Shown one piece after another: positions 1 through 64,000 of a stretch of 64,000 bases of DNA (positions are counted from its first letter, which is position 1; each line of letters starts with the position of its first letter). The DNA comes from Clostridia bacterium (GTDB taxonomy: Bacteria; Bacillota; Clostridia; TANB77; CAG-465): the NCBI GenBank assembly GCA_028692955.1, contig JAQUWH010000007.1, forward strand, positions 1 through 64,000, in the 5' to 3' direction. Made by a program: the position numbers and the translations under genes. Below the pieces are notes generated by a model. The model had not been told where the DNA came from. It ran no database searches and saw nothing but the letters and a program-made list of their open reading frames with translations.

Positions 1-747
<747 letters not shown>

Positions 748-815
748 AAATCTTATTAAAAATTAATAAATAATAATGATAAATAAATTTGTTTCAGATA
801 ATATATCATTTAAAC

Positions 816-856
816 AAAGTGAATCCTAAATATCAATTTAGGGTTCACTTTATTAA
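816..856 (+). terminator. Terminator after collagen-like gene
   Basis: Arms AAAGTGAATCCTAAA (816-830) and TTTAGGGTTCACTTT (837-851) pair with one G-U pair and a 6-base loop, followed by a T-rich stretch. Confidence 0.8.
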
Positions 857-883
857 TCTTTTTTACCTTTATAGGTTTATAAC

Positions 884-917
884 GAAGTAACATTTATTAA
901 GCAATAAATATTACTTC
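884..917. other. Second hairpin in the leader region before the ABC operon
   Basis: Arms GAAGTAACATTTATT (884-898) and AATAAATATTACTTC (903-917) pair with one mismatch around a 4-base loop. It lacks a clean U tract, so it may be an operator or processing signal rather than a terminator. A weak TTGTA...TACAA dyad (about 953-973) lies between it and the ABC genes and could be a regulator site; low certainty. Confidence 0.45.
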
Positions 918-1027
918 ATTGCCATAATATAAAAAATTATCTACTTGTATATAAAATATGTACAAAATGAATTTAATGTGTTAAACTATCAACAAATACA
1001 TATGAAATAAATTTAGGAGGAAATGAT

Positions 1028-1966
1028 ATGGAGAAAATTATTGAAGTAATGAATTTAACTAAAAAATACAAAGATTTGAAAGCAATTGATCATCTTTCAT
1101 TTGATGTATATAAAGGTGAAATTTTAGGGTTACTTGGTCCAAATGGGAGTGGAAAATCAACGACTATTAATTGTATTTTATCACTACTAAAGTTTAATGA
1201 AGGAAATATTACCATATTTGGTAAAGAAATGACACCGGATTCCTATGAAACAAAATCAAAAATCGGTGTAGTATTTCAAGAGGTAGCTGTTTTAGAAGAA
1301 TTAACTGTTTATGAGAATATCGATTACTTCTGTGGCTTATATATAAAAGATAAAACAGCTCGAAAAAACTATGTAAATGAAGCGATTCATTTAGTAGGAT
1401 TAGAAGACTTTAAAAAATTTAAGCCAAAACAACTTTCAGGGGGATTATTAAGAAGATTAAATATTGCTTGTGGTGTAGCACATAAACCAAGTTTGATTTT
1501 TTTAGATGAACCAACAGTAGCAGTTGATCCACAAAGTAGAAATAATATATTAGATGGAATCAAAACACTACGTGACCAAGGTGCTACTATAGTATATACT
1601 ACACATTATATGGAAGAAGTAGAAATACTTTGCGATAGAATTATTATAATAGACAAAGGAAATATCATAGCACAAGGAACAAAACAAGAGTTAAAAGACC
1701 TAACTGGTATAGAAGAAAAAGTAACAGTTGAAATAGATAATTTGGAACCTAATAAAATAGAGGATATCAAAAAATTAGACAATGTAAAAGAAGTAAATTA
1801 TAACAATAATACACTATTAATTACCTATAAAAATGGAAAAAGTAATTTTGGTAATCTTCTTCATTATTTGAATAAAGAGAATTTAGTATATAACAAAATA
1901 TATTCCGAAAGACCTACTCTAAATGACGTTTTTCTAGAATTAACAGGAAAGGAGCTTAGGGATTAA
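1028..1966 (+). CDS. ABC-2 type transporter ATP-binding protein
   Basis: Cytoplasmic ATPase of 312 residues that would power the two permeases encoded next. Walker A GPNGSGKST is at residues 37-45, the signature LSGGLLRR starts at 136, Walker B LIFLDEP is at 156-162, and the switch His lies in YTTHYMEE. The roughly 80-residue C-terminal extension is typical of drug/lipid exporter ATPases of the CcmA/DrrA group. An AGGAGG site lies 6-7 bases before ATG. The stop overlaps the next start (TAATG), indicating translational coupling. The substrate is unknown: the group includes drug, antibiotic-peptide and lipid exporters, and no regulator gene is adjacent. Confidence 0.92.
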   Translation: MEKIIEVMNLTKKYKDLKAIDHLSFDVYKGEILGLLGPNGSGKSTTINCILSLLKFNEGNITIFGKEMTPDSYETKSKIGVVFQEVAVLEELTVYENIDYFCGLYIKDKTARKNYVNEAIHLVGLEDFKKFKPKQLSGGLLRRLNIACGVAHKPSLIFLDEPTVAVDPQSRNNILDGIKTLRDQGATIVYTTHYMEEVEILCDRIIIIDKGNIIAQGTKQELKDLTGIEEKVTVEIDNLEPNKIEDIKKLDNVKEVNYNNNTLLITYKNGKSNFGNLLHYLNKENLVYNKIYSERPTLNDVFLELTGKELRD

Positions 1967-3147
1967 TGTTTTTCCATAATTTTAAATATACGTTAAAATC
2001 TCTTTTTAAAAATAAAAGTCTAATATTTTGGGCATATGCTTTTCCAATTATCTTATGTACATTTTTTAATCTTGCTTTTTCTAATATTGAAAATAGTGAG
2101 AAGTTAAATATTATTGATATTGGTATTGTTGAAAACAAATATTTTCAAGAAGATACCGTTATAAAAGAAACTTTTACAAAATTAAGTGACAAAAATAACA
2201 AGGATCAATTATTTAATATAACTTATACTTCTTTAGAAGAAGTAGCCTCTTTATTAAATAATGATAAAATTACCGGATATTTAATCTTGACAGAAGATAG
2301 TAATAAAGTTGTAATCAAAAACAATGGAATCAATGAAACTATATTGAAATATGTTACAGAAGAAATTTTTCAAACAAAAGAATTGATAACAAATCTTGCC
2401 ACTAATACCATAAAAGAAGAAATTCAAAATGGTAATTACCCTATTGATTATGAGAAGATATATCAAGGTGTTTTTGATATCATTCAAAATCAAGAAGTTA
2501 AGATAAATGATATTTCGAATAAAAATTTGAGTTACACAATGATAGAATACTATACATTAATTGCAATGTCTTGCCTTTATGGTGCTTTACTTGCTTTTAC
2601 TGCTATCAACAGAACACTTGCTAATATGAGTCATACTGGTAAAAGAGTATCGGCGAGCCCAGTGAAAAAATGGAAACTTATCCTAAGTAGCCTTTTAGCT
2701 AGTTACGTGGTACAACTGATTGGAATCACTTTACTACTACTATACACTATTTTTGTTATACATGTAGACTATGGCACTCAAATCTTACCTATCATTTCCC
2801 TTATCTTACTAGGAAGTGCAGCTGGTCTTAGTTTAGGTGTTGTCATTAGTACTGCCTTTAAAATCAGTGAAAATTCAAAAACTGGTATTGTTATTGGATT
2901 TACGATGCTTGGAGTATTTTTATCTGGTATGATGGGAATTACAATGAAATATATTATAGATGTTAATATCCCTATTGTGAATATACTAAATCCTGCTAAT
3001 ATGATTACAGATGGATTTTATGCGTTATACTACTATACCAATACAGATCGTTACTTTTTCAATATCATAAGCCTAGCAATTTTCTCTTTTATTATGATTA
3101 TAATATCATCCTTTCTATTAAGGAGGCAAAAATATGACAGTATTTAA
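1966..3147 (+). CDS. ABC-2 type transporter permease
   Basis: Integral membrane permease of 393 residues in the ABC2_membrane_3 arrangement: one N-terminal membrane helix (about residues 20-40), a large extracytoplasmic domain of some 160 residues, then five or six helices in the C-terminal half from about residue 195. It is coupled to the ATPase gene by a 1-base overlap and overlaps the next permease by 14 bases, so the three form one transcription unit. With its neighbour it would form a heterodimeric exporter. Substrate unknown. Confidence 0.88.
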   Translation: MFFHNFKYTLKSLFKNKSLIFWAYAFPIILCTFFNLAFSNIENSEKLNIIDIGIVENKYFQEDTVIKETFTKLSDKNNKDQLFNITYTSLEEVASLLNNDKITGYLILTEDSNKVVIKNNGINETILKYVTEEIFQTKELITNLATNTIKEEIQNGNYPIDYEKIYQGVFDIIQNQEVKINDISNKNLSYTMIEYYTLIAMSCLYGALLAFTAINRTLANMSHTGKRVSASPVKKWKLILSSLLASYVVQLIGITLLLLYTIFVIHVDYGTQILPIISLILLGSAAGLSLGVVISTAFKISENSKTGIVIGFTMLGVFLSGMMGITMKYIIDVNIPIVNILNPANMITDGFYALYYYTNTDRYFFNIISLAIFSFIMIIISSFLLRRQKYDSI

Positions 3148-4282
3148 ATACTTTTTTAAGGTATTAAACAGCTATAAATTTTTTATTATACTCACAACTG
3201 TGTTACTGGTTGGATTTGGTTGTTTTTCTCTTAAAACAAATGATACGACAACTAATTTTGTAGCCAATGAACCAACTTCTATAATTATTAATGAAGATGG
3301 AGATAATGATATCACAAAAAATCTCTGTGAATATATTAAGAAGAATTCTACAATCAAAGAAATAAACACGGATGAAGATTCAATTAACGACGCCATTTTT
3401 TATAGACAGGTGAGCTATGCTATCTATATTCCTAATAACTATGGTGAAGATTTTCTAAAAGGTAGTAACCCCGAGATAAAGATAAAAGCAACGGGAGACT
3501 CCAATTCAGCATATATGAAGATGTTACTGGAAAGATATATTAAGATAGTAAACATTTATCAGCAAGAAGGTCTATCAGAAAGTGAAATAATACAAAATGC
3601 CAATAGAGACTTAGAAAAAAATATTGAGGTTGAGATGACATCTAAAATAAATGCTAATTCGCTTTCACAATCTACTTTTTTCTATAACTTTGCTAATTAT
3701 AGCTTACTTGCTGGTTGTGTCTTTATTGTAGCGATGGTATTAAGCAGTTTTAGAAATAGATATATTAGAAAAAGAACAATTGTCAGTAGTACAAAATATA
3801 CCTCATTTAATAAATCCTTGTTCCTTGCTAATGCAATTTTTGCCCTAGCTTTATGGGCTATCTATGTTATCATTAGTATTCTATTAGTAAAGGACGTTAT
3901 GCTTTCATTATATGGTATATTATATATGATAAACTCTTTTGTGTTTACTATTTGCTGTTTATCTATTGCCTTTTTAATTGGCAATGTTATCTCAAATAAG
4001 GATGGAATTAATGGGATTGTTAATGTGTTAGCACTTGGTTCAAGCTTCTTATGTGGTGCCTTTGTACCAGTAGAATTTCTACCAAGTTCCGTACTAACTA
4101 TTGCACATATTCTCCCTTCTTATTGGTATATACAGAATAATCAATTTATTAGTACTTTAGAAACGATTAACTTTCATACGTTAAAACCCTACCTTGTTAA
4201 TCTAACTGTTATTGTATTATTTATCATTGGGTTTATCGTATTAACGAATATCATCACCAAACATAAAAGAAAAGAAAATTAG
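3134..4282 (+). CDS. ABC-2 type transporter permease, second subunit
   Basis: A 382-residue protein with the same layout as the preceding permease: an N-terminal helix (about 15-32), an extracytoplasmic segment with many charged residues, then a C-terminal membrane block from about residue 185. The AAGGAGG ribosome site lies inside the end of the upstream gene, and the two reading frames overlap by 14 bases. It most likely pairs with the upstream permease as a heterodimer. No terminator was seen directly after it, so the next small gene may be co-transcribed. Confidence 0.87.
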   Translation: MTVFKYFFKVLNSYKFFIILTTVLLVGFGCFSLKTNDTTTNFVANEPTSIIINEDGDNDITKNLCEYIKKNSTIKEINTDEDSINDAIFYRQVSYAIYIPNNYGEDFLKGSNPEIKIKATGDSNSAYMKMLLERYIKIVNIYQQEGLSESEIIQNANRDLEKNIEVEMTSKINANSLSQSTFFYNFANYSLLAGCVFIVAMVLSSFRNRYIRKRTIVSSTKYTSFNKSLFLANAIFALALWAIYVIISILLVKDVMLSLYGILYMINSFVFTICCLSIAFLIGNVISNKDGINGIVNVLALGSSFLCGAFVPVEFLPSSVLTIAHILPSYWYIQNNQFISTLETINFHTLKPYLVNLTVIVLFIIGFIVLTNIITKHKRKEN

Positions 4283-4371
4283 TTTTTTTCATCATAACTA
4301 CCCATATAATATTATCATATTAAAGCACTTGATGAATATACTGTATTAGATTATAGGGTTAGGTGAATATT

Positions 4372-4854
4372 ATGTTTGTTGTAAACTTTAAATTAGATTT
4401 CAAGAAGATTTTTCTAGTATGTATATTAGTAGCAGCAATTGTTGCTACCATCATTGAATTTGGAAACAACGGTTCTAAAGTAGTAAATTCAAATGTAGAT
4501 CATAATTATGATTTTGTTTTAACTGAAGATAATTATACCTCCGTATTAAAACAAATTCATGAGAATATAGATGTCAATATTGGTAAAACCATTAAAATGA
4601 CTGGATTTGTATTTAGAATGCCAGACTTTAAAGAAAATTATTTTGTGTGCGGAAGAAATACAATTGTTAATAATGAGGATACTGTAGCTGGTTTCTTATG
4701 CGAATATGCAGATGCAAAAAAGTTGATTGATAATGAATGGACTGAAATTACTGGAGTCATTATAAAAGGTGAATACAATGGTGCTATGCCAATTATTAAA
4801 ATTGGTAATATGACAAAGGTAACAGCACCAGCCAATACCTTTGTGAATAATTAA
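4372..4854 (+). CDS. Membrane-anchored DUF1980-like protein (YcgQ C-terminal domain)
   Basis: About 160 residues: an N-terminal membrane helix (roughly 12-30) then an extracytoplasmic domain. The pattern GFVFRMPDF ... FLCEYADA ... W-EITG ... GEYNGAMPIIKIG matches the C-terminal domain of the DUF1980/YcgQ family. In that family the domain normally follows a longer membrane region, and ycgQ is normally paired with the permease gene ycgR. Neither partner is here. I chose ATG at 4372 because AGGTGA lies 6 bases before it; an upstream in-frame GTG overlaps that site. Function is unknown. Proximity to the ABC operon (90 bp) allows co-transcription but proves no link. Confidence 0.65.
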   Translation: MFVVNFKLDFKKIFLVCILVAAIVATIIEFGNNGSKVVNSNVDHNYDFVLTEDNYTSVLKQIHENIDVNIGKTIKMTGFVFRMPDFKENYFVCGRNTIVNNEDTVAGFLCEYADAKKLIDNEWTEITGVIIKGEYNGAMPIIKIGNMTKVTAPANTFVNN

Positions 4855-4856
4855 AA

Positions 4857-4895
4857 AATATGCTATGGGGTTAACTTCATAGCATATTGTTTTAT
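4857..4895. terminator. Bidirectional terminator between convergent genes
   Basis: Arms AATATGCTATG (4857-4867) and CATAGCATATT (4878-4888) pair perfectly, with T-rich sequence on the right and A-rich sequence on the left. It can therefore serve both the plus-strand DUF1980 gene and the minus-strand acyl-CoA synthetase gene. Confidence 0.85.
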
Positions 4896-4896
4896 T

Positions 4897-6627
4897 TTAT
4901 TTTTTATTGTCTTTTTCTAATTCAGCAAATCTCTTTATTTTCATTGTAGTTGTTTTAATAAAATCATCTTTTTTTACTTCTAATTTTTTAATCGCTTTAT
5001 ATGAAACTAAAGATCTATTTATTTTCTTGATTTCTTCCCATATTTCCTTGTATATTGCGTCATCAGATGGTTTAGTAGAACCATAAGTTGCTTCTATATA
5101 TTCTTCATCTAATGTCACTTTAGCAGTAACAATTAATTCTTGTTTGTTCTTTGGATCTTTTGCTCCATATACCATAGATTCATTCACTAAAGGTATTCTA
5201 TTAATTAAGGTTTCTAATTCTTCAGGATAGATATTTTTTCCATTAGAAGTAACAATAACATTCTTTGTTCTACCAGTAATTACTAGGTTTCCTTTGATAT
5301 CAAAATAGCCAAGATCCCCAGTATAAAACCATCCACCTTTAAGAGCTTCAGCAGTCTTTTCTTCATCATTGTAATAACCTATCATAATATTATCGCCTTT
5401 TGCAATAATTTCACCTATATTGCTGTTTTCATCTTCATTTTTACTTAAATCAATTCTTACTTCTGTTCCATAAACAGCTTTACCACAAGTACCAGCAACT
5501 CTACCATCTTTCGGAGTTCCTGCAATTAATGGAGATGCTTCTGTTACTCCAAATCCTTGGAAGAATTTAAATCCATAACTTTCAAGCTTTTCTATAATGT
5601 CTTTATCGATAGGAGCTGCACCACAAAAAATATGTGTCAATTTTCCACCAAAATTTTCTTGAACAGATTTAAATAATTTTCTTCTAAAATCAAGACCAAT
5701 TTTGCTTAAGCCAATAGCTACCTTGCCTGCTGTTCTAATCACTTTTTCTTTACCAGTATCAGCAATAGCTTTATCTATTTTTGCGCTTAATTTTTCTATC
5801 AATGCTGGTACAGCAAATAATACGTTTGGACGTATTTCTTTCATATTTTTAGCAACATATTTTAATCCTTCACAGATTCCTATTGTTGCTCCTATAAACG
5901 TTCCGTAAATATATACCAATGAAAATTCATAAGTATGATGAATTGGTAATACAGATAAATAAGTAAATTCTCCCATTTCTGGAACTAAATGATAGCAAGC
6001 AGCAATATCAGTACAAATATTTTTATGACATAGCATAACTCCTTTTGATGCAGCAGTAGTTCCGGAAGTAAATAACAATATTTTAAATTCATCTCTATCA
6101 ATTTTGGTATCAATGTATTCTGTTACACCTGTATCAACAAGTTCTTTTCCTTCTTCTACTAATTCATCGTAAGAATAACTGAAATCATCAGAATTTTTTT
6201 TGCTCATTTCTATATAGATTATATCTTTAGGTAGGTTACCTCTTATTTCTTCAATAAGGTCTTTTTTTCTACTAGAATATACAATACAACTAGCTTCTGA
6301 TCTTTCCATTAAATTTTGAATTTCATTGGATGGCAATTCTTTGTCAAGTGGAACAATAATACCAACACCACAAGCAACTGCCATATATGTTGCATACCAT
6401 CTATAACTATTCTCACCAATAACTGCTATTTTTTTATCTTTTAAATTTAATTTTTTAAGCATAATAGTCCCTAATGCATTTACATCTTCTTTTACTTGAG
6501 AATATTTTATTTTTCTAAATTCTTTACTACCATCTTCTTTTTCTAAAAAAGCCACTTTATCTTTAAACATATCACATCTAACATTGATAATATCTTTTAA
6601 AGATTCAACATACTTTATTTCTTCCAT
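4897..6627 (-). CDS. AMP-dependent (long-chain) acyl-CoA synthetase/ligase
   Basis: A 576-residue adenylate-forming enzyme that would activate a fatty acid to acyl-AMP and then acyl-CoA or another acyl carrier. The AMP-binding signature FTSGTTAASKG is at residues 186-196. The adenine-binding motif GFGVTEASPL and the hinge YYTGDLGYFDIKGNLVITGR followed by KNVIVTSNGKNIYPEELE are present, with a Lys near the C terminus as expected. It resembles FadD/FAA1-type enzymes lacking a fused acyltransferase. AGGAGG precedes the ATG. The gene stands alone between a terminator and a divergent promoter region, so substrate cannot be inferred from context. Confidence 0.88.
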   Translation of the reverse strand: MEEIKYVESLKDIINVRCDMFKDKVAFLEKEDGSKEFRKIKYSQVKEDVNALGTIMLKKLNLKDKKIAVIGENSYRWYATYMAVACGVGIIVPLDKELPSNEIQNLMERSEASCIVYSSRKKDLIEEIRGNLPKDIIYIEMSKKNSDDFSYSYDELVEEGKELVDTGVTEYIDTKIDRDEFKILLFTSGTTAASKGVMLCHKNICTDIAACYHLVPEMGEFTYLSVLPIHHTYEFSLVYIYGTFIGATIGICEGLKYVAKNMKEIRPNVLFAVPALIEKLSAKIDKAIADTGKEKVIRTAGKVAIGLSKIGLDFRRKLFKSVQENFGGKLTHIFCGAAPIDKDIIEKLESYGFKFFQGFGVTEASPLIAGTPKDGRVAGTCGKAVYGTEVRIDLSKNEDENSNIGEIIAKGDNIMIGYYNDEEKTAEALKGGWFYTGDLGYFDIKGNLVITGRTKNVIVTSNGKNIYPEELETLINRIPLVNESMVYGAKDPKNKQELIVTAKVTLDEEYIEATYGSTKPSDDAIYKEIWEEIKKINRSLVSYKAIKKLEVKKDDFIKTTTMKIKRFAELEKDNKK

Positions 6628-6731
6628 ATAAATCCTCCTAAATTCTTTTTACATTATACAATTAAGTGAATGAAAAGTCAAATTTTAAGCAATGAAAAAA
6701 TTATCAAAAGGATCTCAACGTGACATAAAAC

Positions 6732-6760
6732 TTGACTTTTTACATATTTTGTAGTATAAT
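6732..6760 (+). promoter_or_regulatory. Consensus sigma-A promoter of the 6877 gene
   Basis: TTGACT (6732-6737), a 17-base spacer and TATAAT (6755-6760). The predicted start near 6767 gives a leader of about 110 bases that contains two palindromes. Confidence 0.8.
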
Positions 6761-6786
6761 AATAAGTATATAAAAAAATAAAAATA

Positions 6787-6855
6787 AACCACATTTGGTT
6801 TATTAGATAAATAGTATGAATATATGCTATGTTATTTAATAAACCACATGTGGTT
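6787..6855. promoter_or_regulatory. Pair of palindromic operator-like sites
   Basis: AACCACATTTGGTT (6787-6800, imperfect) and AACCACATGTGGTT (6842-6855, perfect) share the AACCACAT-TGGTT pattern and lie 55 bp apart, between the promoter and the ribosome site of the next gene. The pattern does not match operators I know well (CtsR, Rex, FapR, LexA). It could bind a dimeric repressor or form RNA hairpins. Confidence 0.6.
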
Positions 6856-6876
6856 AAATTACAGGAGGAAGTTACC

Positions 6877-7302
6877 ATGAAAAACCTTACCTTAAAGAAT
6901 TTACTTCATATTTTTGCAGCCGTGGTCTGCATTTCCATTACCTTTACCCTATTTGTTACAGGGTTAGAGGTAGTTATCAACGCTGAGTGTGAGTATGACT
7001 CCTATAAGACGACTACATATACTCAAGGGTTGGGCTTTGTTGCTCCAGACTCTGTTCTGGGACAGCAACACGCAAGTGCCGTTGCTAAGCATGAAGCTCT
7101 TGTCGAGCGAATAGATAGCAACGACCACACCACTGATGGAGCAATCCAAAAGTGGTTCCGTTCACTAACAGCAATCGGCATGTTGGTAGTGTTCATAATA
7201 GCCGTAGGTATGTCGTGCATTAGCGTGATATATTTACGAGGAGAGTTGATTAAGTTCCTTCGGGAATTTAATAGAAACTCCAGCCGGAGAAGACGAGCTT
7301 AA
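6877..7302 (+). CDS. Unrecognised small membrane protein with two helices
   Basis: About 142 residues when started at ATG 6877, which has AGGAGG 8-9 bases upstream; an upstream in-frame ATG at 6829 lacks a site. A hydrophobic segment spans about residues 9-32 and another about 95-120. Between them is a polar, probably extracytoplasmic loop, and the tail is Arg-rich (RNSSRRRRA). Codon use (CGA, CTG, GGG, many C/G third positions) is clearly richer in GC than the neighbours, suggesting acquisition from another genome. It is a single-gene unit with a strong promoter, two palindromes and its own terminator. I do not recognise the family. Confidence 0.7.
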   Translation: MKNLTLKNLLHIFAAVVCISITFTLFVTGLEVVINAECEYDSYKTTTYTQGLGFVAPDSVLGQQHASAVAKHEALVERIDSNDHTTDGAIQKWFRSLTAIGMLVVFIIAVGMSCISVIYLRGELIKFLREFNRNSSRRRRA

Positions 7303-7320
7303 TTGCTCGCCTTCTTTTTT
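7287..7320 (+). terminator. Terminator overlapping the end of the 6877 gene
   Basis: AGAAG-A-CGAGC pairs with GCTCG-C-CTTCT around a short loop, followed by TTTTTT. The stop codon lies inside the stem-loop. Confidence 0.8.
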
Positions 7321-7321
7321 G

Positions 7322-7822
7322 TTATATTTCATCTTCAAAATCATCTGGATTTTTTTCTTCTGCTGCAGTTCTGCTTTTCTTTTCTTCCTTTTGGCTTTTC
7401 ATAGTTTGTTTTAATACTTTATCAGGATTTTGCATTCCTTTTTGTATTAATTCTTGTGCTTTATTAACTACATCTGGTACAATATCCACTAATTTTTCTA
7501 TTGGACTTACACCATTCATAGTTAATAGCTTTGTATTACCATCTTTCACAATTAGAAAAGCCATTGGTGAAATATTCACACCAGCGCCACTACCACCACC
7601 AAATGGTAGATTTCCATTTTCTGAAAACTTGTTTAATTTGTTAGTATTAAACTCGCTTCCACCAGCAGCAAAGCCAAAACATACCTTTGATACAGGTATA
7701 ATGAGTGTGCCATCTGGACTTGTTACGCTATCACCTACAATTGTATTCACGTCTACCATACTTTCAAGAGAAGTCATAGCTGTCATCATTAAATTTTCTA
7801 TTGGATGTTGTTTGTTTTCCAT
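7322..7822 (-). CDS. ytfJ: Sporulation protein YtfJ (GerW family)
   Basis: A 166-residue protein matching the YtfJ/GerW spore protein family: N-terminal HPIENLMMTAMTSLE, the DVNTIVGD stretch, a central segment with FGFAAGG and the Gly-rich FGGGSGAGVNISPMAFLIV motif. In Bacillus subtilis the protein is made in the forespore and affects germination. The C-terminal 50 residues are charged and variable. GGTGG precedes the ATG. The gene overlaps the upstream ytfI-like gene by 59 bases, and the same ytfI-ytfJ order occurs in Bacillus, which supports both calls. Confidence 0.88.
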   Translation of the reverse strand: MENKQHPIENLMMTAMTSLESMVDVNTIVGDSVTSPDGTLIIPVSKVCFGFAAGGSEFNTNKLNKFSENGNLPFGGGSGAGVNISPMAFLIVKDGNTKLLTMNGVSPIEKLVDIVPDVVNKAQELIQKGMQNPDKVLKQTMKSQKEEKKSRTAAEEKNPDDFEDEI

Positions 7823-8441
7823 CTTTCTTTACCACCTTTTTTAACTTAATAATTGATTTTATTATTACAATAATAGTATTGGCGAGTTTTAAATTAATTA
7901 TACTATAAAAATCAACATCATAAATTTTATTTGAAATATATGTACTATATTTTGTTCTATCTATATTAAATTTATCTATATTTTTGGCTAAATATAGATT
8001 AATAATCGCATTTAAAGTTGCCATTGCATAAGCATTTAAAATGGAATCAGATAAATTATACCCAATATTTAAATAGAATTTACTATAGAAAATATTTTTT
8101 CTTAATTTAACAAAATCTTGTTTATTAAATAAAGCAGAATCTTGTTTTTCGTATGACATAATACCTTCTATTACTTTTACAGAAGTATCTAATATTTTTT
8201 TTGTTGTATTACTGTTATTTTTGGCTTCTTTATCCGCCTTTTCTTTTTGTTTCATATCAATTTTTTTTACTCGAATGAATCGTAATAGATATATTTTCAC
8301 ATAATTACTAACCTTGATATCTTCATTTTCATCCTTATTTTTTGATTTCATACTAAATTTTATATCTATTTTTACTGGAATGAATAAAACAAGTAGGATT
8401 AACAAAATAATACTACCAAGTATTATATATAGTAAATTCAT
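7764..8441 (-). CDS. ytfI: DUF2953 membrane-anchored protein (YtfI-like)
   Basis: 225 residues with one strongly hydrophobic N-terminal helix (about 3-24, including LVLFIPVKIDIKF) followed by a basic, Lys-rich domain. The gene lies immediately upstream of ytfJ, where B. subtilis carries the DUF2953 gene ytfI; identification rests on this synteny plus the N-terminal pattern. Its last 59 bases overlap the start of ytfJ in another frame, giving tight coupling. A role in sporulation is assumed from the partner; the biochemical function is unknown. Confidence 0.72.
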   Translation of the reverse strand: MNLLYIILGSIILLILLVLFIPVKIDIKFSMKSKNKDENEDIKVSNYVKIYLLRFIRVKKIDMKQKEKADKEAKNNSNTTKKILDTSVKVIEGIMSYEKQDSALFNKQDFVKLRKNIFYSKFYLNIGYNLSDSILNAYAMATLNAIINLYLAKNIDKFNIDRTKYSTYISNKIYDVDFYSIINLKLANTIIVIIKSIIKLKKVVKKDGKQTTSNRKFNDDSYDFS

Positions 8442-8504
8442 ATTACCACCCTACATAGTATTGCTCACATTTTAACTATTTACTTATATATTCTATTATC
8501 TCGA

Positions 8505-8534
8505 CAAAAAAACCAATAACTTTCATTATTGGTT
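8505..8534 (-). terminator. Terminator of obg
   Basis: AACCAATAA (8511-8519) pairs with TTATTGGTT (8526-8534). Read on the minus strand, the stem is followed by TTTTTTT. Confidence 0.85.
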
Positions 8535-8540
8535 CTTCTT

Positions 8541-9845
<1,305 letters not shown>

Positions 9846-9852
9846 CTATATA

Positions 9853-10866
9853 CTACTCAAAATAGTTTATCTTCATTGCCTCTTTTACTTTTTTCATTGT
9901 CTCTGATGCTGTCTTTTGTGCCTTTTTGGTACCTTCTAGTAAAATATCTTCAACCAGTTTTGTATTGCTTTCATAGTATCTTCTCTTTTCTTGTATTGGT
10001 GCTAAATACTCACATACATTTTTAATTAATTGCTTTTTACAATCGACGCATCCTCTATGTCCAGCCTTACATTCTTTAAAGATAATATCTTGTTCTTTTC
10101 CACTAAATAATTTATGATAGTAACCAACCATACAAACATCTGGACTTGCTGGATCATCTTTTTTTATTTTTGTAGTATCGGTTAAAGCGGACATAATCTT
10201 TCTTGCTATTTCTTCTGTACTATCACAAAGGTAGATTGCGTTTCCTAAGCTTTTACCCATTTTAGCATTTCCATCTAAACCTTTTACTCTAGACATTTTA
10301 CTAAGCATGATTTCTGGCTCTACTAAAACATCACCATAGAGGCTATTGAATTTTCTAACAATCTCTTTTGTCTGTTCTATCAATGGTTCTTGGTCTTCCC
10401 CAACAGGAACAACGTTAGCATTAAATGCTGTAATATCAGCAGCCTGGCTAATAGGATAGCCTAAAAAGCCATAGGTAACCAATTTCCCATCATTACCGAA
10501 TACTTCTTTTTTTTGTTTTATTTCAGTCTTAATCGTAGGATTCCTTTCCAATCTTGCTATTGTTACTAGATTAGAATAATACATTGTAAGCTCGGCAAGT
10601 TCCGGTATCATGGACTGAATAAAAATGTGACTCTTATTTGGATCAATGCCACATGATAAATAATCAATTGCAACTTGCATTACATTTTTTCTTACCTTAT
10701 CTGGGTTATTAAAATTATCTGTTAATGCTTGCACATCTGCTATTAAAATATATTGTTCATACTCTTCTTGTAATTTTACCCTATTTTGTAATGAACCAAA
10801 ATAATGGCCAATATGTAAATTACCAGTTGGTCTATCACCTGTTAAGATTATCTTTTTCTTTTCCAT
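9853..10866 (-). CDS. trpS: Tryptophanyl-tRNA synthetase
   Basis: Class I synthetase charging tRNA-Trp, 337 residues from ATG 10866. The HIGH-type motif appears as GNLHIGHYFGSL and the KMSKS-type motif as KMGKSLGNAIYL. The internal segment GYPISQAADI is typical of TrpRS. AAGGGTG lies 6 bases before ATG 10866; an upstream in-frame GTG falls inside this site, so I reject it. No T-box was found upstream, but the preceding 300 bases contain a terminator and a possible micro-ORF. Confidence 0.96.
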   Translation of the reverse strand: MEKKKIILTGDRPTGNLHIGHYFGSLQNRVKLQEEYEQYILIADVQALTDNFNNPDKVRKNVMQVAIDYLSCGIDPNKSHIFIQSMIPELAELTMYYSNLVTIARLERNPTIKTEIKQKKEVFGNDGKLVTYGFLGYPISQAADITAFNANVVPVGEDQEPLIEQTKEIVRKFNSLYGDVLVEPEIMLSKMSRVKGLDGNAKMGKSLGNAIYLCDSTEEIARKIMSALTDTTKIKKDDPASPDVCMVGYYHKLFSGKEQDIIFKECKAGHRGCVDCKKQLIKNVCEYLAPIQEKRRYYESNTKLVEDILLEGTKKAQKTASETMKKVKEAMKINYFE

Positions 10867-10975
10867 TACTATCACCCTTAAATCATACTATATTATACAA
10901 TAAACTTAGCCAAAATACCAGTTTTAACTCAAAAAATGTCATAAAATCTAATAGATTAGAACAATAACAGAAAGA

Positions 10976-11010
10976 AATAGGGTAAACAATATTTCATTTA
11001 CCCTATTTTA
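10976..11010. terminator. Perfect hairpin terminator between trpS and the micro-ORF
   Basis: AATAGGGTAAA (10976-10986) and TTTACCCTATT (10997-11007) form an 11-bp perfect stem. It lies 27 bases beyond the stop of the 11034-11084 micro-ORF. Read on the minus strand the stem is followed by TCTTTC, a weak U tract. Confidence 0.75.
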
Positions 11011-11033
11011 AACTTATTTTATAAACTTCATTT

Positions 11034-11084
11034 CTACTTATTCTGTATACTTTTGGTTAAAGTTTCCCTGCGCCAATTGCCCAT
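11034..11084 (-). CDS. Possible 16-residue micro-ORF
   Basis: ATG at 11084 is preceded by AGGGGGG at a spacing of 7 and opens a frame encoding MGNWRRETLTKSIQNK before TAG. A second in-frame ATG at 11090 is too close to the ribosome site. The unit lies between the terminator of the flavoprotein gene and a perfect hairpin upstream of trpS. The single Trp codon near the start and the position before trpS could suggest a leader peptide, but one Trp codon is weak support. Coding status is inferred only from the ribosome site and framing hairpins. Confidence 0.35.
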   Translation of the reverse strand: MGNWRRETLTKSIQNK

Positions 11085-11143
11085 ATTCATTCCCCCCTAT
11101 ACCTCAAAGACTTTCAACATTTTTATTTATTATCTCCATGTAC

Positions 11144-11207
11144 TAAAAAAAGATACCTATTTACAATAAAATTGAATTCAACTTATCGTAAATGGTATCT
11201 TTTTTTG
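11144..11207. terminator. Long hairpin terminator of the flavoprotein gene
   Basis: AGATACCTATTTAC (11151-11164) pairs with GTAAATGGTATCT (11188-11200), with one bulged base, and has A/T tracts on both sides. It serves the minus-strand gene ending at 11208. Confidence 0.8.
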
Positions 11208-12629
11208 TTAACTATTTTCTTTTTGGATAATGGCCCTTGCTGCAATAATTCCACTTGCACCTGCTTGCGCAAGCCCTCTTGTAATACCCGCGCCATCTCC
11301 TATAGCATAGAAGTTGTCGTATCCCTTTACTTGAAGGTTTTTGTCCAGGTCAGGTTTATCGCTATAGAACTTTACTTCAAGTCCATATAACAGGGTATCG
11401 ACATTAGCTATTCCGGGTACGATATTATTTAACACTTCTATTGTTTCAATAATATCTTGCAATGGATCATGTGGAATAGCAAGGCCAAGATTACCAGGTG
11501 TTGCTGTTAACGTTGGCTTTACAGTAGAGCGATTGATTTTTTCTACAGTAGAACGTCTACCCTCTTTTAAATCACCAAAACGTTGAACGATGATATCATC
11601 TCCACCAATCATATTGACAAGAGAGGCTATTTGCCTTGCATACTTATTTGGCTCTTTAAAGGGTTCAGTGAATGTTAGACTTACCAAAAGTGCAAAGTTC
11701 GTATTTTTGCTTCGCATATTAACATCTGCATAGCTATGCCCATTCACTGTAATAATGCCATCCACATTTTCATTGACAACATAACCATATGGATTCATGC
11801 AAAACGTTCTAACTCTATGTTTATGGCATTTAGTAAGGTAGGTAAGTTTTGCCTCGTACAACTCGTCCGTTACTTCTTCCATAATCTCTGCTGGAAGTTC
11901 AACTCTAACACCAATGTCAACTTGGTTATTGGATAATTTAATTCCAAGCTTTTGACATTGTTCAGAAAACCAAACAGAGCCAGATCTTCCGGGAGCGGCA
12001 ATTAAGTATTGGCAATGAATATATCCCTTTCCCTCTTCAAGAGATAATTGATATGGGTACTTCACTTCTTTTGTTAACTTTTCTATACTGCTAATTTTTG
12101 TATTGCACATTATTTTAATTCTTTTTTGAGATTTCAAAAAATCATACATTTTAGCAAGTATTTCAAAGTTATTTTCTGTACCAATATGCTTTACTTTTGC
12201 TTTTTGTAGATGCAAGTCATATTCCAGCGCCTTTTTGCTAAATTTTTTAACAAATTCACTATCATCATCGGTAATAGTGTTTATAGCGCCAAATTCCATA
12301 TTAATATCATCTACATAGTATATCATTTCCATTACTTCTTCATCAGAAATATAATCGGAAAGCCAACCACCAAACTCTGTCGTGATATTATACTTGCCAT
12401 CTGAAAAACTTCCTGCGCCACCAAACCCCTTCATGATACTGCAATTCCTACATTTCAAGCATTTCGTAATACTTTTGTCTTTTAGTTTAGGGCAACTTCG
12501 TTTTAAAATTTCATCCCCTTGTTCCACAACAAGAATAGATAGATTTGTTCTCTTGTTTAACTCATATGCCGCACAAACTCCAGAAATACCGGCTCCTATG
12601 ATACAAACATCATAGCGTTCATTTAACAT
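11208..12629 (-). CDS. FAD-dependent dehydrogenase, COG2509 type
   Basis: A 473-residue flavoprotein. The N-terminal dinucleotide-binding motif GAGISGVCAAYELNK (residues 12-26) is followed by E35 for ribose binding. The motif CPKLKDKSITKCLKCRNC followed by GFGGAGSFSDGKYN is characteristic of the uncharacterised FAD-dependent dehydrogenases of COG2509. A second FAD contact, GDGAGITRGLAQAGASG, lies near the C terminus. The reaction is not established for the family. The four-Cys region could be structural or metal-binding. AGGGAGG precedes the ATG. Single-gene unit with its own terminator. Confidence 0.85.
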   Translation of the reverse strand: MLNERYDVCIIGAGISGVCAAYELNKRTNLSILVVEQGDEILKRSCPKLKDKSITKCLKCRNCSIMKGFGGAGSFSDGKYNITTEFGGWLSDYISDEEVMEMIYYVDDINMEFGAINTITDDDSEFVKKFSKKALEYDLHLQKAKVKHIGTENNFEILAKMYDFLKSQKRIKIMCNTKISSIEKLTKEVKYPYQLSLEEGKGYIHCQYLIAAPGRSGSVWFSEQCQKLGIKLSNNQVDIGVRVELPAEIMEEVTDELYEAKLTYLTKCHKHRVRTFCMNPYGYVVNENVDGIITVNGHSYADVNMRSKNTNFALLVSLTFTEPFKEPNKYARQIASLVNMIGGDDIIVQRFGDLKEGRRSTVEKINRSTVKPTLTATPGNLGLAIPHDPLQDIIETIEVLNNIVPGIANVDTLLYGLEVKFYSDKPDLDKNLQVKGYDNFYAIGDGAGITRGLAQAGASGIIAARAIIQKENS

Positions 12630-12709
12630 TTTTGTTCCTCCCTTTTAATTAAAAAGTTGTATAGAATGATTTCCACTCGTATTATATATGACCAAATCCT
12701 AAAAGTCAA

Positions 12710-12744
12710 ATAAAAAACTAGATTAAGTAAATAACCTAACCTAG
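12710..12744 (-). terminator. Terminator of the ABC-F gene
   Basis: On the minus strand CUAGGUUAGGU and ACUUAAUCUAG pair over 11 bp (with G-U pairs) around a 5-base loop and are followed by UUUUUUAUUU. Confidence 0.75.
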
Positions 12745-12768
12745 ATTCTATATTTTTATATCATAATT

Positions 12769-14379
12769 TTAATATGATGTTTCTTTTTTCATTGCCTCTT
12801 TATTCTTCTCTAAATATTCATCATAACTCATTCTATAGTCTTGCACTCCATTGTCAGTTACAACGATAATTCTGTTTGCAATTGTTTGGATAAATTCATG
12901 ATCATGTGAAACAAAGATTAATTCAGCATTTGTTCTTTCTAACCCATTATTTAGGGCAGTGATACTCTCTAAATCTAAATGGTTAGTTGGTTCGTCTAAA
13001 AACAGTAGATTAGATGCCTCAAGCATTGCCCTAGAAAGCATACATCTTGCTCTTTCTCCACCAGACAATACATTTACCTTCTTTAATGCTTCTTCACCTG
13101 AAAATAGCATTCTGCCAAGGAAACTACGGATGATTGTTTCATCATTAATATTATACGCATCTGCAATCCACTGCGTAATTGATTTTTCAGAATTAAAGTA
13201 TGCTTCATTATCTTGTGGAATATACGATGCTTTAATTGTTTTACCATAAGTAATTTTACCTTTATCTTTTTGTATTTCACCCATTAAAACTCTAAACAAT
13301 GTAGTTTTTGCTATTCCATTATCTCCAAGTAAAGCAATTTTATCACCCTTTAATATTTTAAAAGATATATTTTTTAATACTTGAACACCGTCTACAGAAG
13401 CGGAAATATTATCAACATCTAGTATCTCTTTTCCAGATTCTCTTTCTGGTTTAAATTCAATAAATGGATATTTTCTAGTAGATGGCTTTATTTCATCAAG
13501 TTCTATTTTCTCAAGAGTCTTTTTTCTTGAAGTGGCTTGTTTAGATTTTGACGCATTGGCACTAAATCTACGAATAAAGTCTTCTAATTCTTTAATCTTT
13601 TCTTCTTTCTTTTTGTTTGACTCTCTCATTTGCTTTAAAGCAAGCTGACTAGATTCATACCAGAAATCATAGTTACCAACATATAACTGGATTTTACCAT
13701 AATCGATATCTAATGTATGCGTACATACTTTATTTAAGAAATGCCTATCATGTGATACTACGATGACAGTATTATCAAAGCTAATTAAAAATTCTTCAAG
13801 CCAAGCAATAGCAGCAATATCTAAGTTGTTGGTTGGTTCGTCCAGTAGTAACACATCTGGATTACCAAACAAAGCTTGTGCAAGCAGTACCTTTACTTTT
13901 TCTGGTCCTGTTAATTCTTTCATTAACTTTTCATGTAATGAAATATCAATTCCAAGTCCAGATAATAATTGTGCTGCATCCGTTTCAGCCATCCAACCAT
14001 TCAATTCAGCAAATTCAGCTTCTAGTTCTCCTGCTTTTATTCCATCTGCATCACTAAAATCAGGCTTTGCATATAGTTCATTTTTTGCTTCTGTGATTTC
14101 AAATAGTCTAGTATTTCCCCTAATAACAGTATCTAGTACTCTCATCTCATCATACTCATAGTGGTCTTGCTTTAAGATGCCAAGTCTTTCTTTTTCAGAC
14201 ATATATACGTCGCCTTCACTCGGTTCAATTTCACCAGATAATACTTTTAAAAAAGTTGATTTTCCTGCTCCATTTGCCCCTATAATTCCATAACAATTAC
14301 CATTTGTAAACTTTATATTAACGTCTTCAAATAACGTTCTTTTTCCAAATCTTAATGTAACTCCATTTACCCCTAACAT
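12769..14379 (-). CDS. ABC-F family ATPase (YbiT/YkpA-like)
   Basis: A soluble protein of 536 residues with two ABC domains and no membrane segments. First Walker A is GANGAGKST, with Walker B LLLDEPTNNLD. The second Walker A is degenerate, GDNGIAKTT, followed by LSGGERARCMLSRA and FLDEPTNHLDLES. The linker between the domains is Lys/Glu-rich, as in ABC-F translation factors. In the first domain the signature reads LTGPEKVKV, not LSGGQ, as in the YbiT/YkpA subgroup. Likely acts on ribosomes as a translation factor rather than in transport. AAAGGAG precedes ATG 14379, so the upstream TTG at 14397 is rejected. Antibiotic resistance is possible but unsupported. Confidence 0.88.
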   Translation of the reverse strand: MLGVNGVTLRFGKRTLFEDVNIKFTNGNCYGIIGANGAGKSTFLKVLSGEIEPSEGDVYMSEKERLGILKQDHYEYDEMRVLDTVIRGNTRLFEITEAKNELYAKPDFSDADGIKAGELEAEFAELNGWMAETDAAQLLSGLGIDISLHEKLMKELTGPEKVKVLLAQALFGNPDVLLLDEPTNNLDIAAIAWLEEFLISFDNTVIVVSHDRHFLNKVCTHTLDIDYGKIQLYVGNYDFWYESSQLALKQMRESNKKKEEKIKELEDFIRRFSANASKSKQATSRKKTLEKIELDEIKPSTRKYPFIEFKPERESGKEILDVDNISASVDGVQVLKNISFKILKGDKIALLGDNGIAKTTLFRVLMGEIQKDKGKITYGKTIKASYIPQDNEAYFNSEKSITQWIADAYNINDETIIRSFLGRMLFSGEEALKKVNVLSGGERARCMLSRAMLEASNLLFLDEPTNHLDLESITALNNGLERTNAELIFVSHDHEFIQTIANRIIVVTDNGVQDYRMSYDEYLEKNKEAMKKETSY

Positions 14380-14448
14380 GACATTCTCCTTTAACAATCT
14401 AGTACATTATACCATATACCTACCTATATTACAACAAAATAGGAAACA

Positions 14449-14475
14449 AAAAAACCAGATTAATCTCTGGTTTTT
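14449..14475 (-). terminator. Terminator of the HU gene
   Basis: AAAAACCAGA (14450-14459) pairs with TCTGGTTTTT (14466-14475). The A tract on the left becomes a U tract on the minus strand. Confidence 0.85.
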
Positions 14476-14490
14476 ATCATTTATAACAAA

Positions 14491-14769
14491 TTATTTTTTG
14501 TTAACTAGATCTTTTAAAGCTTTTCCTGCTTTGAAAACAGGTGCTTTAGAAGCTGGTATTTTTATTTCAGCTTTAGTTTGAGGATTTCTTCCTTTTCTAG
14601 CAGCTCTTTGTCTTACTTCGAAAGTACCAAAACCAACTAGTTGAACTTTTTCTCCTTTTTTAAGAGCACCTTCAACACTAGTTACGAAAGCATCTAAAGC
14701 AGTTTCTGCTGCTTTTTTTGTTAATTTGCTTTCTTCAGCAATTTTAGCTATTAATTCAGCTTTATTCAT
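14491..14769 (-). CDS. hup: HU-type DNA-binding protein
   Basis: A 92-residue HU/IHF family protein: N-terminal [19 protein letters not shown], the hinge [17 protein letters not shown] and the arm region with [20 protein letters not shown]. It binds DNA as a dimer and compacts the nucleoid. AGGAGGG lies before the ATG. It stands between the terminator of its own unit and the flippase gene; a single hup gene in this position is common in clostridia and bacilli, near spoVB/mazG-type genes. Confidence 0.97.
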
Positions 14770-14827
14770 TATAAATCCCTCCTATTTCAAGATTACAATA
14801 AGAATATACTACAAATAAAACGCAAAG

Positions 14828-16450
14828 TCAACACTTTTTTACATTTTTTTCGACTTTTTTAGTTTTTTTGCCTATTTTGCTCAATTTATCGCCAAAAGGG
14901 AGCTGTTTTAACTCTTCTGCATTTAATATATGAAATTTAATAACACAGAATCCATACGTAATAAATGCTATTATTAATGAAGATATTGTACTAATTGCAT
15001 TTCCTAAATTTAAAAACATAAGTAGTTTATATGTTAGAAATGTAATAATCGACATACAGATTGTAGCAAATATTGGTTTAACAAATAATTCTTTCATATT
15101 TGGCTTTTGTTTTAACGTCCTAAACAATATAATAAAGCAAAGTGCACATGCGGTAAAGTTATATACAATTGTTGTAATCGCAGGAATGACCTCTCCATAA
15201 ATTGGAATTAAAGTCACATTTAAAATATATTTTAGTATTGCTCCTATAGCAAGACATGCTCCTGGCACATAAAGCTTTCCTAAACCTTGTAAAGAACCAG
15301 ATAAAGTCTGATCAATGACAGCAAATATAATCATCCAGCATTGTATTTGTAATAATCTTGCTCCTGCAGTTGCATTAGGAAAGACAAGTTGAAAGATAGG
15401 TTCGGCAAGTATAAATAACCCAGCTGCACATGGTAATGCAATTAGTGATGATATTTTTAGTGAATAATTTATTTTTTTTACTGCTTCATCTTTTCTATGT
15501 CTAGCAATAGCCGATGAAATAAATGGTACTAATGCCACAGAAAAAGCTACATTAATAGAAAGTGGAATCGCATTTAATATATCAACTTTTCCAAGAAGGA
15601 TCCCAAATTTCTCATTTGCCGTTACAATATCATAACCAAATTTTTGTAATCCATCCATTACTGTTACAATATCAATAACACCTGACAGCGCAACAACAAC
15701 ACTTGCAAAAGAAAGTGGAATAGCATAAGATATCAATTTTTTTGCAATTTTCTTTTTTGGTTCTAGTGCAAATTTTTCCGAATGTTTAATATCTTTCCAC
15801 AAATCTCTTTTATTTTTATTATAATACCTTAGTAAATAAGCAAATGCTACAGATGCTGCCACTGTCGTTGCCAGCGTAGAACCAGCAGCCATGATTTCTG
15901 GTGTTGCACCAAGTAACATCACAACAAAGATAACGGAAAATACACTGTTGACAATTTGTTCTATGATTTGTGTTTTACTATATTGTGTCATATTTTGCAT
16001 ACCTACAAAATACCCTCTCATCGTAGCAGACATAGCAACAAATATAATGGCAGGCGATAGGGCCATAAGCGTATATTTAACACCTGGATTTTTTAGAACA
16101 CCAGTTGATATCGCATCTGCGCCAAAGAATAAACCTAAAGCAAATAATACAGCAATTGACGTAAATACAACCATTGCGGTTCTAAATATTCTATGTGCTC
16201 CTCTTTTATCACCTATTGCCATTTTTTCAGATACAAGTTTTGAAATAGTATTGGGAATTCCCATCGTTGCTATGGCAAGTATTAAAGTATATACTTGAAA
16301 TCCTGAACCATAATAACTATTTCCTTCGTCAGCAAACTGTGGAAAATTAGTTAATATGATTCTATATATAAATCCTAATAGTTTTATTAAGACTTGTGAA
16401 AACATAATAATAAGTACGCCATTCATAAAAGTCTGTTTCTTAATTGCCAA
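14828..16450 (-). CDS. MOP-superfamily lipid flippase (SpoVB/YtgP, MurJ-like)
   Basis: A 540-residue polytopic membrane protein with about 14 hydrophobic segments. It opens MAIKKQTFMNGVLIIMFSQVLIKLLGFIYRI, the pattern of SpoVB/YtgP polysaccharide-synthesis proteins in spore formers, and includes GMPNTISKLVSEKMA-like and TMRGYFVGMQNM motifs. This group flips lipid-linked peptidoglycan precursors (YtgP) or acts in spore cortex synthesis (SpoVB); the sequence alone does not separate them. The start is TTG with AAGGAG 8 bases upstream. The Lys-rich C terminus (KKTKKVEKNVKKC) is odd but plausible for a cytoplasmic tail. Confidence 0.88.
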   Translation of the reverse strand: MAIKKQTFMNGVLIIMFSQVLIKLLGFIYRIILTNFPQFADEGNSYYGSGFQVYTLILAIATMGIPNTISKLVSEKMAIGDKRGAHRIFRTAMVVFTSIAVLFALGLFFGADAISTGVLKNPGVKYTLMALSPAIIFVAMSATMRGYFVGMQNMTQYSKTQIIEQIVNSVFSVIFVVMLLGATPEIMAAGSTLATTVAASVAFAYLLRYYNKNKRDLWKDIKHSEKFALEPKKKIAKKLISYAIPLSFASVVVALSGVIDIVTVMDGLQKFGYDIVTANEKFGILLGKVDILNAIPLSINVAFSVALVPFISSAIARHRKDEAVKKINYSLKISSLIALPCAAGLFILAEPIFQLVFPNATAGARLLQIQCWMIIFAVIDQTLSGSLQGLGKLYVPGACLAIGAILKYILNVTLIPIYGEVIPAITTIVYNFTACALCFIILFRTLKQKPNMKELFVKPIFATICMSIITFLTYKLLMFLNLGNAISTISSLIIAFITYGFCVIKFHILNAEELKQLPFGDKLSKIGKKTKKVEKNVKKC

Positions 16451-16585
16451 ATTATCATCTCCTTAATAACTTATACTTAATTTCTTTTTAATTATACCAT
16501 ATACTTTAAATTTTGTGAACAATAAAACCGTTTTTACTTAATATTTTTAAATAACTATTCTTTCAATGATATTTGTATTTTTTCA

Positions 16586-16614
16586 TTGTTTTTATACCAT
16601 AATCCATGTATAAT
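16586..16614 (+). promoter_or_regulatory. Promoter of the decayed antitoxin gene
   Basis: TTGTTT (16586-16591), a 17-base spacer and TATAAT (16609-16614), pointing at the pseudogene that starts at 16643. Confidence 0.6.
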
Positions 16615-16642
16615 TTGTGTATATCAACAATAAGAAATTTTT

Positions 16643-16892
16643 ATGATAATGATCAGACTATGCTCTGATTTAAGAAACAATTATAACGAAATTTTTAGGA
16701 TTTGCCATGAAAAAATAGCCAATGTATATCACAAGAAATGGCTTAAACGATTTAGTAGTGTTAAGTGATAAAGCTTTTGAAACAATTACTAACCATCATG
16801 ATGAAACAAAAGAAGAAAGAATTAATAGACTGATATCTGAAAAGTTTAACAAACATTATGAAAACAAAGAGCCTATCATTGCTAAAATTTAG
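16643..16892 (+). pseudogene. Phd/YefM antitoxin gene with a one-base deletion
   Basis: Frame one reads MIMIRLCSDLRNNYNEIFRI then CHEK, matching the N terminus of Phd/YefM antitoxins. A second frame continues MYITRNGLNDLVVLSDKAFE, the family's next conserved block. The frames join perfectly if one G is restored between 16716 and 16717, giving the usual HEKNEP-MYITRNG. As it stands, translation shifts and an internal TAG lies in the second frame. The C-terminal third (about 30 residues, ending EPIIAKI) is intact. No RelE/Doc-type toxin follows in the next 200 bases, so this is an orphan remnant. Confidence 0.8.
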
Positions 16893-17110
16893 ATAATAGA
16901 CTCCTCAAAAATGTATATTCTTTACAATTTTTCCAAGAAAGATATGTAAAAGTCACTAATTTTAAAAATAGAAATCTACGAAGATCCCTTATCGATTAGT
17001 ATAGTATCATATATGATACTCGGTAAAGTATTCATTTTACATATCTTCCATGGTTATTACAATTATTTTAATCGATTATAATTTAATTCATTACAATTTA
17101 ATAATATTCT
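16893..17110. other. Intergenic stretch with an 18-bp perfect palindrome
   Basis: No gene seen. AGTATCATATATGATACT at 17003-17020 is a perfect palindrome and could be an operator left from the toxin-antitoxin locus. The rest is AT-rich without clear coding. Confidence 0.4.
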
Positions 17111-17311
17111 TTATTTTATCAATTTAAATCCAAGTTCATTAATTACTTTTTCTACTTGATCCATATCTAATTTTGACTCTTCATACTCAATTTTTGCACT
17201 ACCTTTTTTGAAATCGGCTTTGACTGTTTTGATGAAATCCAATTCTTCTAATCTTTCTTCTAAACCAAGTTCACAGCCTTTGCAATGCATGCCTTCTATT
17301 TTTAATTCCAT
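17111..17311 (-). CDS. Heavy-metal-associated (CopZ-like) small protein
   Basis: A 66-residue HMA-domain protein with GMHCKGCE at residues 7-14; the two Cys of the MxCxxC motif would bind Cu(I) or a similar soft metal. The beta-alpha-beta-beta-alpha-beta pattern is evident (KTVKADFKKGSAKIEYEE ... VEKVINELGFKLIK). ATG at 17311 has GAGGTG upstream; an earlier in-frame start at 17359 is unlikely. It could deliver metal to a P-type ATPase, but the only one in this window (52.8-54.6 kb) is far away and looks Cd/Zn-type. Confidence 0.82.
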   Translation of the reverse strand: MELKIEGMHCKGCELGLEERLEELDFIKTVKADFKKGSAKIEYEESKLDMDQVEKVINELGFKLIK

Positions 17312-17358
17312 TTTATACACCTCATTATTATTATACCATAAATTTTCATTTATAAACA

Positions 17359-17395
17359 CAAAAAAGGCCAGTATCTTTCAACTGTACCTTTTTTT
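17359..17395 (-). terminator. Terminator of pheT
   Basis: AAAAAGG-CCAGT and ACTG-TACCTTTTT form an interrupted stem. The minus-strand transcript ends in a U-rich tract. Confidence 0.6.
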
Positions 17396-17396
17396 G

Positions 17397-19790
17397 TTAT
17401 TTTCGTATTGTTGCTTTAAGTTCATTTTCAAGTATATCAAATACTTTTGTCATAGATTGTACAATATCTTGTTCATTTAATGTTTTTTCTAAAGAACGTA
17501 GGAATATTTTGTATGCCATGCTTTTCTTTTTATCCTCGATTTGTTTTCCTTGGTATACATCAAATAGTTCTACTTTTTCCACATATTCCACTTGTTTTAA
17601 TGCCTTTTCAATTTGAATTGTTAAAATGTCTTCATCAATGACAAAGCTTATATCTCTTTCAACAGCTGGATATTTAGGAGGCTCAACAAAATAATAATCC
17701 TCACTTGCATATTTTATCACTTGTTCAAAATTGATAATAGCAATATATGTATTTTCTGGTAGCGTGTAATTTTTTATAACTAGCGGAGAAACTTTACCAA
17801 ATCTAGCAATTTCTTCTCCTTTTATTGTTATTTTTGCGCTAATACCAGGATGAAATTCACTTTCTTCCTCAATTCTTGTGATATCATATTCTTTATCTAG
17901 TATCTTGTAATAGTTTAATATGTTTTCTACTACTTTTTTAATATCATAGAAATCCATGTTGTTGGCATAGGCACCAAGTGTTAGTCTTTGTTCTTCATTT
18001 ACCAGTTCACCTTTTTGTATATTGTTTGCATTCAAGAATATTTTTCCAAGCTCAAACAATTTCACTTCTTCATTTTTCCTTGTATAATTTCTTTCTAATG
18101 TTTCCAACATCAATGGAACGGTAGTTGTTCTCATATATTCAAAATCTTTACTTAAAGGATTAGAAAGCTTCACTAAATCGTATACTTTGTTATTTTCACT
18201 GTAACCAAGTCTATCTAGTGTATCTTTACTAAAGAAAGTGTAAGTATAAATTTCACTATAACCATTTGCCATCGCTATTTCTTTTAGTTTATCTGCGATT
18301 TTTTGTTCTACTGTCTTACCACCAAAAGTAAGCTCTGTACTTGGTAGTTTTGCTTCTAGTTTATCATAACCATAAATTCTTGCTATTTCTTCGCTTAAGT
18401 CTTCGATAATTTCAAGGTCTTCCCTAAAATATGGTATCATCGCTTTACCCTCTTTTATTTCTACCCTGATTGCCTTTAGAAATTGGTCTATTTTATCATT
18501 TGAAATCTTCGTCCCAATAACGCGGTTTATTTTTTCATAATCCAAGTCAATTACTTTTTTAGTTTGTTCTTCTTTAATAATATCAATTACTCCATTTGAA
18601 ATCGTTCCACTTACAGTTGCATTCATTAAATTAATTACTCTATTCATAGCATGTACTGTTAAATCAATAGGCAAACCTTTTTCAAATCTTCCAGATGAAT
18701 CACTTCTTAACAACAATTTTCTTGAGGTATTTCTAATACTTCCTCTTACAAAGTTGGCAGCTTCTATCACTACTGATTTTGTGTTTTGGTGAATACCAGA
18801 AGTTTCTCCGCCCATGATTCCAGCAAGTGCAACTGGTTTTGTGGCATTGGTAATTACCATCATAGAAGAATCTAGATTTCTTTTAATTCCATCTAAAGTT
18901 TCTAATGACTCCCCTTCTTTTGCTTGCCTTACTACGATTTCATTAGATGCTAACATCTCTTTATCAAAAGCATGTAATGGTTCACCCATCTCCAGCATGA
19001 CATAGTTAGTAATATCAACAATGTTATTAATCGGTCTGATACCACATTTTATTAGTTTTAATTGCATTTCATAAGGGGCATCTTTAACAATAATATCATT
19101 GGCAACACCCATTGTATATCTTTTACAATTTGGTGTATCAATAGTTACAGTAATACCACTCACATTATCTTTTTTTACTAGATTAGGCTCTGTATATTGC
19201 CATACTTTTGGAAGAGGTTTACCAAATGTTAATGCTAGCTCATTTGCCATTCCCTCGATTGATAAACAATCTGGTCTATTAGGAGTTATTTCAAATTCAA
19301 TAATATAGTCACCTAAACCAAGAACATCATTTACATCCATTCCCGCTTTTACATCTTTTGGAAAAGCAATCAAGCCAGAAGGTTTGCACCAACTTAGTAC
19401 CTTTGCATCTAGTCCTAAATCTTCAATATGGCAAACCATACATTCAGATGTAACGCCAGCAACATCACTTTCTTTTACTTCCTTTCCAATAATAGCCGCA
19501 CCTGGTAAGGCAACCGGAATAATATCTCCCACTTCTACATCTGGAATTTTAGCAACCGCTGTTACCACTCTACTTCCAATATTCATAGTTAATACTTTGA
19601 AAGACTCTTCACTTGGATGAGAAGAGATTGCTTCAACTATACCAGTAACAACATTTTTTGTCTTTTTACCAAATTCTTCATATGTTTCAACCTTACTTCC
19701 AGACATGGTAAGTCTATCTGTAATTTCTTTTATACTAATACTTTCATCAATATCCACATATTCTTTTAACCAATTTAATGATACATTCAT
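17397..19790 (-). CDS. pheT: Phenylalanyl-tRNA synthetase beta subunit
   Basis: A 797-residue beta chain of the alpha2-beta2 enzyme. Domains in order: N-terminal start MNVSLNWLKEYVDID, EMAP/tRNA-binding domain (about 40-150), B3/B4 editing domain, B5 domain, core, and a C-terminal FDX-ACB anticodon-binding domain (from YPAVERDISFVIDED). The length is normal for bacteria. It lies 14 bases downstream of pheS and is governed by the same T-box leader. Confidence 0.97.
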   Translation of the reverse strand: MNVSLNWLKEYVDIDESISIKEITDRLTMSGSKVETYEEFGKKTKNVVTGIVEAISSHPSEESFKVLTMNIGSRVVTAVAKIPDVEVGDIIPVALPGAAIIGKEVKESDVAGVTSECMVCHIEDLGLDAKVLSWCKPSGLIAFPKDVKAGMDVNDVLGLGDYIIEFEITPNRPDCLSIEGMANELALTFGKPLPKVWQYTEPNLVKKDNVSGITVTIDTPNCKRYTMGVANDIIVKDAPYEMQLKLIKCGIRPINNIVDITNYVMLEMGEPLHAFDKEMLASNEIVVRQAKEGESLETLDGIKRNLDSSMMVITNATKPVALAGIMGGETSGIHQNTKSVVIEAANFVRGSIRNTSRKLLLRSDSSGRFEKGLPIDLTVHAMNRVINLMNATVSGTISNGVIDIIKEEQTKKVIDLDYEKINRVIGTKISNDKIDQFLKAIRVEIKEGKAMIPYFREDLEIIEDLSEEIARIYGYDKLEAKLPSTELTFGGKTVEQKIADKLKEIAMANGYSEIYTYTFFSKDTLDRLGYSENNKVYDLVKLSNPLSKDFEYMRTTTVPLMLETLERNYTRKNEEVKLFELGKIFLNANNIQKGELVNEEQRLTLGAYANNMDFYDIKKVVENILNYYKILDKEYDITRIEEESEFHPGISAKITIKGEEIARFGKVSPLVIKNYTLPENTYIAIINFEQVIKYASEDYYFVEPPKYPAVERDISFVIDEDILTIQIEKALKQVEYVEKVELFDVYQGKQIEDKKKSMAYKIFLRSLEKTLNEQDIVQSMTKVFDILENELKATIRK

Positions 19791-19804
19791 ACTTCTTCTC
19801 CTCC

Positions 19805-20827
19805 TTAAAACTCATTTAAAAATCTTTGATCATTTTCATATAAATATCTCATATCTGAAATACCATATTTTATCATGGCAATTCTTTCAACACCAACACC
19901 GAAAGCAAATCCTTGATATTCCTCTTTATCAATTCCACTGTAGCTTAACACATTAGGATGAACCATACCAGCTCCTAGAATTTCAATCCAGCCTTCCCCT
20001 TTGCATACTCTACATCCTTTTCCACCACACATAAAACATGATACATCTACTTCACAACTTGGCTCTGTAAATGGGAAGTGATGTGGCCTTAACTTTATTT
20101 TAGTTTCGGGTCCAAACATTTTTTTAGAAAACATCTCAAGTGTTCCTTTTAAATCAGCCATTGAAATATGTTTATCTACTACCAAGCCTTCTATCTGATG
20201 GAACATTGGGGAATGGGTAGCATCAGCTGTATCTGAGCGATACACTCTTCCTGGTGCGATGATCTTAATAGGAGGCTTTTGTTGCATCATGGTTCTTGCT
20301 TGAACTGGAGATGTTTGACTCCTTAAGATAATATCATCGGTAATATAGAAAGTATCTTGGGAGTCTCTTGATGGATGGTCCTTTGGAGTATTTAAGGCAT
20401 CAAAGTTTAAATTTGCAAATTCTACTTCTGGGCCTTCTGCAATACTATATCCCATTCCAATAAAAATTTCTTTTACTTCATCAAATACAATAGAAAGTGG
20501 GTGCTTATGGCCATAGGCTTGAATATTGCTTTTAGACATAGAAATATCTATCTTTTCACTTTTTATTTTGTTTTCAATTTCAATAGTTTTTAGTTCTTCC
20601 TGTTTTTTAGAAATTTCAGCCTCTATCATATTTCTGATTTCGTTGGCTTTTTTTCCTACTTCTTTTCTTTCTTCTACTTCAAGAGCACCTAAAGATTTTA
20701 ATTGTAGAGTAAGTTCACCTTTTTTTCCTAAATATCCTACTCTAATTTCTTCCAACACTTCTTTTGAGTTTGCATTGGAAAGTTTTTCTAATGCTTCCTT
20801 CTTAATTTTTAATAACTTCTCTTGCAT
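19805..20827 (-). CDS. pheS: Phenylalanyl-tRNA synthetase alpha subunit
   Basis: A 340-residue catalytic alpha chain: an N-terminal coiled-coil (about 1-85, Lys/Glu-rich) and a class II catalytic core with HPLSIVFDEVKEIFIGMGY, the motif 2 stretch APGRVYRSDTADATHSPMFHQIEG and motif 3 GFAFGVGVERIAMIKYGI. Four Cys in CFMCGGKGCRVCKGEGW form the zinc-like knob seen in many bacterial PheS. I take the start at ATG 20827 (MQEKLLK) with AAAGGATG upstream. Expression is controlled by the T-box immediately before it. Confidence 0.97.
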   Translation of the reverse strand: MQEKLLKIKKEALEKLSNANSKEVLEEIRVGYLGKKGELTLQLKSLGALEVEERKEVGKKANEIRNMIEAEISKKQEELKTIEIENKIKSEKIDISMSKSNIQAYGHKHPLSIVFDEVKEIFIGMGYSIAEGPEVEFANLNFDALNTPKDHPSRDSQDTFYITDDIILRSQTSPVQARTMMQQKPPIKIIAPGRVYRSDTADATHSPMFHQIEGLVVDKHISMADLKGTLEMFSKKMFGPETKIKLRPHHFPFTEPSCEVDVSCFMCGGKGCRVCKGEGWIEILGAGMVHPNVLSYSGIDKEEYQGFAFGVGVERIAMIKYGISDMRYLYENDQRFLNEF

Positions 20828-20869
20828 ATCTACACATCCTTTAATAAATTTGGTCAATAAAAAAGTCAC

Positions 20870-21124
20870 TTCATCCTAATAATTAGGACGAAATGACCAT
20901 GATTCCGCGTTACCACCTAAATTTCATTTAGATTACTCTAAATGCTCTTCATTACAGCTATTACGGGCCTACCCGCTCTTTCCTACTCATTATCTGTTCA
21001 AAAAGAGACCTCCAAGGTGAAATTTCAGTTAAGATGTATGAATAGGTTTCCAGCCGATGACCCATATTCTCTTGCATACATATTCTTTTCCTACTTTGCC
21101 TTTTCATAGGTTTTTATTTAATAT
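20870..21124 (-). promoter_or_regulatory. T-box riboswitch leader of pheST
   Basis: On the minus strand the leader contains the T-box antiterminator sequence AGGTGGTAACGCGG (about 20902-20916). It is followed by a strong terminator in which GTCATTTCGTCCTAA pairs with TTAGGATGAAGTGAC before a U6 tract. Upstream there is a long Stem I region with AG-rich bulges. Uncharged tRNA-Phe would stabilise the antiterminator and allow pheST transcription. I could not place the Phe specifier codon with certainty. Confidence 0.92.
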
Positions 21125-21130
21125 ATGTTT

Positions 21131-21159
21131 ATTATATCACAGTGATACTACCTTGTCAA
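21131..21159 (-). promoter_or_regulatory. Promoter of the T-box-pheST operon
   Basis: On the minus strand TTGACA (21159-21154), a 17-base spacer and TATAAT (21136-21131), a full consensus. The start point is predicted near 21124. Confidence 0.9.
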
Positions 21160-21294
21160 ATTTTATACAAATAAAAATGAGAAGATAGCAAGAACTATCG
21201 TTTAGTTGACTCTTTGTCTGAACTTTTGAACAACATTCGTTGTATTTATATGTACTAAATTTCATGCTAAATGTCAAGGAATTCATTTCCTTTT

Positions 21295-22023
21295 TTATTT
21301 CTTCATACCTCTATATATAAAATATATCAATGCCCCAACTCCTATTGTTCCAAGACCAATAAAAATATCAGCATTATTCTCATTATTCTTTGTATTAGTC
21401 TTTAATTTTTCTGCTGTTGGAATGTGAGAATTAACTTTTTCATCTTTTATCTTTTCTACATTATTTTTTTTACTTTGTACCTTTACTATTTTTATATCTT
21501 GCTTGCCATTACTAGCAATTGCCCTAACAGTTGTTTCTCCTTCCTTTATTCCTGTAATTTTTCCATTATCTGATATCTTTACTATTTCCTCATTATTACT
21601 TTTCCATTCAACTCTTGCATCATTTACATTCATCGGTTTTATAAGATAAGACAAACCTTTTTCTTCCCCTATAGCTATACAAATATTATCCTGATTGATA
21701 GTTACTTGTGCCACTTCAATAATATCTTGTTTCTTTTCTTCTATGACTGGAGCACTAGTGGAAGCGGCAACTTTTGGCTTTGGAACGACAACTTGTGTCT
21801 CTACCTTTTTAGCAGCATATGGACATACGCCATTATCATGTAAATGAGGTCCATATCCATTACAATGATAATGGTACCCACCAAGCCCACTAACATTGTT
21901 TTTATCTTTATGACCACCATGACTATCTGTTCTTCCAGAATGTGCGCTAATATTACTAGTAACAGATAATAAAATAATAGCAAATATTGAGCACATCATT
22001 TTAATATTTTTCATATTTTTCAT
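21295..22023 (-). CDS. Secreted YHYH-motif protein with an Ig-like domain and C-terminal anchor
   Basis: About 242 residues. A signal peptide (cleavage near NISAHS) leads into a His/Gly-rich segment HSGRTDSHGGHKD ... GGYHYHCNGYGPHLHDNGVC of the YHYH type, often seen in secreted proteins and perhaps metal-binding. A group 2 bacterial Ig-like domain follows (VEWKSNNEEIVKISDNGKITGIKEGETTVRAIA), then a Lys/Asn-rich linker and one membrane helix before RGMKK. It should be a cell-surface protein. I chose ATG 22023 because AGGTG lies 6 bases before it. The partner genes are unrelated. Confidence 0.75.
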   Translation of the reverse strand: MKNMKNIKMMCSIFAIILLSVTSNISAHSGRTDSHGGHKDKNNVSGLGGYHYHCNGYGPHLHDNGVCPYAAKKVETQVVVPKPKVAASTSAPVIEEKKQDIIEVAQVTINQDNICIAIGEEKGLSYLIKPMNVNDARVEWKSNNEEIVKISDNGKITGIKEGETTVRAIASNGKQDIKIVKVQSKKNNVEKIKDEKVNSHIPTAEKLKTNTKNNENNADIFIGLGTIGVGALIYFIYRGMKK

Positions 22024-22137
22024 ATTCCTCACCTATACATGTATACAATATATCACGCTACTAGCTTTTATTTTGTCGAAAATTGTCATATATGATGTTT
22101 TTTCACCTTACCTATATGTAAGTGTTGGTCGTATTTC

Positions 22138-22166
22138 TTGCTTTTTTAGTAGTTTAAATGTATAAT
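22138..22166 (+). promoter_or_regulatory. Promoter that would give a leaderless mRNA
   Basis: TTGCTT (22138-22143), 17 bases, TATAAT (22161-22166). The ATG at 22173 sits exactly where transcription should begin. No ribosome site precedes it. Confidence 0.65.
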
Positions 22167-22172
22167 AGTATC

Positions 22173-23105
22173 ATGAGAAAAATTTATGTAAAAACGAAAC
22201 AAGAGACAATAGTATTATCAAACTATCTCTTGAATATATTTCCAAATCTAAAAAAATCAGTTTTGTTTAAGGCAATTAGAAATAAAGATATAAGAGTAAA
22301 TGAAATAAAGACATCAAAAGATATAATGGTAAAGAACGATGATCTTGTAACAATTTATATCACTGATACCTTTTTGTTTAACTTGCCAAAACCGTTGAAG
22401 TATATTTATCACGACGATAATATAATAGCAGTATACAAACCTCAAGGTTTATTATCTAATACTGAATATTATGATAATGAGAATTTAAGCGAAAATGATA
22501 ATCGTATCGGTGGAGCTGAACCAACTTTAGAGGCACTCGTTACAAATGATTTTCCAAATGCTAGAATCTGCCATAGATTAGATAGAAATACTTGTGGGAT
22601 TGTACTTTTTTCTAGTAATGATGAAGCATATTCCGAACTAATCGAATCTTTTAAAAGAGGTTATATTACCAAAGAATATATTGCCTATGTTTCAAACGCC
22701 AATTTTGAGCACGATTCTTTAGTATTAGAAAATTATATTTTAAAAGATCCTAAAACAGGTTATAGTATTGTATATGATACGCCAGTAAGAAATTCACAAA
22801 AAATTATAACAAGCTATACAGTATTAGAAAAGAATCATAACATGGATTATGCGATTCTATCTATACTAATCCCTACTGGAAAAACGCATCAAATACGAGC
22901 ACAAATGAAACAAATCAACCATCCTATTATTGGGGACTCTAAATATGGAAAAAATGAAATTAATAAAAAATTTAGAATGTATCAACAAATGTTATTTGCC
23001 TATCGATATGCATTCGATTTTCCAAATACATCCGTATTGCATTATTTAAATAATATACTACTAAAACTAGACGAAGAAATTTATATAAAAAAGCTAGGTG
23101 AATAA
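22173..23105 (+). CDS. RluA-family pseudouridine synthase
   Basis: A 310-residue enzyme converting specific uridines of rRNA or tRNA to pseudouridine. The catalytic motif HRLDRNTCG is at 134-142 with catalytic Asp137. An S4-like N-terminal region (KAIRNKDIRVNEIKT) precedes it. The TGKTHQIRAQMKQINHPIIGDSKYG motif in the C-terminal half is diagnostic of the family. An ATG at 22158 would precede the -10 box, so 22173 is the plausible start. It lies 2 bases before the following CmpB-type gene, so the two are co-transcribed. Exact RNA target unknown. Confidence 0.88.
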   Translation: MRKIYVKTKQETIVLSNYLLNIFPNLKKSVLFKAIRNKDIRVNEIKTSKDIMVKNDDLVTIYITDTFLFNLPKPLKYIYHDDNIIAVYKPQGLLSNTEYYDNENLSENDNRIGGAEPTLEALVTNDFPNARICHRLDRNTCGIVLFSSNDEAYSELIESFKRGYITKEYIAYVSNANFEHDSLVLENYILKDPKTGYSIVYDTPVRNSQKIITSYTVLEKNHNMDYAILSILIPTGKTHQIRAQMKQINHPIIGDSKYGKNEINKKFRMYQQMLFAYRYAFDFPNTSVLHYLNNILLKLDEEIYIKKLGE

Positions 23106-23107
23106 AT

Positions 23108-23776
23108 GTGAAAGAAACAAAACATAGACAAGAAAATTCAAACATTGAAGCATTAACTGTGTCTAATACAAATAAAATTATTTCTATCAAGAGATTCGAT
23201 AAATTTGATGAAGAAGAAAGAAAAGTTACCTTTGAAAATGTAGTTTTTGTATTCTTTATATGTGCTGTGATAGGATTTCTTGTCGAGACTATTTTTATCT
23301 TTTTGATGCATGGTAAATTTGTGAATAGAGGTATGACATATGGCCCCTATTGTACCATTTATGGTGTTGGTGGCTTAATTTTATACTTATTCTTCCATGA
23401 CATCAAACCAATCAAGAAAAATATTCCATATACTTTTATCTCCACTGCTATTGTGATGGGTACGTTTGAACTTGTATCTGGATTAATATTAAAACACCTA
23501 TTAGGAATTGAAATGTGGAATTATGATACTGAATTTTTACCAATCTTACATTATACTTCTGTCCCTGTTATGATTGGTTGGGGTATCCTTGCTACTATGT
23601 ATGTCTATTTTATACAGCCACTTCTTTTAAAATTCATATCACTATTTCCTAAACATATAATGAAAAAACTTGCTGTTATATTACTGTTTATTTATACCAT
23701 TGATTTAGGATTATCTACCGTTAATATTTATACAAACCCAGAAGTATTATACAAATTAGTAAATCCAAGTATTTAA
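23108..23776 (+). CDS. Putative ABC-transporter type membrane protein, CmpB family (paralogue 1)
   Basis: 222 residues with about six membrane helices. The conserved core reads GFLVETIFIFLMHGKFVNRGMTYGPYCTIYGVGG, then a helix with TFELVSGLILKHLLGIEMWNYD. This is the pattern of the CmpB/DUF1113 'putative ABC transporter' family, whose function is not established. The start is GTG with AGGTGA upstream. It follows the RluA gene by 2 bases. Three further family members lie in this window (24.9, 47.5 and 51.6 kb). Confidence 0.8.
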   Translation: MKETKHRQENSNIEALTVSNTNKIISIKRFDKFDEEERKVTFENVVFVFFICAVIGFLVETIFIFLMHGKFVNRGMTYGPYCTIYGVGGLILYLFFHDIKPIKKNIPYTFISTAIVMGTFELVSGLILKHLLGIEMWNYDTEFLPILHYTSVPVMIGWGILATMYVYFIQPLLLKFISLFPKHIMKKLAVILLFIYTIDLGLSTVNIYTNPEVLYKLVNPSI

Positions 23777-23837
23777 AGTTCGACATATTATTCTAAAATA
23801 TTTTAACATCTCATATTGTGTATTGAGGTGTTTTTTT

Positions 23838-24827
23838 ATGATAAAATGTGCAATAGTAGGTGCAACTGGACTAGTTGGCTCTACTTTTTTAAAAGTATTA
23901 GAGGAGAAAAGACTGCCTATTGATGAATATGTGTTATTTGCCTCTAGTAAATCTAAAGGAAGGTCAGTTCGTTTTTTAGACCATAACTATGAAGTGGAAG
24001 AACTAACAGAAACTTCCTTTGATGACAATAGATTCAACTATGCGTTATTTTCAGCTGGATCTGATATTAGTATAAAATATGCAAAGATTGCAAAAGAAAA
24101 TGGTTGTATTGTAATTGATAATAGCAGTGCTTACAGGATGCATGATGACGTACCACTTGTTGTACCAGAAGTTAATGCAGATAAGATTAATCAACATAAT
24201 GGAATAATAGCAAATCCAAATTGTTCCACCATCCAATCTGTTATACCACTTAAGATATTAAATGATTTATATAAAATTAAAAGAATTATCTTTTCTACTT
24301 ATCAAGCTGTATCTGGCGCTGGTGTAGAAGGAATCAATGATTTAGCCAATACGTTATGTGGAAAAAAGGCAAATAAATTTCCTTATCCTATCGCAAATAA
24401 TTGTATTCCACAGATTGATACTTTCCTTGAAAATGGTTATACAAAAGAAGAGATGAAGATGATTGAAGAAACCAGGAAAATACTAGATTTACAAAACTTA
24501 GATATAACAGCTACAGCAGTTAGAGTTCCAGTGAAAAATTGTCACTGTGAAAGCATTAATGTTGAATTTGAAGAAGAATTTGATATACTCGATTTAAAAC
24601 AACAATTAAATAAACAAGAAGGAATTGTGGTACACGACATGCCAGAAAAACAAATCTATCCAATCCCAACATTTGTAGATGGAAAAGATGAAGTATTTGT
24701 TGGAAGAATTAGAAGAGATTATAGCGTTAATAGTGGTATTAATTTTTGGTGTGTAGCAGACAATATACGAAAGGGTGCAGCAACAAATGCAGTACAAATC
24801 CTTGAGTATTTAATTAATTTGAAATAA
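23838..24827 (+). CDS. asd: Aspartate-semialdehyde dehydrogenase
   Basis: A 329-residue enzyme reducing aspartyl phosphate to aspartate semialdehyde for lysine, diaminopimelate, threonine and methionine synthesis. The NADP-binding motif GATGLVGSTFL is at residues 8-18, the catalytic Cys is C129 in NPNCSTIQ, and the motif RVPVKNCHCESINVEF carries the substrate-binding region. ATG 23838 has GAGGTG 7 bases upstream. A perfect terminator follows. No other pathway gene is adjacent. Confidence 0.95.
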   Translation: MIKCAIVGATGLVGSTFLKVLEEKRLPIDEYVLFASSKSKGRSVRFLDHNYEVEELTETSFDDNRFNYALFSAGSDISIKYAKIAKENGCIVIDNSSAYRMHDDVPLVVPEVNADKINQHNGIIANPNCSTIQSVIPLKILNDLYKIKRIIFSTYQAVSGAGVEGINDLANTLCGKKANKFPYPIANNCIPQIDTFLENGYTKEEMKMIEETRKILDLQNLDITATAVRVPVKNCHCESINVEFEEEFDILDLKQQLNKQEGIVVHDMPEKQIYPIPTFVDGKDEVFVGRIRRDYSVNSGINFWCVADNIRKGAATNAVQILEYLINLK

Positions 24828-24830
24828 AAG

Positions 24831-24867
24831 AATTGCGGTGGAATAAGTTTCACCGCAATTTTTTTAA
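24831..24867 (+). terminator. Terminator of asd
   Basis: AATTGCGGTG (24831-24840) and CACCGCAATT (24851-24860) pair perfectly and are followed by T7. Confidence 0.92.
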
Positions 24868-24887
24868 AATTATAAAAAAAGCTCTAC

Positions 24888-25568
24888 TCACTTCTTTCTA
24901 ATTCTATTTGTATACAGTTGATTTAATTTTTCATCACTAAAGTGCTCATCTAAAAATCGTTCCATTTGATTGCTCGCTGCTATACCTCTATATCTTTCTG
25001 TTTGTCTAAAAGACGTTAGTATAGTAAGACATATATTCATACTCATGAAAATAATTAAAACATTACAAATATATGAAAAAATCCTTGTATTTACCTTTGA
25101 TAACACCTCTACAATAACAGGATATATATAACGTATATATGCAAAGCCAATGACTCCCCAAAATAGTGCAAATATAACACTAGTTCTTCCACCTATATTT
25201 AAAAACTCGGTTGGATAATCCCAAGATACCGTGCCAAATATCAATTCTTGAATCAAAGAATATAAATATTCAAATATACCACCAATAAGCATAGCGGCAA
25301 TAAATGTATCAAATTTTTTACTCATATTTTTCAAGAAAAATGTAAATAATATAGCTCCTATTCCGTAAACAGGAACAAAGGGACCAACTAATAATCCTTG
25401 CTTGCTATACAATCCACCAAAATGATAAATTCCAAGCAAACTTTCATAAACAAATCCAACGATACAGCCAAGCATAAATACTGAAAAATATAGGTATATC
25501 TTATTAATATTTTCATCTTTTTCTTTTATTTTAATTTTTTGCTTCTTTAAAACCAGAGTATTTTCCAT
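24888..25568 (-). CDS. CmpB-family membrane protein (paralogue 2)
   Basis: 226 residues, about six membrane helices. The core GCIVGFVYESLLGIYHFGGLYSKQGLLVGPFVPVYGIGA matches paralogue 1, and a later YLYSLIQELIFGTVSWDY segment corresponds to its TFELVSG block. The N-terminal 25 residues are Lys-rich and cytoplasmic; the C-terminal tail is charged. ATG 25568 has AGGTGA upstream. It is more like the 51.6-kb copy than like the other two (both share a FGTVSW-Y motif and an RTS-like stretch). Function unknown. Confidence 0.78.
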   Translation of the reverse strand: MENTLVLKKQKIKIKEKDENINKIYLYFSVFMLGCIVGFVYESLLGIYHFGGLYSKQGLLVGPFVPVYGIGAILFTFFLKNMSKKFDTFIAAMLIGGIFEYLYSLIQELIFGTVSWDYPTEFLNIGGRTSVIFALFWGVIGFAYIRYIYPVIVEVLSKVNTRIFSYICNVLIIFMSMNICLTILTSFRQTERYRGIAASNQMERFLDEHFSDEKLNQLYTNRIRKK

Positions 25569-25637
25569 AAAAAAATCACCTATCATCATTAGTATTATTT
25601 TCTGATGATAAATGATTTTTATACTTAATAAATCGTT

Positions 25638-26390
25638 TTATTCCATTTTTTTTGCTTGCGCTTTATATGCAAAATACATGAGTAATTTATCAGGTGTCAC
25701 TTTAGATAAAAATCTCACTATTTTATTTAGTAATCCTGGTACAATTACATTTTTATTTTTCAAAGTTTTATCAATAGCATACTTTGCCACATACTCACTT
25801 GTCAACGGTTTTATATTAAAATGAACGCCCGCTACATTGTTAAAATTAGTGTTGACAGGACCTGGGCATAAGATTGAGATACTAACATTAGATTTTCTAA
25901 TTTTAAGTTCTTGATAGATTGCCTGAGATAATCTAACAACATATGCCTTTGTTGCATAATACGAACTCATGAGTGGACCTGGCATAAATCCTGCAATAGA
26001 GGCAACATTTAAAATTTTTCCACTATCTTTTTTAATCATATCTTTTAAAAATAATTTGGTAAGAACATCTACTGCTGTAATATTCGTATCAATCATTTTT
26101 CTTTCTTTGTCTATATCAAGTGTATGAAATTCTCCAAATAGTCCAAATCCCGCATTATTTACTAGTAGGTCTATTTCTTGATCTGAAACTTGCATATATA
26201 ATTTAGCAAGATTTTCATATACACTTAAATCGGATAATATAATCTCCACATTGGTGCTACATTCTGTCTTCAATCGATTCAAAGCTTCTTCATTTCTTGC
26301 CACTGCAATAATATCATAACCTAGTTTTGATAAATATTTTGCAATATCGTATCCAATTCCTGAAGATGCTCCTGTTACTAAAGCTTTCAT
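25638..26390 (-). CDS. Short-chain dehydrogenase/reductase
   Basis: A 250-residue classical SDR. The cofactor motif TGASSGIG is at residues 6-13, the NNAG motif stands in LLVNNAGFGLFG, and catalytic Ser-Tyr-Lys lie in SIAGFMPGPLMSSYYATKAYV. The C-terminal extension of about 40 residues ends KAQAKKME. It is similar to DltE/YqjQ-type oxidoreductases of Firmicutes. The substrate cannot be told from sequence. AAGGAG precedes the ATG; no operon partner. Confidence 0.88.
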   Translation of the reverse strand: MKALVTGASSGIGYDIAKYLSKLGYDIIAVARNEEALNRLKTECSTNVEIILSDLSVYENLAKLYMQVSDQEIDLLVNNAGFGLFGEFHTLDIDKERKMIDTNITAVDVLTKLFLKDMIKKDSGKILNVASIAGFMPGPLMSSYYATKAYVVRLSQAIYQELKIRKSNVSISILCPGPVNTNFNNVAGVHFNIKPLTSEYVAKYAIDKTLKNKNVIVPGLLNKIVRFLSKVTPDKLLMYFAYKAQAKKME

Positions 26391-26551
26391 TCTCCTACTC
26401 CTTTATCTCATTATTTAACTTTATTTTAACACAAATTAGTGAATATATCAATAATTTAGCTTTTTTTACTATTCTATTGCCAATAGCGATATATCTATTT
26501 TAAAGATATATGCCTTGTTACCATTTTTGTTATCCATATTTGTCCCTTTTT

Positions 26552-26659
26552 CTATTTAAAAATTGCAGTCCAATATTCTTGAATAGGTATGCTTTCTGGA
26601 GGTAAATCTGGGTCTTCAATAGAATAGGGAGCAAAACTAGATTCATTTGATTGATATTG
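26552..26659 (-). pseudogene. Short gene remnant without a start codon
   Basis: An open stretch of 35 codons, containing APYSIEDPDLPPES and ending QEYWTAIFK before TAG, has coding-like composition but no start codon and is cut off by TAA at 26660-26662. It looks like the C terminus of a lost gene. The family was not recognised. The rest of 26391-26815 has no gene that I can support. Confidence 0.35.
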
Positions 26660-26673
26660 TTAAATTTTAACAA
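26657..26673. promoter_or_regulatory. Operator-like inverted repeat before the FAD/Rieske gene
   Basis: TTGTTAAA-T-TTTAACAA is a perfect 8-bp inverted repeat around one base, about 145 bp before the start of the oxidoreductase gene. It resembles MarR/OhrR-like dyads in size only. Confidence 0.4.
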
Positions 26674-26815
26674 AAGTATATAAATATATTGTATTAAATT
26701 ATATAAAATCCAATAAAGTGTATATTAATGATTAATTGTGCTTATTTCACTCATTTTATTACCTTTATCGTATAAACAAACAAATATATTCAATACTATA
26801 ACTGAGGTGTTAAAT

Positions 26816-28300
26816 ATGGGTTCAGTCTGGTTAAATAGTGTAGAATTACCAAAATATAAAAAATTAGAAGAGGATATTTCTACAGATGTATGTATTGTTG
26901 GAGGAGGTATTACAGGAATTACGTTAGGGTATAAACTAAAAAAAGAAGGAATTCCTTTTGTTTTAATTGAAAAAGATATGATTGCATCAAAAGCTACAGG
27001 GCATACAACTGCTAAAATAACAAGTCAGCACGGTTTGCTATATCATTATTTGCAAAATGCATATTCAAAAGAATACGCAAAAGATTATTTATATGCTAAC
27101 CAAGAAGCAATTGAAGATATCTCACGTATTGTATCAAGTGAAAAAATTGATTGCGATTTTGTAAGACAGAATTCCTATGTTTTTACAAATGATGAAACAA
27201 AGGTAAATGACATTAAAAAAGAATTTGATGTATTAAGTGATATTGGTTTTGACGCCGAAATAGTTAATAAGCTTGATATTTCAGTAGATATATTATCTGC
27301 CATTAAATTTAATAATCAAGCTAAATTTAATCCGTTAAAATATATAGCTGGTCTATTACCCCACTTTAGTGAATCTATCTATGAAAATACAGTAGCATTG
27401 GATATCAAAAAAAATAACAATGGTTTTTTTATTCAAACAGAAAATGGTAGTTGTATTACTTGTAAAAAGCTAGTTATAGCTACAAAATACCCCATCAAGG
27501 ATATCCCTGGTTTTTACTTTACTAAGCTTTACCAAGAAACATCCTATGTTCTTGCCATTACTACTGATACTAAAATAGATGGTATGTACATTAGTTGTGA
27601 CACACCTAAAATATCTTTAAGGAGTGCCACATACAACGGTAAAGAGGTTGTTTTATTGGGAGGAGAAAATAACAGAACGGGTGAAAAAATCAATACCTTG
27701 AATGCGTATGAAAATTTAGAAAACATCGCAAAATCATTATTTAATAATTATACTGTTCTTGCAAAATGGAATACAGAAGATGCTATATCACTAGATAAAA
27801 TTCCATATATTGGCGATTTTTCAAAATTATATCCAAATTGCTATGTAGCAACCGGATTTAATAAATGGGGTATGACTTCTTCCAATGTGGCAGCAAACAT
27901 CCTATTTGATAAAATCACTAATAGAGAAAATAAGTATGCTTATGTATTTGATTCTACTAGATTTCATATGATTAAGAACCGAAAAGCATTGAGTGAACTT
28001 ATCAAACAAAGTGTGAAAGGATTGCTAGGAGATAAATTAAAAGTAAAAGATAAAAATTATTCTGATTTAGAAAAAGGAAGTGGAAAAGTAATAAAAGAGA
28101 ATGGTAAACTAATTGGGGTATTTAAAGATAATTCCGGTAAGTTATATAAGGTTAATCCAAAGTGCACACATCTAGGGTGTTTGCTTCACTTTAATAGATT
28201 AGATAAGACATGGGACTGTGCATGTCATGGCTCTAGATATCAATTTGATGGTACCGTCATCTATGGGCCAAGTTCTAGAGATTTAGAAAAACTAGATTAA
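26816..28300 (+). CDS. FAD-dependent oxidoreductase with C-terminal Rieske domain
   Basis: 494 residues. The N-terminal DAO-type FAD domain has VCIVGGGITGITLGYKLKKEG (dinucleotide motif at 29-34), then a TTAKITSQHGLLY stretch. The C terminus is a Rieske [2Fe-2S] domain with ligands C450-x-H452 (CTHLGC) and C468-x-x-H471 (CACHGS). This fusion is known from Firmicute 'FAD-dependent oxidoreductase/Rieske' proteins, probably cytoplasmic, electron partner unknown. Start ATG 26816 has GAGGTG upstream; the longer frame from 26738 lacks a site. The Rieske cluster suggests electron transfer or oxidative-stress handling. Confidence 0.88.
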   Translation: MGSVWLNSVELPKYKKLEEDISTDVCIVGGGITGITLGYKLKKEGIPFVLIEKDMIASKATGHTTAKITSQHGLLYHYLQNAYSKEYAKDYLYANQEAIEDISRIVSSEKIDCDFVRQNSYVFTNDETKVNDIKKEFDVLSDIGFDAEIVNKLDISVDILSAIKFNNQAKFNPLKYIAGLLPHFSESIYENTVALDIKKNNNGFFIQTENGSCITCKKLVIATKYPIKDIPGFYFTKLYQETSYVLAITTDTKIDGMYISCDTPKISLRSATYNGKEVVLLGGENNRTGEKINTLNAYENLENIAKSLFNNYTVLAKWNTEDAISLDKIPYIGDFSKLYPNCYVATGFNKWGMTSSNVAANILFDKITNRENKYAYVFDSTRFHMIKNRKALSELIKQSVKGLLGDKLKVKDKNYSDLEKGSGKVIKENGKLIGVFKDNSGKLYKVNPKCTHLGCLLHFNRLDKTWDCACHGSRYQFDGTVIYGPSSRDLEKLD

Positions 28301-28307
28301 ATAAAGA

Positions 28308-28334
28308 GAGAGCCTATCTCTTTGATAGATTCTC
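28308..28334 (+). terminator. Probable terminator of the FAD/Rieske gene
   Basis: GAGAGCCTATC pairs with GATAGATTCTC (2-base internal mismatch) around TCTTT. The downstream tract is only partly T-rich. Confidence 0.5.
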
Positions 28335-28347
28335 CCCTATTTTCATC

Positions 28348-28875
28348 TTACTTTTTGATATAGTTTGATTTAAATTTTGTTTTTAAGAATTCAATTGCAT
28401 TTTCCAAATCTTCATTAAATCCTGACTTACTAATTAAAAATGCTTGCCTTGTATTTATATAAATATATAATACCTCTTTTGTATCATATACTCTATATAA
28501 ATCTTCATACTTTATTTTTGTATTTCCAAATGGATTGCTCACTTCGAATTCATTTTCATAAAATTTATATTGATTTTCATTATTTTCAAATGTTTTATCA
28601 AACTTTAGTATTCTATTGACACTAATATTAGGTAAATAAATATATGACAATACAATTACTGCTGAAAGAATCAAAAAAGTAACTCCCGCACTAATATCTA
28701 ACTTTAAAAAAATCAATAGTAACGAAGAAATTATCATAATGCCCATACAAATATATAATGAGATGGACAATGCTTTATTTCTGGTTCTTAAATGAAATTT
28801 ATTAAAGTTAAGGTATAATTCTTTTGTATAAATTGTTTTATTTTTAAATAATACTTTTTCTGCTGTCTCTTCCAT
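28348..28875 (-). CDS. YcxB-like membrane protein
   Basis: 175 residues: an N-terminal cytoplasmic segment, two membrane helices (about 37-58 and 62-82), then a C-terminal YcxB-type domain (YKFYENEFEVSNPFGNTKIKYEDLYRVYDTKEVLYIYI ... AFLISKSGF). That arrangement is typical of YcxB family proteins, whose function is unknown. GGGGGAA precedes the ATG. It follows the Bax-inhibitor-like gene by 24 bases on the same strand and is likely in one operon with it. Confidence 0.7.
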   Translation of the reverse strand: MEETAEKVLFKNKTIYTKELYLNFNKFHLRTRNKALSISLYICMGIMIISSLLLIFLKLDISAGVTFLILSAVIVLSYIYLPNISVNRILKFDKTFENNENQYKFYENEFEVSNPFGNTKIKYEDLYRVYDTKEVLYIYINTRQAFLISKSGFNEDLENAIEFLKTKFKSNYIKK

Positions 28876-28899
28876 GTTTCCCCCTAATTATGTCTTTTA

Positions 28900-29580
28900 T
28901 TATTTTCTTTTTCCAAAGATAGCTAATAATTTAATAAATATATTAATAAAATCTAGATATATTTCCATAGCGGCATAAATATGTAATTTTTCTGCATGTA
29001 ATTCTGGTGTCTGTGACCATTTTTTAATTCTTTGCATATCGTAGGCTGTAATTCCAAAGAATATAATTAAAATAAGCCAAGACAAAGCAATAGTCATCAT
29101 TGAGCTCCCCATAAATAGATTAACAACACTTAAAATAATTCCAACAAATAACACCCCAAGTAATATATGTCCTATTTTTGTTAAATCAATCTTTGTTTTG
29201 TAACCTATAAAAGCAAATATTCCAAATGTTGCTGCAGCAGCAAAGAATAACATATAAATTGATTCTAACTCAAAAGTAGCAAATATGACTGATAAACCAA
29301 AACCATTGAGAATGGCGTATATAAAATACAAGATTCCTACCACAGCTGGTGGTAGTTTTCTAAATAGAAAACTAAACAATAACACCACAACAATTTCTAC
29401 AATAGAAACTACTGCAAACATCTCACCGAAAACGGCATTTTGTAATAGTCCTGAACTATACGTATAAACTGATACAATACCTGTTGCTAATAGCCCAAGG
29501 AACATCCAAAAGAATGTTTTTGCTATAAAATTTGGTTCTTTTTGTATAACATTGTTCTCACTATTTTCAATTTCTGACAT
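28900..29580 (-). CDS. Bax inhibitor-1/YccA family membrane protein
   Basis: 226 residues with seven hydrophobic segments. Characteristic stretches are FIAKTFFWMFLGLLATGIVSVY near the N terminus and ITAYDMQRIKKW followed by HIYAAMEIYLDFINIFIKLLAIFGKRK at the C terminus. Bacterial members (YetJ/YbhL) are pH-sensitive calcium leak channels or quality-control partners of FtsH. AAGGAGG precedes the ATG. Confidence 0.92.
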   Translation of the reverse strand: MSEIENSENNVIQKEPNFIAKTFFWMFLGLLATGIVSVYTYSSGLLQNAVFGEMFAVVSIVEIVVVLLFSFLFRKLPPAVVGILYFIYAILNGFGLSVIFATFELESIYMLFFAAAATFGIFAFIGYKTKIDLTKIGHILLGVLFVGIILSVVNLFMGSSMMTIALSWLILIIFFGITAYDMQRIKKWSQTPELHAEKLHIYAAMEIYLDFINIFIKLLAIFGKRK

Positions 29581-29681
29581 ATGATTTCCTCCTTAAATAA
29601 TACTAGTATTATATAACATTTTTATCATATTATCAACAAAAATCGGATAACTAGTACAGTTTTTTTCAAGTTTATCATATT

Positions 29682-30695
29682 CTATACAATATATTTTATT
29701 TTACAATCCTTAAAATTTTGTATCAATAGTTCTTTAATATATTGTTTTGCTTCTTCCTTTATACTCTCTTTATAATGATATTTCCCAATTCCTCTTGAGG
29801 TCATTATTTCTTGATTATACAAATTAATTGCCTTTGGAAAAGCCTCCTCATTGATTTTCCTATGAATGAAGCTATAAGTCATAAATATTACTTCAAAATT
29901 CATATTCGATTTTGCTTTTTCATTTAATTTTTCTTTCATAGTCGTAATTAAGTTATCATAATCCTCTTTAAAATTTTCTGTAATAATTACTGGTGCTATC
30001 AAAATATACGTTTGATATCCTACATCTACTAGTCTATTAATAGCCTCAATTCTCTCTTCTAAATTGCTAGTACCAAATTCTACACTTTCTATTATACGTT
30101 GAGGGTTTAAACTCATTCTAGGTAAAACTCGGTTTTTATCTGATATCTTTAATAATGGTTCTATCATATCAAACTTAGTAGGAAAAGTAAGTTTCCCCTG
30201 ATTAGCATTTTTTAAGAAATATTCTATATTTTGCTCTAAGTCTTCTGTTACCAGATTTTCTAATAGCAGATCACTATTACTACCAATTTCAAACACCAAA
30301 TCTTCAGTAGCGCGGTTAGAAAACTTAATTAGCTTATCTAATATTTCTTCTTTATTGACAAATACTCTCAGATAAGAACATTTATTATAATTACAAACTA
30401 GATAACAATACATACACATTGCATAACACCCAGAAGAAGTAAAAGGCACTAAATAATGAGAAATTTTGTAATTAGGTGTATATTTATGTGTTTTCCTTAT
30501 TCCAACAATAAGATACCTTTTTAATTTCGCAAAGTCTTTGTTTTCATATTTTCTTAATTCTTCTATATTATTGTGAGAATCAATTGGTATATTGGGTATA
30601 GTAGCATATTTATCTAATAAAAATCTTCCTAATTCATAATTTTCAACATCCCTTTCATAATATATCCTTGTAAATGTTAATTTTTTCTTTTTCAT
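29682..30695 (-). CDS. Spore photoproduct lyase family radical-SAM protein
   Basis: 337 residues of the SplB family. The radical-SAM cluster motif C90-x3-C94-x2-C97 (GCYAMCMYCYL) is at the same positions as in characterised spore photoproduct lyases. The following YLRVFVNKEEILDKL and FEIGSNSDLLL segments also align. Spore photoproduct lyase repairs the thymine dimer of UV-irradiated spores. The residue aligning with the conserved hydrogen-donor Cys (FEAACTSD in Bacillus) is Ser in FEIGSNSD here, so repair activity is uncertain. Some Clostridia carry SplB-like paralogues whose substrate is unknown, and this may be one. Confidence 0.8.
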   Translation of the reverse strand: MKKKKLTFTRIYYERDVENYELGRFLLDKYATIPNIPIDSHNNIEELRKYENKDFAKLKRYLIVGIRKTHKYTPNYKISHYLVPFTSSGCYAMCMYCYLVCNYNKCSYLRVFVNKEEILDKLIKFSNRATEDLVFEIGSNSDLLLENLVTEDLEQNIEYFLKNANQGKLTFPTKFDMIEPLLKISDKNRVLPRMSLNPQRIIESVEFGTSNLEERIEAINRLVDVGYQTYILIAPVIITENFKEDYDNLITTMKEKLNEKAKSNMNFEVIFMTYSFIHRKINEEAFPKAINLYNQEIMTSRGIGKYHYKESIKEEAKQYIKELLIQNFKDCKIKYIV

Positions 30696-30793
30696 ATCAT
30701 CACCATTTATAGTATGTTAATATCAAAAAAGAAAAATACAGATATATGGTTAATATCAGTATTTTTTCACAAATTATATGATTTTATATGTAA

Positions 30794-31081
30794 TTAAAAT
30801 AATTCTTCATATCTACTACTTGCTATTTTTTGAGTAATTGACTTCCATGTATTGCAACCTACAATTCCATCTTGTGCTAATCTGTTATCTCGTTGATAAC
30901 GAACCACAGCATTTTTTGTATTTGCTCCAAACACTCCATCAATAGCACCAGCATTGTATCCTAATGTATTTAATGCATCTTGTAAAACAGCAACATAGAC
31001 ACCTTTTCTTCCCTGTTTGACAAGCGGATATCCACCTGTGGGGCAAGCCGGTTTCACATCACGTTTATCGACGTGAACCCA
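30794..31081 (-). pseudogene. 3' part of an M15-type peptidase gene, cut by the mobile element
   Basis: The frame from the element boundary reads WVHVDKRDVKPACPTGGYPL, then a peptidoglycan-binding domain (VKQGRKGVYVAVLQDALNTLGYNAGAIDGVFG, ending SSRYEELF). It has no start codon with a ribosome site; the GTG at 31057 is an internal Val codon of the original gene. The matching 5' part lies at 41211-41600, 10.1 kb away, and the two join in frame into a protein of about 223 residues. The His in WVHVD is probably the third zinc ligand of the peptidase. Confidence 0.88.
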
Positions 31082-31101
31082 GGTAGTCGCTAATTTGGAA
31101 A
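31077..31101. other. Left attachment site (attL) of the element
   Basis: Core ACCCA (31077-31081), then ATTTGGAAA at 31093-31101. The host half to the left is gene sequence; the element half starts GGTAGTCGCTA. Joined to attR it gives an attP with inverted ends. Confidence 0.75.
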
Positions 31102-31102
31102 T

Positions 31103-32708
31103 TTATTTTGGACTTTGAAATTTGCAATAAATATTTATATTTTTTTCGCCATTGGCGTTTTTATAAACTGTAATTTTATCTATTAACACGCTTAATATAT
31201 TTCTGTCTAATTTTTTGAATTTTAAAAACTCGTTTATTGCTCTATCAATCATGTCATCATTTTTCACATTAGAAATACGGTCTATTTCATTATCGATTAC
31301 AATTAAACGTTGCTCCAACTTTTCTCTTTCCCCTGCTGACTGAATTTGTAACGAAAGAAAACAATCTTGCGTTATATTACCCACTACTTTGTCTTTGTAT
31401 AATTCGTACTGCAAGTTTGAATTCTCTTCTATTTTTGACATAATAATTTTCTTTTCATGTTGCTTATCTATTAATATCTTTTTTGTTTGCTCTTGGTATG
31501 TTTTTTCAATGGCATTTCCACGATTAAGATAAGTCAATCCCATTTCACTTAAAAATGTTTTTATTTGCTTTTCAATTTCTTCTTCATGAATAAAACCCAT
31601 ATCACATTTACCGATTTTTCTAAAATTTTTTGCAACATTGCAGATACAATAATATTTTCCTTTTTCATGTCTAGGTAAAAAAGTAACCCTAGAACCACAG
31701 TTTGAACAAAACAAAAAACCGGTTAGCGTATGACCGATACCCTTTTTAGGTATATAAGACCTTTTCATGAGTATTTGTTTAACTGTATTAAAATCATTAA
31801 GGTTAATAATTGGTTCGTGTCTATTCTCCACGCGTACCCATTTCTCTTTTGGGTTGGCTCGTTGCTTTCTGATTTTATAGTTAATACTCTGTTTTTTGTT
31901 TTGTATCACGTGTCCTATATACACTTCATTTACTAGAATTCTTCTTATTGTCGTATCACTCCAAGCACCCGCTACAATTCTTTGCGTATTCTTTACTTTG
32001 CTATATTCGGACGGTGTCGGTATACTATCTCTGATTAAGTCTAGTGCTATGCTATGTATAGGCTTACCATCTAAAAATTCCGCAAATATTCTTTTTACAT
32101 ATAGGGACGAATAAGGGTCAATTAATAATTTTCCTTTTGCTTTTTCATCTTTCATATAGCCAAAGGGTGCTGACGTCCCTAAATAGTCCCCCCTTTGTTG
32201 CTTTATCTTAAAAGCTGTTCTCACTTTTTTTGATATGTCTTTAGCGTAAAGGTCATTTACCACCCCCATAAATGCGCTTGTACTGTTATCTTCATTTTCA
32301 TAAGTATCAACACTGTCGTTAACCGCTACATACCTTATCTGGTGCTCTGGGAAGTATTCGTCAATATAATAACCAGTTTTAGCATAATTTCTTCCCAGTC
32401 TTGACAAGTCTTTTGTAATAACTGTATTGATAACTTTGCCCTCAATGTCCATTAACATCTTCTTAAAACTTGGTCTTTCAAAATTCGTACCAGTATAGCC
32501 GGTCATCAGAATAAATTTTAACTATATGCCAATGATGTTCTAAAGCGTAGTTAATGAGATAATCAATCTGATTCCTAATGCTTTCCGAAATTTTTAAGTT
32601 TCCATCATCTTTGGACAATCGAACATATATACCAACACTTACTGAAGAATTGGCAAATAGAAGTGAATATTTTTTTATTATAGATTTTATGTAGTCATAA
32701 TTTTGCAT
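31103..32708 (-). pseudogene. Large serine recombinase 1 (element integrase), frameshifted
   Basis: ATG 32708 has AGGGGGAA upstream. The first frame carries GIYVRLSKDDG with catalytic Ser32 and runs to SDD. The second frame continues GYTGTNFERPSFKKML, the normal resolvase continuation, into a recombinase domain and a zinc ribbon (CSNCGSRVTF ... YYCIC) with a coiled-coil tail. The frames join if one of the two G's at 32501-32502 (plus strand) is removed. The restored length is about 540 residues, normal for TnpX/Tn4451-like integrases. It sits directly inside attL, so this is presumably the integrase that placed the element. It is inactive unless the frameshift is an error or is bypassed. Confidence 0.85.
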
Positions 32709-32965
32709 TGTTCCCCCTAACCGCAAATTAGTCAGAACAATATATTGTGCAAATACATTATATAACATTTACATTATTTTTTAAAGTATTTACTATATTT
32801 TTTATAATAAATTTGTCTATAACACCGCACATTATATCATCAAACGTTTGCCCCTTCTCATCAAATATCACTTTAACATTAAGTTCATTCAATTTTATTG
32901 CACCACCTTATTACATGTATATGTGTTTTATCGACATAAAATAACAAGTATTTTTTACGCAATAA

Positions 32966-33010
32966 AAAACAGAGTGTTACAAGCTATAAGCTATTGTAAC
33001 ACTCTGTTTT
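32966..33010. terminator. Strong bidirectional terminator-like hairpin
   Basis: AAAACAGAGTGTTACA (32966-32981) and TGTAACACTCTGTTTT (32995-33010), a 16-bp perfect inverted repeat with a 13-base loop. The stretch 32769-32965 before it holds no supported gene. Confidence 0.8.
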
Positions 33011-33045
33011 TCTTTGCGCTTGATGTCTGTAAGGTAACAATGAGA

Positions 33046-33072
33046 AAAAGGGCTTGCATACAAGCCTTTTTT
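33046..33072. terminator. Second hairpin terminator
   Basis: GGGCTTG-CATA-CAAGCC followed by TTTTTT on the plus strand and preceded by AAAAA for the other direction. Tandem terminators insulate the 33126 gene. Confidence 0.7.
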
Positions 33073-33125
33073 CATGTTACGAATAATGGACAACCATATA
33101 ATAGTATAATTACATGGTGATTGTT

Positions 33126-33290
33126 ATGATAATTCAGAGCTATCAATTAGATGAAACGACCATTGAAATCCATGATGATTTTATTCCCGATGAAAAGGAA
33201 AAGGAAAAGCAAAAACAAAAAATATATGAAATGAAATCTATAGCAAAAGCTATTATTAAAAATTCTGAAAGCAAGAAAGCGGGACTATAA
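33126..33290 (+). CDS. Small charged protein of the element (54 residues)
   Basis: ATG 33126 follows a GGTGA site and opens 54 codons beginning MIIQSYQLDETTIEIHDDF, with a Lys/Glu-rich middle (EKEKEKQKQK) and basic C terminus (KNSESKKAGL). A hairpin overlaps its stop. Similar small acidic/basic proteins occur between recombinase genes of clostridial elements and may act as directionality factors, but that is a guess from position. Family not recognised. Confidence 0.55.
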   Translation: MIIQSYQLDETTIEIHDDFIPDEKEKEKQKQKIYEMKSIAKAIIKNSESKKAGL

Positions 33291-33305
33291 TTATAGTTCC
33301 GTTTT
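33279..33305 (+). terminator. Terminator at the end of the 54-residue gene
   Basis: CGGGACTATAA pairs with TTATAGTTCCG over 11 bp including one G-U pair, followed by TTTTCT. The stop codon is in the stem. Confidence 0.75.
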
Positions 33306-33317
33306 CTAATTTTTTCC

Positions 33318-33365
33318 ACTTGCAACTGCAATGTTCCGATTCGTTGGTGCAATGCAGTTGCAAGT
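33318..33365. repeat. 48-bp imperfect palindrome beside serine recombinase 2
   Basis: Outer arms ACTTGCAACTGCA (33318-33330) and TGCAGTTGCAAGT (33353-33365) are perfect inverted repeats; the inner 22 bases are partly symmetrical. Size and symmetry fit an attachment site of a large serine recombinase. It lies 40 bp from the end of recombinase 2. A replication or transfer dyad is also possible. Confidence 0.6.
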
Positions 33366-33404
33366 AAACTTGTAAAAAAAATAAGATATGTTGCAACAAT
33401 AAAT

Positions 33405-34955
33405 TTAAGACGGTACTTTGGGGTAGATTTTTAGCTCAAAGTTTGCAGTAACTGAATCCGAAGCTTTTTCGTATTTATTGTAGACTACCTTTTCAAGCAC
33501 TGATTTAAGTAGCATGTTTTTTTCTTCTATGTCCTCCGTCATATAATATACATCAATTACATTAGAAATCAACGGCATAAGGCTTTCAGCATTTTCTTTC
33601 AGTAGCTGGCTTTTCTTTAATGTGCTTTGCTGGCTTTCTAGTACCCCCTCAAGCGTTTTTATTTTACTTATGATACTTGTAGAACGCTCTTTATAAATTT
33701 CTCTAGTGTAAGAACCATCCTCATATAAATCACAAATAGCGTCTAATTTCTTCCTAAAGGTCTGTAGTTCTTTTTCTGAGGATGAAATGGATGATTGCAT
33801 TAATTTAATTTCATTATTGTCTTTTTTCTCACGTGATGAAAGGTCTATTTGATAGTTTTTTAAATAAAGTCTTAAGCTTTCTATAAGTTTACTTTCCACT
33901 AATGCTAAACTAGCTCCAATATTTTGACATTCGGTATTAACACAAATAAGAATTTCACTTGGTGTTTTATTTGACTTGCATAATTTTCTTTGTAGCTTTT
34001 GGCCACACATCCCACATATGAGTAATCCAGCCATTGGATTTTTAGGAGCGGTTTGCGGTATTCTTTTTATCTGCTTCATGCTCTGTACTTGATTCCATGT
34101 TTCTATGTCTATAATTGGTTCGTGTAAGCCATTTGCCACTACGACATCATTGCTTTTATTGCGTGGGCGGGTAATTACTATTTTACCCTTTTTCATTGCT
34201 TTAACCGTTTTCCTGCGATTCCAATGCACCTTGCCAATATAGAGGTCATCATACAGAATTTGTCGCACCATGGGTTGACTCCATTTTTCAGCAATTAGTG
34301 GTTGCACATTTAATTCATTCAACTTTTTAGCAATTGCAATATATGAGCTGTGTTCCTTTGCCCGCCACTTGAAAATTTGGCGAATGACTGTTGCATGCTC
34401 TTCGTTGATAACTAATTTGTAGCCTTTTCCTTTCAATTTTTCTTTTGTATATCCATATGGGAGTTTGCTCCCAACGTATTTACCCTCTCTCACAGAAGCT
34501 AACCGTCCAGCATTCATACGCTGATTGATTTTTTTGTATTCTCTGCGTGACATAAACAAACTGAATTCAAAATATTCTTCATCTTCATCTCGCCACGGTC
34601 TATATGTTTTCAGCGGGGTTATTATTTCTGTATTACTGTACTTAAATACTTGTGCTACTAACCCCTGGTCTAATGTGTCACCACGTGCCAATCTTTCAAT
34701 CTCAACAACGAATACACCCGCCCACATATCATTTTCAACGTCTGTTAGCAACTCTTGCATAACTGGGCGTGCTGCTATTGTTTCACCCGATACGATTTCT
34801 TTATAAATTCTCTTGGGGACAATTTTCATTCGCCTTGCCAGTAAATCTAATATTTCTTCGTGTCTTTTAAGTGTATCAAATTCTCCGCCTATTTCAGCCT
34901 CTATATCGACTCTCGATTTTCTTAAATAGAAACAATAATCTTCATCAATTTGCAT
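33405..34955 (-). CDS. Large serine recombinase 2
   Basis: A 516-residue recombinase starting at ATG 34955 with GGAGGG upstream. The resolvase domain begins DYCFYLRKSRVDIEAE with catalytic Ser14. Further motifs are IERLARGDTLDQGLVAQVFK, a recombinase domain with LPYGYTKEKLKG, and a zinc ribbon (CGMCGQKLQRKLC ... CVNTEC), then a Glu/Lys-rich coiled coil. It belongs to a different branch from recombinase 1 (sequences differ throughout). Its own att site may be the palindrome at 33318-33365. No frameshift is seen, so it could be the active enzyme, either excising the element or acting on a nested one. Confidence 0.9.
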   Translation of the reverse strand: MQIDEDYCFYLRKSRVDIEAEIGGEFDTLKRHEEILDLLARRMKIVPKRIYKEIVSGETIAARPVMQELLTDVENDMWAGVFVVEIERLARGDTLDQGLVAQVFKYSNTEIITPLKTYRPWRDEDEEYFEFSLFMSRREYKKINQRMNAGRLASVREGKYVGSKLPYGYTKEKLKGKGYKLVINEEHATVIRQIFKWRAKEHSSYIAIAKKLNELNVQPLIAEKWSQPMVRQILYDDLYIGKVHWNRRKTVKAMKKGKIVITRPRNKSNDVVVANGLHEPIIDIETWNQVQSMKQIKRIPQTAPKNPMAGLLICGMCGQKLQRKLCKSNKTPSEILICVNTECQNIGASLALVESKLIESLRLYLKNYQIDLSSREKKDNNEIKLMQSSISSSEKELQTFRKKLDAICDLYEDGSYTREIYKERSTSIISKIKTLEGVLESQQSTLKKSQLLKENAESLMPLISNVIDVYYMTEDIEEKNMLLKSVLEKVVYNKYEKASDSVTANFELKIYPKVPS

Positions 34956-35114
34956 AACATACCCTCCAAACATACAGTAATACATATGAATTAACTGCGT
35001 GTCCATATTCTGAACACACATTCCTTTGCCCATAATCGGGGCAAAATATAGTTCGACTACATATATACTATATTCAGTTATATAAAAGTATGTTACATAT
35101 ACTTACAATAAAAA

Positions 35115-35140
35115 AGAACAACCCATAAAAAGTTGTTCTA
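35115..35140 (-). terminator. Terminator of the AbrB-like gene pair
   Basis: AGAACAAC (35115-35122) pairs with GTTGTTCT (35132-35139); U6 follows on the minus strand. The stop codon overlaps the stem. Confidence 0.8.
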
Positions 35141-35404
35141 TTCCGTATTAATAAACTCAAGGTAATCAGCATGTTTACTGGCGATTATCTTTCGTCTGCA
35201 TATTTCGCATATATATTTTTTACCAAAGCGCAATAGCATAGCCTTACACCCACAAAGCGCGCAACAATCGACTGAATTTGAAAGCCGTATATTTTTCCCT
35301 TTAAATTCTACTTTAAGCCTATCACCATAGCGAATGTCGTACGATTTACGAATTTCTACTGGTATTGTTATTTTGCCTTTTTTATCTACTTTTCTATATG
35401 CCAT
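35138..35404 (-). CDS. AbrB-type DNA-binding protein with C-terminal zinc ribbon (copy 1)
   Basis: 88 residues from ATG 35404. The N-terminal swapped-hairpin domain is AYRKVDKKGKITIPVEIRKSYDIRYGDRLKVEF (the AbrB/MazE/SpoVT pattern). The C-terminal part has CALCGCKAMLLRFGKKYICEICRRK, two CxxC pairs that would hold zinc. It is the second gene of a tandem pair with similar architecture, 26 bases after copy 2. It probably regulates element genes; the target is not known. The ribosome site is weak, so coupling to the upstream gene is likely. Confidence 0.82.
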   Translation of the reverse strand: MAYRKVDKKGKITIPVEIRKSYDIRYGDRLKVEFKGKNIRLSNSVDCCALCGCKAMLLRFGKKYICEICRRKIIASKHADYLEFINTE

Positions 35405-35430
35405 ATTATTATTTCTCGCCCACAATTATT

Positions 35431-35697
35431 TTACTTATTCCCTTGAATTATGATATTCCTTTTTTTCTCTTCATCAATTAATTTGCACTTGCAATATTCA
35501 CAAATTTGTTTATTTTCAAATTGTGTTAAAAGCCTTGTATTTCCACAGAAAACGCAACCGTCCATATACTTTTGTATTAATATAGACTGTTCAGTGCAAT
35601 TTATTATTATTTTATCCCCAATAGAAATTTTTAAAGCTTTGCGAAAGTTTATCGGAATGCGTATTCTGCCCTCGGTATCAATTTTTCGTATTTCCAA
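35431..35697 (-). CDS. AbrB-type DNA-binding protein with C-terminal zinc ribbon (copy 2)
   Basis: 88 residues from a TTG start at 35697, chosen because GGGGG lies 8 bases upstream and the AbrB fold begins there (EIRKIDTEGRIRIPINFRKALKISIGDKI). The C-terminal ribbon is CVFCGNTRLLTQFENKQICEYCKCK. A longer frame to 35808 has no ribosome site and would include dyad sequence. The upstream promoter lies between the inverted dyads that flank the tyrosine recombinase gene, so expression may depend on DNA inversion. Confidence 0.8.
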   Translation of the reverse strand: MEIRKIDTEGRIRIPINFRKALKISIGDKIIINCTEQSILIQKYMDGCVFCGNTRLLTQFENKQICEYCKCKLIDEEKKRNIIIQGNK

Positions 35698-35736
35698 AAT
35701 ATTTTCCCCCAAAGCGTGAATACTAAAATCATAAAA

Positions 35737-35759
35737 CCGCAAAGTGTATAACTTTACGG
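35737..35759. repeat. Left inverted dyad (candidate recombination site)
   Basis: Arms CGCAAAGT (35738-35745) and ACTTTACG (35751-35758) flank GTATA. Read on the minus strand it matches the right dyad (36753-36773) at 20 of 21 positions, so the two are inverted copies with the asymmetric spacer in opposite orientation. It lies between the AbrB promoter and the AbrB genes. Confidence 0.75.
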
Positions 35760-35779
35760 TCAATATATACAATAAAGAT

Positions 35780-35808
35780 AGTATATAATATGTACTTAAA
35801 TTTGTCAA
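35780..35808 (-). promoter_or_regulatory. Promoter of the AbrB gene pair, inside the dyads
   Basis: On the minus strand TTGACA (35808-35803), 17 bases, TATACT (35785-35780). A plus-strand TATAAT (35784-35789) overlaps it and may serve the tyrosine recombinase; its -35 is weak. Confidence 0.7.
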
Positions 35809-35826
35809 CTTTTTGGGAGTGAAAAA

Positions 35827-36741
35827 ATGAAAATTTGTTATGTTTTTGATGAATTTATAGAAAATAAAAGATTAATTGCAAAAGAATCCACGATTGCGAA
35901 TTATCATACTATGTTTATAAACCATTTTCCATTTTGGAATGAAGATATTACCGAAGCAACAGAGGAAGAAGTAAGGAAACATCTATTGTCTTTAAAAGAT
36001 AGGCTTGCAGACAAAACAAGATACGATATAATAACGCTTATTAATGGCTTTTTTGCTTTTGCGTTTAGTAAAGGCTATATAAATCAAAAAGTTAATTTCC
36101 CTACACCAAAGCTTTGTAAAAAGAAAGTTATAATCTTCAACGAGTCAGAAGCAAAAAGAGTAGCGCATTATATACTTGATAATTTTTCATGCATTAATTT
36201 GTCTGCAATTTTAGCTCTGTTTTTAGGTGTTAGAATTGGAGAAATATGCGCCTTGCAGTGGCGAGATTTCAATTTCAAGAATGGGACTATTAATATTGAA
36301 AACACTTTGCAACGCATAAAAGATTTAGATAATTCGAATAGTAAAACAAAAAAGACTAAAATAGTTATAACCTCACCCAAAACGCCTAGCTCATTGCGTG
36401 AAATACCCTTGCCAGATTTTTTACTAGCATATTTTAAAAAATACGCAGGAAAGCCGGAATGGTATATCTTAACCGCCAATACGAAATACATGGAGCCACG
36501 CACCTTGCAAAAGCACTATAGGGACTTGTTAAACATTGTTGACGTTGACTATAGAAAATTCCACGCACTTCGCCACACTTTTGCAACACAATCTAATCAC
36601 AAAGGAATGGATGTCAAGACTTTACAAGAAATACTAGGCCATGAAAATATATCATTCACATTGGCGCAATATGTACACCCGGATTTAACCTTGAAACGTG
36701 AACAAATAAACAATATATATACTGATATTAAAGCCGTTTAA
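35827..36741 (+). CDS. Tyrosine site-specific recombinase
   Basis: 304 residues with an N-terminal SAM-like core-binding domain (about 1-95) and a catalytic domain. Catalytic residues visible: Arg136 (GVRIGEICALQW), His247-x-x-Arg250 (HALRHTFA), His272 (LGHENIS) and Tyr282 (QYVHPDL). It is bracketed by two inverted copies of a 21-bp dyad, the arrangement of a self-inverting cassette. Tyrosine recombinases can act as integrases, resolvases or promoter invertases; the flanking sites favour inversion. The ribosome site is GGGAG. Confidence 0.9.
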   Translation: MKICYVFDEFIENKRLIAKESTIANYHTMFINHFPFWNEDITEATEEEVRKHLLSLKDRLADKTRYDIITLINGFFAFAFSKGYINQKVNFPTPKLCKKKVIIFNESEAKRVAHYILDNFSCINLSAILALFLGVRIGEICALQWRDFNFKNGTINIENTLQRIKDLDNSNSKTKKTKIVITSPKTPSSLREIPLPDFLLAYFKKYAGKPEWYILTANTKYMEPRTLQKHYRDLLNIVDVDYRKFHALRHTFATQSNHKGMDVKTLQEILGHENISFTLAQYVHPDLTLKREQINNIYTDIKAV

Positions 36742-36748
36742 TGTAGAA

Positions 36749-36777
36749 AAATCGCAAAGTTATACACTTTGCGATTT
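36749..36777. repeat. Right inverted dyad (candidate recombination site)
   Basis: Arms AAATCGCAAAGT (36749-36760) and ACTTTGCGATTT (36766-36777), perfect, around TATAC. It starts 8 bases after the recombinase stop, so it could also act as a terminator, but its core is a near-copy of the left dyad in opposite orientation. Confidence 0.75.
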
Positions 36778-36843
36778 CTATTTGTCACATATCACAATAA
36801 TAACATGTGCAATTCTCGAAGAGAATATACGAAAAGGAGCAAA

Positions 36844-37309
36844 ATGAATTTAAAAGGTATAAATAATTATTTAAAACGGTTTATATAGTTGTGGTTTTAC
36901 CGTTGCGATAATTAATATTGAGAAGCAAAAAGTCATAGCAAGCAATATTGATGTGGGAAATGTAAAGCTGGATGAAAAATATTGTTTTTTAACAAATAAT
37001 CTTCCTAAAACAATATATAACCGTACTGTTTTTAACAAGTGCTTTAGAGAGAATTTAGCCATACAAGATAACGGCAACTACCAATCAATAGTGGGAAATA
37101 ATATGTATTGCCTTGAAAAAGCCATTGCGCCAAATGTATTTAGTAATGTAGCTATCCCTTTTGAAACTATCGTTTTCATAAATATGGAACATTGCAATAT
37201 AGTGCTATGGTCACGTGGTAAAAAAACACCAGCAACTACACAGTCTTTAAAGCGTGTCATGGCGAACATCATTTTTATGTTGGATGATTGTTACGGTTTT
37301 GAGGTATAA
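36844..37309 (+). pseudogene. Unknown element gene, frameshifted near its start
   Basis: ATG 36844 has AGGAG upstream and opens MNLKGINNYLK, but this frame stops 14 codons later. A second frame, open from 36875, continues GLYSCGFTVAIINIEKQKVI and runs 118 further residues from GTG 36953, ending DDCYGFEV. Dropping one A of the run at 36873-36876 joins them into about 155 residues. Either the gene is frameshifted, or the run is an error, or the 118-residue form is made from GTG. The protein is soluble and mixed; family not recognised. It is the first gene to the right of the recombinase cassette. Confidence 0.55.
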
Positions 37310-37313
37310 AGAT

Positions 37314-37368
37314 ATAAGGCAAGCGCTGGGGACACAATAGCGTAAAACCTCGCCAGCGCTTACCTTAT
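37314..37368. terminator. Long hairpin between convergent element genes
   Basis: ATAAGGCAAGCGCTGG (37314-37329) pairs with CCAGCGCTTACCTTAT (37353-37368) with one mismatch. Confidence 0.8.
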
Positions 37369-37371
37369 ATT

Positions 37372-38238
37372 TTATTGTCTAGTTAATTGTTCTATTTTTT
37401 CTATTCGGTAGGCAACTTTGGGGTGGCTTGCTTGCATTTGCTCGATAAGGCCTTTTTTATCGCTTATTTCCATGTCATATATGGCATATAGCGTGCTTGT
37501 TAATTCTGCTCCATAACCGATATTGTAGGCGTATTTATCGGCTTTGTATTCTCTCGTGCGTGAGCCACCGCAAATGATTACATTGCATACAAAACTTACA
37601 ATCCTAAAGAATAAATCTAACAAGGTTATAAGGAATTTAAAAATATCTCCTATGAAATTTGTTGCAAATAGGCTTTGTATAAACATAAGGATAAACCTTG
37701 CAATGTAAACCAAAAAGAAATACACAAAGGTATAGACAGTAATTATATTGCTTATTACAGTATCGCCATTTTCAATATGCCCTAGCTCATGCGCTATTGT
37801 GCCTTTTAACTGTTTATCCGAAAAGTGTTCTAATGCCCCTCTGCTTAATATTACGCTCGTTCGTCCTATCGCCTGGGCGTTAATGCTTGCACTATCTATT
37901 ATATAGGGGGCAACATCTTGTTTTATACTTGTATCTGATAATACACCGTCAAATAGGTCGTTTAACCTTTCTTTTTCCGTATTGGTTGCGACATGGCGTA
38001 CGTCCCCTAACCGCCGTAATAGCCATTCTAACCAGTCAGAAAGAGCTATAAGGAAAAATACAGACGTATATATTAATGCCGGTATAACCATGAAAGGGTG
38101 AAACCAATAAAAGCCCCAAATAATCAAAAAATTTATGGCAAGGAATAATATTAATCTAGGCTTTTGAATTAAGACTTTAAAGCGTGTAAAATACTTCAGC
38201 GAGAACGTCCTTAATAGGTCTAGCATAAAATCTTTCAT
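37372..38238 (-). CDS. M48-family zinc metalloprotease (HtpX-like)
   Basis: 288 residues: two N-terminal membrane helices (about 28-50 and 52-72), a protease domain with HELGH at 150-154 and a downstream EYKADKYAYNIGYG that supplies the third zinc ligand (Glu), with two more helices between. HtpX-like proteases degrade damaged membrane proteins. As the gene lies among element transfer genes, it may process element or host envelope proteins. GGGGGACA precedes the ATG. Low similarity to housekeeping HtpX is likely. Confidence 0.85.
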   Translation of the reverse strand: MKDFMLDLLRTFSLKYFTRFKVLIQKPRLILFLAINFLIIWGFYWFHPFMVIPALIYTSVFFLIALSDWLEWLLRRLGDVRHVATNTEKERLNDLFDGVLSDTSIKQDVAPYIIDSASINAQAIGRTSVILSRGALEHFSDKQLKGTIAHELGHIENGDTVISNIITVYTFVYFFLVYIARFILMFIQSLFATNFIGDIFKFLITLLDLFFRIVSFVCNVIICGGSRTREYKADKYAYNIGYGAELTSTLYAIYDMEISDKKGLIEQMQASHPKVAYRIEKIEQLTRQ

Positions 38239-38326
38239 GTTGTCCCCCTCATAAATTAGTTTTTTATGGCGGTTAAGGCATAAAAAGCCTTAACTGCCTT
38301 AATTGCATACCAGAAGAAAAAAGTTT

Positions 38327-38370
38327 ATGTGTCAAGGGCGGCGTTAGCCGTATATTTACCCTTGATACAT
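38327..38370 (-). terminator. Hairpin after the coupling-protein gene
   Basis: ATGTGTCAAGGG (38327-38338) pairs with CCCTTGATACAT (38359-38370), one mismatch, with an inner CGGC-GCCG stem. Confidence 0.6.
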
Positions 38371-38386
38371 GGGCTTTTTTCTGCTA

Positions 38387-40078
38387 TTAGAACGGTTTGT
38401 TGACCTTTATTTTTTCTACTGCTCCGCTATCTTTACTTACAAAATAGGCGTACCAGCTCGGCAAGCTTTTGATTTCGTCTGGATGTATCACAAACTCCCT
38501 AACTTTTCGTGCAGAGCCTTTGCCGACGGCCTCGGTTTCCTCAATTTGAAAGGTCATTTTCATGCGTTCAACCGTACCAAAATTTTTTGCCCATTCTTCT
38601 GCGCTCTTAAAGGTATTTTGACGTAACACAAGATAATTGTTGCAGTTCTCAATTATTTGGTTTTTTAAGTTTCCTATATCGTCCACACTGTCTAAATCGC
38701 TTAACGATTGCGCTGCCAGTATACATGTAACATTTGCGCTGCGGCTCTTATTTATAAGATTTAACAAAGCAGTTGAAGCGTATGTATTTATCTCGTCAAA
38801 GACAAAAAACTTTCTATCTTGGTTATCAAACATTTTGCTTACGGCGGTTTTGCTCTCAATCAATGCTAATTTTCCTAGTGCCGTTGATGTCTCGGGGTAT
38901 ATGAGAGGGTTCAACACAAATAATATGACCGCCTTTTCATTTAGTGCTTGGTAAATGTTTATACCCTCACCATTTCCGAATATCTCTCCTACGGAGCTTT
39001 CTAACAAGGTTGCAAAACGTGCGCTTGCTTCTTCCGCAATCTTACCGGACTTTTCGGCTAAAGCAATATTTTTTATGTGTTCGTCTTTGGTGATTTTTTC
39101 CTCGGTGCATAAACTTAATGATAAGGCGGTAAACTGCTTTTCGGGTAGAAACTCGACTATTTTATAAAAATCAAGGCAATCAAATTTAAGGTTAAGGAGC
39201 TTGATTAATCTCTGTAGATAACGTTCTGTATTTAGCTTATAGTGTTCTTCGCTCCACATGCTCAAATTGATTAGCATGTCTTTAATAACTGTATCGTTCA
39301 CATCTTGAAAAGGGTTGTACTTTGCGCTTGAGTGTGGGTTATTCATGTCTATTATATAAAGTCGTTTATTATGTTCTTTACACAAGTTTTGCGTTATTTC
39401 CAAAATAGAATCATCTGTAATGTCTCCCTTACCGTCCACAATCAGACAACCGTAATCTTTTTTCACCGCAGTATATATAAAGTTGCTGATTGCTACCGTT
39501 TTACCACTCCCAGTTGTGCCAGCTATGAAAACGTGTTTGCAATCGTCCTTGCAGTAAATTCTTTTTCGTGCATTGTTTAGCCCTAAAAATGTACTGTCTA
39601 AAGGTGAATATTTCTCACTCGTTGGTGCTGGCAATTCCAGTTTGTCTATCTCACGTTCAAGACCGTGTATATTGGCTTGCTCATATTTTCTATTTTTTTG
39701 CATTACATAGTTAAAATAAATTGCTATTGAAAAGCCTATAAGGAGCATTACAAGCCAGCTATAGGGCGTATAGTTCCTATATTCCAATAAAGCCGAAAAC
39801 GGCATTGCAATAAAAATTTTTTCAAACACAATTTTGGTTGTATAAAGAAATTCTACAAAAAATACGTGTAATATACTTTGTTGTATCAGCAATGCGCCCC
39901 ACCCGAAACCGCTCAACAACAGGGCGTATTTCGTTTTTATCTTACCAAAATAAAGGAGTAAGAGAAATACAAAGGCAATTGGCAAAACTGGCGTGAGTGT
40001 GAAAAACAACACAAGGAACAGAAGAACGTTAAAAAAGTAGCCTTCTTGTTTTTTTATTCTGTTATAATTCTTTGACAT
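38387..40078 (-). CDS. VirD4/TraG-type conjugal coupling ATPase
   Basis: 563 residues. Four hydrophobic segments in the first 130 residues anchor it in the membrane. Walker A is GTTGSGKT (187-194). Walker B-like FFVFDEINTY is followed by the TraD/TraG recognition stretch CILAAQSLSDLD. Coupling proteins bring DNA to a secretion channel. In this element no channel genes are visible, so it may use a co-resident system or transfer dsDNA in FtsK fashion. It overlaps the next gene by 17 bases. The C terminus ends EKIKVNKPF. Confidence 0.82.
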   Translation of the reverse strand: MSKNYNRIKKQEGYFFNVLLFLVLFFTLTPVLPIAFVFLLLLYFGKIKTKYALLLSGFGWGALLIQQSILHVFFVEFLYTTKIVFEKIFIAMPFSALLEYRNYTPYSWLVMLLIGFSIAIYFNYVMQKNRKYEQANIHGLEREIDKLELPAPTSEKYSPLDSTFLGLNNARKRIYCKDDCKHVFIAGTTGSGKTVAISNFIYTAVKKDYGCLIVDGKGDITDDSILEITQNLCKEHNKRLYIIDMNNPHSSAKYNPFQDVNDTVIKDMLINLSMWSEEHYKLNTERYLQRLIKLLNLKFDCLDFYKIVEFLPEKQFTALSLSLCTEEKITKDEHIKNIALAEKSGKIAEEASARFATLLESSVGEIFGNGEGINIYQALNEKAVILFVLNPLIYPETSTALGKLALIESKTAVSKMFDNQDRKFFVFDEINTYASTALLNLINKSRSANVTCILAAQSLSDLDSVDDIGNLKNQIIENCNNYLVLRQNTFKSAEEWAKNFGTVERMKMTFQIEETEAVGKGSARKVREFVIHPDEIKSLPSWYAYFVSKDSGAVEKIKVNKPF

Positions 40079-40697
40079 AGTTTTCGACCTCTTCCAACCT
40101 TATGACCTCTATAGGGTAACTTTGCTTTAGTTTTTCAAGGTTTACTAATATTCGTGCCTTGTCGCTTGGTACTACAAATTTTTGTATGTCGCAAAGCAAA
40201 AAATTATTCTGAATGTTGGTCTGTAGCCTATTTATAGACTTTTCCGTTAATTCAATTTCGACAAAATATTTTTTGTTGTTTTCCATGTAAATAAAATCCG
40301 GGTCGTGTTTGCTATTTCCAAAGCCGTTTGAGTGTTTGATTTCTCTTTCTGTTGTTATATCATCCATATCAACACCATGTTGATTGATAATATATATGGC
40401 GGTGTCAACCATTGCTATATCGTGCGTTATTTGCTCTATTCTAATTTCTTTCGTATGATAATCCAGCTTGAACGCCTTTACTGCTTTTCTCGTTACGAAA
40501 AGCAATCCTGGAACGCCGTATATGATGTATCGGCGTTCCAAATAGCCTACGTCAATCAGTCTTTTTATTCTTCTGTCTGTTGCTCTTTGTCCGCTAAAAT
40601 TGCACAAGAGCCTAACTTGTCGGCTTAACAAGAATCGCCATTTGCTTATCGTTTTTATTATATTTATGTCTCTGTCTGTTACTTGGATTTTGTCCAT
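40062..40697 (-). CDS. Replication-relaxation family protein
   Basis: 211 residues starting MDKIQVTDRDINIIKTISKW with a winged-helix-like region (LLSRQVRLLCNFSGQRATDRRIKRLIDVGYLERR) and a nuclease-like stretch (HDPDFIYMENNKKYFVEIELTEKS). This matches the plasmid 'replication-relaxation' family, often found next to coupling ATPases of Gram-positive elements. Role in replication or mobilisation is proposed but not proven for the family. GAGGAGGTGA precedes the ATG. It overlaps the coupling-protein gene, so both come from one transcript. Confidence 0.75.
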   Translation of the reverse strand: MDKIQVTDRDINIIKTISKWRFLLSRQVRLLCNFSGQRATDRRIKRLIDVGYLERRYIIYGVPGLLFVTRKAVKAFKLDYHTKEIRIEQITHDIAMVDTAIYIINQHGVDMDDITTEREIKHSNGFGNSKHDPDFIYMENNKKYFVEIELTEKSINRLQTNIQNNFLLCDIQKFVVPSDKARILVNLEKLKQSYPIEVIRLEEVENYVKEL

Positions 40698-40940
40698 GCT
40701 CTAATTTGTCACCTCCTCGGGTGGGGTAAGGGTTCTAAAGGGAGAAGCGCGGACGCGTCAAGAATTCAATGTAGCGTGGGATTTTCCCTTTAACTCACCA
40801 TGGGGTCGGGAAAGAGGATTTTAAAAGGGGGGAAAAGGTTGAGCGTCCTTATTGTATTGTAGCGGGGCTTCCCCCCTTTTTATTTATTATTATTTATTCT
40901 AACTACTGCACACAACTATCTATATGTATATGTATGTGTT
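40698..40940. other. GC-rich non-coding region with an inverted repeat
   Basis: No gene seen. AAAAGGGGGGAA (40823-40834) and TTCCCCCCTTTT (40869-40880) are perfect inverted repeats. The whole region is far richer in G+C than the neighbours, as expected for a cis-acting origin region. Confidence 0.6.
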
Positions 40941-41073
40941 TTATTTATATGTGTGTAATTTATTACACGTTGAAAGGGCGGGGTCACGGATATTTAGCCG
41001 TGACCCCGCCCTTTCATCAATATGAAGAAAACGCATATATATAGCCATTTTTAGGGTGTTGTGTGCAGTAGTT
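40901..41073. repeat. Nested inverted repeats: possible origin of transfer or replication
   Basis: Outer arms AACTACTGCACACAAC (40901-40916) and GTTGTGTGCAGTAGTT (41058-41073) are perfect. Inside lies an 18-bp perfect hairpin at 40972-40989 and 40998-41015 (GAAAGGGCGGGG ... CCCCGCCCTTTC) with an 8-base loop. The structure is about 170 bases long and lies between attR and the replication-relaxation gene. It may be oriT, an origin, or a very strong terminator. Confidence 0.65.
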
Positions 41074-41193
41074 GGCGTTCTTTTAGGTGTTCTAATCAGG
41101 TGAGACATTTTTTGTACAGATGAAAGAATGCCTTTCTCCTTGTCCCATTTGTTTATGTAATCGTATGTTAATAGAATGCACAATATACTGTTG

Positions 41194-41216
41194 TTTCCAA
41201 ATTCATGCCTTACCCA
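41194..41216. other. Right attachment site (attR) of the element
   Basis: TTTCCAAAT (41194-41202), TCATGCCTT, then core ACCCA (41212-41216). The flank to the right is host gene sequence (AGTGGGCGTTAAATAC). With attL it defines the element. Confidence 0.75.
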
Positions 41217-41600
41217 AGTGGGCGTTAAATACGCTGGTTCTACATAATTAAACATCTTATACTTAATAGCCAAATTTCTTATTTTGTCTCTTTCTGCAGC
41301 CGGCATTCCTTGTGCTATATCAAAAGCAACTCCAGCATAGTGTTGTGACATTCCTGAATGTCCCCCTTCACCAATCCTCTTAAAAGCATAACCAACTTTA
41401 ATTGGTTTGCCATATAAACTTCTTAACTTATTAAAAGCTTCTATGGCGCGTCTATCAGTCCAAAGAGTATCAGACTTTGATGATCCTCTAAATTCTCTTA
41501 CGGATAAATACTTATCTTGTGAAAAAGGCATTGGATCACTTAATTCTCTATAATATGTTTCCATTCTATTGTTACTAGGATTATATACTAATATTTTCAT
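41211..41600 (-). pseudogene. 5' part of the split M15-type peptidase gene
   Basis: 130 native codons from ATG 41600 (MKILVYNPSNNRMETYYREL) to YLTPTWV. Zinc-site motifs are SQHYAGVAFDIAQ, with His87 and Asp94; the third ligand (His131) lies in the other half. Beyond the att core the frame continues 89 codons into element DNA (to 40941) with an unrelated tail, so a chimera without a PG-binding domain would be made. It was probably a D-Ala-D-Ala carboxypeptidase or cell-wall amidase; with its partner it makes a 223-residue enzyme. AGAGAGGTGG precedes the ATG. Confidence 0.85.
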
Positions 41601-41667
41601 ATTTCACCACCTCTCTATGGTATTATATGAAAATATTTGATATATGGTCTTAGGAAATAACAAATAT

Positions 41668-41695
41668 GAGGTGCCTAGATATTTCTAGACACCTC
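41668..41695. terminator. Hairpin between the peptidase fragment and the next gene
   Basis: GAGGTGCCTAGA (41668-41679) pairs with TCTAGACACCTC (41684-41695), one mismatch, loop TATT. T tracts are weak in both directions. Confidence 0.55.
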
Positions 41696-41751
41696 TATTA
41701 ACTAATCCTGTAGAATCGTTTAGTGTAGTTTAATTTAGTATGAACCGATTA

Positions 41752-42220
41752 TTAACTCCATAGAACAACTGAAATCATGGCATTTGCTAAATCACCATCT
41801 GATTTGAATAGGAACCGATAGTTGCTGCCGGCAGATACGTTAACACCAGAAAACACAACACGCTGTTGCCCATTGGTATCAAGCGTTGTAGAATCGACAT
41901 TACCCCAGCCAAATAGTCCATTTTTCTGCAACGTTATGGTAATCCGTGAACTATTTCTATCGTTGTATGCAATAGCTGAGGAAGTCAACTTATTACAACC
42001 TGAGGGAACCTGGAATGTTTTGCCATAGCTGTTTGCCATATTGGTAATAGTGGATATATTCTGTACAAAGTTTGTACTGCTTCTAGTAGAAGTAGTACTT
42101 CCCACATCCGATACGGTGGTCTCCTGTGCAAATGACGGCACTGACAGAACTGTAAATGCCAGAAAAACTGCCAAAAATAGTGTAATGATTCTTTTACTTG
42201 TTTTTATTTTTTGCCTGCAT
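41752..42220 (-). pseudogene. Small secreted protein with frameshift in the signal peptide
   Basis: The 140-codon frame ends with LANAMISVVLWS and includes a signal peptide (LFLAVFLAFTVLSVPSFAQE). Its only in-frame start is a TTG without a ribosome site. ATG 42220 opens MQAK, and removing one A from the A6 run (T-run at 42207-42212, plus strand) joins it in frame to IKTSKRIITLFLAVFLAF, a normal signal peptide. Mature part: about 115 residues, rich in Asn, Ser, Thr, probably beta-sandwich-like; not recognised. GC content is higher than the surroundings, suggesting transfer. Either disrupted or a homopolymer error. Confidence 0.55.
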
Positions 42221-42366
42221 CATAATTATTCTGCAGGATTAAGTTAATTCACAATTAAAATTAACTACGATATTATATATAACATATATTACAATAATAT
42301 TATATAAAATTCAACATGTTTTTTGTTTTTATGCATTTTATGACATTATTAGACAAAATATTTATA

Positions 42367-43869
42367 TTATACTTTCCTACGCTTAAAAGTAGCAATGGAT
42401 ATAACGATAAATAAAATAGATAAACATAGTGCAAATAAAATAGAATAATACATATTACCATTACCGGCTAAGCTTTTTTGTAATGTGTACATTATACCAC
42501 TTGTTGTTGATTCATATTGAAAAATACAATTCATCAAATTAAAAAATACAAAATCTATGGTACTCCTCATATTTGGGCTTATCACATCTAAAAGTACTGG
42601 TTCTAATGTATATATAATCATTGGAATAGTAACTGAAAATACAGAACTTCTAAAAAAAGTTGAAAGCATTACACTAAATAATACATAGACAACTATTTTA
42701 ATGTCATATACAAAAAATCTTGCAATATGATATATGGATGAGGGGATAGAATCTATTCCGCCTTGACTCCAATATACATAAGGACTTAGTTGATGCTCTC
42801 CAAAAAATAAATTTCCAAATAGTTGTACTAATAATGATAGCACAATAGAGAACACTATCAAAATAACTAACAATGCTATTATTTTTGAAAGTACAATTTT
42901 CCACCTTTTATGGGGAGTCATTAAAACTTGTTTAATAGTTCCTTTAGAAAACTCGCTAGATACTATAGAAGCTGATATAATAATCATAAATAGTGTAAAG
43001 ACAATAAATACTATACTTTCTGCATTTTTTACATACTGATCATTATAGTTTGTTGTAATGGTATTATTACTATTTATCTTGTTTTCTATTCTATACTTTT
43101 CCACCTCGATTAAATGCTTTAATTCCACTTTCTCTTCTTCCGTAGTTTTAATATTGCCCATAGGATATTTATCTCCCTTTCCATCAAGCAATAAATTTTT
43201 AAGGCTTTTAATAGTCGCAAACGAACTATATTTTCCTACATCTTCCGGATTATTGTATCTTGTTAATTCATATTCCTTATTTAGTTCCTCCATATAAACG
43301 CCAAGTTCATATTGGTCTTGAGTGATTTCTTTTTTTTGATATTGTTCTTTATATTCTTCAATTTTATAATCTAAATATTGATGATAGTCGTCCTTTTCTA
43401 GTATATTGTTTAAAGCTTCTATGCTATTGTTTGTCTTTTCAATTTTCGTTTCACTTAGATTTTTCCCTATCAAAGCGTTGTTTAACATTAACAATTGATA
43501 AATTAATTCTTTTTTCCAATAAACTTCATTCCCTGGAGTTCTTACTCCCAAATCCCAAAAAAATGGTATGTTATTGTCTATTGCATATTGATAGTAATAA
43601 ATAAAGATGTCAGTTGTTGCCTTTTCCTTTACATTACCTTCTGCTTCGCTTTTTTTAGCACTTTCCTTTAATTGTAACACTTGTGTTTTTAATATATTAT
43701 TATTTGCTAATGTCTCTGAATTTCCCTCTTCACCATATCTATCAAGACTTACAATATGTTTATTTAACATTCCAAACAATAATAAAATAACCACAATGGC
43801 GATAACAAAAATAATTGTTATTTTCTTTTTTAATATTTTTACAATTTCATTGATACATAAATAAAACAT
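42367..43869 (-). CDS. ABC-2 permease, immunity/antimicrobial type (subunit 2)
   Basis: 500 residues with an N-terminal helix (about 14-34), a long extracytoplasmic Asn/Glu/Lys-rich region of some 250 residues, and five or six C-terminal helices. The conserved block SSEFSKGTIKQVLMTPHKRWKIVLSKIIALL is shared with the next permease (IADGTIKQTLMTPNKRWKILLAKI), showing that the two are paralogues. It is last in the operon with the ATPase. The arrangement resembles bacitracin/lantibiotic self-protection exporters. Substrate unknown. Confidence 0.8.
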   Translation of the reverse strand: MFYLCINEIVKILKKKITIIFVIAIVVILLLFGMLNKHIVSLDRYGEEGNSETLANNNILKTQVLQLKESAKKSEAEGNVKEKATTDIFIYYYQYAIDNNIPFFWDLGVRTPGNEVYWKKELIYQLLMLNNALIGKNLSETKIEKTNNSIEALNNILEKDDYHQYLDYKIEEYKEQYQKKEITQDQYELGVYMEELNKEYELTRYNNPEDVGKYSSFATIKSLKNLLLDGKGDKYPMGNIKTTEEEKVELKHLIEVEKYRIENKINSNNTITTNYNDQYVKNAESIVFIVFTLFMIIISASIVSSEFSKGTIKQVLMTPHKRWKIVLSKIIALLVILIVFSIVLSLLVQLFGNLFFGEHQLSPYVYWSQGGIDSIPSSIYHIARFFVYDIKIVVYVLFSVMLSTFFRSSVFSVTIPMIIYTLEPVLLDVISPNMRSTIDFVFFNLMNCIFQYESTTSGIMYTLQKSLAGNGNMYYSILFALCLSILFIVISIATFKRRKV

Positions 43870-43883
43870 TATTTTCCACCTTC

Positions 43884-45365
43884 CTATATGGCTTTTTTTC
43901 TAAATGTTAGAAAAGTAATAATCGTAATCAATATTATACATAGCAATGTAACACAAATAGAGAAATCAAATGTTATACTATTCACTAATATATTTTCTTT
44001 GTAGTTGAATAACGTCTGTGGCATATTCACTGTATTACTAAATAGTCTACTCGTAACATCAAAGTTGTTAAATGGTATATATTTTATCCATTCCATCTGT
44101 ATTATTTTATTGAGAAAATTCATAAAAATGGAATTTCCGAAGTATAAGAATAAGCTTAAGCACACTGGTATAATGGGTTCATTTGCAATCAAGGCTATCA
44201 TTATTGTTAACAAAAGATATATTATTATTTCTATATCTCTAGATAAAAATCTAACAATACTATATACAAAACCATTCATAGGATGGAGATTTCCATTAGA
44301 CACATATAAATATTTACCAAATTGGCTATCTTTATAAAATAAATTTCCAATGAGTTGTGACAATAAAGACAATACTAACGTGATAATAATCAAATTTATT
44401 ATCAATACTGTTATCTTTGCAAGTAAAATTTTCCATCTTTTATTTGGAGTCATTAATGTTTGTTTTATAGTTCCATCCGCTATTTCATTTGCTATCATAG
44501 TACCTGAAATAATAATAAAAAAAAGCGCAATCATAAGAATGGATATCAGCTCGACTAAGTACAGATAAGAATCTTTATAGTTAGCTATGTTATTTAATCC
44601 ATCATTGACAGATTCATTATTTTCTAAGCGATATGTTTCTATTTGTATTGTATTGTTTAATGCTTTTCTTTCTTTTTCCGGTATTTGGGTATTATTTAAC
44701 AGTTCTGTCTTTGCTTCTAATATTTTCTGCATACAGGTATATTTCCATCTGAAAGCGTCATCGTTATATTTTCCAATCTCAAATTTTCGTTCTAATGATT
44801 TGATAGATAACAAAAGATTTTTCTCTTCTTTTGATATTCTATTTTCCTCATAATTTCGATTGATTTTATTTATCTCGTAGTCAATATATTGCTCATATTG
44901 ATTTTCATTTATCATATTGGTTAAACTTGATATATCACTATTAAGGTTAATTCTAGTACTATCTTCAAGAGAATCATCTAATAAAGTAATATTTAAATTC
45001 ATTAATTCTTTTATGATATGATATTGATAATAATTATTTTCCATGGCACTATCTAAAAGAATCTCATGCTCCATAGCATATTCATAATATTCTCTTTCTA
45101 TTTTTAATTTTTCTAATTCAAACTCATCTACATTTTCAGACTTTTCTAAATAATCTATAGAAGCATTAATATTTTTCCATTCAAGCCTAGCAAAACGCTG
45201 ATTAGTTTTTAGCTCCTCCTTTACCAAATTATTTTGCTTGATTAAATAATTAATTTCTAAACACGCAAACACACTAAATACTAAAATAATCAAAAAAATC
45301 CAAGTAGAAGTTTTTTTATAGATTTTAGAATTTTCATTCACACAAAGGTTGATAAAATTATTCAT
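43884..45365 (-). CDS. ABC-2 permease, immunity/antimicrobial type (subunit 1)
   Basis: 493 residues, same topology as the neighbouring permease: N-terminal helix about 20-40, a large helical extracytoplasmic domain, then membrane helices from about residue 250. It overlaps the ATPase gene by 8 bases and precedes the second permease by 14 bases. Together they should form a heterodimeric exporter or extractor of a membrane-active compound. No two-component system lies nearby in this window. Confidence 0.8.
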   Translation of the reverse strand: MNNFINLCVNENSKIYKKTSTWIFLIILVFSVFACLEINYLIKQNNLVKEELKTNQRFARLEWKNINASIDYLEKSENVDEFELEKLKIEREYYEYAMEHEILLDSAMENNYYQYHIIKELMNLNITLLDDSLEDSTRINLNSDISSLTNMINENQYEQYIDYEINKINRNYEENRISKEEKNLLLSIKSLERKFEIGKYNDDAFRWKYTCMQKILEAKTELLNNTQIPEKERKALNNTIQIETYRLENNESVNDGLNNIANYKDSYLYLVELISILMIALFFIIISGTMIANEIADGTIKQTLMTPNKRWKILLAKITVLIINLIIITLVLSLLSQLIGNLFYKDSQFGKYLYVSNGNLHPMNGFVYSIVRFLSRDIEIIIYLLLTIMIALIANEPIIPVCLSLFLYFGNSIFMNFLNKIIQMEWIKYIPFNNFDVTSRLFSNTVNMPQTLFNYKENILVNSITFDFSICVTLLCIILITIITFLTFRKKAI

Positions 45366-46296
45366 TCATTTCTCCTCCATTGGTTATTTTTAAAAATTCT
45401 TCTTCTAATGTTTTCTTTTTGATAGATATTTCATACGTTACCACATCATTTTCAGATAATTTTTTGATAATAGATGCTATCTTTGTCTTTTCTATCGTAA
45501 TATTTAATACTTCTTTTTCTTCATATACCTCATAGCCTTCTTTTTTTAGTATTTCTTTGGCTTCATGATTATTAGTAGTAAGTATTCTATAGGTAGCTTT
45601 ATCTTGTAAGTTATCTGCATCAGAAATCATCTCATTTAATGATTCCACTTTTAATAATTTCCCTTTATTTAAAATTCCAACTTTATCACACATAATCTCA
45701 ACTTCACTCAATAGATGACTAGAAACAAACACACAGATTCCTTTATTATGTGCCAAATCTTTTAAAAGGTCTCGTAACTCATGAATACCAGATGGATCTA
45801 ATCCATTAGTAGGCTCGTCCAATATAAGTAACTGTGGGGTTCTCAGCAAAGCAAGTGCGATTGCTAGCCTCTGTTTCATACCCATGGAGTATTTTTTTAC
45901 CTTATATTGAATTTTATCTTCTAATCCAACTTGTTTTACTATTTCATTGATGCGTTCCTTTTTTACTCTATATAATCTAGCAATCAGCTTCAAATTCTCG
46001 TAACCTGTCATATTTTCATACAAGTCAGGATTTTCAACGATAGCGCCAACATTTTGCATAGCTTGTTCAAAATTTTTCTTTATACTATATCCATTAATTA
46101 AAATATCACCTTGGTCCAATGGAATTAAACCAACCATCATTTTTATTGTTGTTGTCTTACCAGCCCCATTTGGTCCTAAAAATCCAAAAATTTCAGAAGA
46201 GTAAACTGTTAATGAAACATTATCAATAATCTTTTGCCTATCAAAAGTCTTACTAATATTTTTTATTTCTAATACTTTTTTTCCTACCTCTGCCAT
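45358..46296 (-). CDS. ABC transporter ATPase, bacitracin/lantibiotic-immunity type
   Basis: 312 residues from ATG 46296 (GGAGGT upstream; the longer frame to 46311 starts with TTG inside that site). Walker A GPNGAGKTT is at 41-49, the signature is YSMGMKQRL, and Walker B LLILDEPTNGLDP. The SMGMKQRL signature is typical of BcrA/NisF/EpiF-type immunity ATPases. It heads a three-gene operon (ATPase, permease, permease) with short overlaps. The C-terminal 90 residues form the usual accessory domain. Confidence 0.9.
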   Translation of the reverse strand: MAEVGKKVLEIKNISKTFDRQKIIDNVSLTVYSSEIFGFLGPNGAGKTTTIKMMVGLIPLDQGDILINGYSIKKNFEQAMQNVGAIVENPDLYENMTGYENLKLIARLYRVKKERINEIVKQVGLEDKIQYKVKKYSMGMKQRLAIALALLRTPQLLILDEPTNGLDPSGIHELRDLLKDLAHNKGICVFVSSHLLSEVEIMCDKVGILNKGKLLKVESLNEMISDADNLQDKATYRILTTNNHEAKEILKKEGYEVYEEKEVLNITIEKTKIASIIKKLSENDVVTYEISIKKKTLEEEFLKITNGGEMNE

Positions 46297-46414
46297 AAGC
46301 GTTACCTCCAATACTTTTTTATATTATCATACGATATACATTGTGCAAAAATTGTCGAATTTTGAGATATTTGAAATTATTCATTATATTATAAAAATTT
46401 TTGACTGCATAATA

Positions 46415-46462
46415 AATGTTGCGGTGTAAAGTTAAACAAATTTATACTTTAACATTATTTTT
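46415..46462. repeat. Dispersed hairpin repeat, copy 1
   Basis: AATGTTGCGGTGTAAA (46415-46430) pairs with TTTATACTTTAACATT (46441-46456) with one mismatch, followed by ATTTTT. The same consensus is at 63256-63301. Probably a terminator/small-RNA or REP-like element. Confidence 0.6.
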
Positions 46463-46597
46463 GCATAAAAAAATGCAATTAAATCACTTTTGCCTTAAAA
46501 TGATGTTAGAAAACACGTCAAAGAAAGGTTTAAAAGGTGATTCAATTGCATAAAAACAATATCATTAATTTGTTAAGCATTCAATGAAATTTAGTAA

Positions 46598-46762
46598 AAA
46601 ACATTAGAAGAGAGCATAATTTTATCAATATTTGAATGGATTCTATTACTTTCTATCATTCTTGCTCCTCTTGTCATTGCAATACAAAACGTATTCATGA
46701 TTACAGAATTCAAAAAGTACAAGAGATCTCTATTAACGGAATTACTTCTTTTTTATTACTAA
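46598..46762 (+). other. Open stretch encoding a hydrophobic segment, no start codon
   Basis: A 55-codon frame with a membrane-like core (EWILLLSIILAPLVIAI) and a basic tail lacks ATG/GTG/TTG with a ribosome site. It may be the remnant of a membrane protein gene. The rest of 46312-46783 holds only the hairpin repeat and AT-rich DNA. Confidence 0.3.
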
Positions 46763-46783
46763 AAAAACAATATTTCAATTTTA

Positions 46784-47323
46784 CTATTTTAACTTAATTA
46801 AAATGAAGATATATTCAATAATGTTAATAAGCTCCGATGTAAACAAGATAACTCCACATATTGCCGTGATTGCCGCAGTTGATATCATTGGATTTAAAAT
46901 AATAATGAACCCAAGTATTGCTGTAATAATAGAAAGTATCAGCAACATTAGCCATCTACTTCCTTCCACATATTTTAAGTTTAAAGAAAGTTGAAATTTT
47001 ATAACACTGCTAAGCATAATCCATAATCCAATAACAATCGGAAAAATAGCGCTAATCCATTCTGGGAAGAATAGTGTTAATCCACCACCAATAATCTCTA
47101 TTAATCCCTCTAGAAACTCAAAGCTAAATATTTTTATCTCTTGAGGCGTTTTAAAATATGAAATAATATGTATGATACCATCTATTACAACAATTCCGGC
47201 AAATAGTCTAACAAGTATATATATAGAAGATAATGGCTTTAACATAAAAAAAATAGATAGTATTAGTAACAAAATAGATATTAATAATGTATTCTTGCTG
47301 TATTTTTTTATAAATTCTTGCAT
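46784..47323 (-). CDS. DUF308/HdeD-like membrane protein
   Basis: 179 residues with six helices and a tandem pattern of helix pairs (PEWISAIFPIVIGLWIMLSSVIKF, ITAICGVILFTSELINIIEYIF). This is the HdeD/DUF308 family, of unknown role, sometimes linked to acid resistance in enterics. AAGGATGAG precedes the ATG. Standalone gene. Confidence 0.72.
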   Translation of the reverse strand: MQEFIKKYSKNTLLISILLLILSIFFMLKPLSSIYILVRLFAGIVVIDGIIHIISYFKTPQEIKIFSFEFLEGLIEIIGGGLTLFFPEWISAIFPIVIGLWIMLSSVIKFQLSLNLKYVEGSRWLMLLILSIITAILGFIIILNPMISTAAITAICGVILFTSELINIIEYIFILIKLK

Positions 47324-47418
47324 TCTTACTCATCCTTTCATCTCACACTAATTAATTTATATATATATATCATATAATTTTTTCTTTGATTTGTCAATAT
47401 AGATACCATGTCTTTTTA

Positions 47419-47447
47419 TTGACTTTCTTGTCGTTTTGGTGTACAAT
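47419..47447 (+). promoter_or_regulatory. Promoter of the 47468 gene
   Basis: TTGACT (47419-47424), 17 bases, TACAAT (47442-47447). The leader is short, about 14 bases. Confidence 0.75.
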
Positions 47448-47467
47448 GCTAGCATCGGATGTGATAA

Positions 47468-48307
47468 ATGATGGAATGGAAAGTAGTTTTTTTATATTTT
47501 ATTTTATATAGTATTGTTGGCTGGTGTATTGAGATGATATATTGTAGAATATGCCAACATAAATGGGTAGATAGAGGATTTTTATATGGTCCTTATTGCC
47601 CTATTTATGGTTTTGGTGCTATCATTCTTCTACTAATTCTACAACCATTTTCAGCAAACCCATTTATATTATTTTTATTAGCTCTTGTTGTTACTACTAT
47701 TTTAGAATACGTGACAAGTTATGTCATGGAGCAAATATTCAATACAAAATGGTGGGATTATTCACATCTTCCACTAAACATTAACGGAAGAGTATGTTTG
47801 CTAAACTCATTTGAATTTGCCATCTTAACGTTATTTGTTATCTATCTAGTTCATCCTAAAGTGGTAGAAGTTATCGGTATGTTACCACTTCAATATATAC
47901 CAATGATTGTTACTTCTTTTGTGATGGTTTTATCAGTTGACACAACCGCTACTGTTCTTGGACTTATAAACTTAAAAGACAAACTTTCTTATTTACAAAC
48001 CCTTGGAGAACAAATTAAAGAAAAGACTAATAACAAAATGCAAAATAGTGCTATCATTAAACAGCTAGAGGAAATCAAATTAGAAATCATTAATAAAAAA
48101 GACCTATTGCAAAACAGGTTGATTAAAGCTTTCCCAAATATAGAAATGCCAAAATTTGGTACGACATTTGATGAAATAAAAGCAGCAGTGCATAAGTATC
48201 AAAATAGAAAATCAGCAAAAAAGAAACATGATTCCAAAGAGGATATCCCTAATAAAGATGAAATAAATTGTAAAATAGAAGAAAATATTGAAGAAAAATC
48301 TCATTAA
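47468..48307 (+). CDS. CmpB-family membrane protein with coiled-coil tail (paralogue 3)
   Basis: 279 residues. Residues 1-175 carry the family core (SIVGWCIEMIYCRICQHKWVDRGFLYGPYCPIYGFGA; later VTTILEYVTSYVMEQIFNTKWWDY). Residues 180-279 are a charged, helical cytoplasmic extension (LKDKLSYLQTLGEQIKEK ... KKKHDSKEDI), absent from the other copies. It is the longest of four paralogues in the window. The start codon could be the first or second of two adjacent ATGs. Function unknown. Confidence 0.78.
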   Translation: MMEWKVVFLYFILYSIVGWCIEMIYCRICQHKWVDRGFLYGPYCPIYGFGAIILLLILQPFSANPFILFLLALVVTTILEYVTSYVMEQIFNTKWWDYSHLPLNINGRVCLLNSFEFAILTLFVIYLVHPKVVEVIGMLPLQYIPMIVTSFVMVLSVDTTATVLGLINLKDKLSYLQTLGEQIKEKTNNKMQNSAIIKQLEEIKLEIINKKDLLQNRLIKAFPNIEMPKFGTTFDEIKAAVHKYQNRKSAKKKHDSKEDIPNKDEINCKIEENIEEKSH

Positions 48308-48317
48308 ATATAAAATT

Positions 48318-48350
48318 GCCAGATGAATTTTATTTCATCTGGCTTTCTTT
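48318..48350. terminator. Bidirectional terminator
   Basis: GCCAGATGAA (48318-48327) and TTCATCTGGC (48334-48343) pair perfectly and are followed by TTTC-TTTT. It serves the convergent genes. Confidence 0.85.
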
Positions 48351-49507
48351 TATATTTTTATCAATTCGTAGTTTTCATTTCCAAGTCCAATTTTAACTGC
48401 ATGTTCAATACAACTTTTCCAATTAGTATCAGGATGATTTAATGTTAAATTATCGCTATTTTCTAAAGTAGTATGACTAAATTTATGTATGTTTTCACCT
48501 AGTCTACTATCGTGAATGGCAGTTTGTTCATTAACCAAATCAATACAAGCTAAATCCAACGCTACTGGGTCAAAAGAAGCAAGCATTCCGATATTAGGTA
48601 CAATAGGAGCATCATTTTCACTATGACAATCACAGTATGGTGAAACGTCTACAATTAAATTAATGTGAAAATTTGGCTTATCTTTTAATACTGCATACGT
48701 GTATTCCGCTATTTTTCTATTTAATATGTCATTAGAGTGACTCTCACCACTACTAATCGCATCAAAGTTACATGTTCCAATACATCTACCACATCCTACA
48801 CATTTATTGTGGTCAATATGAGCTTTACCAGCCTCATCAAAAGTGATAGCATCATGAGCACATTGTTTGGCACATAGCTTACAACCAATACATTTTTCTA
48901 GTTTATTTTCTGGTTTACCACTACTATGCATTTCCATTTTACCAGCTCTTGAACCGCAACCCATACCAATATTTTTCATTGCCCCACCAAAGCCTGCCGC
49001 TTCATGTCCTTTGAAGTGGTTAAGAGAGATAATAACATCACTATCGGTGATAGCTTTTCCTATCTTTGCTTCTTTTACATATTCCATATCAATTTTAATT
49101 AATTCTTCATCTGTTCCTTTAATTCCATCTGCAATAATCACATGGCAACCAGTTGAAAAGGGAGTAAATCCATCCTCATATGCTGCATCGATATGATCAA
49201 GAGCATTCTTTCTTCTACCTACATATAACGTATTACAATCAGTTAAGAATGGTTTTCCACCAAGTTCCTTTACTAAATCGGCCACTACTTTTGCATAATT
49301 TGGTCTTAAATACGAAAGATTACCTGGTTCACCAAAATGAATTTTGATGGCTGTAAATTTATTATTAAAATCTATATTTTTTATTCCTGCATTTAACATT
49401 AATTTTTTTAATTTTTCCAAAAGATTAGTTCCTTGTTTTACTCTAAAGTCAGTAAAATATACTTTTGAACTATTTTCTTTCTTTGTTTCTACTATATTAT
49501 TTTCCAT
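48350..49507 (-). CDS. DUF362 protein with two 4Fe-4S clusters
   Basis: About 385 residues. The DUF362 region spans the N-terminal half (KIHFGEPGNLSYLRP, ... SLNHFKGHEAAGFGGAMKNIGMGCGSRAGK). A bacterial ferredoxin insert has CIGCKLCAKQCAHD and CVGCGRCIGTCNFDA, giving two [4Fe-4S] clusters. The family is a putative iron-sulfur redox protein of unknown reaction; homologues are common in clostridia and archaea. GGTGAT lies 4 bases before ATG 49507; in-frame starts at 49513 or 49519 overlap that site. Confidence 0.85.
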   Translation of the reverse strand: MENNIVETKKENSSKVYFTDFRVKQGTNLLEKLKKLMLNAGIKNIDFNNKFTAIKIHFGEPGNLSYLRPNYAKVVADLVKELGGKPFLTDCNTLYVGRRKNALDHIDAAYEDGFTPFSTGCHVIIADGIKGTDEELIKIDMEYVKEAKIGKAITDSDVIISLNHFKGHEAAGFGGAMKNIGMGCGSRAGKMEMHSSGKPENKLEKCIGCKLCAKQCAHDAITFDEAGKAHIDHNKCVGCGRCIGTCNFDAISSGESHSNDILNRKIAEYTYAVLKDKPNFHINLIVDVSPYCDCHSENDAPIVPNIGMLASFDPVALDLACIDLVNEQTAIHDSRLGENIHKFSHTTLENSDNLTLNHPDTNWKSCIEHAVKIGLGNENYELIKI

Positions 49508-49629
49508 ATTCATCACCAATCATATTATATACTAATATGATTAAATTTTCAATGCTTTCTTTTTAATGAATTTTGTATTCATATTTTCTGCTAAATCATC
49601 TTCTATATATAACAAGTTTCATAAATGAA

Positions 49630-49765
49630 CTAATGAGTATAATCTGGTGCGATTACTACTAATCTATTATCTACTGTTTATTCTGTTGCTATAGTGGATA
49701 CTTTGAACCCTTTTAGTATGACTGCCGTTTTACTACTTGTATCTGTATATTTTAATTTTTTGCAT
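49630..49765 (-). pseudogene. Possible remnant of a surface-protein gene
   Basis: A coding-like stretch (KLKYTDTSSKTAVILKGFKV ... RLVVIAPDYTH) is interrupted by an in-frame TAA and lacks a start codon. It lies between the DUF362 gene and the surface protein at 49771 and may be debris of a duplicated surface domain. Confidence 0.3.
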
Positions 49766-49770
49766 ATCAC

Positions 49771-51447
49771 CTATTGATATTTATAAAAATTATTACACTG
49801 TTTTCTTTTTTTCTTATGAATAAAATAAACACTTAAGAATATCGCTACCACGCAAAGTGAAGTGATTAAAACAAAAGTTACCGTAGTCCCCTTTTCTGGA
49901 AGTAATGGCTTTTGTGAAATGACATAAGTAGAACAATGATCAATAGAAAAGGAAATCATTCCTTCTGCATTTACTTCTAAATCTTTATTTTTAAATTCTA
50001 ATTGCTGATTATCCGAATTATAGTAATACAGTCTAACCTTATCTTTTACTTTGAATTTATCTCCTACATAAACACCAATATCCACATCACACGGGATTTC
50101 ACCTTCATGTTCAAAGTTAATATATAAAACGTCCTCTTTTATTTTTTCTTCTCCATTATTTTTTATTAAATTAGGCGCCTCAAGAGATGTACCAATCTTT
50201 AGTGCAATATCACTAAATTCATCTTTACTTATATCTGTGCCATGAAAGGTCCATGAATATCTTGTTTTATGCTCATCTTTTACAAGAATAGACAAATTCT
50301 TTTCTCTATGATAGTTTAATACTGTTAAAATCTCTTGATTTAACAATAAATCCTTTTGTGTTTCAAAATTAATTTGTACTTGATTTGGGTCAGTTAATGA
50401 ATTTATTATATCCTTTATATTCATGTCATCAATATAAATTATGGGTTTTACAATGACTAATATTTCTGCTTTCTTGTCTGCGACCATAGCCGTTACAATA
50501 GTACTTCCAATATTCATTGCTTTTATTGTTCCTTCTTTTACCATTGCAACTTCTTCGTTGTTTGATGTCCATTTAACATTTTCTTTAGTAGCATCACTTG
50601 GCGTAACTTGCAAATCAATTTTTTTCTCTTTACCTTTTTCTACTTCAATCTTGTCCGTATCAAAATCAATACTTTTGATTCCTTTTACAATAGAAAGATT
50701 AGTAGAAGCTTTTGCTTCATATTGGATGGTTTCCTTTGTTTCATCTTCATATTTTTTTGCTTGAAATGTTATTTCATACTCATCTGGCACCATTTCCAAA
50801 TCCTTGACGTCCAATGTTAAATAATAAGTGCCACTGCGATTGTATAATGGAAGATTCATATGCTCCATAAAATATGCTTGTATTTCTAATAATTCATCAT
50901 TTAATGGATATTCTTTTTTGTCAGTTCCCACACCATAAACTGTCACTGGTATGATAACAGGTTGTGTTTCATTGATACTATAATCTTTTTCAAAATTATT
51001 TTTTAATTTCAATTTAATATGTGTCAATTTTGGTACAACCTTTAGTGGTACTTTAATTTCTTTTTGATATTCTTGTACCTGAATTGTCATAACAATTGTA
51101 TAATTTCCTTCTTGCAGTCCATAAGTGTCAATTGCATTCTTACCAGTTAAATGGACAATACTTGTATCTTCCACGATAAATTCATTTGTTTTATTTTTTA
51201 AAACTATATTATTCTTATTATAATACTCTACTTTAATATTCAATTTAGGCATACTTTTTTCTTGTAACTTCACGTTAAATTTAAAATTTGTATCTTTACT
51301 ATCTTTTGGTATGATCAATTCTTCTGGTCCAATCATTGTTACTATCCATTTACTACCTTGTATGGCTATACTATTTTTAGCAAATACTATCATTACAAAG
51401 ACAATAAATACAATTGATAAAATCGTTTTTTTACTTTTATTTCTCAT
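49771..51447 (-). CDS. Surface protein with Ig-like domain and C-terminal anchor
   Basis: 558 residues: signal peptide (RNKSKKTILSIVFIVFVMIVFAKNSIA), a region with several beta-type repeats, a group 2 bacterial Ig-like domain (TDKIEVEKGKEKKIDLQVTP, then WTSNNEEVAMVKEGTIKAM), a further beta-rich domain, and one C-terminal helix (VTFVLITSLCVVAIFLSVYF) with a Lys-rich tail KKKRKQ. It resembles clostridial cell-surface proteins; binding partner unknown. Confidence 0.75.
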   Translation of the reverse strand: MRNKSKKTILSIVFIVFVMIVFAKNSIAIQGSKWIVTMIGPEELIIPKDSKDTNFKFNVKLQEKSMPKLNIKVEYYNKNNIVLKNKTNEFIVEDTSIVHLTGKNAIDTYGLQEGNYTIVMTIQVQEYQKEIKVPLKVVPKLTHIKLKLKNNFEKDYSINETQPVIIPVTVYGVGTDKKEYPLNDELLEIQAYFMEHMNLPLYNRSGTYYLTLDVKDLEMVPDEYEITFQAKKYEDETKETIQYEAKASTNLSIVKGIKSIDFDTDKIEVEKGKEKKIDLQVTPSDATKENVKWTSNNEEVAMVKEGTIKAMNIGSTIVTAMVADKKAEILVIVKPIIYIDDMNIKDIINSLTDPNQVQINFETQKDLLLNQEILTVLNYHREKNLSILVKDEHKTRYSWTFHGTDISKDEFSDIALKIGTSLEAPNLIKNNGEEKIKEDVLYINFEHEGEIPCDVDIGVYVGDKFKVKDKVRLYYYNSDNQQLEFKNKDLEVNAEGMISFSIDHCSTYVISQKPLLPEKGTTVTFVLITSLCVVAIFLSVYFIHKKKRKQCNNFYKYQ

Positions 51448-51611
51448 ATTTCGCCTCTTTATATCACTACTACTAGTTTCACCAAAATTGCTCTTTTTAT
51501 ACTTACTTTACCATTGAATAGTAGCAGACAAATAATATTTTAATAAATTGTTATCTTTTGTTGTATTTTGTCGTTATTTGTAGTAGAATAGATAACAATA
51601 GGAGTATTTTT

Positions 51612-52313
51612 ATGAAGAGGATTGATACTAATTTAGAAAAAAATATTGACGCTGATAATCCAAAAAAAGAAAAGTCTTTTGCAACAGGTTTAAACTTCTA
51701 TAAACTTTTTTGGATATTTTATATAGGTTGCTTTTTTGGTGTAGTGGTTGAAACAATATGGTGTATTGTAACCAATGGTTATTTCGAGAGTAGGACAGCA
51801 TTAATACTAGAACCGCTCAACCCAGTATATGGTATTGGTGCCGTATTAATTTCTGTATGTTTTGTAAGAATGACAGGTTGGAAAAATATATTCATCTATA
51901 TTGGTAGTTTTGTTGTTGGTGGTGCTTTTGAATGGCTTTGTAGTTTTTTTCAAGAAATGGTTTTTGGTACTGTCTCTTGGTATTATGGGAAAGACACATT
52001 AGGAATCTTTGAGAGAACTAGCTTAGTATATTGCATATTTTGGGGATTCCTGGGTATTTTATGGGTAAGACTTATCTATCCATTTATGTCTAAAATGATA
52101 GAAAAGATACCCAATAAAGTTGGTAAGACATTAACATGGATTCTAATTTTTATTGTTAGCTTTGATATATTGTTTACATCTGGCGCTGCTTTAAGACAAA
52201 AAGAAAGAAGAGCTGGTAAAGAACCAAATAATATAATAGAACAATTTTATGATGAAAAATTAAATGATGAGGTATTAAAGAAATATTATCCAAACATGAC
52301 AGTTGTAAAATAA
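51612..52313 (+). CDS. CmpB-family membrane protein (paralogue 4)
   Basis: 234 residues from ATG 51612 (AGGAG upstream); the longer frame from 51558 lacks a ribosome site. Core motifs are GCFFGVVVETIWCIVTNGYFESRT, LEPLNPVYGIGA and ECLCSFFQEMVFGTVSWYYG-like FEWLCSFFQEMVFGTVSW. It is close to paralogue 2 (FGTVSW and a similar C-terminal helix). TTGTAT-17-TAGAAT is a possible promoter just upstream. Function unknown. Confidence 0.78.
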   Translation: MKRIDTNLEKNIDADNPKKEKSFATGLNFYKLFWIFYIGCFFGVVVETIWCIVTNGYFESRTALILEPLNPVYGIGAVLISVCFVRMTGWKNIFIYIGSFVVGGAFEWLCSFFQEMVFGTVSWYYGKDTLGIFERTSLVYCIFWGFLGILWVRLIYPFMSKMIEKIPNKVGKTLTWILIFIVSFDILFTSGAALRQKERRAGKEPNNIIEQFYDEKLNDEVLKKYYPNMTVVK

Positions 52314-52326
52314 CTGTCATTTTATA
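52296..52326 (+). terminator. Terminator of the 51612 gene
   Basis: ATGACAGTT (52296-52304) and AACTGTCAT (52312-52320) pair perfectly before TTTTAT; the stop codon is in the loop. Confidence 0.8.
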
Positions 52327-52404
52327 TTGTCTTTTACATAATTCTATGATATAATAGACATAAATATTTTATTAATCTTAATATAAATTTATGGAGGAGA
52401 TATA

Positions 52405-52743
52405 ATGGTAGCAATAAAAATTTTTCGAATTTTGGACATGAACTTTGTAATTGAGCGGAAAGGCTATTTATTCAAAAAATATAGTTTAAATGCTAGTATA
52501 CCTTTACATGATAACTCCTCCGAGAAGATGAAAATTTTGGAATTTTTATCTAATTGTCAGAATAAGCCCGAAGCACGTGAAAGACGACAGTATCGTAAAA
52601 ATATTTTACCTGCGCAAATCCAGTATTCGAATCATGTTCTAACGATGTCCTTACCGATTAAGGGCAAGAAGAGAACAAACATGTTAATAGATTTGTTAAA
52701 TAAATCTAAAAAGACCTGTGAAGAAATGCAAATAATATGTTAA
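52405..52743 (+). CDS. Unrecognised 112-residue protein
   Basis: GGAGGAG stands 5-8 bases before ATG 52405. The protein starts MVAIKIFRILDMNFVIERKG and is basic with no membrane segment. Codon use (GAGCGG, CGAAGC, CCGATTAAG) is less AT-rich than its neighbours. The gene is flanked on both sides by terminators, so it is a single-gene unit. Family not recognised; I cannot propose a function. Confidence 0.6.
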   Translation: MVAIKIFRILDMNFVIERKGYLFKKYSLNASIPLHDNSSEKMKILEFLSNCQNKPEARERRQYRKNILPAQIQYSNHVLTMSLPIKGKKRTNMLIDLLNKSKKTCEEMQIIC

Positions 52744-52766
52744 AAGCACCTTACGGTGCTTTTTCC
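52744..52766. terminator. Terminator between convergent genes
   Basis: AAAGCACC-TTAC-GGTGCTTT, a perfect 8-bp stem with A/T tracts on both sides. Confidence 0.85.
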
Positions 52767-52769
52767 TTT

Positions 52770-54638
52770 TTATTTTTTCCTTATTTTATAAATTCTCATG
52801 CAATTAAGTATTGTTAGTAATGACATACCAACATCCGCAAAAATTGCTTCCCACATAGTAGATATACCAAAGGCGCTCAGTATTAAAAAGACTATTTTGA
52901 CTAGAAGAATCGCAATGATATTTTGAGTAACAACAAATTTTGTTTTTCTAGCAATTTTAATTGCAGTAATCATTTTTTCTGGTTTGTCATCCATTAATAC
53001 AATATCAGCAGTTTCTATAGCAATATCACTACCAGCTCCCATCGCAATCCCTACGTCTGCAATAGCAATAACTGGTCCATCATTAATTCCATCACCAACA
53101 TAAGCTATTTTTTTGTTGCTCTTTATTTTTTCTACTATATTTGCCTTATCTTTTGGTAAGAGTTCTGAATATACCTCATCAATTGCTAACTCGTAAACGA
53201 CATTTTCAGCGACATTTTTCCTGTCACCAGTTACGAGTATTGTCTCTTTAATGCCAAGCCTCTTTAGTCCCTTTATTAATGAATAGGAGCCTTCTTTTAT
53301 CATATCATTTAAAACGATATAGCCAATGTGCTCCTTATTAATAACAACATGTAAAACAGTTCCTATTTCATTGACTTTATGATACGATATTTTTTCAGCA
53401 CTTAACAAGGTTTCATTTCCTACTAAGACAATGTTACCATCTATGGTTGCAATGATTCCTTTTCCAGCTATTTCTTTATGTTCTGTCATTTTACTTTTAT
53501 CAATATCAATATGATAATAATTGACAATAGACTTTGCAATATAATGATTAGATAAACTTTCCGCTAAAACAATACACTCTATTATTTTTTCTTTTGAAAT
53601 TCTATCAGATTTTAGTTCTTCTTTTACTACTTTAAAAGTTCCATATGTTAACGTACCAGTTTTATCAAATAAAATGGTATCAATTGTTGATAAGATATCT
53701 AAATAATTACTTCCTTTTACTAGAATTCCTCTTTTGCTACAACTACCAATTCCAACAAAAAATCCAAGTGGAACTGATATAACTAAAGCACAAGGACACG
53801 ATACTACTAAAAAGGTAAGTGCCCTAAAGATACTCTCCTCTACTGGAATATTAAGTAATAATGGAAATATGATTGCAATGAGCAATGCAAGCATTGTAAC
53901 AATAGGTGTATATACTTTAGAAAACTTCGTGATAAATTTCTCTGTATTAGATTTTTTTTCTACAGCATTTTGAATTAACTCTATAATTTTATACACTGTA
54001 GAGCCTTGATAATCTTTTGTCACTTTTACTTTTATCGCATTACTAACGTTAATGCTACCTGATAGGATACGATCTCCTTCTTTTATTTCTCTTGGTATAC
54101 TCTCTCCTGTTAATGCTGATGTATCAATACTAGTATTTCCTTCTGTAACAATGCCATCTAATGGTACCTTTTCTCCATTTTTTACAAGAATTGTATCTCC
54201 AATTTTAACTTCAATTGGATTTACTTTTGTAATGGCATTATCTTTATATATGTTAGCATATTCTGCTTTGATATTAATCGCTTTTTCTATTTTCCTCTTA
54301 GAATTTTCGACTGCTTTATCTTGTAAAAATTCTCCAATCTTATACAGCAATAAAACTGCAATTCCTTCTATATAATTTTTAGTTGCAAGAGCTCCCACTG
54401 TTGCAATTGTCATGAGAAAATTTTCATCAAACATATCTTTTCTAAATAATTTTTTTATGGCATTTAAAAAGATATCATAACCAATCAAAAGATAACTTAA
54501 TATATACAGTACAACGCTAATTGCTGTATAGCTTCTCCATAAAATACCAGTAACAAATATAATAATTCCCATGATTGTAAGTAGATAGTTTATTTTATCC
54601 TTTTTTCCATCTTGTTCATGCTTACAACAACCTTCCAT
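52770..54638 (-). CDS. Heavy-metal P1B-type ATPase (CadA/ZntA-like)
   Basis: 622 residues. The CPC motif in helix 6 (VVSCPCALVISVPLGFF), phosphorylation site DKTGTLT, and GDGINDGPVIAIADVGIAMG hinge are all present. The N terminus lacks a full HMA domain but has MEGCCKHEQD, a Cys/His cluster. CPC is typical of Cd/Zn/Pb exporters. It is preceded 2 bases by the CadC-like regulator gene and follows the same promoter. Confidence 0.92.
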   Translation of the reverse strand: MEGCCKHEQDGKKDKINYLLTIMGIIIFVTGILWRSYTAISVVLYILSYLLIGYDIFLNAIKKLFRKDMFDENFLMTIATVGALATKNYIEGIAVLLLYKIGEFLQDKAVENSKRKIEKAINIKAEYANIYKDNAITKVNPIEVKIGDTILVKNGEKVPLDGIVTEGNTSIDTSALTGESIPREIKEGDRILSGSINVSNAIKVKVTKDYQGSTVYKIIELIQNAVEKKSNTEKFITKFSKVYTPIVTMLALLIAIIFPLLLNIPVEESIFRALTFLVVSCPCALVISVPLGFFVGIGSCSKRGILVKGSNYLDILSTIDTILFDKTGTLTYGTFKVVKEELKSDRISKEKIIECIVLAESLSNHYIAKSIVNYYHIDIDKSKMTEHKEIAGKGIIATIDGNIVLVGNETLLSAEKISYHKVNEIGTVLHVVINKEHIGYIVLNDMIKEGSYSLIKGLKRLGIKETILVTGDRKNVAENVVYELAIDEVYSELLPKDKANIVEKIKSNKKIAYVGDGINDGPVIAIADVGIAMGAGSDIAIETADIVLMDDKPEKMITAIKIARKTKFVVTQNIIAILLVKIVFLILSAFGISTMWEAIFADVGMSLLTILNCMRIYKIRKK

Positions 54639-54640
54639 CT

Positions 54641-54985
54641 TTACATCTCCTTTATGTGTTCTAATCCCAAACTAAATATTTTTTCTATATGTTCGTCGCA
54701 TAGTGAATAATACACTTCTTTTCCTTCTTTTTCTGCTTTTACAAGCCTCGCTTGTCTTAAGTTTTTAAGTTGATGCGATACAGAAGAATGTGTCATATGA
54801 ATAGAAGTAGCTATCTCACATACATTCATCTTCTTTTCATAGATACAGTATATGATTTTAATTCTAGTGGCATCACCAAAAATTTTAAAAAGTTCTGCTA
54901 AATTAGTGATACTCTCCACATTTGGTATATTATGTACAATATGACTATTACTTGTCATTAATTCTTTACACTCATGTTTCTTCAA
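54641..54985 (-). CDS. ArsR/CadC-type metal-responsive repressor
   Basis: About 114 residues from a TTG start at 54985 (AAGGGGGAATAAG upstream; a longer frame to 55039 crosses the operator). A winged helix has LFKIFGDATRIKIIYCIYEKKMNVCEIATSIHMTHSSVSHQLKNLRQARLV. The N-terminal KKHEC and the CEIA Cys match the CadC metal-sensing sites. Metal binding would release it from DNA and derepress the downstream ATPase gene. Confidence 0.88.
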   Translation of the reverse strand: MKKHECKELMTSNSHIVHNIPNVESITNLAELFKIFGDATRIKIIYCIYEKKMNVCEIATSIHMTHSSVSHQLKNLRQARLVKAEKEGKEVYYSLCDEHIEKIFSLGLEHIKEM

Positions 54986-55004
54986 ACTTATTCCCCCTTT
55001 AACA

Positions 55005-55022
55005 TATGAACGCTTATTCATA
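55005..55022. promoter_or_regulatory. CadC/SmtB-type operator
   Basis: TATGAA-CGCTTA-TTCATA, a 6-bp perfect inverted repeat with 6-base spacing, resembles the SmtB/CadC operator core. It overlaps the start region of the transcript from the promoter at 55030-55058. Confidence 0.75.
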
Positions 55023-55029
55023 CATTCAT

Positions 55030-55058
55030 ATATTATCATGTATTATTCTTTTTGTCAA
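55030..55058 (-). promoter_or_regulatory. Promoter of the cadC-cadA-like operon
   Basis: On the minus strand TTGACA (55058-55053), 17 bases, TAATAT (55035-55030); the operator lies just downstream. Confidence 0.75.
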
Positions 55059-55073
55059 TATTTTTTATTTTTA

Positions 55074-55102
55074 TTGTGATTATTTAAGATATTTGATATA
55101 AT
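55074..55102 (+). promoter_or_regulatory. Divergent promoter of the 53-residue gene
   Basis: TTGTGA (55074-55079), 17 bases, TATAAT (55097-55102). Confidence 0.65.
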
Positions 55103-55121
55103 TACAATAATAGCGAGGGTG

Positions 55122-55283
55122 ATGAAATTGTATATACGTGACTTACATTTTTTACATGTAACGATATTTAAAGAAGATGAAAATATATATGATGGTGCTG
55201 TAGAAGAGGTGCCAGTTGAGCTACGTGACTCTGAAATAACAAAAATGTATTTAGATGGGAAAGTTTTGATTGTAAACATATAA
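55122..55283 (+). CDS. Unrecognised 53-residue protein
   Basis: A frame beginning MKLYIRDLHFLHVTIFKEDE and ending MYLDGKVLIVNI, acidic in the middle. GAGGGTGAT overlaps ATG 55122, so the real start may be the TTG six bases later. It is transcribed divergently from the cadC-like gene by its own promoter. It looks like a small folded domain with a beta-rich pattern. Family not recognised. Confidence 0.5.
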   Translation: MKLYIRDLHFLHVTIFKEDENIYDGAVEEVPVELRDSEITKMYLDGKVLIVNI

Positions 55284-55324
55284 TTTATTGTGAAAATAAA
55301 ATGCTTGATTAAAATTATAACAGA

Positions 55325-55626
55325 TATAAATAATCTTGACTGCCATGAAAAATGTGTAAAACGAATACCTGACCGAGTCTTAGGTAAACTCTCATATAAT
55401 ATCACATATTTGCCGATTAAAAGTTTTCGATAGTATTTATTTTGTCATTGTAAGCTATTGTATATCTTTCTGGCATAAACTTAAGAGAGGAAACTTCTCG
55501 GATAACCTTTTTATAAAAATTAATAGCAATGGAGGGTTCTTTTAGATTATATTTGATGTAGTATATTATTTGTTCAAGCTCTTCCTTAAAAGTTGCAGTG
55601 GGTTGAATAATATAAGTATTATTCAA
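55325..55626 (-). pseudogene. RelE/ParE-type toxin with frameshift
   Basis: TTG 55626 (GGAGGG upstream) opens YIIQPTATFKEELEQIIYYI ... KFMPERYTIAYNDKI and stops at 55417. The continuation RKLLIGKYVILYESLPKTRSG and IRFTHFSWQSRLF lies in another frame, matching the C-terminal half of RelE toxins (the usual -IGNYVILYEV-). The toxin is therefore split by a frameshift near 55430 and is probably inactive. Confidence 0.7.
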
Positions 55627-55728
55627 TATTATATTTTCCCTCCATTTCTGCACAAAAATCTTCCATTGTTTGGTAACGACCTTCTTTTATATCCTCCTTA
55701 GCTTGTTCAATATGTTTAAAAGGTCTTT
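55619..55728 (-). pseudogene. Antitoxin remnant upstream of the toxin
   Basis: The frame reads FKHIEQAKEDIKEGRYQTME then DFCAEMEGKYNIE, the C-terminal part of a RelB/Phd-like antitoxin. It overlaps the toxin start by 8 bases as in intact modules. A TAA and frame change cut the N-terminal part. The bases 55729-55789 hold no clear gene. Confidence 0.6.
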
Positions 55729-55789
55729 TTTAAATTCTTCAAATATCGACACTTTCTTAAAATATCTTGGTGTAAACAAGTTAACAAAA

Positions 55790-55829
55790 ACCAATAAATA
55801 GACCCTTTTCGAAGAGTCTATTTATTGGT
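55790..55829. terminator. Terminator of the sigma-factor operon
   Basis: ACCAATAAATAGAC (55790-55803) and GTCTATTTATTGGT (55816-55829) form a 14-bp perfect stem; on the minus strand TTTTTGTT follows. Confidence 0.85.
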
Positions 55830-55866
55830 TAGTATAATAATATAGCTATGTATAGGAAGTTTAATG

Positions 55867-56580
55867 TTATTTTAAATTAATATCTCCTATTAACTTTACA
55901 TTATCTTTATTTGAAGTAATGACTTTAATCTTTAAATTTTCTACATTACTTGGTATATTAATAATATCAATACGGTTTTCTCCAACGACATTATCATCAT
56001 CTTGATGATATCTTGAGATGGACAACATATCATGTATTCTATAATCTCCTCTAAAATATGATATCAAGTTGATGTCATATTGTTCCTTATAAATTGCTTT
56101 TGCAATAATCCTTGTTGATTCTTCATCACTTTGTTCCACTATTTCAACATCAATTGCTTTATCTGCATAGTTATTAATTACTAATTCTTTATCAAACTCA
56201 TAGGTAACGACATCATCACTTAATTCCCTTACAATTTGATTTTTTACATTATCACTATAAAATACTTTATTAACCCCATAGTTAATAGCTCCAAATATAG
56301 TTCCAAAGAATAATACAACAAATATTAAAAATATACCTAAACCATCATACTTGACGTTAGTGTCTTCTCTTCTTGAGAAGTATATAACTTCTATTCCAAT
56401 TGATACAAATACTAAAGGCCATAACATTAGTATATATCTATAAATATCTAATGTTAAAAGAGTTTGTAAGAAAACTGATAATCCCACTAGAATTAATGTA
56501 ATACCAAAAGTAAGTCTTCCGATTTTTCTAATTTTCTTATTTTGAACTTGCCCATTACTATCATTATTTTGATTTTCCAT
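55867..56580 (-). CDS. Membrane protein with LiaF/DUF-like C-terminal domain, sigma operon
   Basis: 237 residues. Charged N terminus (ENQNNDSNGQVQNKKIRK), four helices (about 25-42, 48-68, 80-100 and nearby), then a 130-residue extracytoplasmic domain (ending NVKLIGDINLK). The pattern of polytopic N terminus plus beta-rich C terminus resembles LiaF/DUF4097-like proteins. It is the last gene of the sigma-factor operon and may sense or transduce envelope stress. Low certainty for the family. Confidence 0.6.
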   Translation of the reverse strand: MENQNNDSNGQVQNKKIRKIGRLTFGITLILVGLSVFLQTLLTLDIYRYILMLWPLVFVSIGIEVIYFSRREDTNVKYDGLGIFLIFVVLFFGTIFGAINYGVNKVFYSDNVKNQIVRELSDDVVTYEFDKELVINNYADKAIDVEIVEQSDEESTRIIAKAIYKEQYDINLISYFRGDYRIHDMLSISRYHQDDDNVVGENRIDIINIPSNVENLKIKVITSNKDNVKLIGDINLK

Positions 56581-56592
56581 GTTGCTTTCCTC

Positions 56593-57090
56593 CTATTTCT
56601 TTGATATAAATTTACTTCCAGCCCAAATACAAGCTGCCGCAATTAAAATTGGTGGTAGATAGTTCATAATAGTTACAATTGCTCTATATAACCATTCAAT
56701 ATCATACCCAAATGCAATTTGTCTAATTACTGAATTAATTAATAGATACACACCTATTGCAATTAATATCACTCCTAGTACAACGCTTCTTTTTTTTATG
56801 TTTAGTTTATTAAAGGCATCTTCAACTGATGTACTTTCCCAAATGAGCTTATCTTGTTGCTCTGCATTTGTTCCTATTCTGTTTCTAATATTATAAGTAT
56901 CAAAGAATGAATACGCAAATATCAACGGAATTGGAATGGCAAATAATGGCATAGATACTATGCTAGTTAGTGCTATGGCAAGACCTATCATTATCATTAA
57001 TGATAAACCTCTTTTCATATACCCTTGGTACATTTGACCTGCACCCGGTATAAAACTAAAACAAAACGTTAAAAACATATTCTTTTTCAT
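56593..57090 (-). CDS. TM2-like membrane protein of the sigma operon
   Basis: 165 residues with five helices. The N-terminal FLTFCFSFIPGAGQMYQGYMKRG matches the TM2/'GxGQ..YxG' pattern. A second part has two further helices and the C terminus SKFISKK. It overlaps the anti-sigma gene by 4 bases (ATGA-type). Function unknown; often co-encoded with ECF sigma systems in Firmicutes. Confidence 0.65.
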   Translation of the reverse strand: MKKNMFLTFCFSFIPGAGQMYQGYMKRGLSLMIMIGLAIALTSIVSMPLFAIPIPLIFAYSFFDTYNIRNRIGTNAEQQDKLIWESTSVEDAFNKLNIKKRSVVLGVILIAIGVYLLINSVIRQIAFGYDIEWLYRAIVTIMNYLPPILIAAACIWAGSKFISKK

Positions 57091-57581
57091 TTATTATCTC
57101 TCCTTTCAAAAGTACCTGGTTTCATCATAAACTCACTTACTTTATTTGTTACATTTTCTATTCTTTCATATACTTTTTCTTGATTTTTATCTAGTTTCAT
57201 ATCCTTATTACTTGCATACATTTCTTGTTTTGAGAAAACAACTTCCCAAATGAATAATGCAAATACGGTACAAGCTGCTATTTTTAATATATCAAAGTAT
57301 TTATGCTTCTTGCCTATTTTTTCTTTTTTATTTTTATCAGTTATATTAATTATTTCACTTTTAAATTGTTTAATTTCTGTTTCTTTTTTATGCTCCGTTT
57401 TCTTTATTTTAAGTTTTGATAATATTCTATCTTCTATATCTGATGGCACATCAATATTACTATTTTCTATGCTTTCGATATATAATTCTAAATTTGCACT
57501 ACCATTTAAGAAATTATCTATCTTGTTTATTTTGTATTCCAACTCTAGTTCTTCTTTTCTCATCTTATTTTCATTCATCAT
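57087..57581 (-). CDS. Probable anti-sigma factor
   Basis: About 164 residues from ATG 57581 (GGAGGTGG upstream). An N-terminal charged cytoplasmic part (about 1-90, Lys/Glu-rich), a single membrane helix (FDILKIAACTVFALFIWEVVF) and a short extracytoplasmic tail. The size, topology and place directly after the sigma gene (overlap 11 bases) fit a transmembrane anti-sigma factor, though no zinc-binding ZAS motif is seen. Confidence 0.6.
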   Translation of the reverse strand: MMNENKMRKEELELEYKINKIDNFLNGSANLELYIESIENSNIDVPSDIEDRILSKLKIKKTEHKKETEIKQFKSEIINITDKNKKEKIGKKHKYFDILKIAACTVFALFIWEVVFSKQEMYASNKDMKLDKNQEKVYERIENVTNKVSEFMMKPGTFERRDNK

Positions 57582-58098
57582 AGTAAGTACCACCTCCACT
57601 TTCTTTTAATTTTTCTTTCAGTATACTCTTACCTCTATGTATCTGCATCTTGATAGTAGCTTTACTCGTGTTTCTTAAGTCTGCTATTTCATCTAAACTA
57701 AGTTCCTCTAAATAATATTTCCTTAATATATCATTATATGGCTCTTTTAGTTCGTTGACTATTTTTGAAAGATATTTAGATCTATCTTTTAAATAAATTT
57801 CTTCTTCAATGTTATTATCTGCTTCGTAATTTTCTAGACAAATCAAATCATCATTGGTTAGATTCTGTAATTTTCTAGCTTTACTTTTCAAAACATCTTT
57901 ACATTTATTTAGGGCTATTTTACAAATAATATTTTTAATATCATTCTCCACTAAATCTTTGTATCTTTCAAAATTTAAATATAAACTTAAGTACACTTCT
58001 TGAGTAATATCTTGTGCATCAAGAGAGGAACCAAGCATATCATAACATATTCTATAGACTAATTTGTTGTATTTTTCAACTAAATATTCAATGCTCAT
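57571..58098 (-). CDS. ECF-type RNA polymerase sigma factor
   Basis: 175 residues. Region 2: YNKLVYRICYDMLGSSLDAQDITQEVYLSLYLNFERYK. Region 4: LKEPYNDILRKYYLEELSLDEIADLRNTSKATIKMQIHRGKSIL. It has the compact ECF layout without regions 1 and 3. AGGAGGGG precedes the ATG. Operon order sigma, anti-sigma, TM2, LiaF-like suggests a cell-envelope response. No promoter motif of its own could be identified with confidence. Confidence 0.9.
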   Translation of the reverse strand: MSIEYLVEKYNKLVYRICYDMLGSSLDAQDITQEVYLSLYLNFERYKDLVENDIKNIICKIALNKCKDVLKSKARKLQNLTNDDLICLENYEADNNIEEEIYLKDRSKYLSKIVNELKEPYNDILRKYYLEELSLDEIADLRNTSKATIKMQIHRGKSILKEKLKESGGGTYYDE

Positions 58099-58171
58099 CT
58101 TCCCCTCCTATACATAGATTTTGCTGTACATTAATTATAACGATAAAATAAAATAAAAGATAACAAGAAAG

Positions 58172-58194
58172 ACCAAGGATTTTCTTGGTCTTCA
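58172..58194 (-). terminator. Terminator of the glycosyltransferase gene
   Basis: AAGACCAAG and CTTGGTCTT pair around GATTTT; on the minus strand TTTCTTG follows. Confidence 0.8.
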
Positions 58195-58197
58195 TAA

Positions 58198-59460
58198 TTA
58201 TTTGACGTTCATATCAATTATACTATCTATATTAATTGTTCTTGAATGTTCAATAGGTTCCCATATCTTGTTTCTCTTGATTAAACAAAGAATATGAATA
58301 GGAATCCAACTAAGCATAAAGATAGCTATGGTCAGTATTCCTTTAAATGCTCTTTTAACTTTTTTCTTTTCCACAAGTACAACAAAGGCTGAAATAACAA
58401 TAGTAGCAATATATACCAATGCAAGAGAAAAGATATTATAATCATAAAGGAAACGAGAAATATCATAAACTTGTATATCAAAAATATTGTATATAAGTAA
58501 TATAATAAATACTAAAAGTCCTAATATTTGGATGAATGGTGCTATAAAAAATAGACTCATATCAAATGCTTGTGGAACTTTTGACTTAAAGGCTACTTTC
58601 ATAAGCTTTGTTGAATAATACTTACAACATTGCATAGTACCAATTGACCAACGTTTTCTTTGTTTCCACGATTGTGAAAAATCTAAAGGTTGCTCATCAT
58701 AAGTAATAGCATCTTTTACAAAAGCTATTTTTTCATTATTTAAAGCACACTGTGCCGCAAACTCAATATCTTCTGTTAACGTTATTGTATTAAAACCGTT
58801 TTTTTGTATTAACTCCCTTGTCACCATAAATCCAGTTCCATTAATAGAAGCAGACCATCCCATATTATGTCTTGCTTGATTAAAGAAGAAATTTTGTGTC
58901 CAATAAAACAACGAGTAGCAACTTGAAATCCAAGTATCAGATGGATTTTTACTATCTCTATATCCCTGTGCTACATGAAAACCAGAACATAAAGCATCAT
59001 TCATTCTTCTTAAAAAATTTGGGTGAACAATATTATCAGCATCAAAAACACAATAAGCATCGAACTCTAAAAAATTTTGATTTATGAATTTAAAAGCATA
59101 TTTCAATGCTTCACCTTTAGAAGCAACATTACCTTGACACTCTATAATATGTGCACCATATTTTTCAGCAATTTCCTTTGTATTGTCAGTACAATTATTT
59201 GGTACAATAAAAATGTCATACAAATTTTTTGGATAATTTTGTTTCTTGAGGCTATCAATTAAATGACCAATTACCTTACCTTCATTCCTCGCAGCTACAA
59301 CAACAGCTAACTTATGCTTTGCCCTATAGTTTTTAATTTTTCTTTTTTTATTATTTATAAAAACAAATAAACCAGTTATCACATAATATGACATATATAT
59401 TATAACAGCTATATCTATCATATAATAAATAACCTTTAGTATTGTTTTAACAATTTCCAT
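58198..59460 (-). CDS. Family 2 processive-type glycosyltransferase
   Basis: 420 residues: an N-terminal membrane helix (about 8-30), a GT2 domain with VVVAARNEGKVIGHLIDSLKKQ, DFDADNIVHPNFLRRMND-type DxD (FDADN), acid TEDIEFAAQCA and QRKRWSIGT (QxxRW), then three or four C-terminal helices. The QxxRW motif marks processive or cellulose-synthase-like transferases (IcaA, BcsA). No biosynthetic partner gene is adjacent. AAGGTGG precedes the ATG. Confidence 0.88.
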   Translation of the reverse strand: MEIVKTILKVIYYMIDIAVIIYMSYYVITGLFVFINNKKRKIKNYRAKHKLAVVVAARNEGKVIGHLIDSLKKQNYPKNLYDIFIVPNNCTDNTKEIAEKYGAHIIECQGNVASKGEALKYAFKFINQNFLEFDAYCVFDADNIVHPNFLRRMNDALCSGFHVAQGYRDSKNPSDTWISSCYSLFYWTQNFFFNQARHNMGWSASINGTGFMVTRELIQKNGFNTITLTEDIEFAAQCALNNEKIAFVKDAITYDEQPLDFSQSWKQRKRWSIGTMQCCKYYSTKLMKVAFKSKVPQAFDMSLFFIAPFIQILGLLVFIILLIYNIFDIQVYDISRFLYDYNIFSLALVYIATIVISAFVVLVEKKKVKRAFKGILTIAIFMLSWIPIHILCLIKRNKIWEPIEHSRTINIDSIIDMNVK

Positions 59461-59689
59461 TTATTTTTCCACCTTTTTGCTAAAATTTTACGACATAATT
59501 ATACTACTATTTATATTATATGTCAAACGATTCCACTACATTCAAGCATTTACCATAGAAAATAGTCGGATTTCTTCTTATCTTGTAATTTAATGCTATT
59601 ATTTTGATGTACCTCAATTTTTTATTGATGAATGTAATCCCATTGTAAAGTACTTTACCTCTCATTATAGTTTTTACAAAACAAATATC
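59461..59689. other. Non-coding stretch between glycosyltransferase and pilin operon
   Basis: AT-rich, with no gene I can support. Confidence 0.4.
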
Positions 59690-59722
59690 GGGTGTGAATT
59701 TCTTCTTTCACACCCTACTATT
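59690..59722 (-). terminator. Terminator of the pilin-like operon
   Basis: GGGTGTGAA (59690-59698) and TTCACACCC (59707-59715) pair perfectly around TTTCTTCT, with flanking T/A-rich tracts. Confidence 0.8.
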
Positions 59723-59773
59723 TGTTATATAACTATCTTATTAATGATCTATTTTTTCTATCTTTGTATACTG

Positions 59774-61532
59774 TTAAAATCTTCCTCTATCTATCAAATA
59801 ATTAGACATAATTTCCGCATCTGAACATACTCTGTTATATATTCTAGCCGAATATACCGTAATATCGCAATAATAAGTATCAATCCCATTACCTGTAGGA
59901 TTAGCTCCCATCGCCATAATAGTATTGGATGGAATTCCAATAGTTCCTGGTACCTTTAGTGAACCGATTTTTTCTCCATTACTATATATCGTTATGTTAT
60001 TTCCATCATACTTTGATGAAAGATAGTAGATTTTTCCCACTTGTGGATTTGCGTCTATTACAACTTGTTTATATGATCCACTCTCCTTCACAAATACTTG
60101 ATAATAGAATTTATTTGTTAATTTATTATACTCGTAACCGTAGCCACCACCCTCAAAATTAGCAAATATAGTTTGAACATCTGAAGTAGCTAAACTATCA
60201 AATTTAAATACTAATTCTTGTGTCACATAGGTTGGATTCATGATTCCAAATAATACCGCATTTGCATTAGAACTTGAAAATGCTAGTGAATTTTCATTCC
60301 ATGTTGGTGACGTAAATTTTAAGGTGCCATTATTACCTTGTGCACTTAAATCCTCCCATATTTTTGAAGAACTATTATGCCCTGCTCTTGTATTTTGTAT
60401 CCCATCTAAATGTAATATCAATCCATTTTGAATATAACTTGCAAATTCTGATTTTAAGTCGATACCTATTGTCATGATACTATTGTTTCCAGCATTATCT
60501 TCCATATATACGGTCAATTTTCTAGTTTCTTTTCTAATTGGTATCATCGTTGCTTTCGTATCTAGTTCTATCCCATTATTTTCAAAGTGAGCCTTTACCG
60601 TTTTTTTATCTTCTGAACCGATTGCCGTTTCATAAATACCGTTGTATTCGTATTTTATCTTTTTAAGTCCGCTACCATTTTCTATTTTACTTGTGATATC
60701 TACATAGCCTGATAAATTACCACCATCCATTTTTTTTACTTCTCCTAATGTAAAAGCGGGAGCTATATTATCAAAATTAGTTACGCTATATTTAGCATAT
60801 AGTTTTTGCGTACTTATTTGACTATTGGTATAGGTAACCAAAATAGAATAATTACCTGTGTTTTCTACATTATATACGTTATAACTTCCTTCTTCAATGG
60901 GATTAGCAATACTAATTGCAGTGTTATTGACCTTTATTTCCTGCAAAGAAAATAATTTTGGTATCTTAATGGATACCTCTACGTTAGTATTGCTCCAATC
61001 GATATTGTTAGGAGTAAATACAATAACAGGATCTGTAATATCAATTTGTTTATCACTTAATTTTAATAAATTCACTAAATCAGTGGTAAGTGTATAATAC
61101 GAATAGTTATTAATGGTAAGTCCCATCACATAATATACTTTACCAGTTTGCATTGAAACAGCATAGATGTCATTAGCACTCCTTTTACCATTACCATATT
61201 TTAAATCAGTGATACCTATTTTATCGTAATCAATCTCATTTAAGACAATTTTTCCATTCATAACTGTTTCTAAATTTTCTTTAAACTGATTTTGATAAGC
61301 AGTATCCAATGCTGATATATCTACCACTATATTATTAAGTACTGGATAATCTCCGTCATTTTTTGAAGCATAACTATTAACTGCTTGTTGGATTGTTTTT
61401 ATCTCACTTGCAAAATTAATTCTTTTGGTATTAGTAGATATGTTATTTGCCGCTATAATGATTGTTGTCATTAGTATGAGCATGATTGTTACTGTTGCAA
61501 CCGTTGACATTAAAGACAAACCGTTTTTTCAT
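59774..61532 (-). pseudogene. Pilin-like protein with LamG-type domain, frameshifted at an A6 run
   Basis: ATG 61532 has GGGAGGG upstream and starts ATG-AAA-AAA-C; the correct frame for the pilin signal (NGLSLMSTVATVTIMLILMT) needs one A less or two more. From a TTG at 61519 the reading frame is open for 581 codons: a 30-residue hydrophobic helix, a prefix module ending DIYAVSMQTGKVYYVMGLTI, an Ig-like or beta-rich middle, and a C-terminal concanavalin/LamG-type domain (ENSLAFSSSNANAVLFGIMN ... YGYEYNKLTNKFYYQVF). It is the last gene of a three-gene operon of pilin-like paralogues. The A run may be phase variable. Confidence 0.75.
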
Positions 61533-61557
61533 ATCTTCCCTCCCTAAATTTCATCTG

Positions 61558-62610
61558 TTATAATTGAACACCTTTTACAACACCATTTCCAGCATTATCT
61601 TCGGCATAGATTGTGATATGTTTTATAGTGCCATCCACTACTATATTATTATTTTGTATTAAAATGCCATTTGCTTGAAAGTAACTTTTTGCTACACTTT
61701 CTTGTATGTTTTCCGCTTCATATTTTAATACCTTTAATCCACTTATATCATTTAATACATCAAAACTAATACTTATTTTTTTCTCATTGCCATTTGTTTC
61801 TTGCATCACTTTTGTAATGATATTGGATATAGCTATAGGTGTTTTATCCACATTATCAGCAGTATAGACCTGCCTTAAGACAGTTGTATCGGACGTTGAC
61901 CTTTGATACTTTATCTCTACATAACAGTTTTCACCAACATTAGTAGCATCATAAATCATGTAATTATCTGTTGCTACTCCCTGTAGCGATGCTATAATAG
62001 CATTACTTGCATTTTTGACAGTAGCCTCGAGCACATTATATTTTTTTGGGACACTCGTCTTTACTGTTATATCCTTATTTGTCCACGTTGTTGTAGATGG
62101 CTTAAAAATAATACCGTCTTTAGATAGTGGACTATCTATTGTATCATAATCAATTAGCGCTTCTAACTCGCTATTTAACGTATAGTACGATTTGTTATTC
62201 ACTTTGATTCCCTGTACATAATACACAATACCAGTTTCTTTTGATACCCCATAGATATCTTCTTTATTCTTTTCTTTTCCATATCTTAACTCTGTTTTGC
62301 TTAATTTTGACATATCTATTTTGTGCAGAGTAATGGTATTATTATTTTTAGTTTCAGCAGAAAATTGAGTCATCATTTCAGGACTTACTTTACTTAAATC
62401 AACTATAATAGATTCTTCAACTGGAAAATCACCTTGATTATTTTGTACATAAGCATCTATCATTCCTTGCAAATAAAACACTTCATTTGCAAATTTTATT
62501 TTAGTAGAATTATCAATTGCACTCTTTCCTGAAATAACAACAGTAGTAGATATTACTAGCATTACAAGTACTATTGTTGTTAGCATCAGTAGTGAAATAC
62601 CTTTTTTCAT
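61558..62610 (-). CDS. Pilin-like secreted protein (paralogue 2)
   Basis: 350 residues from ATG 62610 (GTGAGG upstream). N terminus MKKGISLLMLTTIVLVMLVI, a short basic leader followed by a hydrophobic helix, as in type IV prepilins, but without the conserved Glu at position 5. Then comes the module ending DIYGVSKETGIVYYVQGIKV and YYTLNSELEALI, shared with its neighbours, and a beta-rich domain to the C terminus (KHITIYAEDNAGNGVVKGVQL). It resembles pseudopilins or fibrillar subunits; assembly genes are not in the window. Confidence 0.7.
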   Translation of the reverse strand: MKKGISLLMLTTIVLVMLVISTTVVISGKSAIDNSTKIKFANEVFYLQGMIDAYVQNNQGDFPVEESIIVDLSKVSPEMMTQFSAETKNNNTITLHKIDMSKLSKTELRYGKEKNKEDIYGVSKETGIVYYVQGIKVNNKSYYTLNSELEALIDYDTIDSPLSKDGIIFKPSTTTWTNKDITVKTSVPKKYNVLEATVKNASNAIIASLQGVATDNYMIYDATNVGENCYVEIKYQRSTSDTTVLRQVYTADNVDKTPIAISNIITKVMQETNGNEKKISISFDVLNDISGLKVLKYEAENIQESVAKSYFQANGILIQNNNIVVDGTIKHITIYAEDNAGNGVVKGVQL

Positions 62611-62627
62611 GTTCAACCTCACATCTT

Positions 62628-63122
62628 TTACATATCTAATGTCTTTAAAAGTTCATCTGTTAATGTAAAATATTTATTTCTTCCGATTTTTTGTCCTTTA
62701 ATATAATAAACAATACCTGTGCTTTCTGATACAGCGTAAATATCTCCAGAGTCGGCACCAGATTTTGTTCCTCTATTTACTTCTTCGGCCCCTATCTCAT
62801 ATAAGTCAATTTCTCTCAATTCAATGGTAAAAGTAGCATAGTTAGGCTCTTTATCAAATTGCACCCTAGAGTTTACAGGAACAGAGTATAAATCTAATAA
62901 GAAAGGAGTAGTCCCCTTACTAATTGGATATTTATTATTCATAAAATGATACTGATCAACTAGTTTTTGAATTTCATAAATTTCTTTGGCAAATTCCCTT
63001 TGCTTTGTTGAATTAGAGATATTGGTATATGCTAATGTAATAGCAGTAAATATTATCATTAATGTTGTTATCGTAATCATTAATATTAGTAATGTAATTC
63101 CTTTTTTATCACAATATTTCAT
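62628..63122 (-). CDS. Pilin-like secreted protein (paralogue 1)
   Basis: 164 residues starting MKYCDKKGITLLILMITITT with AGGAG upstream. The prepilin-like leader (KKG|ITLLIL) has no Glu5. A helix is followed by KQREFAKEIYEIQKLVDQYH and the shared motif DIYAVSESTGIVYYIKGQKI ... YFTLTDELL. It is the shortest of the three paralogues and first in the operon, as a major subunit might be, while the longest member with the LamG domain could be a tip adhesin. Confidence 0.7.
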   Translation of the reverse strand: MKYCDKKGITLLILMITITTLMIIFTAITLAYTNISNSTKQREFAKEIYEIQKLVDQYHFMNNKYPISKGTTPFLLDLYSVPVNSRVQFDKEPNYATFTIELREIDLYEIGAEEVNRGTKSGADSGDIYAVSESTGIVYYIKGQKIGRNKYFTLTDELLKTLDM

Positions 63123-63212
63123 ATTTTTTCTCCTATTTTTATACTATATATTTTATACTTAAATAGTATCTTTGTCAATGATACAAATTGCTTTATTCAA
63201 AATTAGGAGTAA

Positions 63213-63242
63213 AAAAAGTAGCTACTATACAGTAACTACTTT
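63213..63242. other. Hairpin next to dispersed repeat copy 2
   Basis: AAAGTAGCTAC pairs with GTAACTACTTT (one mismatch) around TATACA. It is adjacent to the hairpin repeat at 63256 and may be the upstream half of one structured RNA. Confidence 0.4.
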
Positions 63243-63255
63243 CAGTTCTATAATA

Positions 63256-63301
63256 AATGTTGGGGTGTAAAATAAAAATTTTACACTTCAGCATTATTTT
63301 T
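63256..63301. repeat. Dispersed hairpin repeat, copy 2
   Basis: AATGTTGGGGTGTAAAA (63256-63272) pairs along its whole length (with G-U pairs) with TTTTACACTTCAGCATT (63279-63295), followed by ATTTTT. The consensus is shared with copy 1 at 46415-46462. A TATAAT-like box lies just before it. Confidence 0.6.
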
Positions 63302-63351
63302 AGATAAATCTAATTTGTTTATTTTGTCATATGTATTTTTTATTTGAATAT

Positions 63352-63388
63352 AAAAAAACAACCAAGATCAATTAAATCATCCTGGTTA
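63352..63388 (-). terminator. Terminator of truB
   Basis: On the minus strand AACCAGGAT pairs with GATCTTGGTT (one mismatch) and is followed by a U-rich tract. Confidence 0.75.
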
Positions 63389-63448
63389 TTACTTTTTCTA
63401 ATAATTTTTTGAATTTATATTGCAACTATTTACAAAGAGTTCTACATT

Positions 63449-64000
63449 CTATTCTACAACATATCTTTTCATAATATTATCATTGACTATACCTAAACCT
63501 TTGAAATCATTGTTAAAATACACAGTAACAATTCTTTCTTTAGTTTCCATCTCAAACTGTACACCATTTAAGAACTTCATATAATCTTCTTTGGAAAGAT
63601 TGATTCTTTTTGCCTCTTTATAATATTCTTCGATAGATGTTATTTTACTTATCATTTCTTCATATTGCAATTTTAAAAAATCATATAATGGTATGCTATT
63701 TATAATATTAAAATTACCAGTTCTTATTCTTCTAAGTTCTGTCATGATAGCACCACAACCAATTTTCTTGCCAATATCATTTGCCAGACTACGAATATAT
63801 GTGCCTTTTGAGCATTCAACCACAAATTCTACTTCCCTCTTTTCAAGATTTACTTTTATATCTTCTATAGAATAAATCTCTATCTTTCTTGGAGCAAGGT
63901 CGACTTTTTTCCCTTCTCTTGCATAAGAATAAGCTCTTTTACCAGCAATACGAATAGCACTATAAATAGGAGGCATTTGTTCCTGCACGCCAATGAATCT
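63449..64000 (-). CDS. truB: tRNA pseudouridine-55 synthase, 3' part
   Basis: The visible part covers about 184 residues of the C-terminal half; the gene starts outside the window (frame open to base 64000). It begins RFIGVQEQMPPIYSAIRIAGK, the conserved TruB 'Q.PP.YSA.K..G.RAY..AR.G' motif, and continues VEFVVECSKGTYIRSLANDIGKKIGCGAIMTELRR, the TruB signature GTYIR-L..D-G. The catalytic Asp motif (GxLDPxAxG) lies upstream, not visible. Product: pseudouridine 55 in the tRNA TPsiC loop. Confidence 0.95.
   Translation of the reverse strand, partial: RFIGVQEQMPPIYSAIRIAGKRAYSYAREGKKVDLAPRKIEIYSIEDIKVNLEKREVEFVVECSKGTYIRSLANDIGKKIGCGAIMTELRRIRTGNFNIINSIPLYDFLKLQYEEMISKITSIEEYYKEAKRINLSKEDYMKFLNGVQFEMETKERIVTVYFNNDFKGLGIVNDNIMKRYVVE

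Follow-up and report, generated by a model that had tools for sequence, protein, structure and literature searches.

What is the function of two inverted repeats, one nested inside the other, that lie next to the gene for a replication-relaxation protein in the genome of a Clostridia bacterium? The structure occurs in a stretch of 64,000 nucleotides (contig JAQUWH010000007.1, positions 1 to 64,000 of the forward strand), the whole of which we refer to as 'the window'. An earlier note, made from the letters of this DNA alone, had suggested an origin of transfer (oriT) or of replication. Judged by comparison with related loci and by predicted protein structures, the nested repeats are very probably the oriT of an integrative mobilizable element of ~10.1 kb. 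What sustains this suggestion is the likeness of the neighboring gene to one on the plasmid pAM373, the E-x-E-x3-K-x3-R motif of its product, and a nested layout and core sequence that recur beside such genes.

The features of the locus are collected in the table. The outer repeat, described in the note as perfect, is 100% complementary, with arms 141 nt apart, and the perfect 18-bp GC-rich hairpin said to lie within it is also there, perfect in fact over 19 bp; an inverted-repeat scan extends this inner pair to 22 nt (40971-40992/40995-41016) at 95%. Other parts of the description hold in part. 'GC-rich' applies to the inner hairpin (its arm is 68% GC), but the remaining sequence within the outer repeat is AT-rich. 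The further 12-bp repeat exists, but it adjoins the nested pair and does not surround it. And of the two neighbors named, the relaxase gene does adjoin the site, whereas the right junction of the element lies ~140 bp past the outer arm. Folded as single-stranded DNA, positions 40895-41080 form one long imperfect hairpin of -48.8 kcal/mol, versus -14.9 +/- 2.7 kcal/mol for 200 shuffles, none of which folded as well (z -12.6). Two similar inverted-repeat units of ~57 bp occupy the relaxase leader, and no relatives of these units were found among the collected loci. A likeness of the leader repeats (40736-40880) to the oriT of ICEBs1 was considered and dropped for that reason.

Table. Features of the nested-repeat locus, of the element that carries it, and of the comparable site in pAM373. 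Positions are those of the window except in the last line.
Feature	Position	Strand	Remarks
Left junction core ACCCA	31077-31081	.	Shared with right junction
Second serine recombinase, split in two frames	31103-32768	-	Parts 32478-32768 and 31103-32506; only the latter scanned
Large serine recombinase	33405-35033	-	ORF and Pfam scan
Tyrosine recombinase	35827-36741	+	ORF and domain scan
VirD4/TraG-type coupling protein gene	38387-40078	-	TrwB_AAD_bind E 1.6e-17
MOBC-type relaxase gene	40062-40697	-	Predicted winged helix and nuclease-like domain; 211 residues
Inverted-repeat unit in relaxase leader	40736-40792	.	Resembles the 40823-40880 unit
12-bp inverted-repeat unit in relaxase leader	40823-40880	.	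Arms 40823-40834/40869-40880, 100%
Outer inverted repeat, 16 bp	40901-40916/41058-41073	.	Perfect complement, 100%
Core motif GACC-N9-CAACGTG	40966-40985	- (relaxase-sense)	Proposed relaxase recognition/nick region
Inner GC-rich hairpin	40971-41016	.	19-bp perfect stem 40971-40989/40998-41016; 8-nt loop 40990-40997
Two short direct repeats (~12 bp)	41074-41100	-	Just beyond outer arm; by eye; proposed relaxase binding repeats
Right junction core ACCCA	41212-41216	.	Shared with left junction
pAM373 nested repeats	L054 9193-9210/9317-9334 (outer), 9223-9247/9275-9299 (inner)		Beside row of direct repeats

The element lies within 31078-41212, with the nested site near its right end, upstream of the relaxase and VirD4-type genes. 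It interrupts a host peptidase gene (window 30794-31081 / 41212-41600) at TWV codons; the peptidase has an M15-like domain (a weak Pfam match) and a peptidoglycan-binding domain. Where this gene is uninterrupted, in loci L010 and L013, the protein reads ...LTPTWVHVDKR..., and in the window ...LTPTWV closes the right part, whereas ...TTWVHVDKR... opens the left. Some relatives also have this gene split, but at a different point (about residue 86), and in two genomes (G050 and G080) its pieces lie 4-6 kb apart with an apparent large serine recombinase between them (by eye). The peptidase gene may be a recurrent insertion target, possibly with programmed excision.

Besides its recombinases, one of which may be inactive since its gene is split over two frames, the element encodes an M48-type peptidase. 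No gene for a secretion channel was found among its scanned ORFs (the small ORFs were outside the scan). With recombinases, a relaxase and a VirD4-type gene but no channel gene, it thus reads as an integrative mobilizable element, that is, one with its own recombinase, oriT and relaxase and no secretion channel. Two VirB4-like pieces elsewhere in the same genome, near the start of contig C15 and on contig C6, score far below the family cut-off and cover different parts of the family; since the same search also matches 8 of 14 control genomes, they say little about a helper. A similar set of genes, comprising a serine recombinase or integrase, a relaxase called Rel_PF13814/MobC, and VirD4, defines class 8 of the streptococcal integrative mobilizable elements in a survey (PMC5357655), where it accounts for 2 of 144 elements; the element in the window differs in belonging to a Clostridia-related genome and in carrying a tyrosine recombinase as well.

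In Pfam, the product of the relaxase gene matches Replic_Relax at 17.2 bits, below the cut-off of 25.3, and in PHROGs a replication initiation protein (E 5.7e-5). No NCBIfam model matches it; MobC_subf matches two relatives, L040 and L031, below its cut-off. The protein aligns with the replication-relaxation protein of pAM373, a plasmid typed MOBC, and the E-x-E-x3-K-x3-R spacing is common to both. The streptococcal survey equates PF13814 with MobC and reports it alongside VirD4 and serine integrases (PMC5357655). Both Pfam and PHROGs name the family after replication, and the site could, instead or in addition, be where this protein nicks the excised circle to start vegetative rolling-circle replication, which is compatible with its being an oriT. 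Relaxases can indeed drive replication of excised elements. We consider such an origin unlikely, if not far-fetched: the relaxase gene has a VirD4-type partner in the window, in pUA140, in pCCELLA01 and, by eye, in L007, and this pairing points to transfer.

An AlphaFold model of the relaxase, made from 11 window and locus proteins, has a mean pLDDT of 91. By structure match, residues 1-80 resemble MarR-type winged helices (Z 12.2-10.5, rmsd 1.3-3.5 and 66-80 residues aligned among the best 50 matches). The C-terminal domain, modeled alone (pLDDT 91), most resembles AF1548 (Z 9.4, rmsd 3.0, 108 residues aligned), Can2 (8.1, 3.7, 121) and the nickase N.BspD6I (8.0, 3.5, 116), with FokI lower down (Z 7.3). 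AF1548, Can2 and N.BspD6I are PD-(D/E)XK nucleases, and with several of the top matches being enzymes of this kind, the predicted fold leans towards PD-(D/E)XK. An RNA polymerase subunit makes up 18 of the best 50 matches, the Foldseek E-values are 0.018 or worse, and a profile of these relaxases gave no match by sequence among solved structures. As described in a review, MOBC relaxases are related to PD-(D/E)XK enzymes, and TraX of pAD1 has a winged helix (PMC12857230).

Conserved residues cluster in a motif. Across an alignment of 11 proteins, D134, E147, E149 and K153 never vary and R157 hardly does; D134 and E147 sit on core strands of the model, and E-x-E-x3-K is present in all 23 of the relaxases compared. 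These residues fit D...E-x-E-x3-K-x3-R, the active-site pattern of MOBC relaxases such as TraX. In TraX, the residue that follows the conserved arginine, Y181, has reportedly been proposed as catalytic (a candidate nucleophile). The corresponding residue is leucine in the window protein, unlike in pAM373, and is tyrosine in 4 of the 23 proteins (those of pAM373, pLIS52, pEFM9-3 and pAT09-a). The other 19 have a different residue where TraX has the suspected tyrosine, and this bears on the mechanism. Because Y181 is proposed, not proven, as a defining residue, we keep the window protein as a MOBC-type relaxase despite the missing tyrosine.

Searches for such relaxases gave matches in 4 genomes of 143 relatives, 5 of 385 from the same order and 10 of 391 from the same class, the genome of the window being counted each time. 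Searching the genome_contigs collection gave 10 loci, three of which are apparently the places of L006, L007 and L029 again; a search of that collection with a single protein found nothing, nor did a three-protein alignment run against viral_contigs. In the close group, the inner-stem consensus lies inside an outer repeat in 12 of 15 loci (the window, L037, L038, L040, L041, L043, L044, L045, L046, L030, L031 and L032). The site is absent from the DNA examined of L028 and L039, and L042 has 125 nt upstream only. The outer repeat spans at least 10 bp in all 12. Its arms are mostly unrelated in sequence from one locus to another (e.g. AACTACTGCACACAAC, AAAAACACACGCT, ACAAGACACCAA and CTCCCACATTTATTTATA), yet perfectly complementary; in L041, L043 and L044 they are AT-rich and carry little weight by themselves. 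In the inner stem, pairing is kept throughout positions 1-18, with 4 unpaired cells and one G-T among 216 (12 loci, some of them close kin), and at positions 4, 9, 11, 13, 14 and 17 two to four types of pair occur over the 12 loci and one cell is unpaired. As the arms change in sequence but stay complementary, both the inner hairpin and its outer repeat would serve as DNA structure.

We scored a nested pair where both arms were at least 10 bp, the inner loop no more than 70, and the centers within 45 nt. By this measure, 16 of 19 regions upstream of relaxases have one (the exceptions are L028, L037 and L039), compared with none of 1140 dinucleotide shuffles of the 19, the window's region included; the pAM373 region was picked with its site already known, and the pair scored in pSSP59 is not its main one. 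Among 168 ORF upstream regions, relaxases included, 10 have a nested pair, of which 8 cover the relaxase's own site and 2 do not. The nested site of L037 is at 12351-12511, 6.4 kb downstream of the relaxase. Of the weak homologues, L034 lacks any inverted repeat as long as 9 bp within 600 nt upstream, and L033 has one 12-bp hairpin. A locus with a broken relaxase gene in a genome of the same genus, L008, has no inner-hairpin match in 3.3 kb and was excluded from the counts.

The position of the site also bears on whether the repeats might act as RNA instead, as a structured leader that controls the relaxase operon. Positions 40698-41080 fold well as RNA (z -12.3), they lie 5' of the operon, and the leader contains the two additional inverted-repeat units. 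Against this, the start of the outer repeat varies between 154 and 630 nt ahead of the gene within the close group, in L037 the site lies on the gene's far side, and Rfam has no family that reaches threshold at the site; at a relaxed threshold, 40600-41300 yields 17 sub-threshold matches, mostly to hairpin-like families. An RNA leader is very unlikely. The only Rfam family found over the window is a T-box leader, outside the site at 20881-21116 (RF00230, 111 bits).

The nested repeats, which we regard as an oriT, also share a linear sequence. On the relaxase-sense strand, an inner arm holds GACC and, nine bases later, runs into CAACGTG or a close variant. A loose form of this motif, GACC-N9-C[ATC][ATC]C[GA]T[GAT], which was defined on part of the loci in which it was then counted, matches 16 times in 301 kb of locus DNA searched on both strands. 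Of these matches, 15 fall within the inner hairpins of 14 loci, L040 having one on each strand; 20 simulations gave a mean of 2.65 by chance and a maximum of 4. The clostridial loci and pAM373 were already known when the rule was drawn up. Among nine loci fetched afterwards, five (pLIS52, pEFM9-3, pAT09-a, L204 and L205) carry both nested repeats and motif, pEFM9-3 and pAT09-a being near copies of one another and kin to pAM373. The other four do not fit: L206 and L207 have neither feature, L208 has nested repeats only, and L069, in which the relaxase is truncated, has neither. Left uncounted were L203, apparently the pCCELLA01 place again, and L209-L212, which match over the first 50-70 residues only. 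The loose motif is absent from the weaker homologues L027 and L033-L036, and from pUA140, pDY31-optrA and CloDF13, where nested repeats are present.

The motif arm does not always pair with the same side. In a table of 20 loci, chosen for carrying the motif and read along the relaxase-sense strand with the end of the motif defined slightly more widely (19 match the loose form as well; pCCELLA01 does not), the paired arm that bears the motif is the right inner one in 12 (the window type) and the left one in 8 (the pAM373 type). The linear core is thus kept while its pairing partner switches side. The note had proposed alignment with related elements as a check, and what recurs beside relaxase genes is this core together with the nested layout.

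Two further explanations of the repeats can be weighed against the core. The GC-rich 19-bp hairpin sits between part of the host gene and the relaxase gene, where an intrinsic, bidirectional terminator might shield the element from that host gene; the note had named conservation of no more than a poly-U hairpin as the sign of a plain terminator. We find this extremely improbable, for no T-run follows the hairpin on either strand, the terminator scan lists none there, and a terminator leaves unexplained the outer repeat and the one-sided core motif, both of which are conserved too. Alternatively, inverted repeats 141 nt apart beside an operon, in an element with recombinase genes, might bound an invertible segment (a phase-variable promoter) flipped by a recombinase of the element. 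This is hardly conceivable: outer-arm sequences differ between elements, and each of the 19 motif loci for which both strands were searched has the loose motif on the relaxase-sense strand (L040 has it on the other strand too), so that one orientation is kept.

The oriT interpretation finds its closest parallel in pAM373, from Enterococcus faecalis. Like the window, this plasmid has nested repeats, with outer arms of 18 bp and inner arms of 25 bp, near a replication-relaxation gene, and GACC-N9-CAACGTG on the relaxase-sense strand. Unlike in the window, where the motif is the right arm and runs out of the hairpin, in pAM373 it is the left inner arm and runs into the loop. According to its title, the study of Francia and Clewell (2002) concerned the transfer origins of pAD1 and pAM373 and identified the nic site of pAD1; we infer that the nested site of pAM373 is its mapped oriT. 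As the review relates, the MOBC relaxase TraX of pAD1 binds to a set of five direct repeats lying 70-120 bp away from nic, with no covalent intermediate seen (PMC12857230). By eye, the short direct repeats of pAM373 and pLIS52 and those of the window occupy the same flank, which fits a relaxase binding site there.

Other plasmids are similar in part. In pCCELLA01 (typed MOBC), pUA140, pDY31-optrA and pSSP59, nested repeats precede the relaxase gene, which is followed by a gene of the VirD4 type; MOB-suite types pUA140, pDY31-optrA, pSSP59 and pLIS52 as non-mobilizable. In pUA140 and its relatives, 5.6-kb plasmids of Streptococcus mutans, the nested repeats are of 11/16 bp. These plasmids resemble the element in having the relaxase homologue and the VirD4-type gene, and pUA140 differs in that it is not integrated and its core motif has diverged. 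In pSSP59, a row of similar hairpins lies beside the nested site (L050 1964-2232); these may be relaxase binding repeats in hairpin form. The mobilization region of CloDF13, a Gammaproteobacterial plasmid, also has a 14-bp outer repeat (9650-9663/9770-9783), here around opposed copies of GGTGGTC, and the plasmid has a VirD4-like frame (by eye). Its nick sequence is GGGTG/GTCGGG.

The site in the window has what characterizes a MOBC oriT, namely a large inverted repeat beside direct repeats (by eye) near a relaxase gene. It fits this known class, and the shared signature suggests a recognition rule for such sites. In the mechanism we propose, the element would first excise, and the relaxase would then act at the site, binding beside it by means of the winged helix, probably at the direct repeats. 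The nuclease domain would nick one strand in or next to GACC-N9-CAACGTG, that is, in a region comprising a paired hairpin arm and then the short CAACGTG tract; we infer both the position of the nick and the strand. The VirD4-type protein would bring this strand to the secretion channel of a helper, transfer and the need for a helper being likewise presumed.

It is possible, though we would sooner bet against it, that a single code is common to the MOBC oriTs of Bacillota: the relaxase-sense strand would carry a GACC-N9-C(W/C)(W/C)C(R) core, set in a nested double hairpin, with its pairing partner on either side. The relaxase would read the junction of paired arm and short tract and nick there, using an active site of the restriction-enzyme type without the tyrosine suspected in TraX. 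At the level of titles and abstracts, we found no nested-repeat or GACC-N9 rule for MOBC oriTs in the literature. On MOBC chemistry, the review notes that no covalent DNA intermediate was observed and raises the question of how the strand is carried and later joined again (PMC12857230). If the signature holds, genomes could be searched by sequence for sites of this kind, and short, defined substrates would follow.

Searches with patterns reached beyond the relaxase loci. A composite pattern found 11 loci, with GC contents of 0.56-0.73, none of them nested and none with a relaxase. The hairpin pattern matched 7 of the 391 class genomes, namely 3 of the 10 with a relaxase match (the window's own included) versus 4 of the other 381 (Fisher p 4e-4); the reversed control pattern matched 3 genomes. 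No relaxase was found in five hairpin-pattern loci of 2.5-3 kb each (L055, L056, L058, L061 and L062). A loose hairpin pattern gave at least 120 stretches in viral_contigs; of 80 that were read, none has a relaxase and one, L123, has the motif too. Any outer repeat or relaxase would lie beyond the point where this contig of the viral collection stops, at an inner hairpin that carries the core motif (4817-4886).
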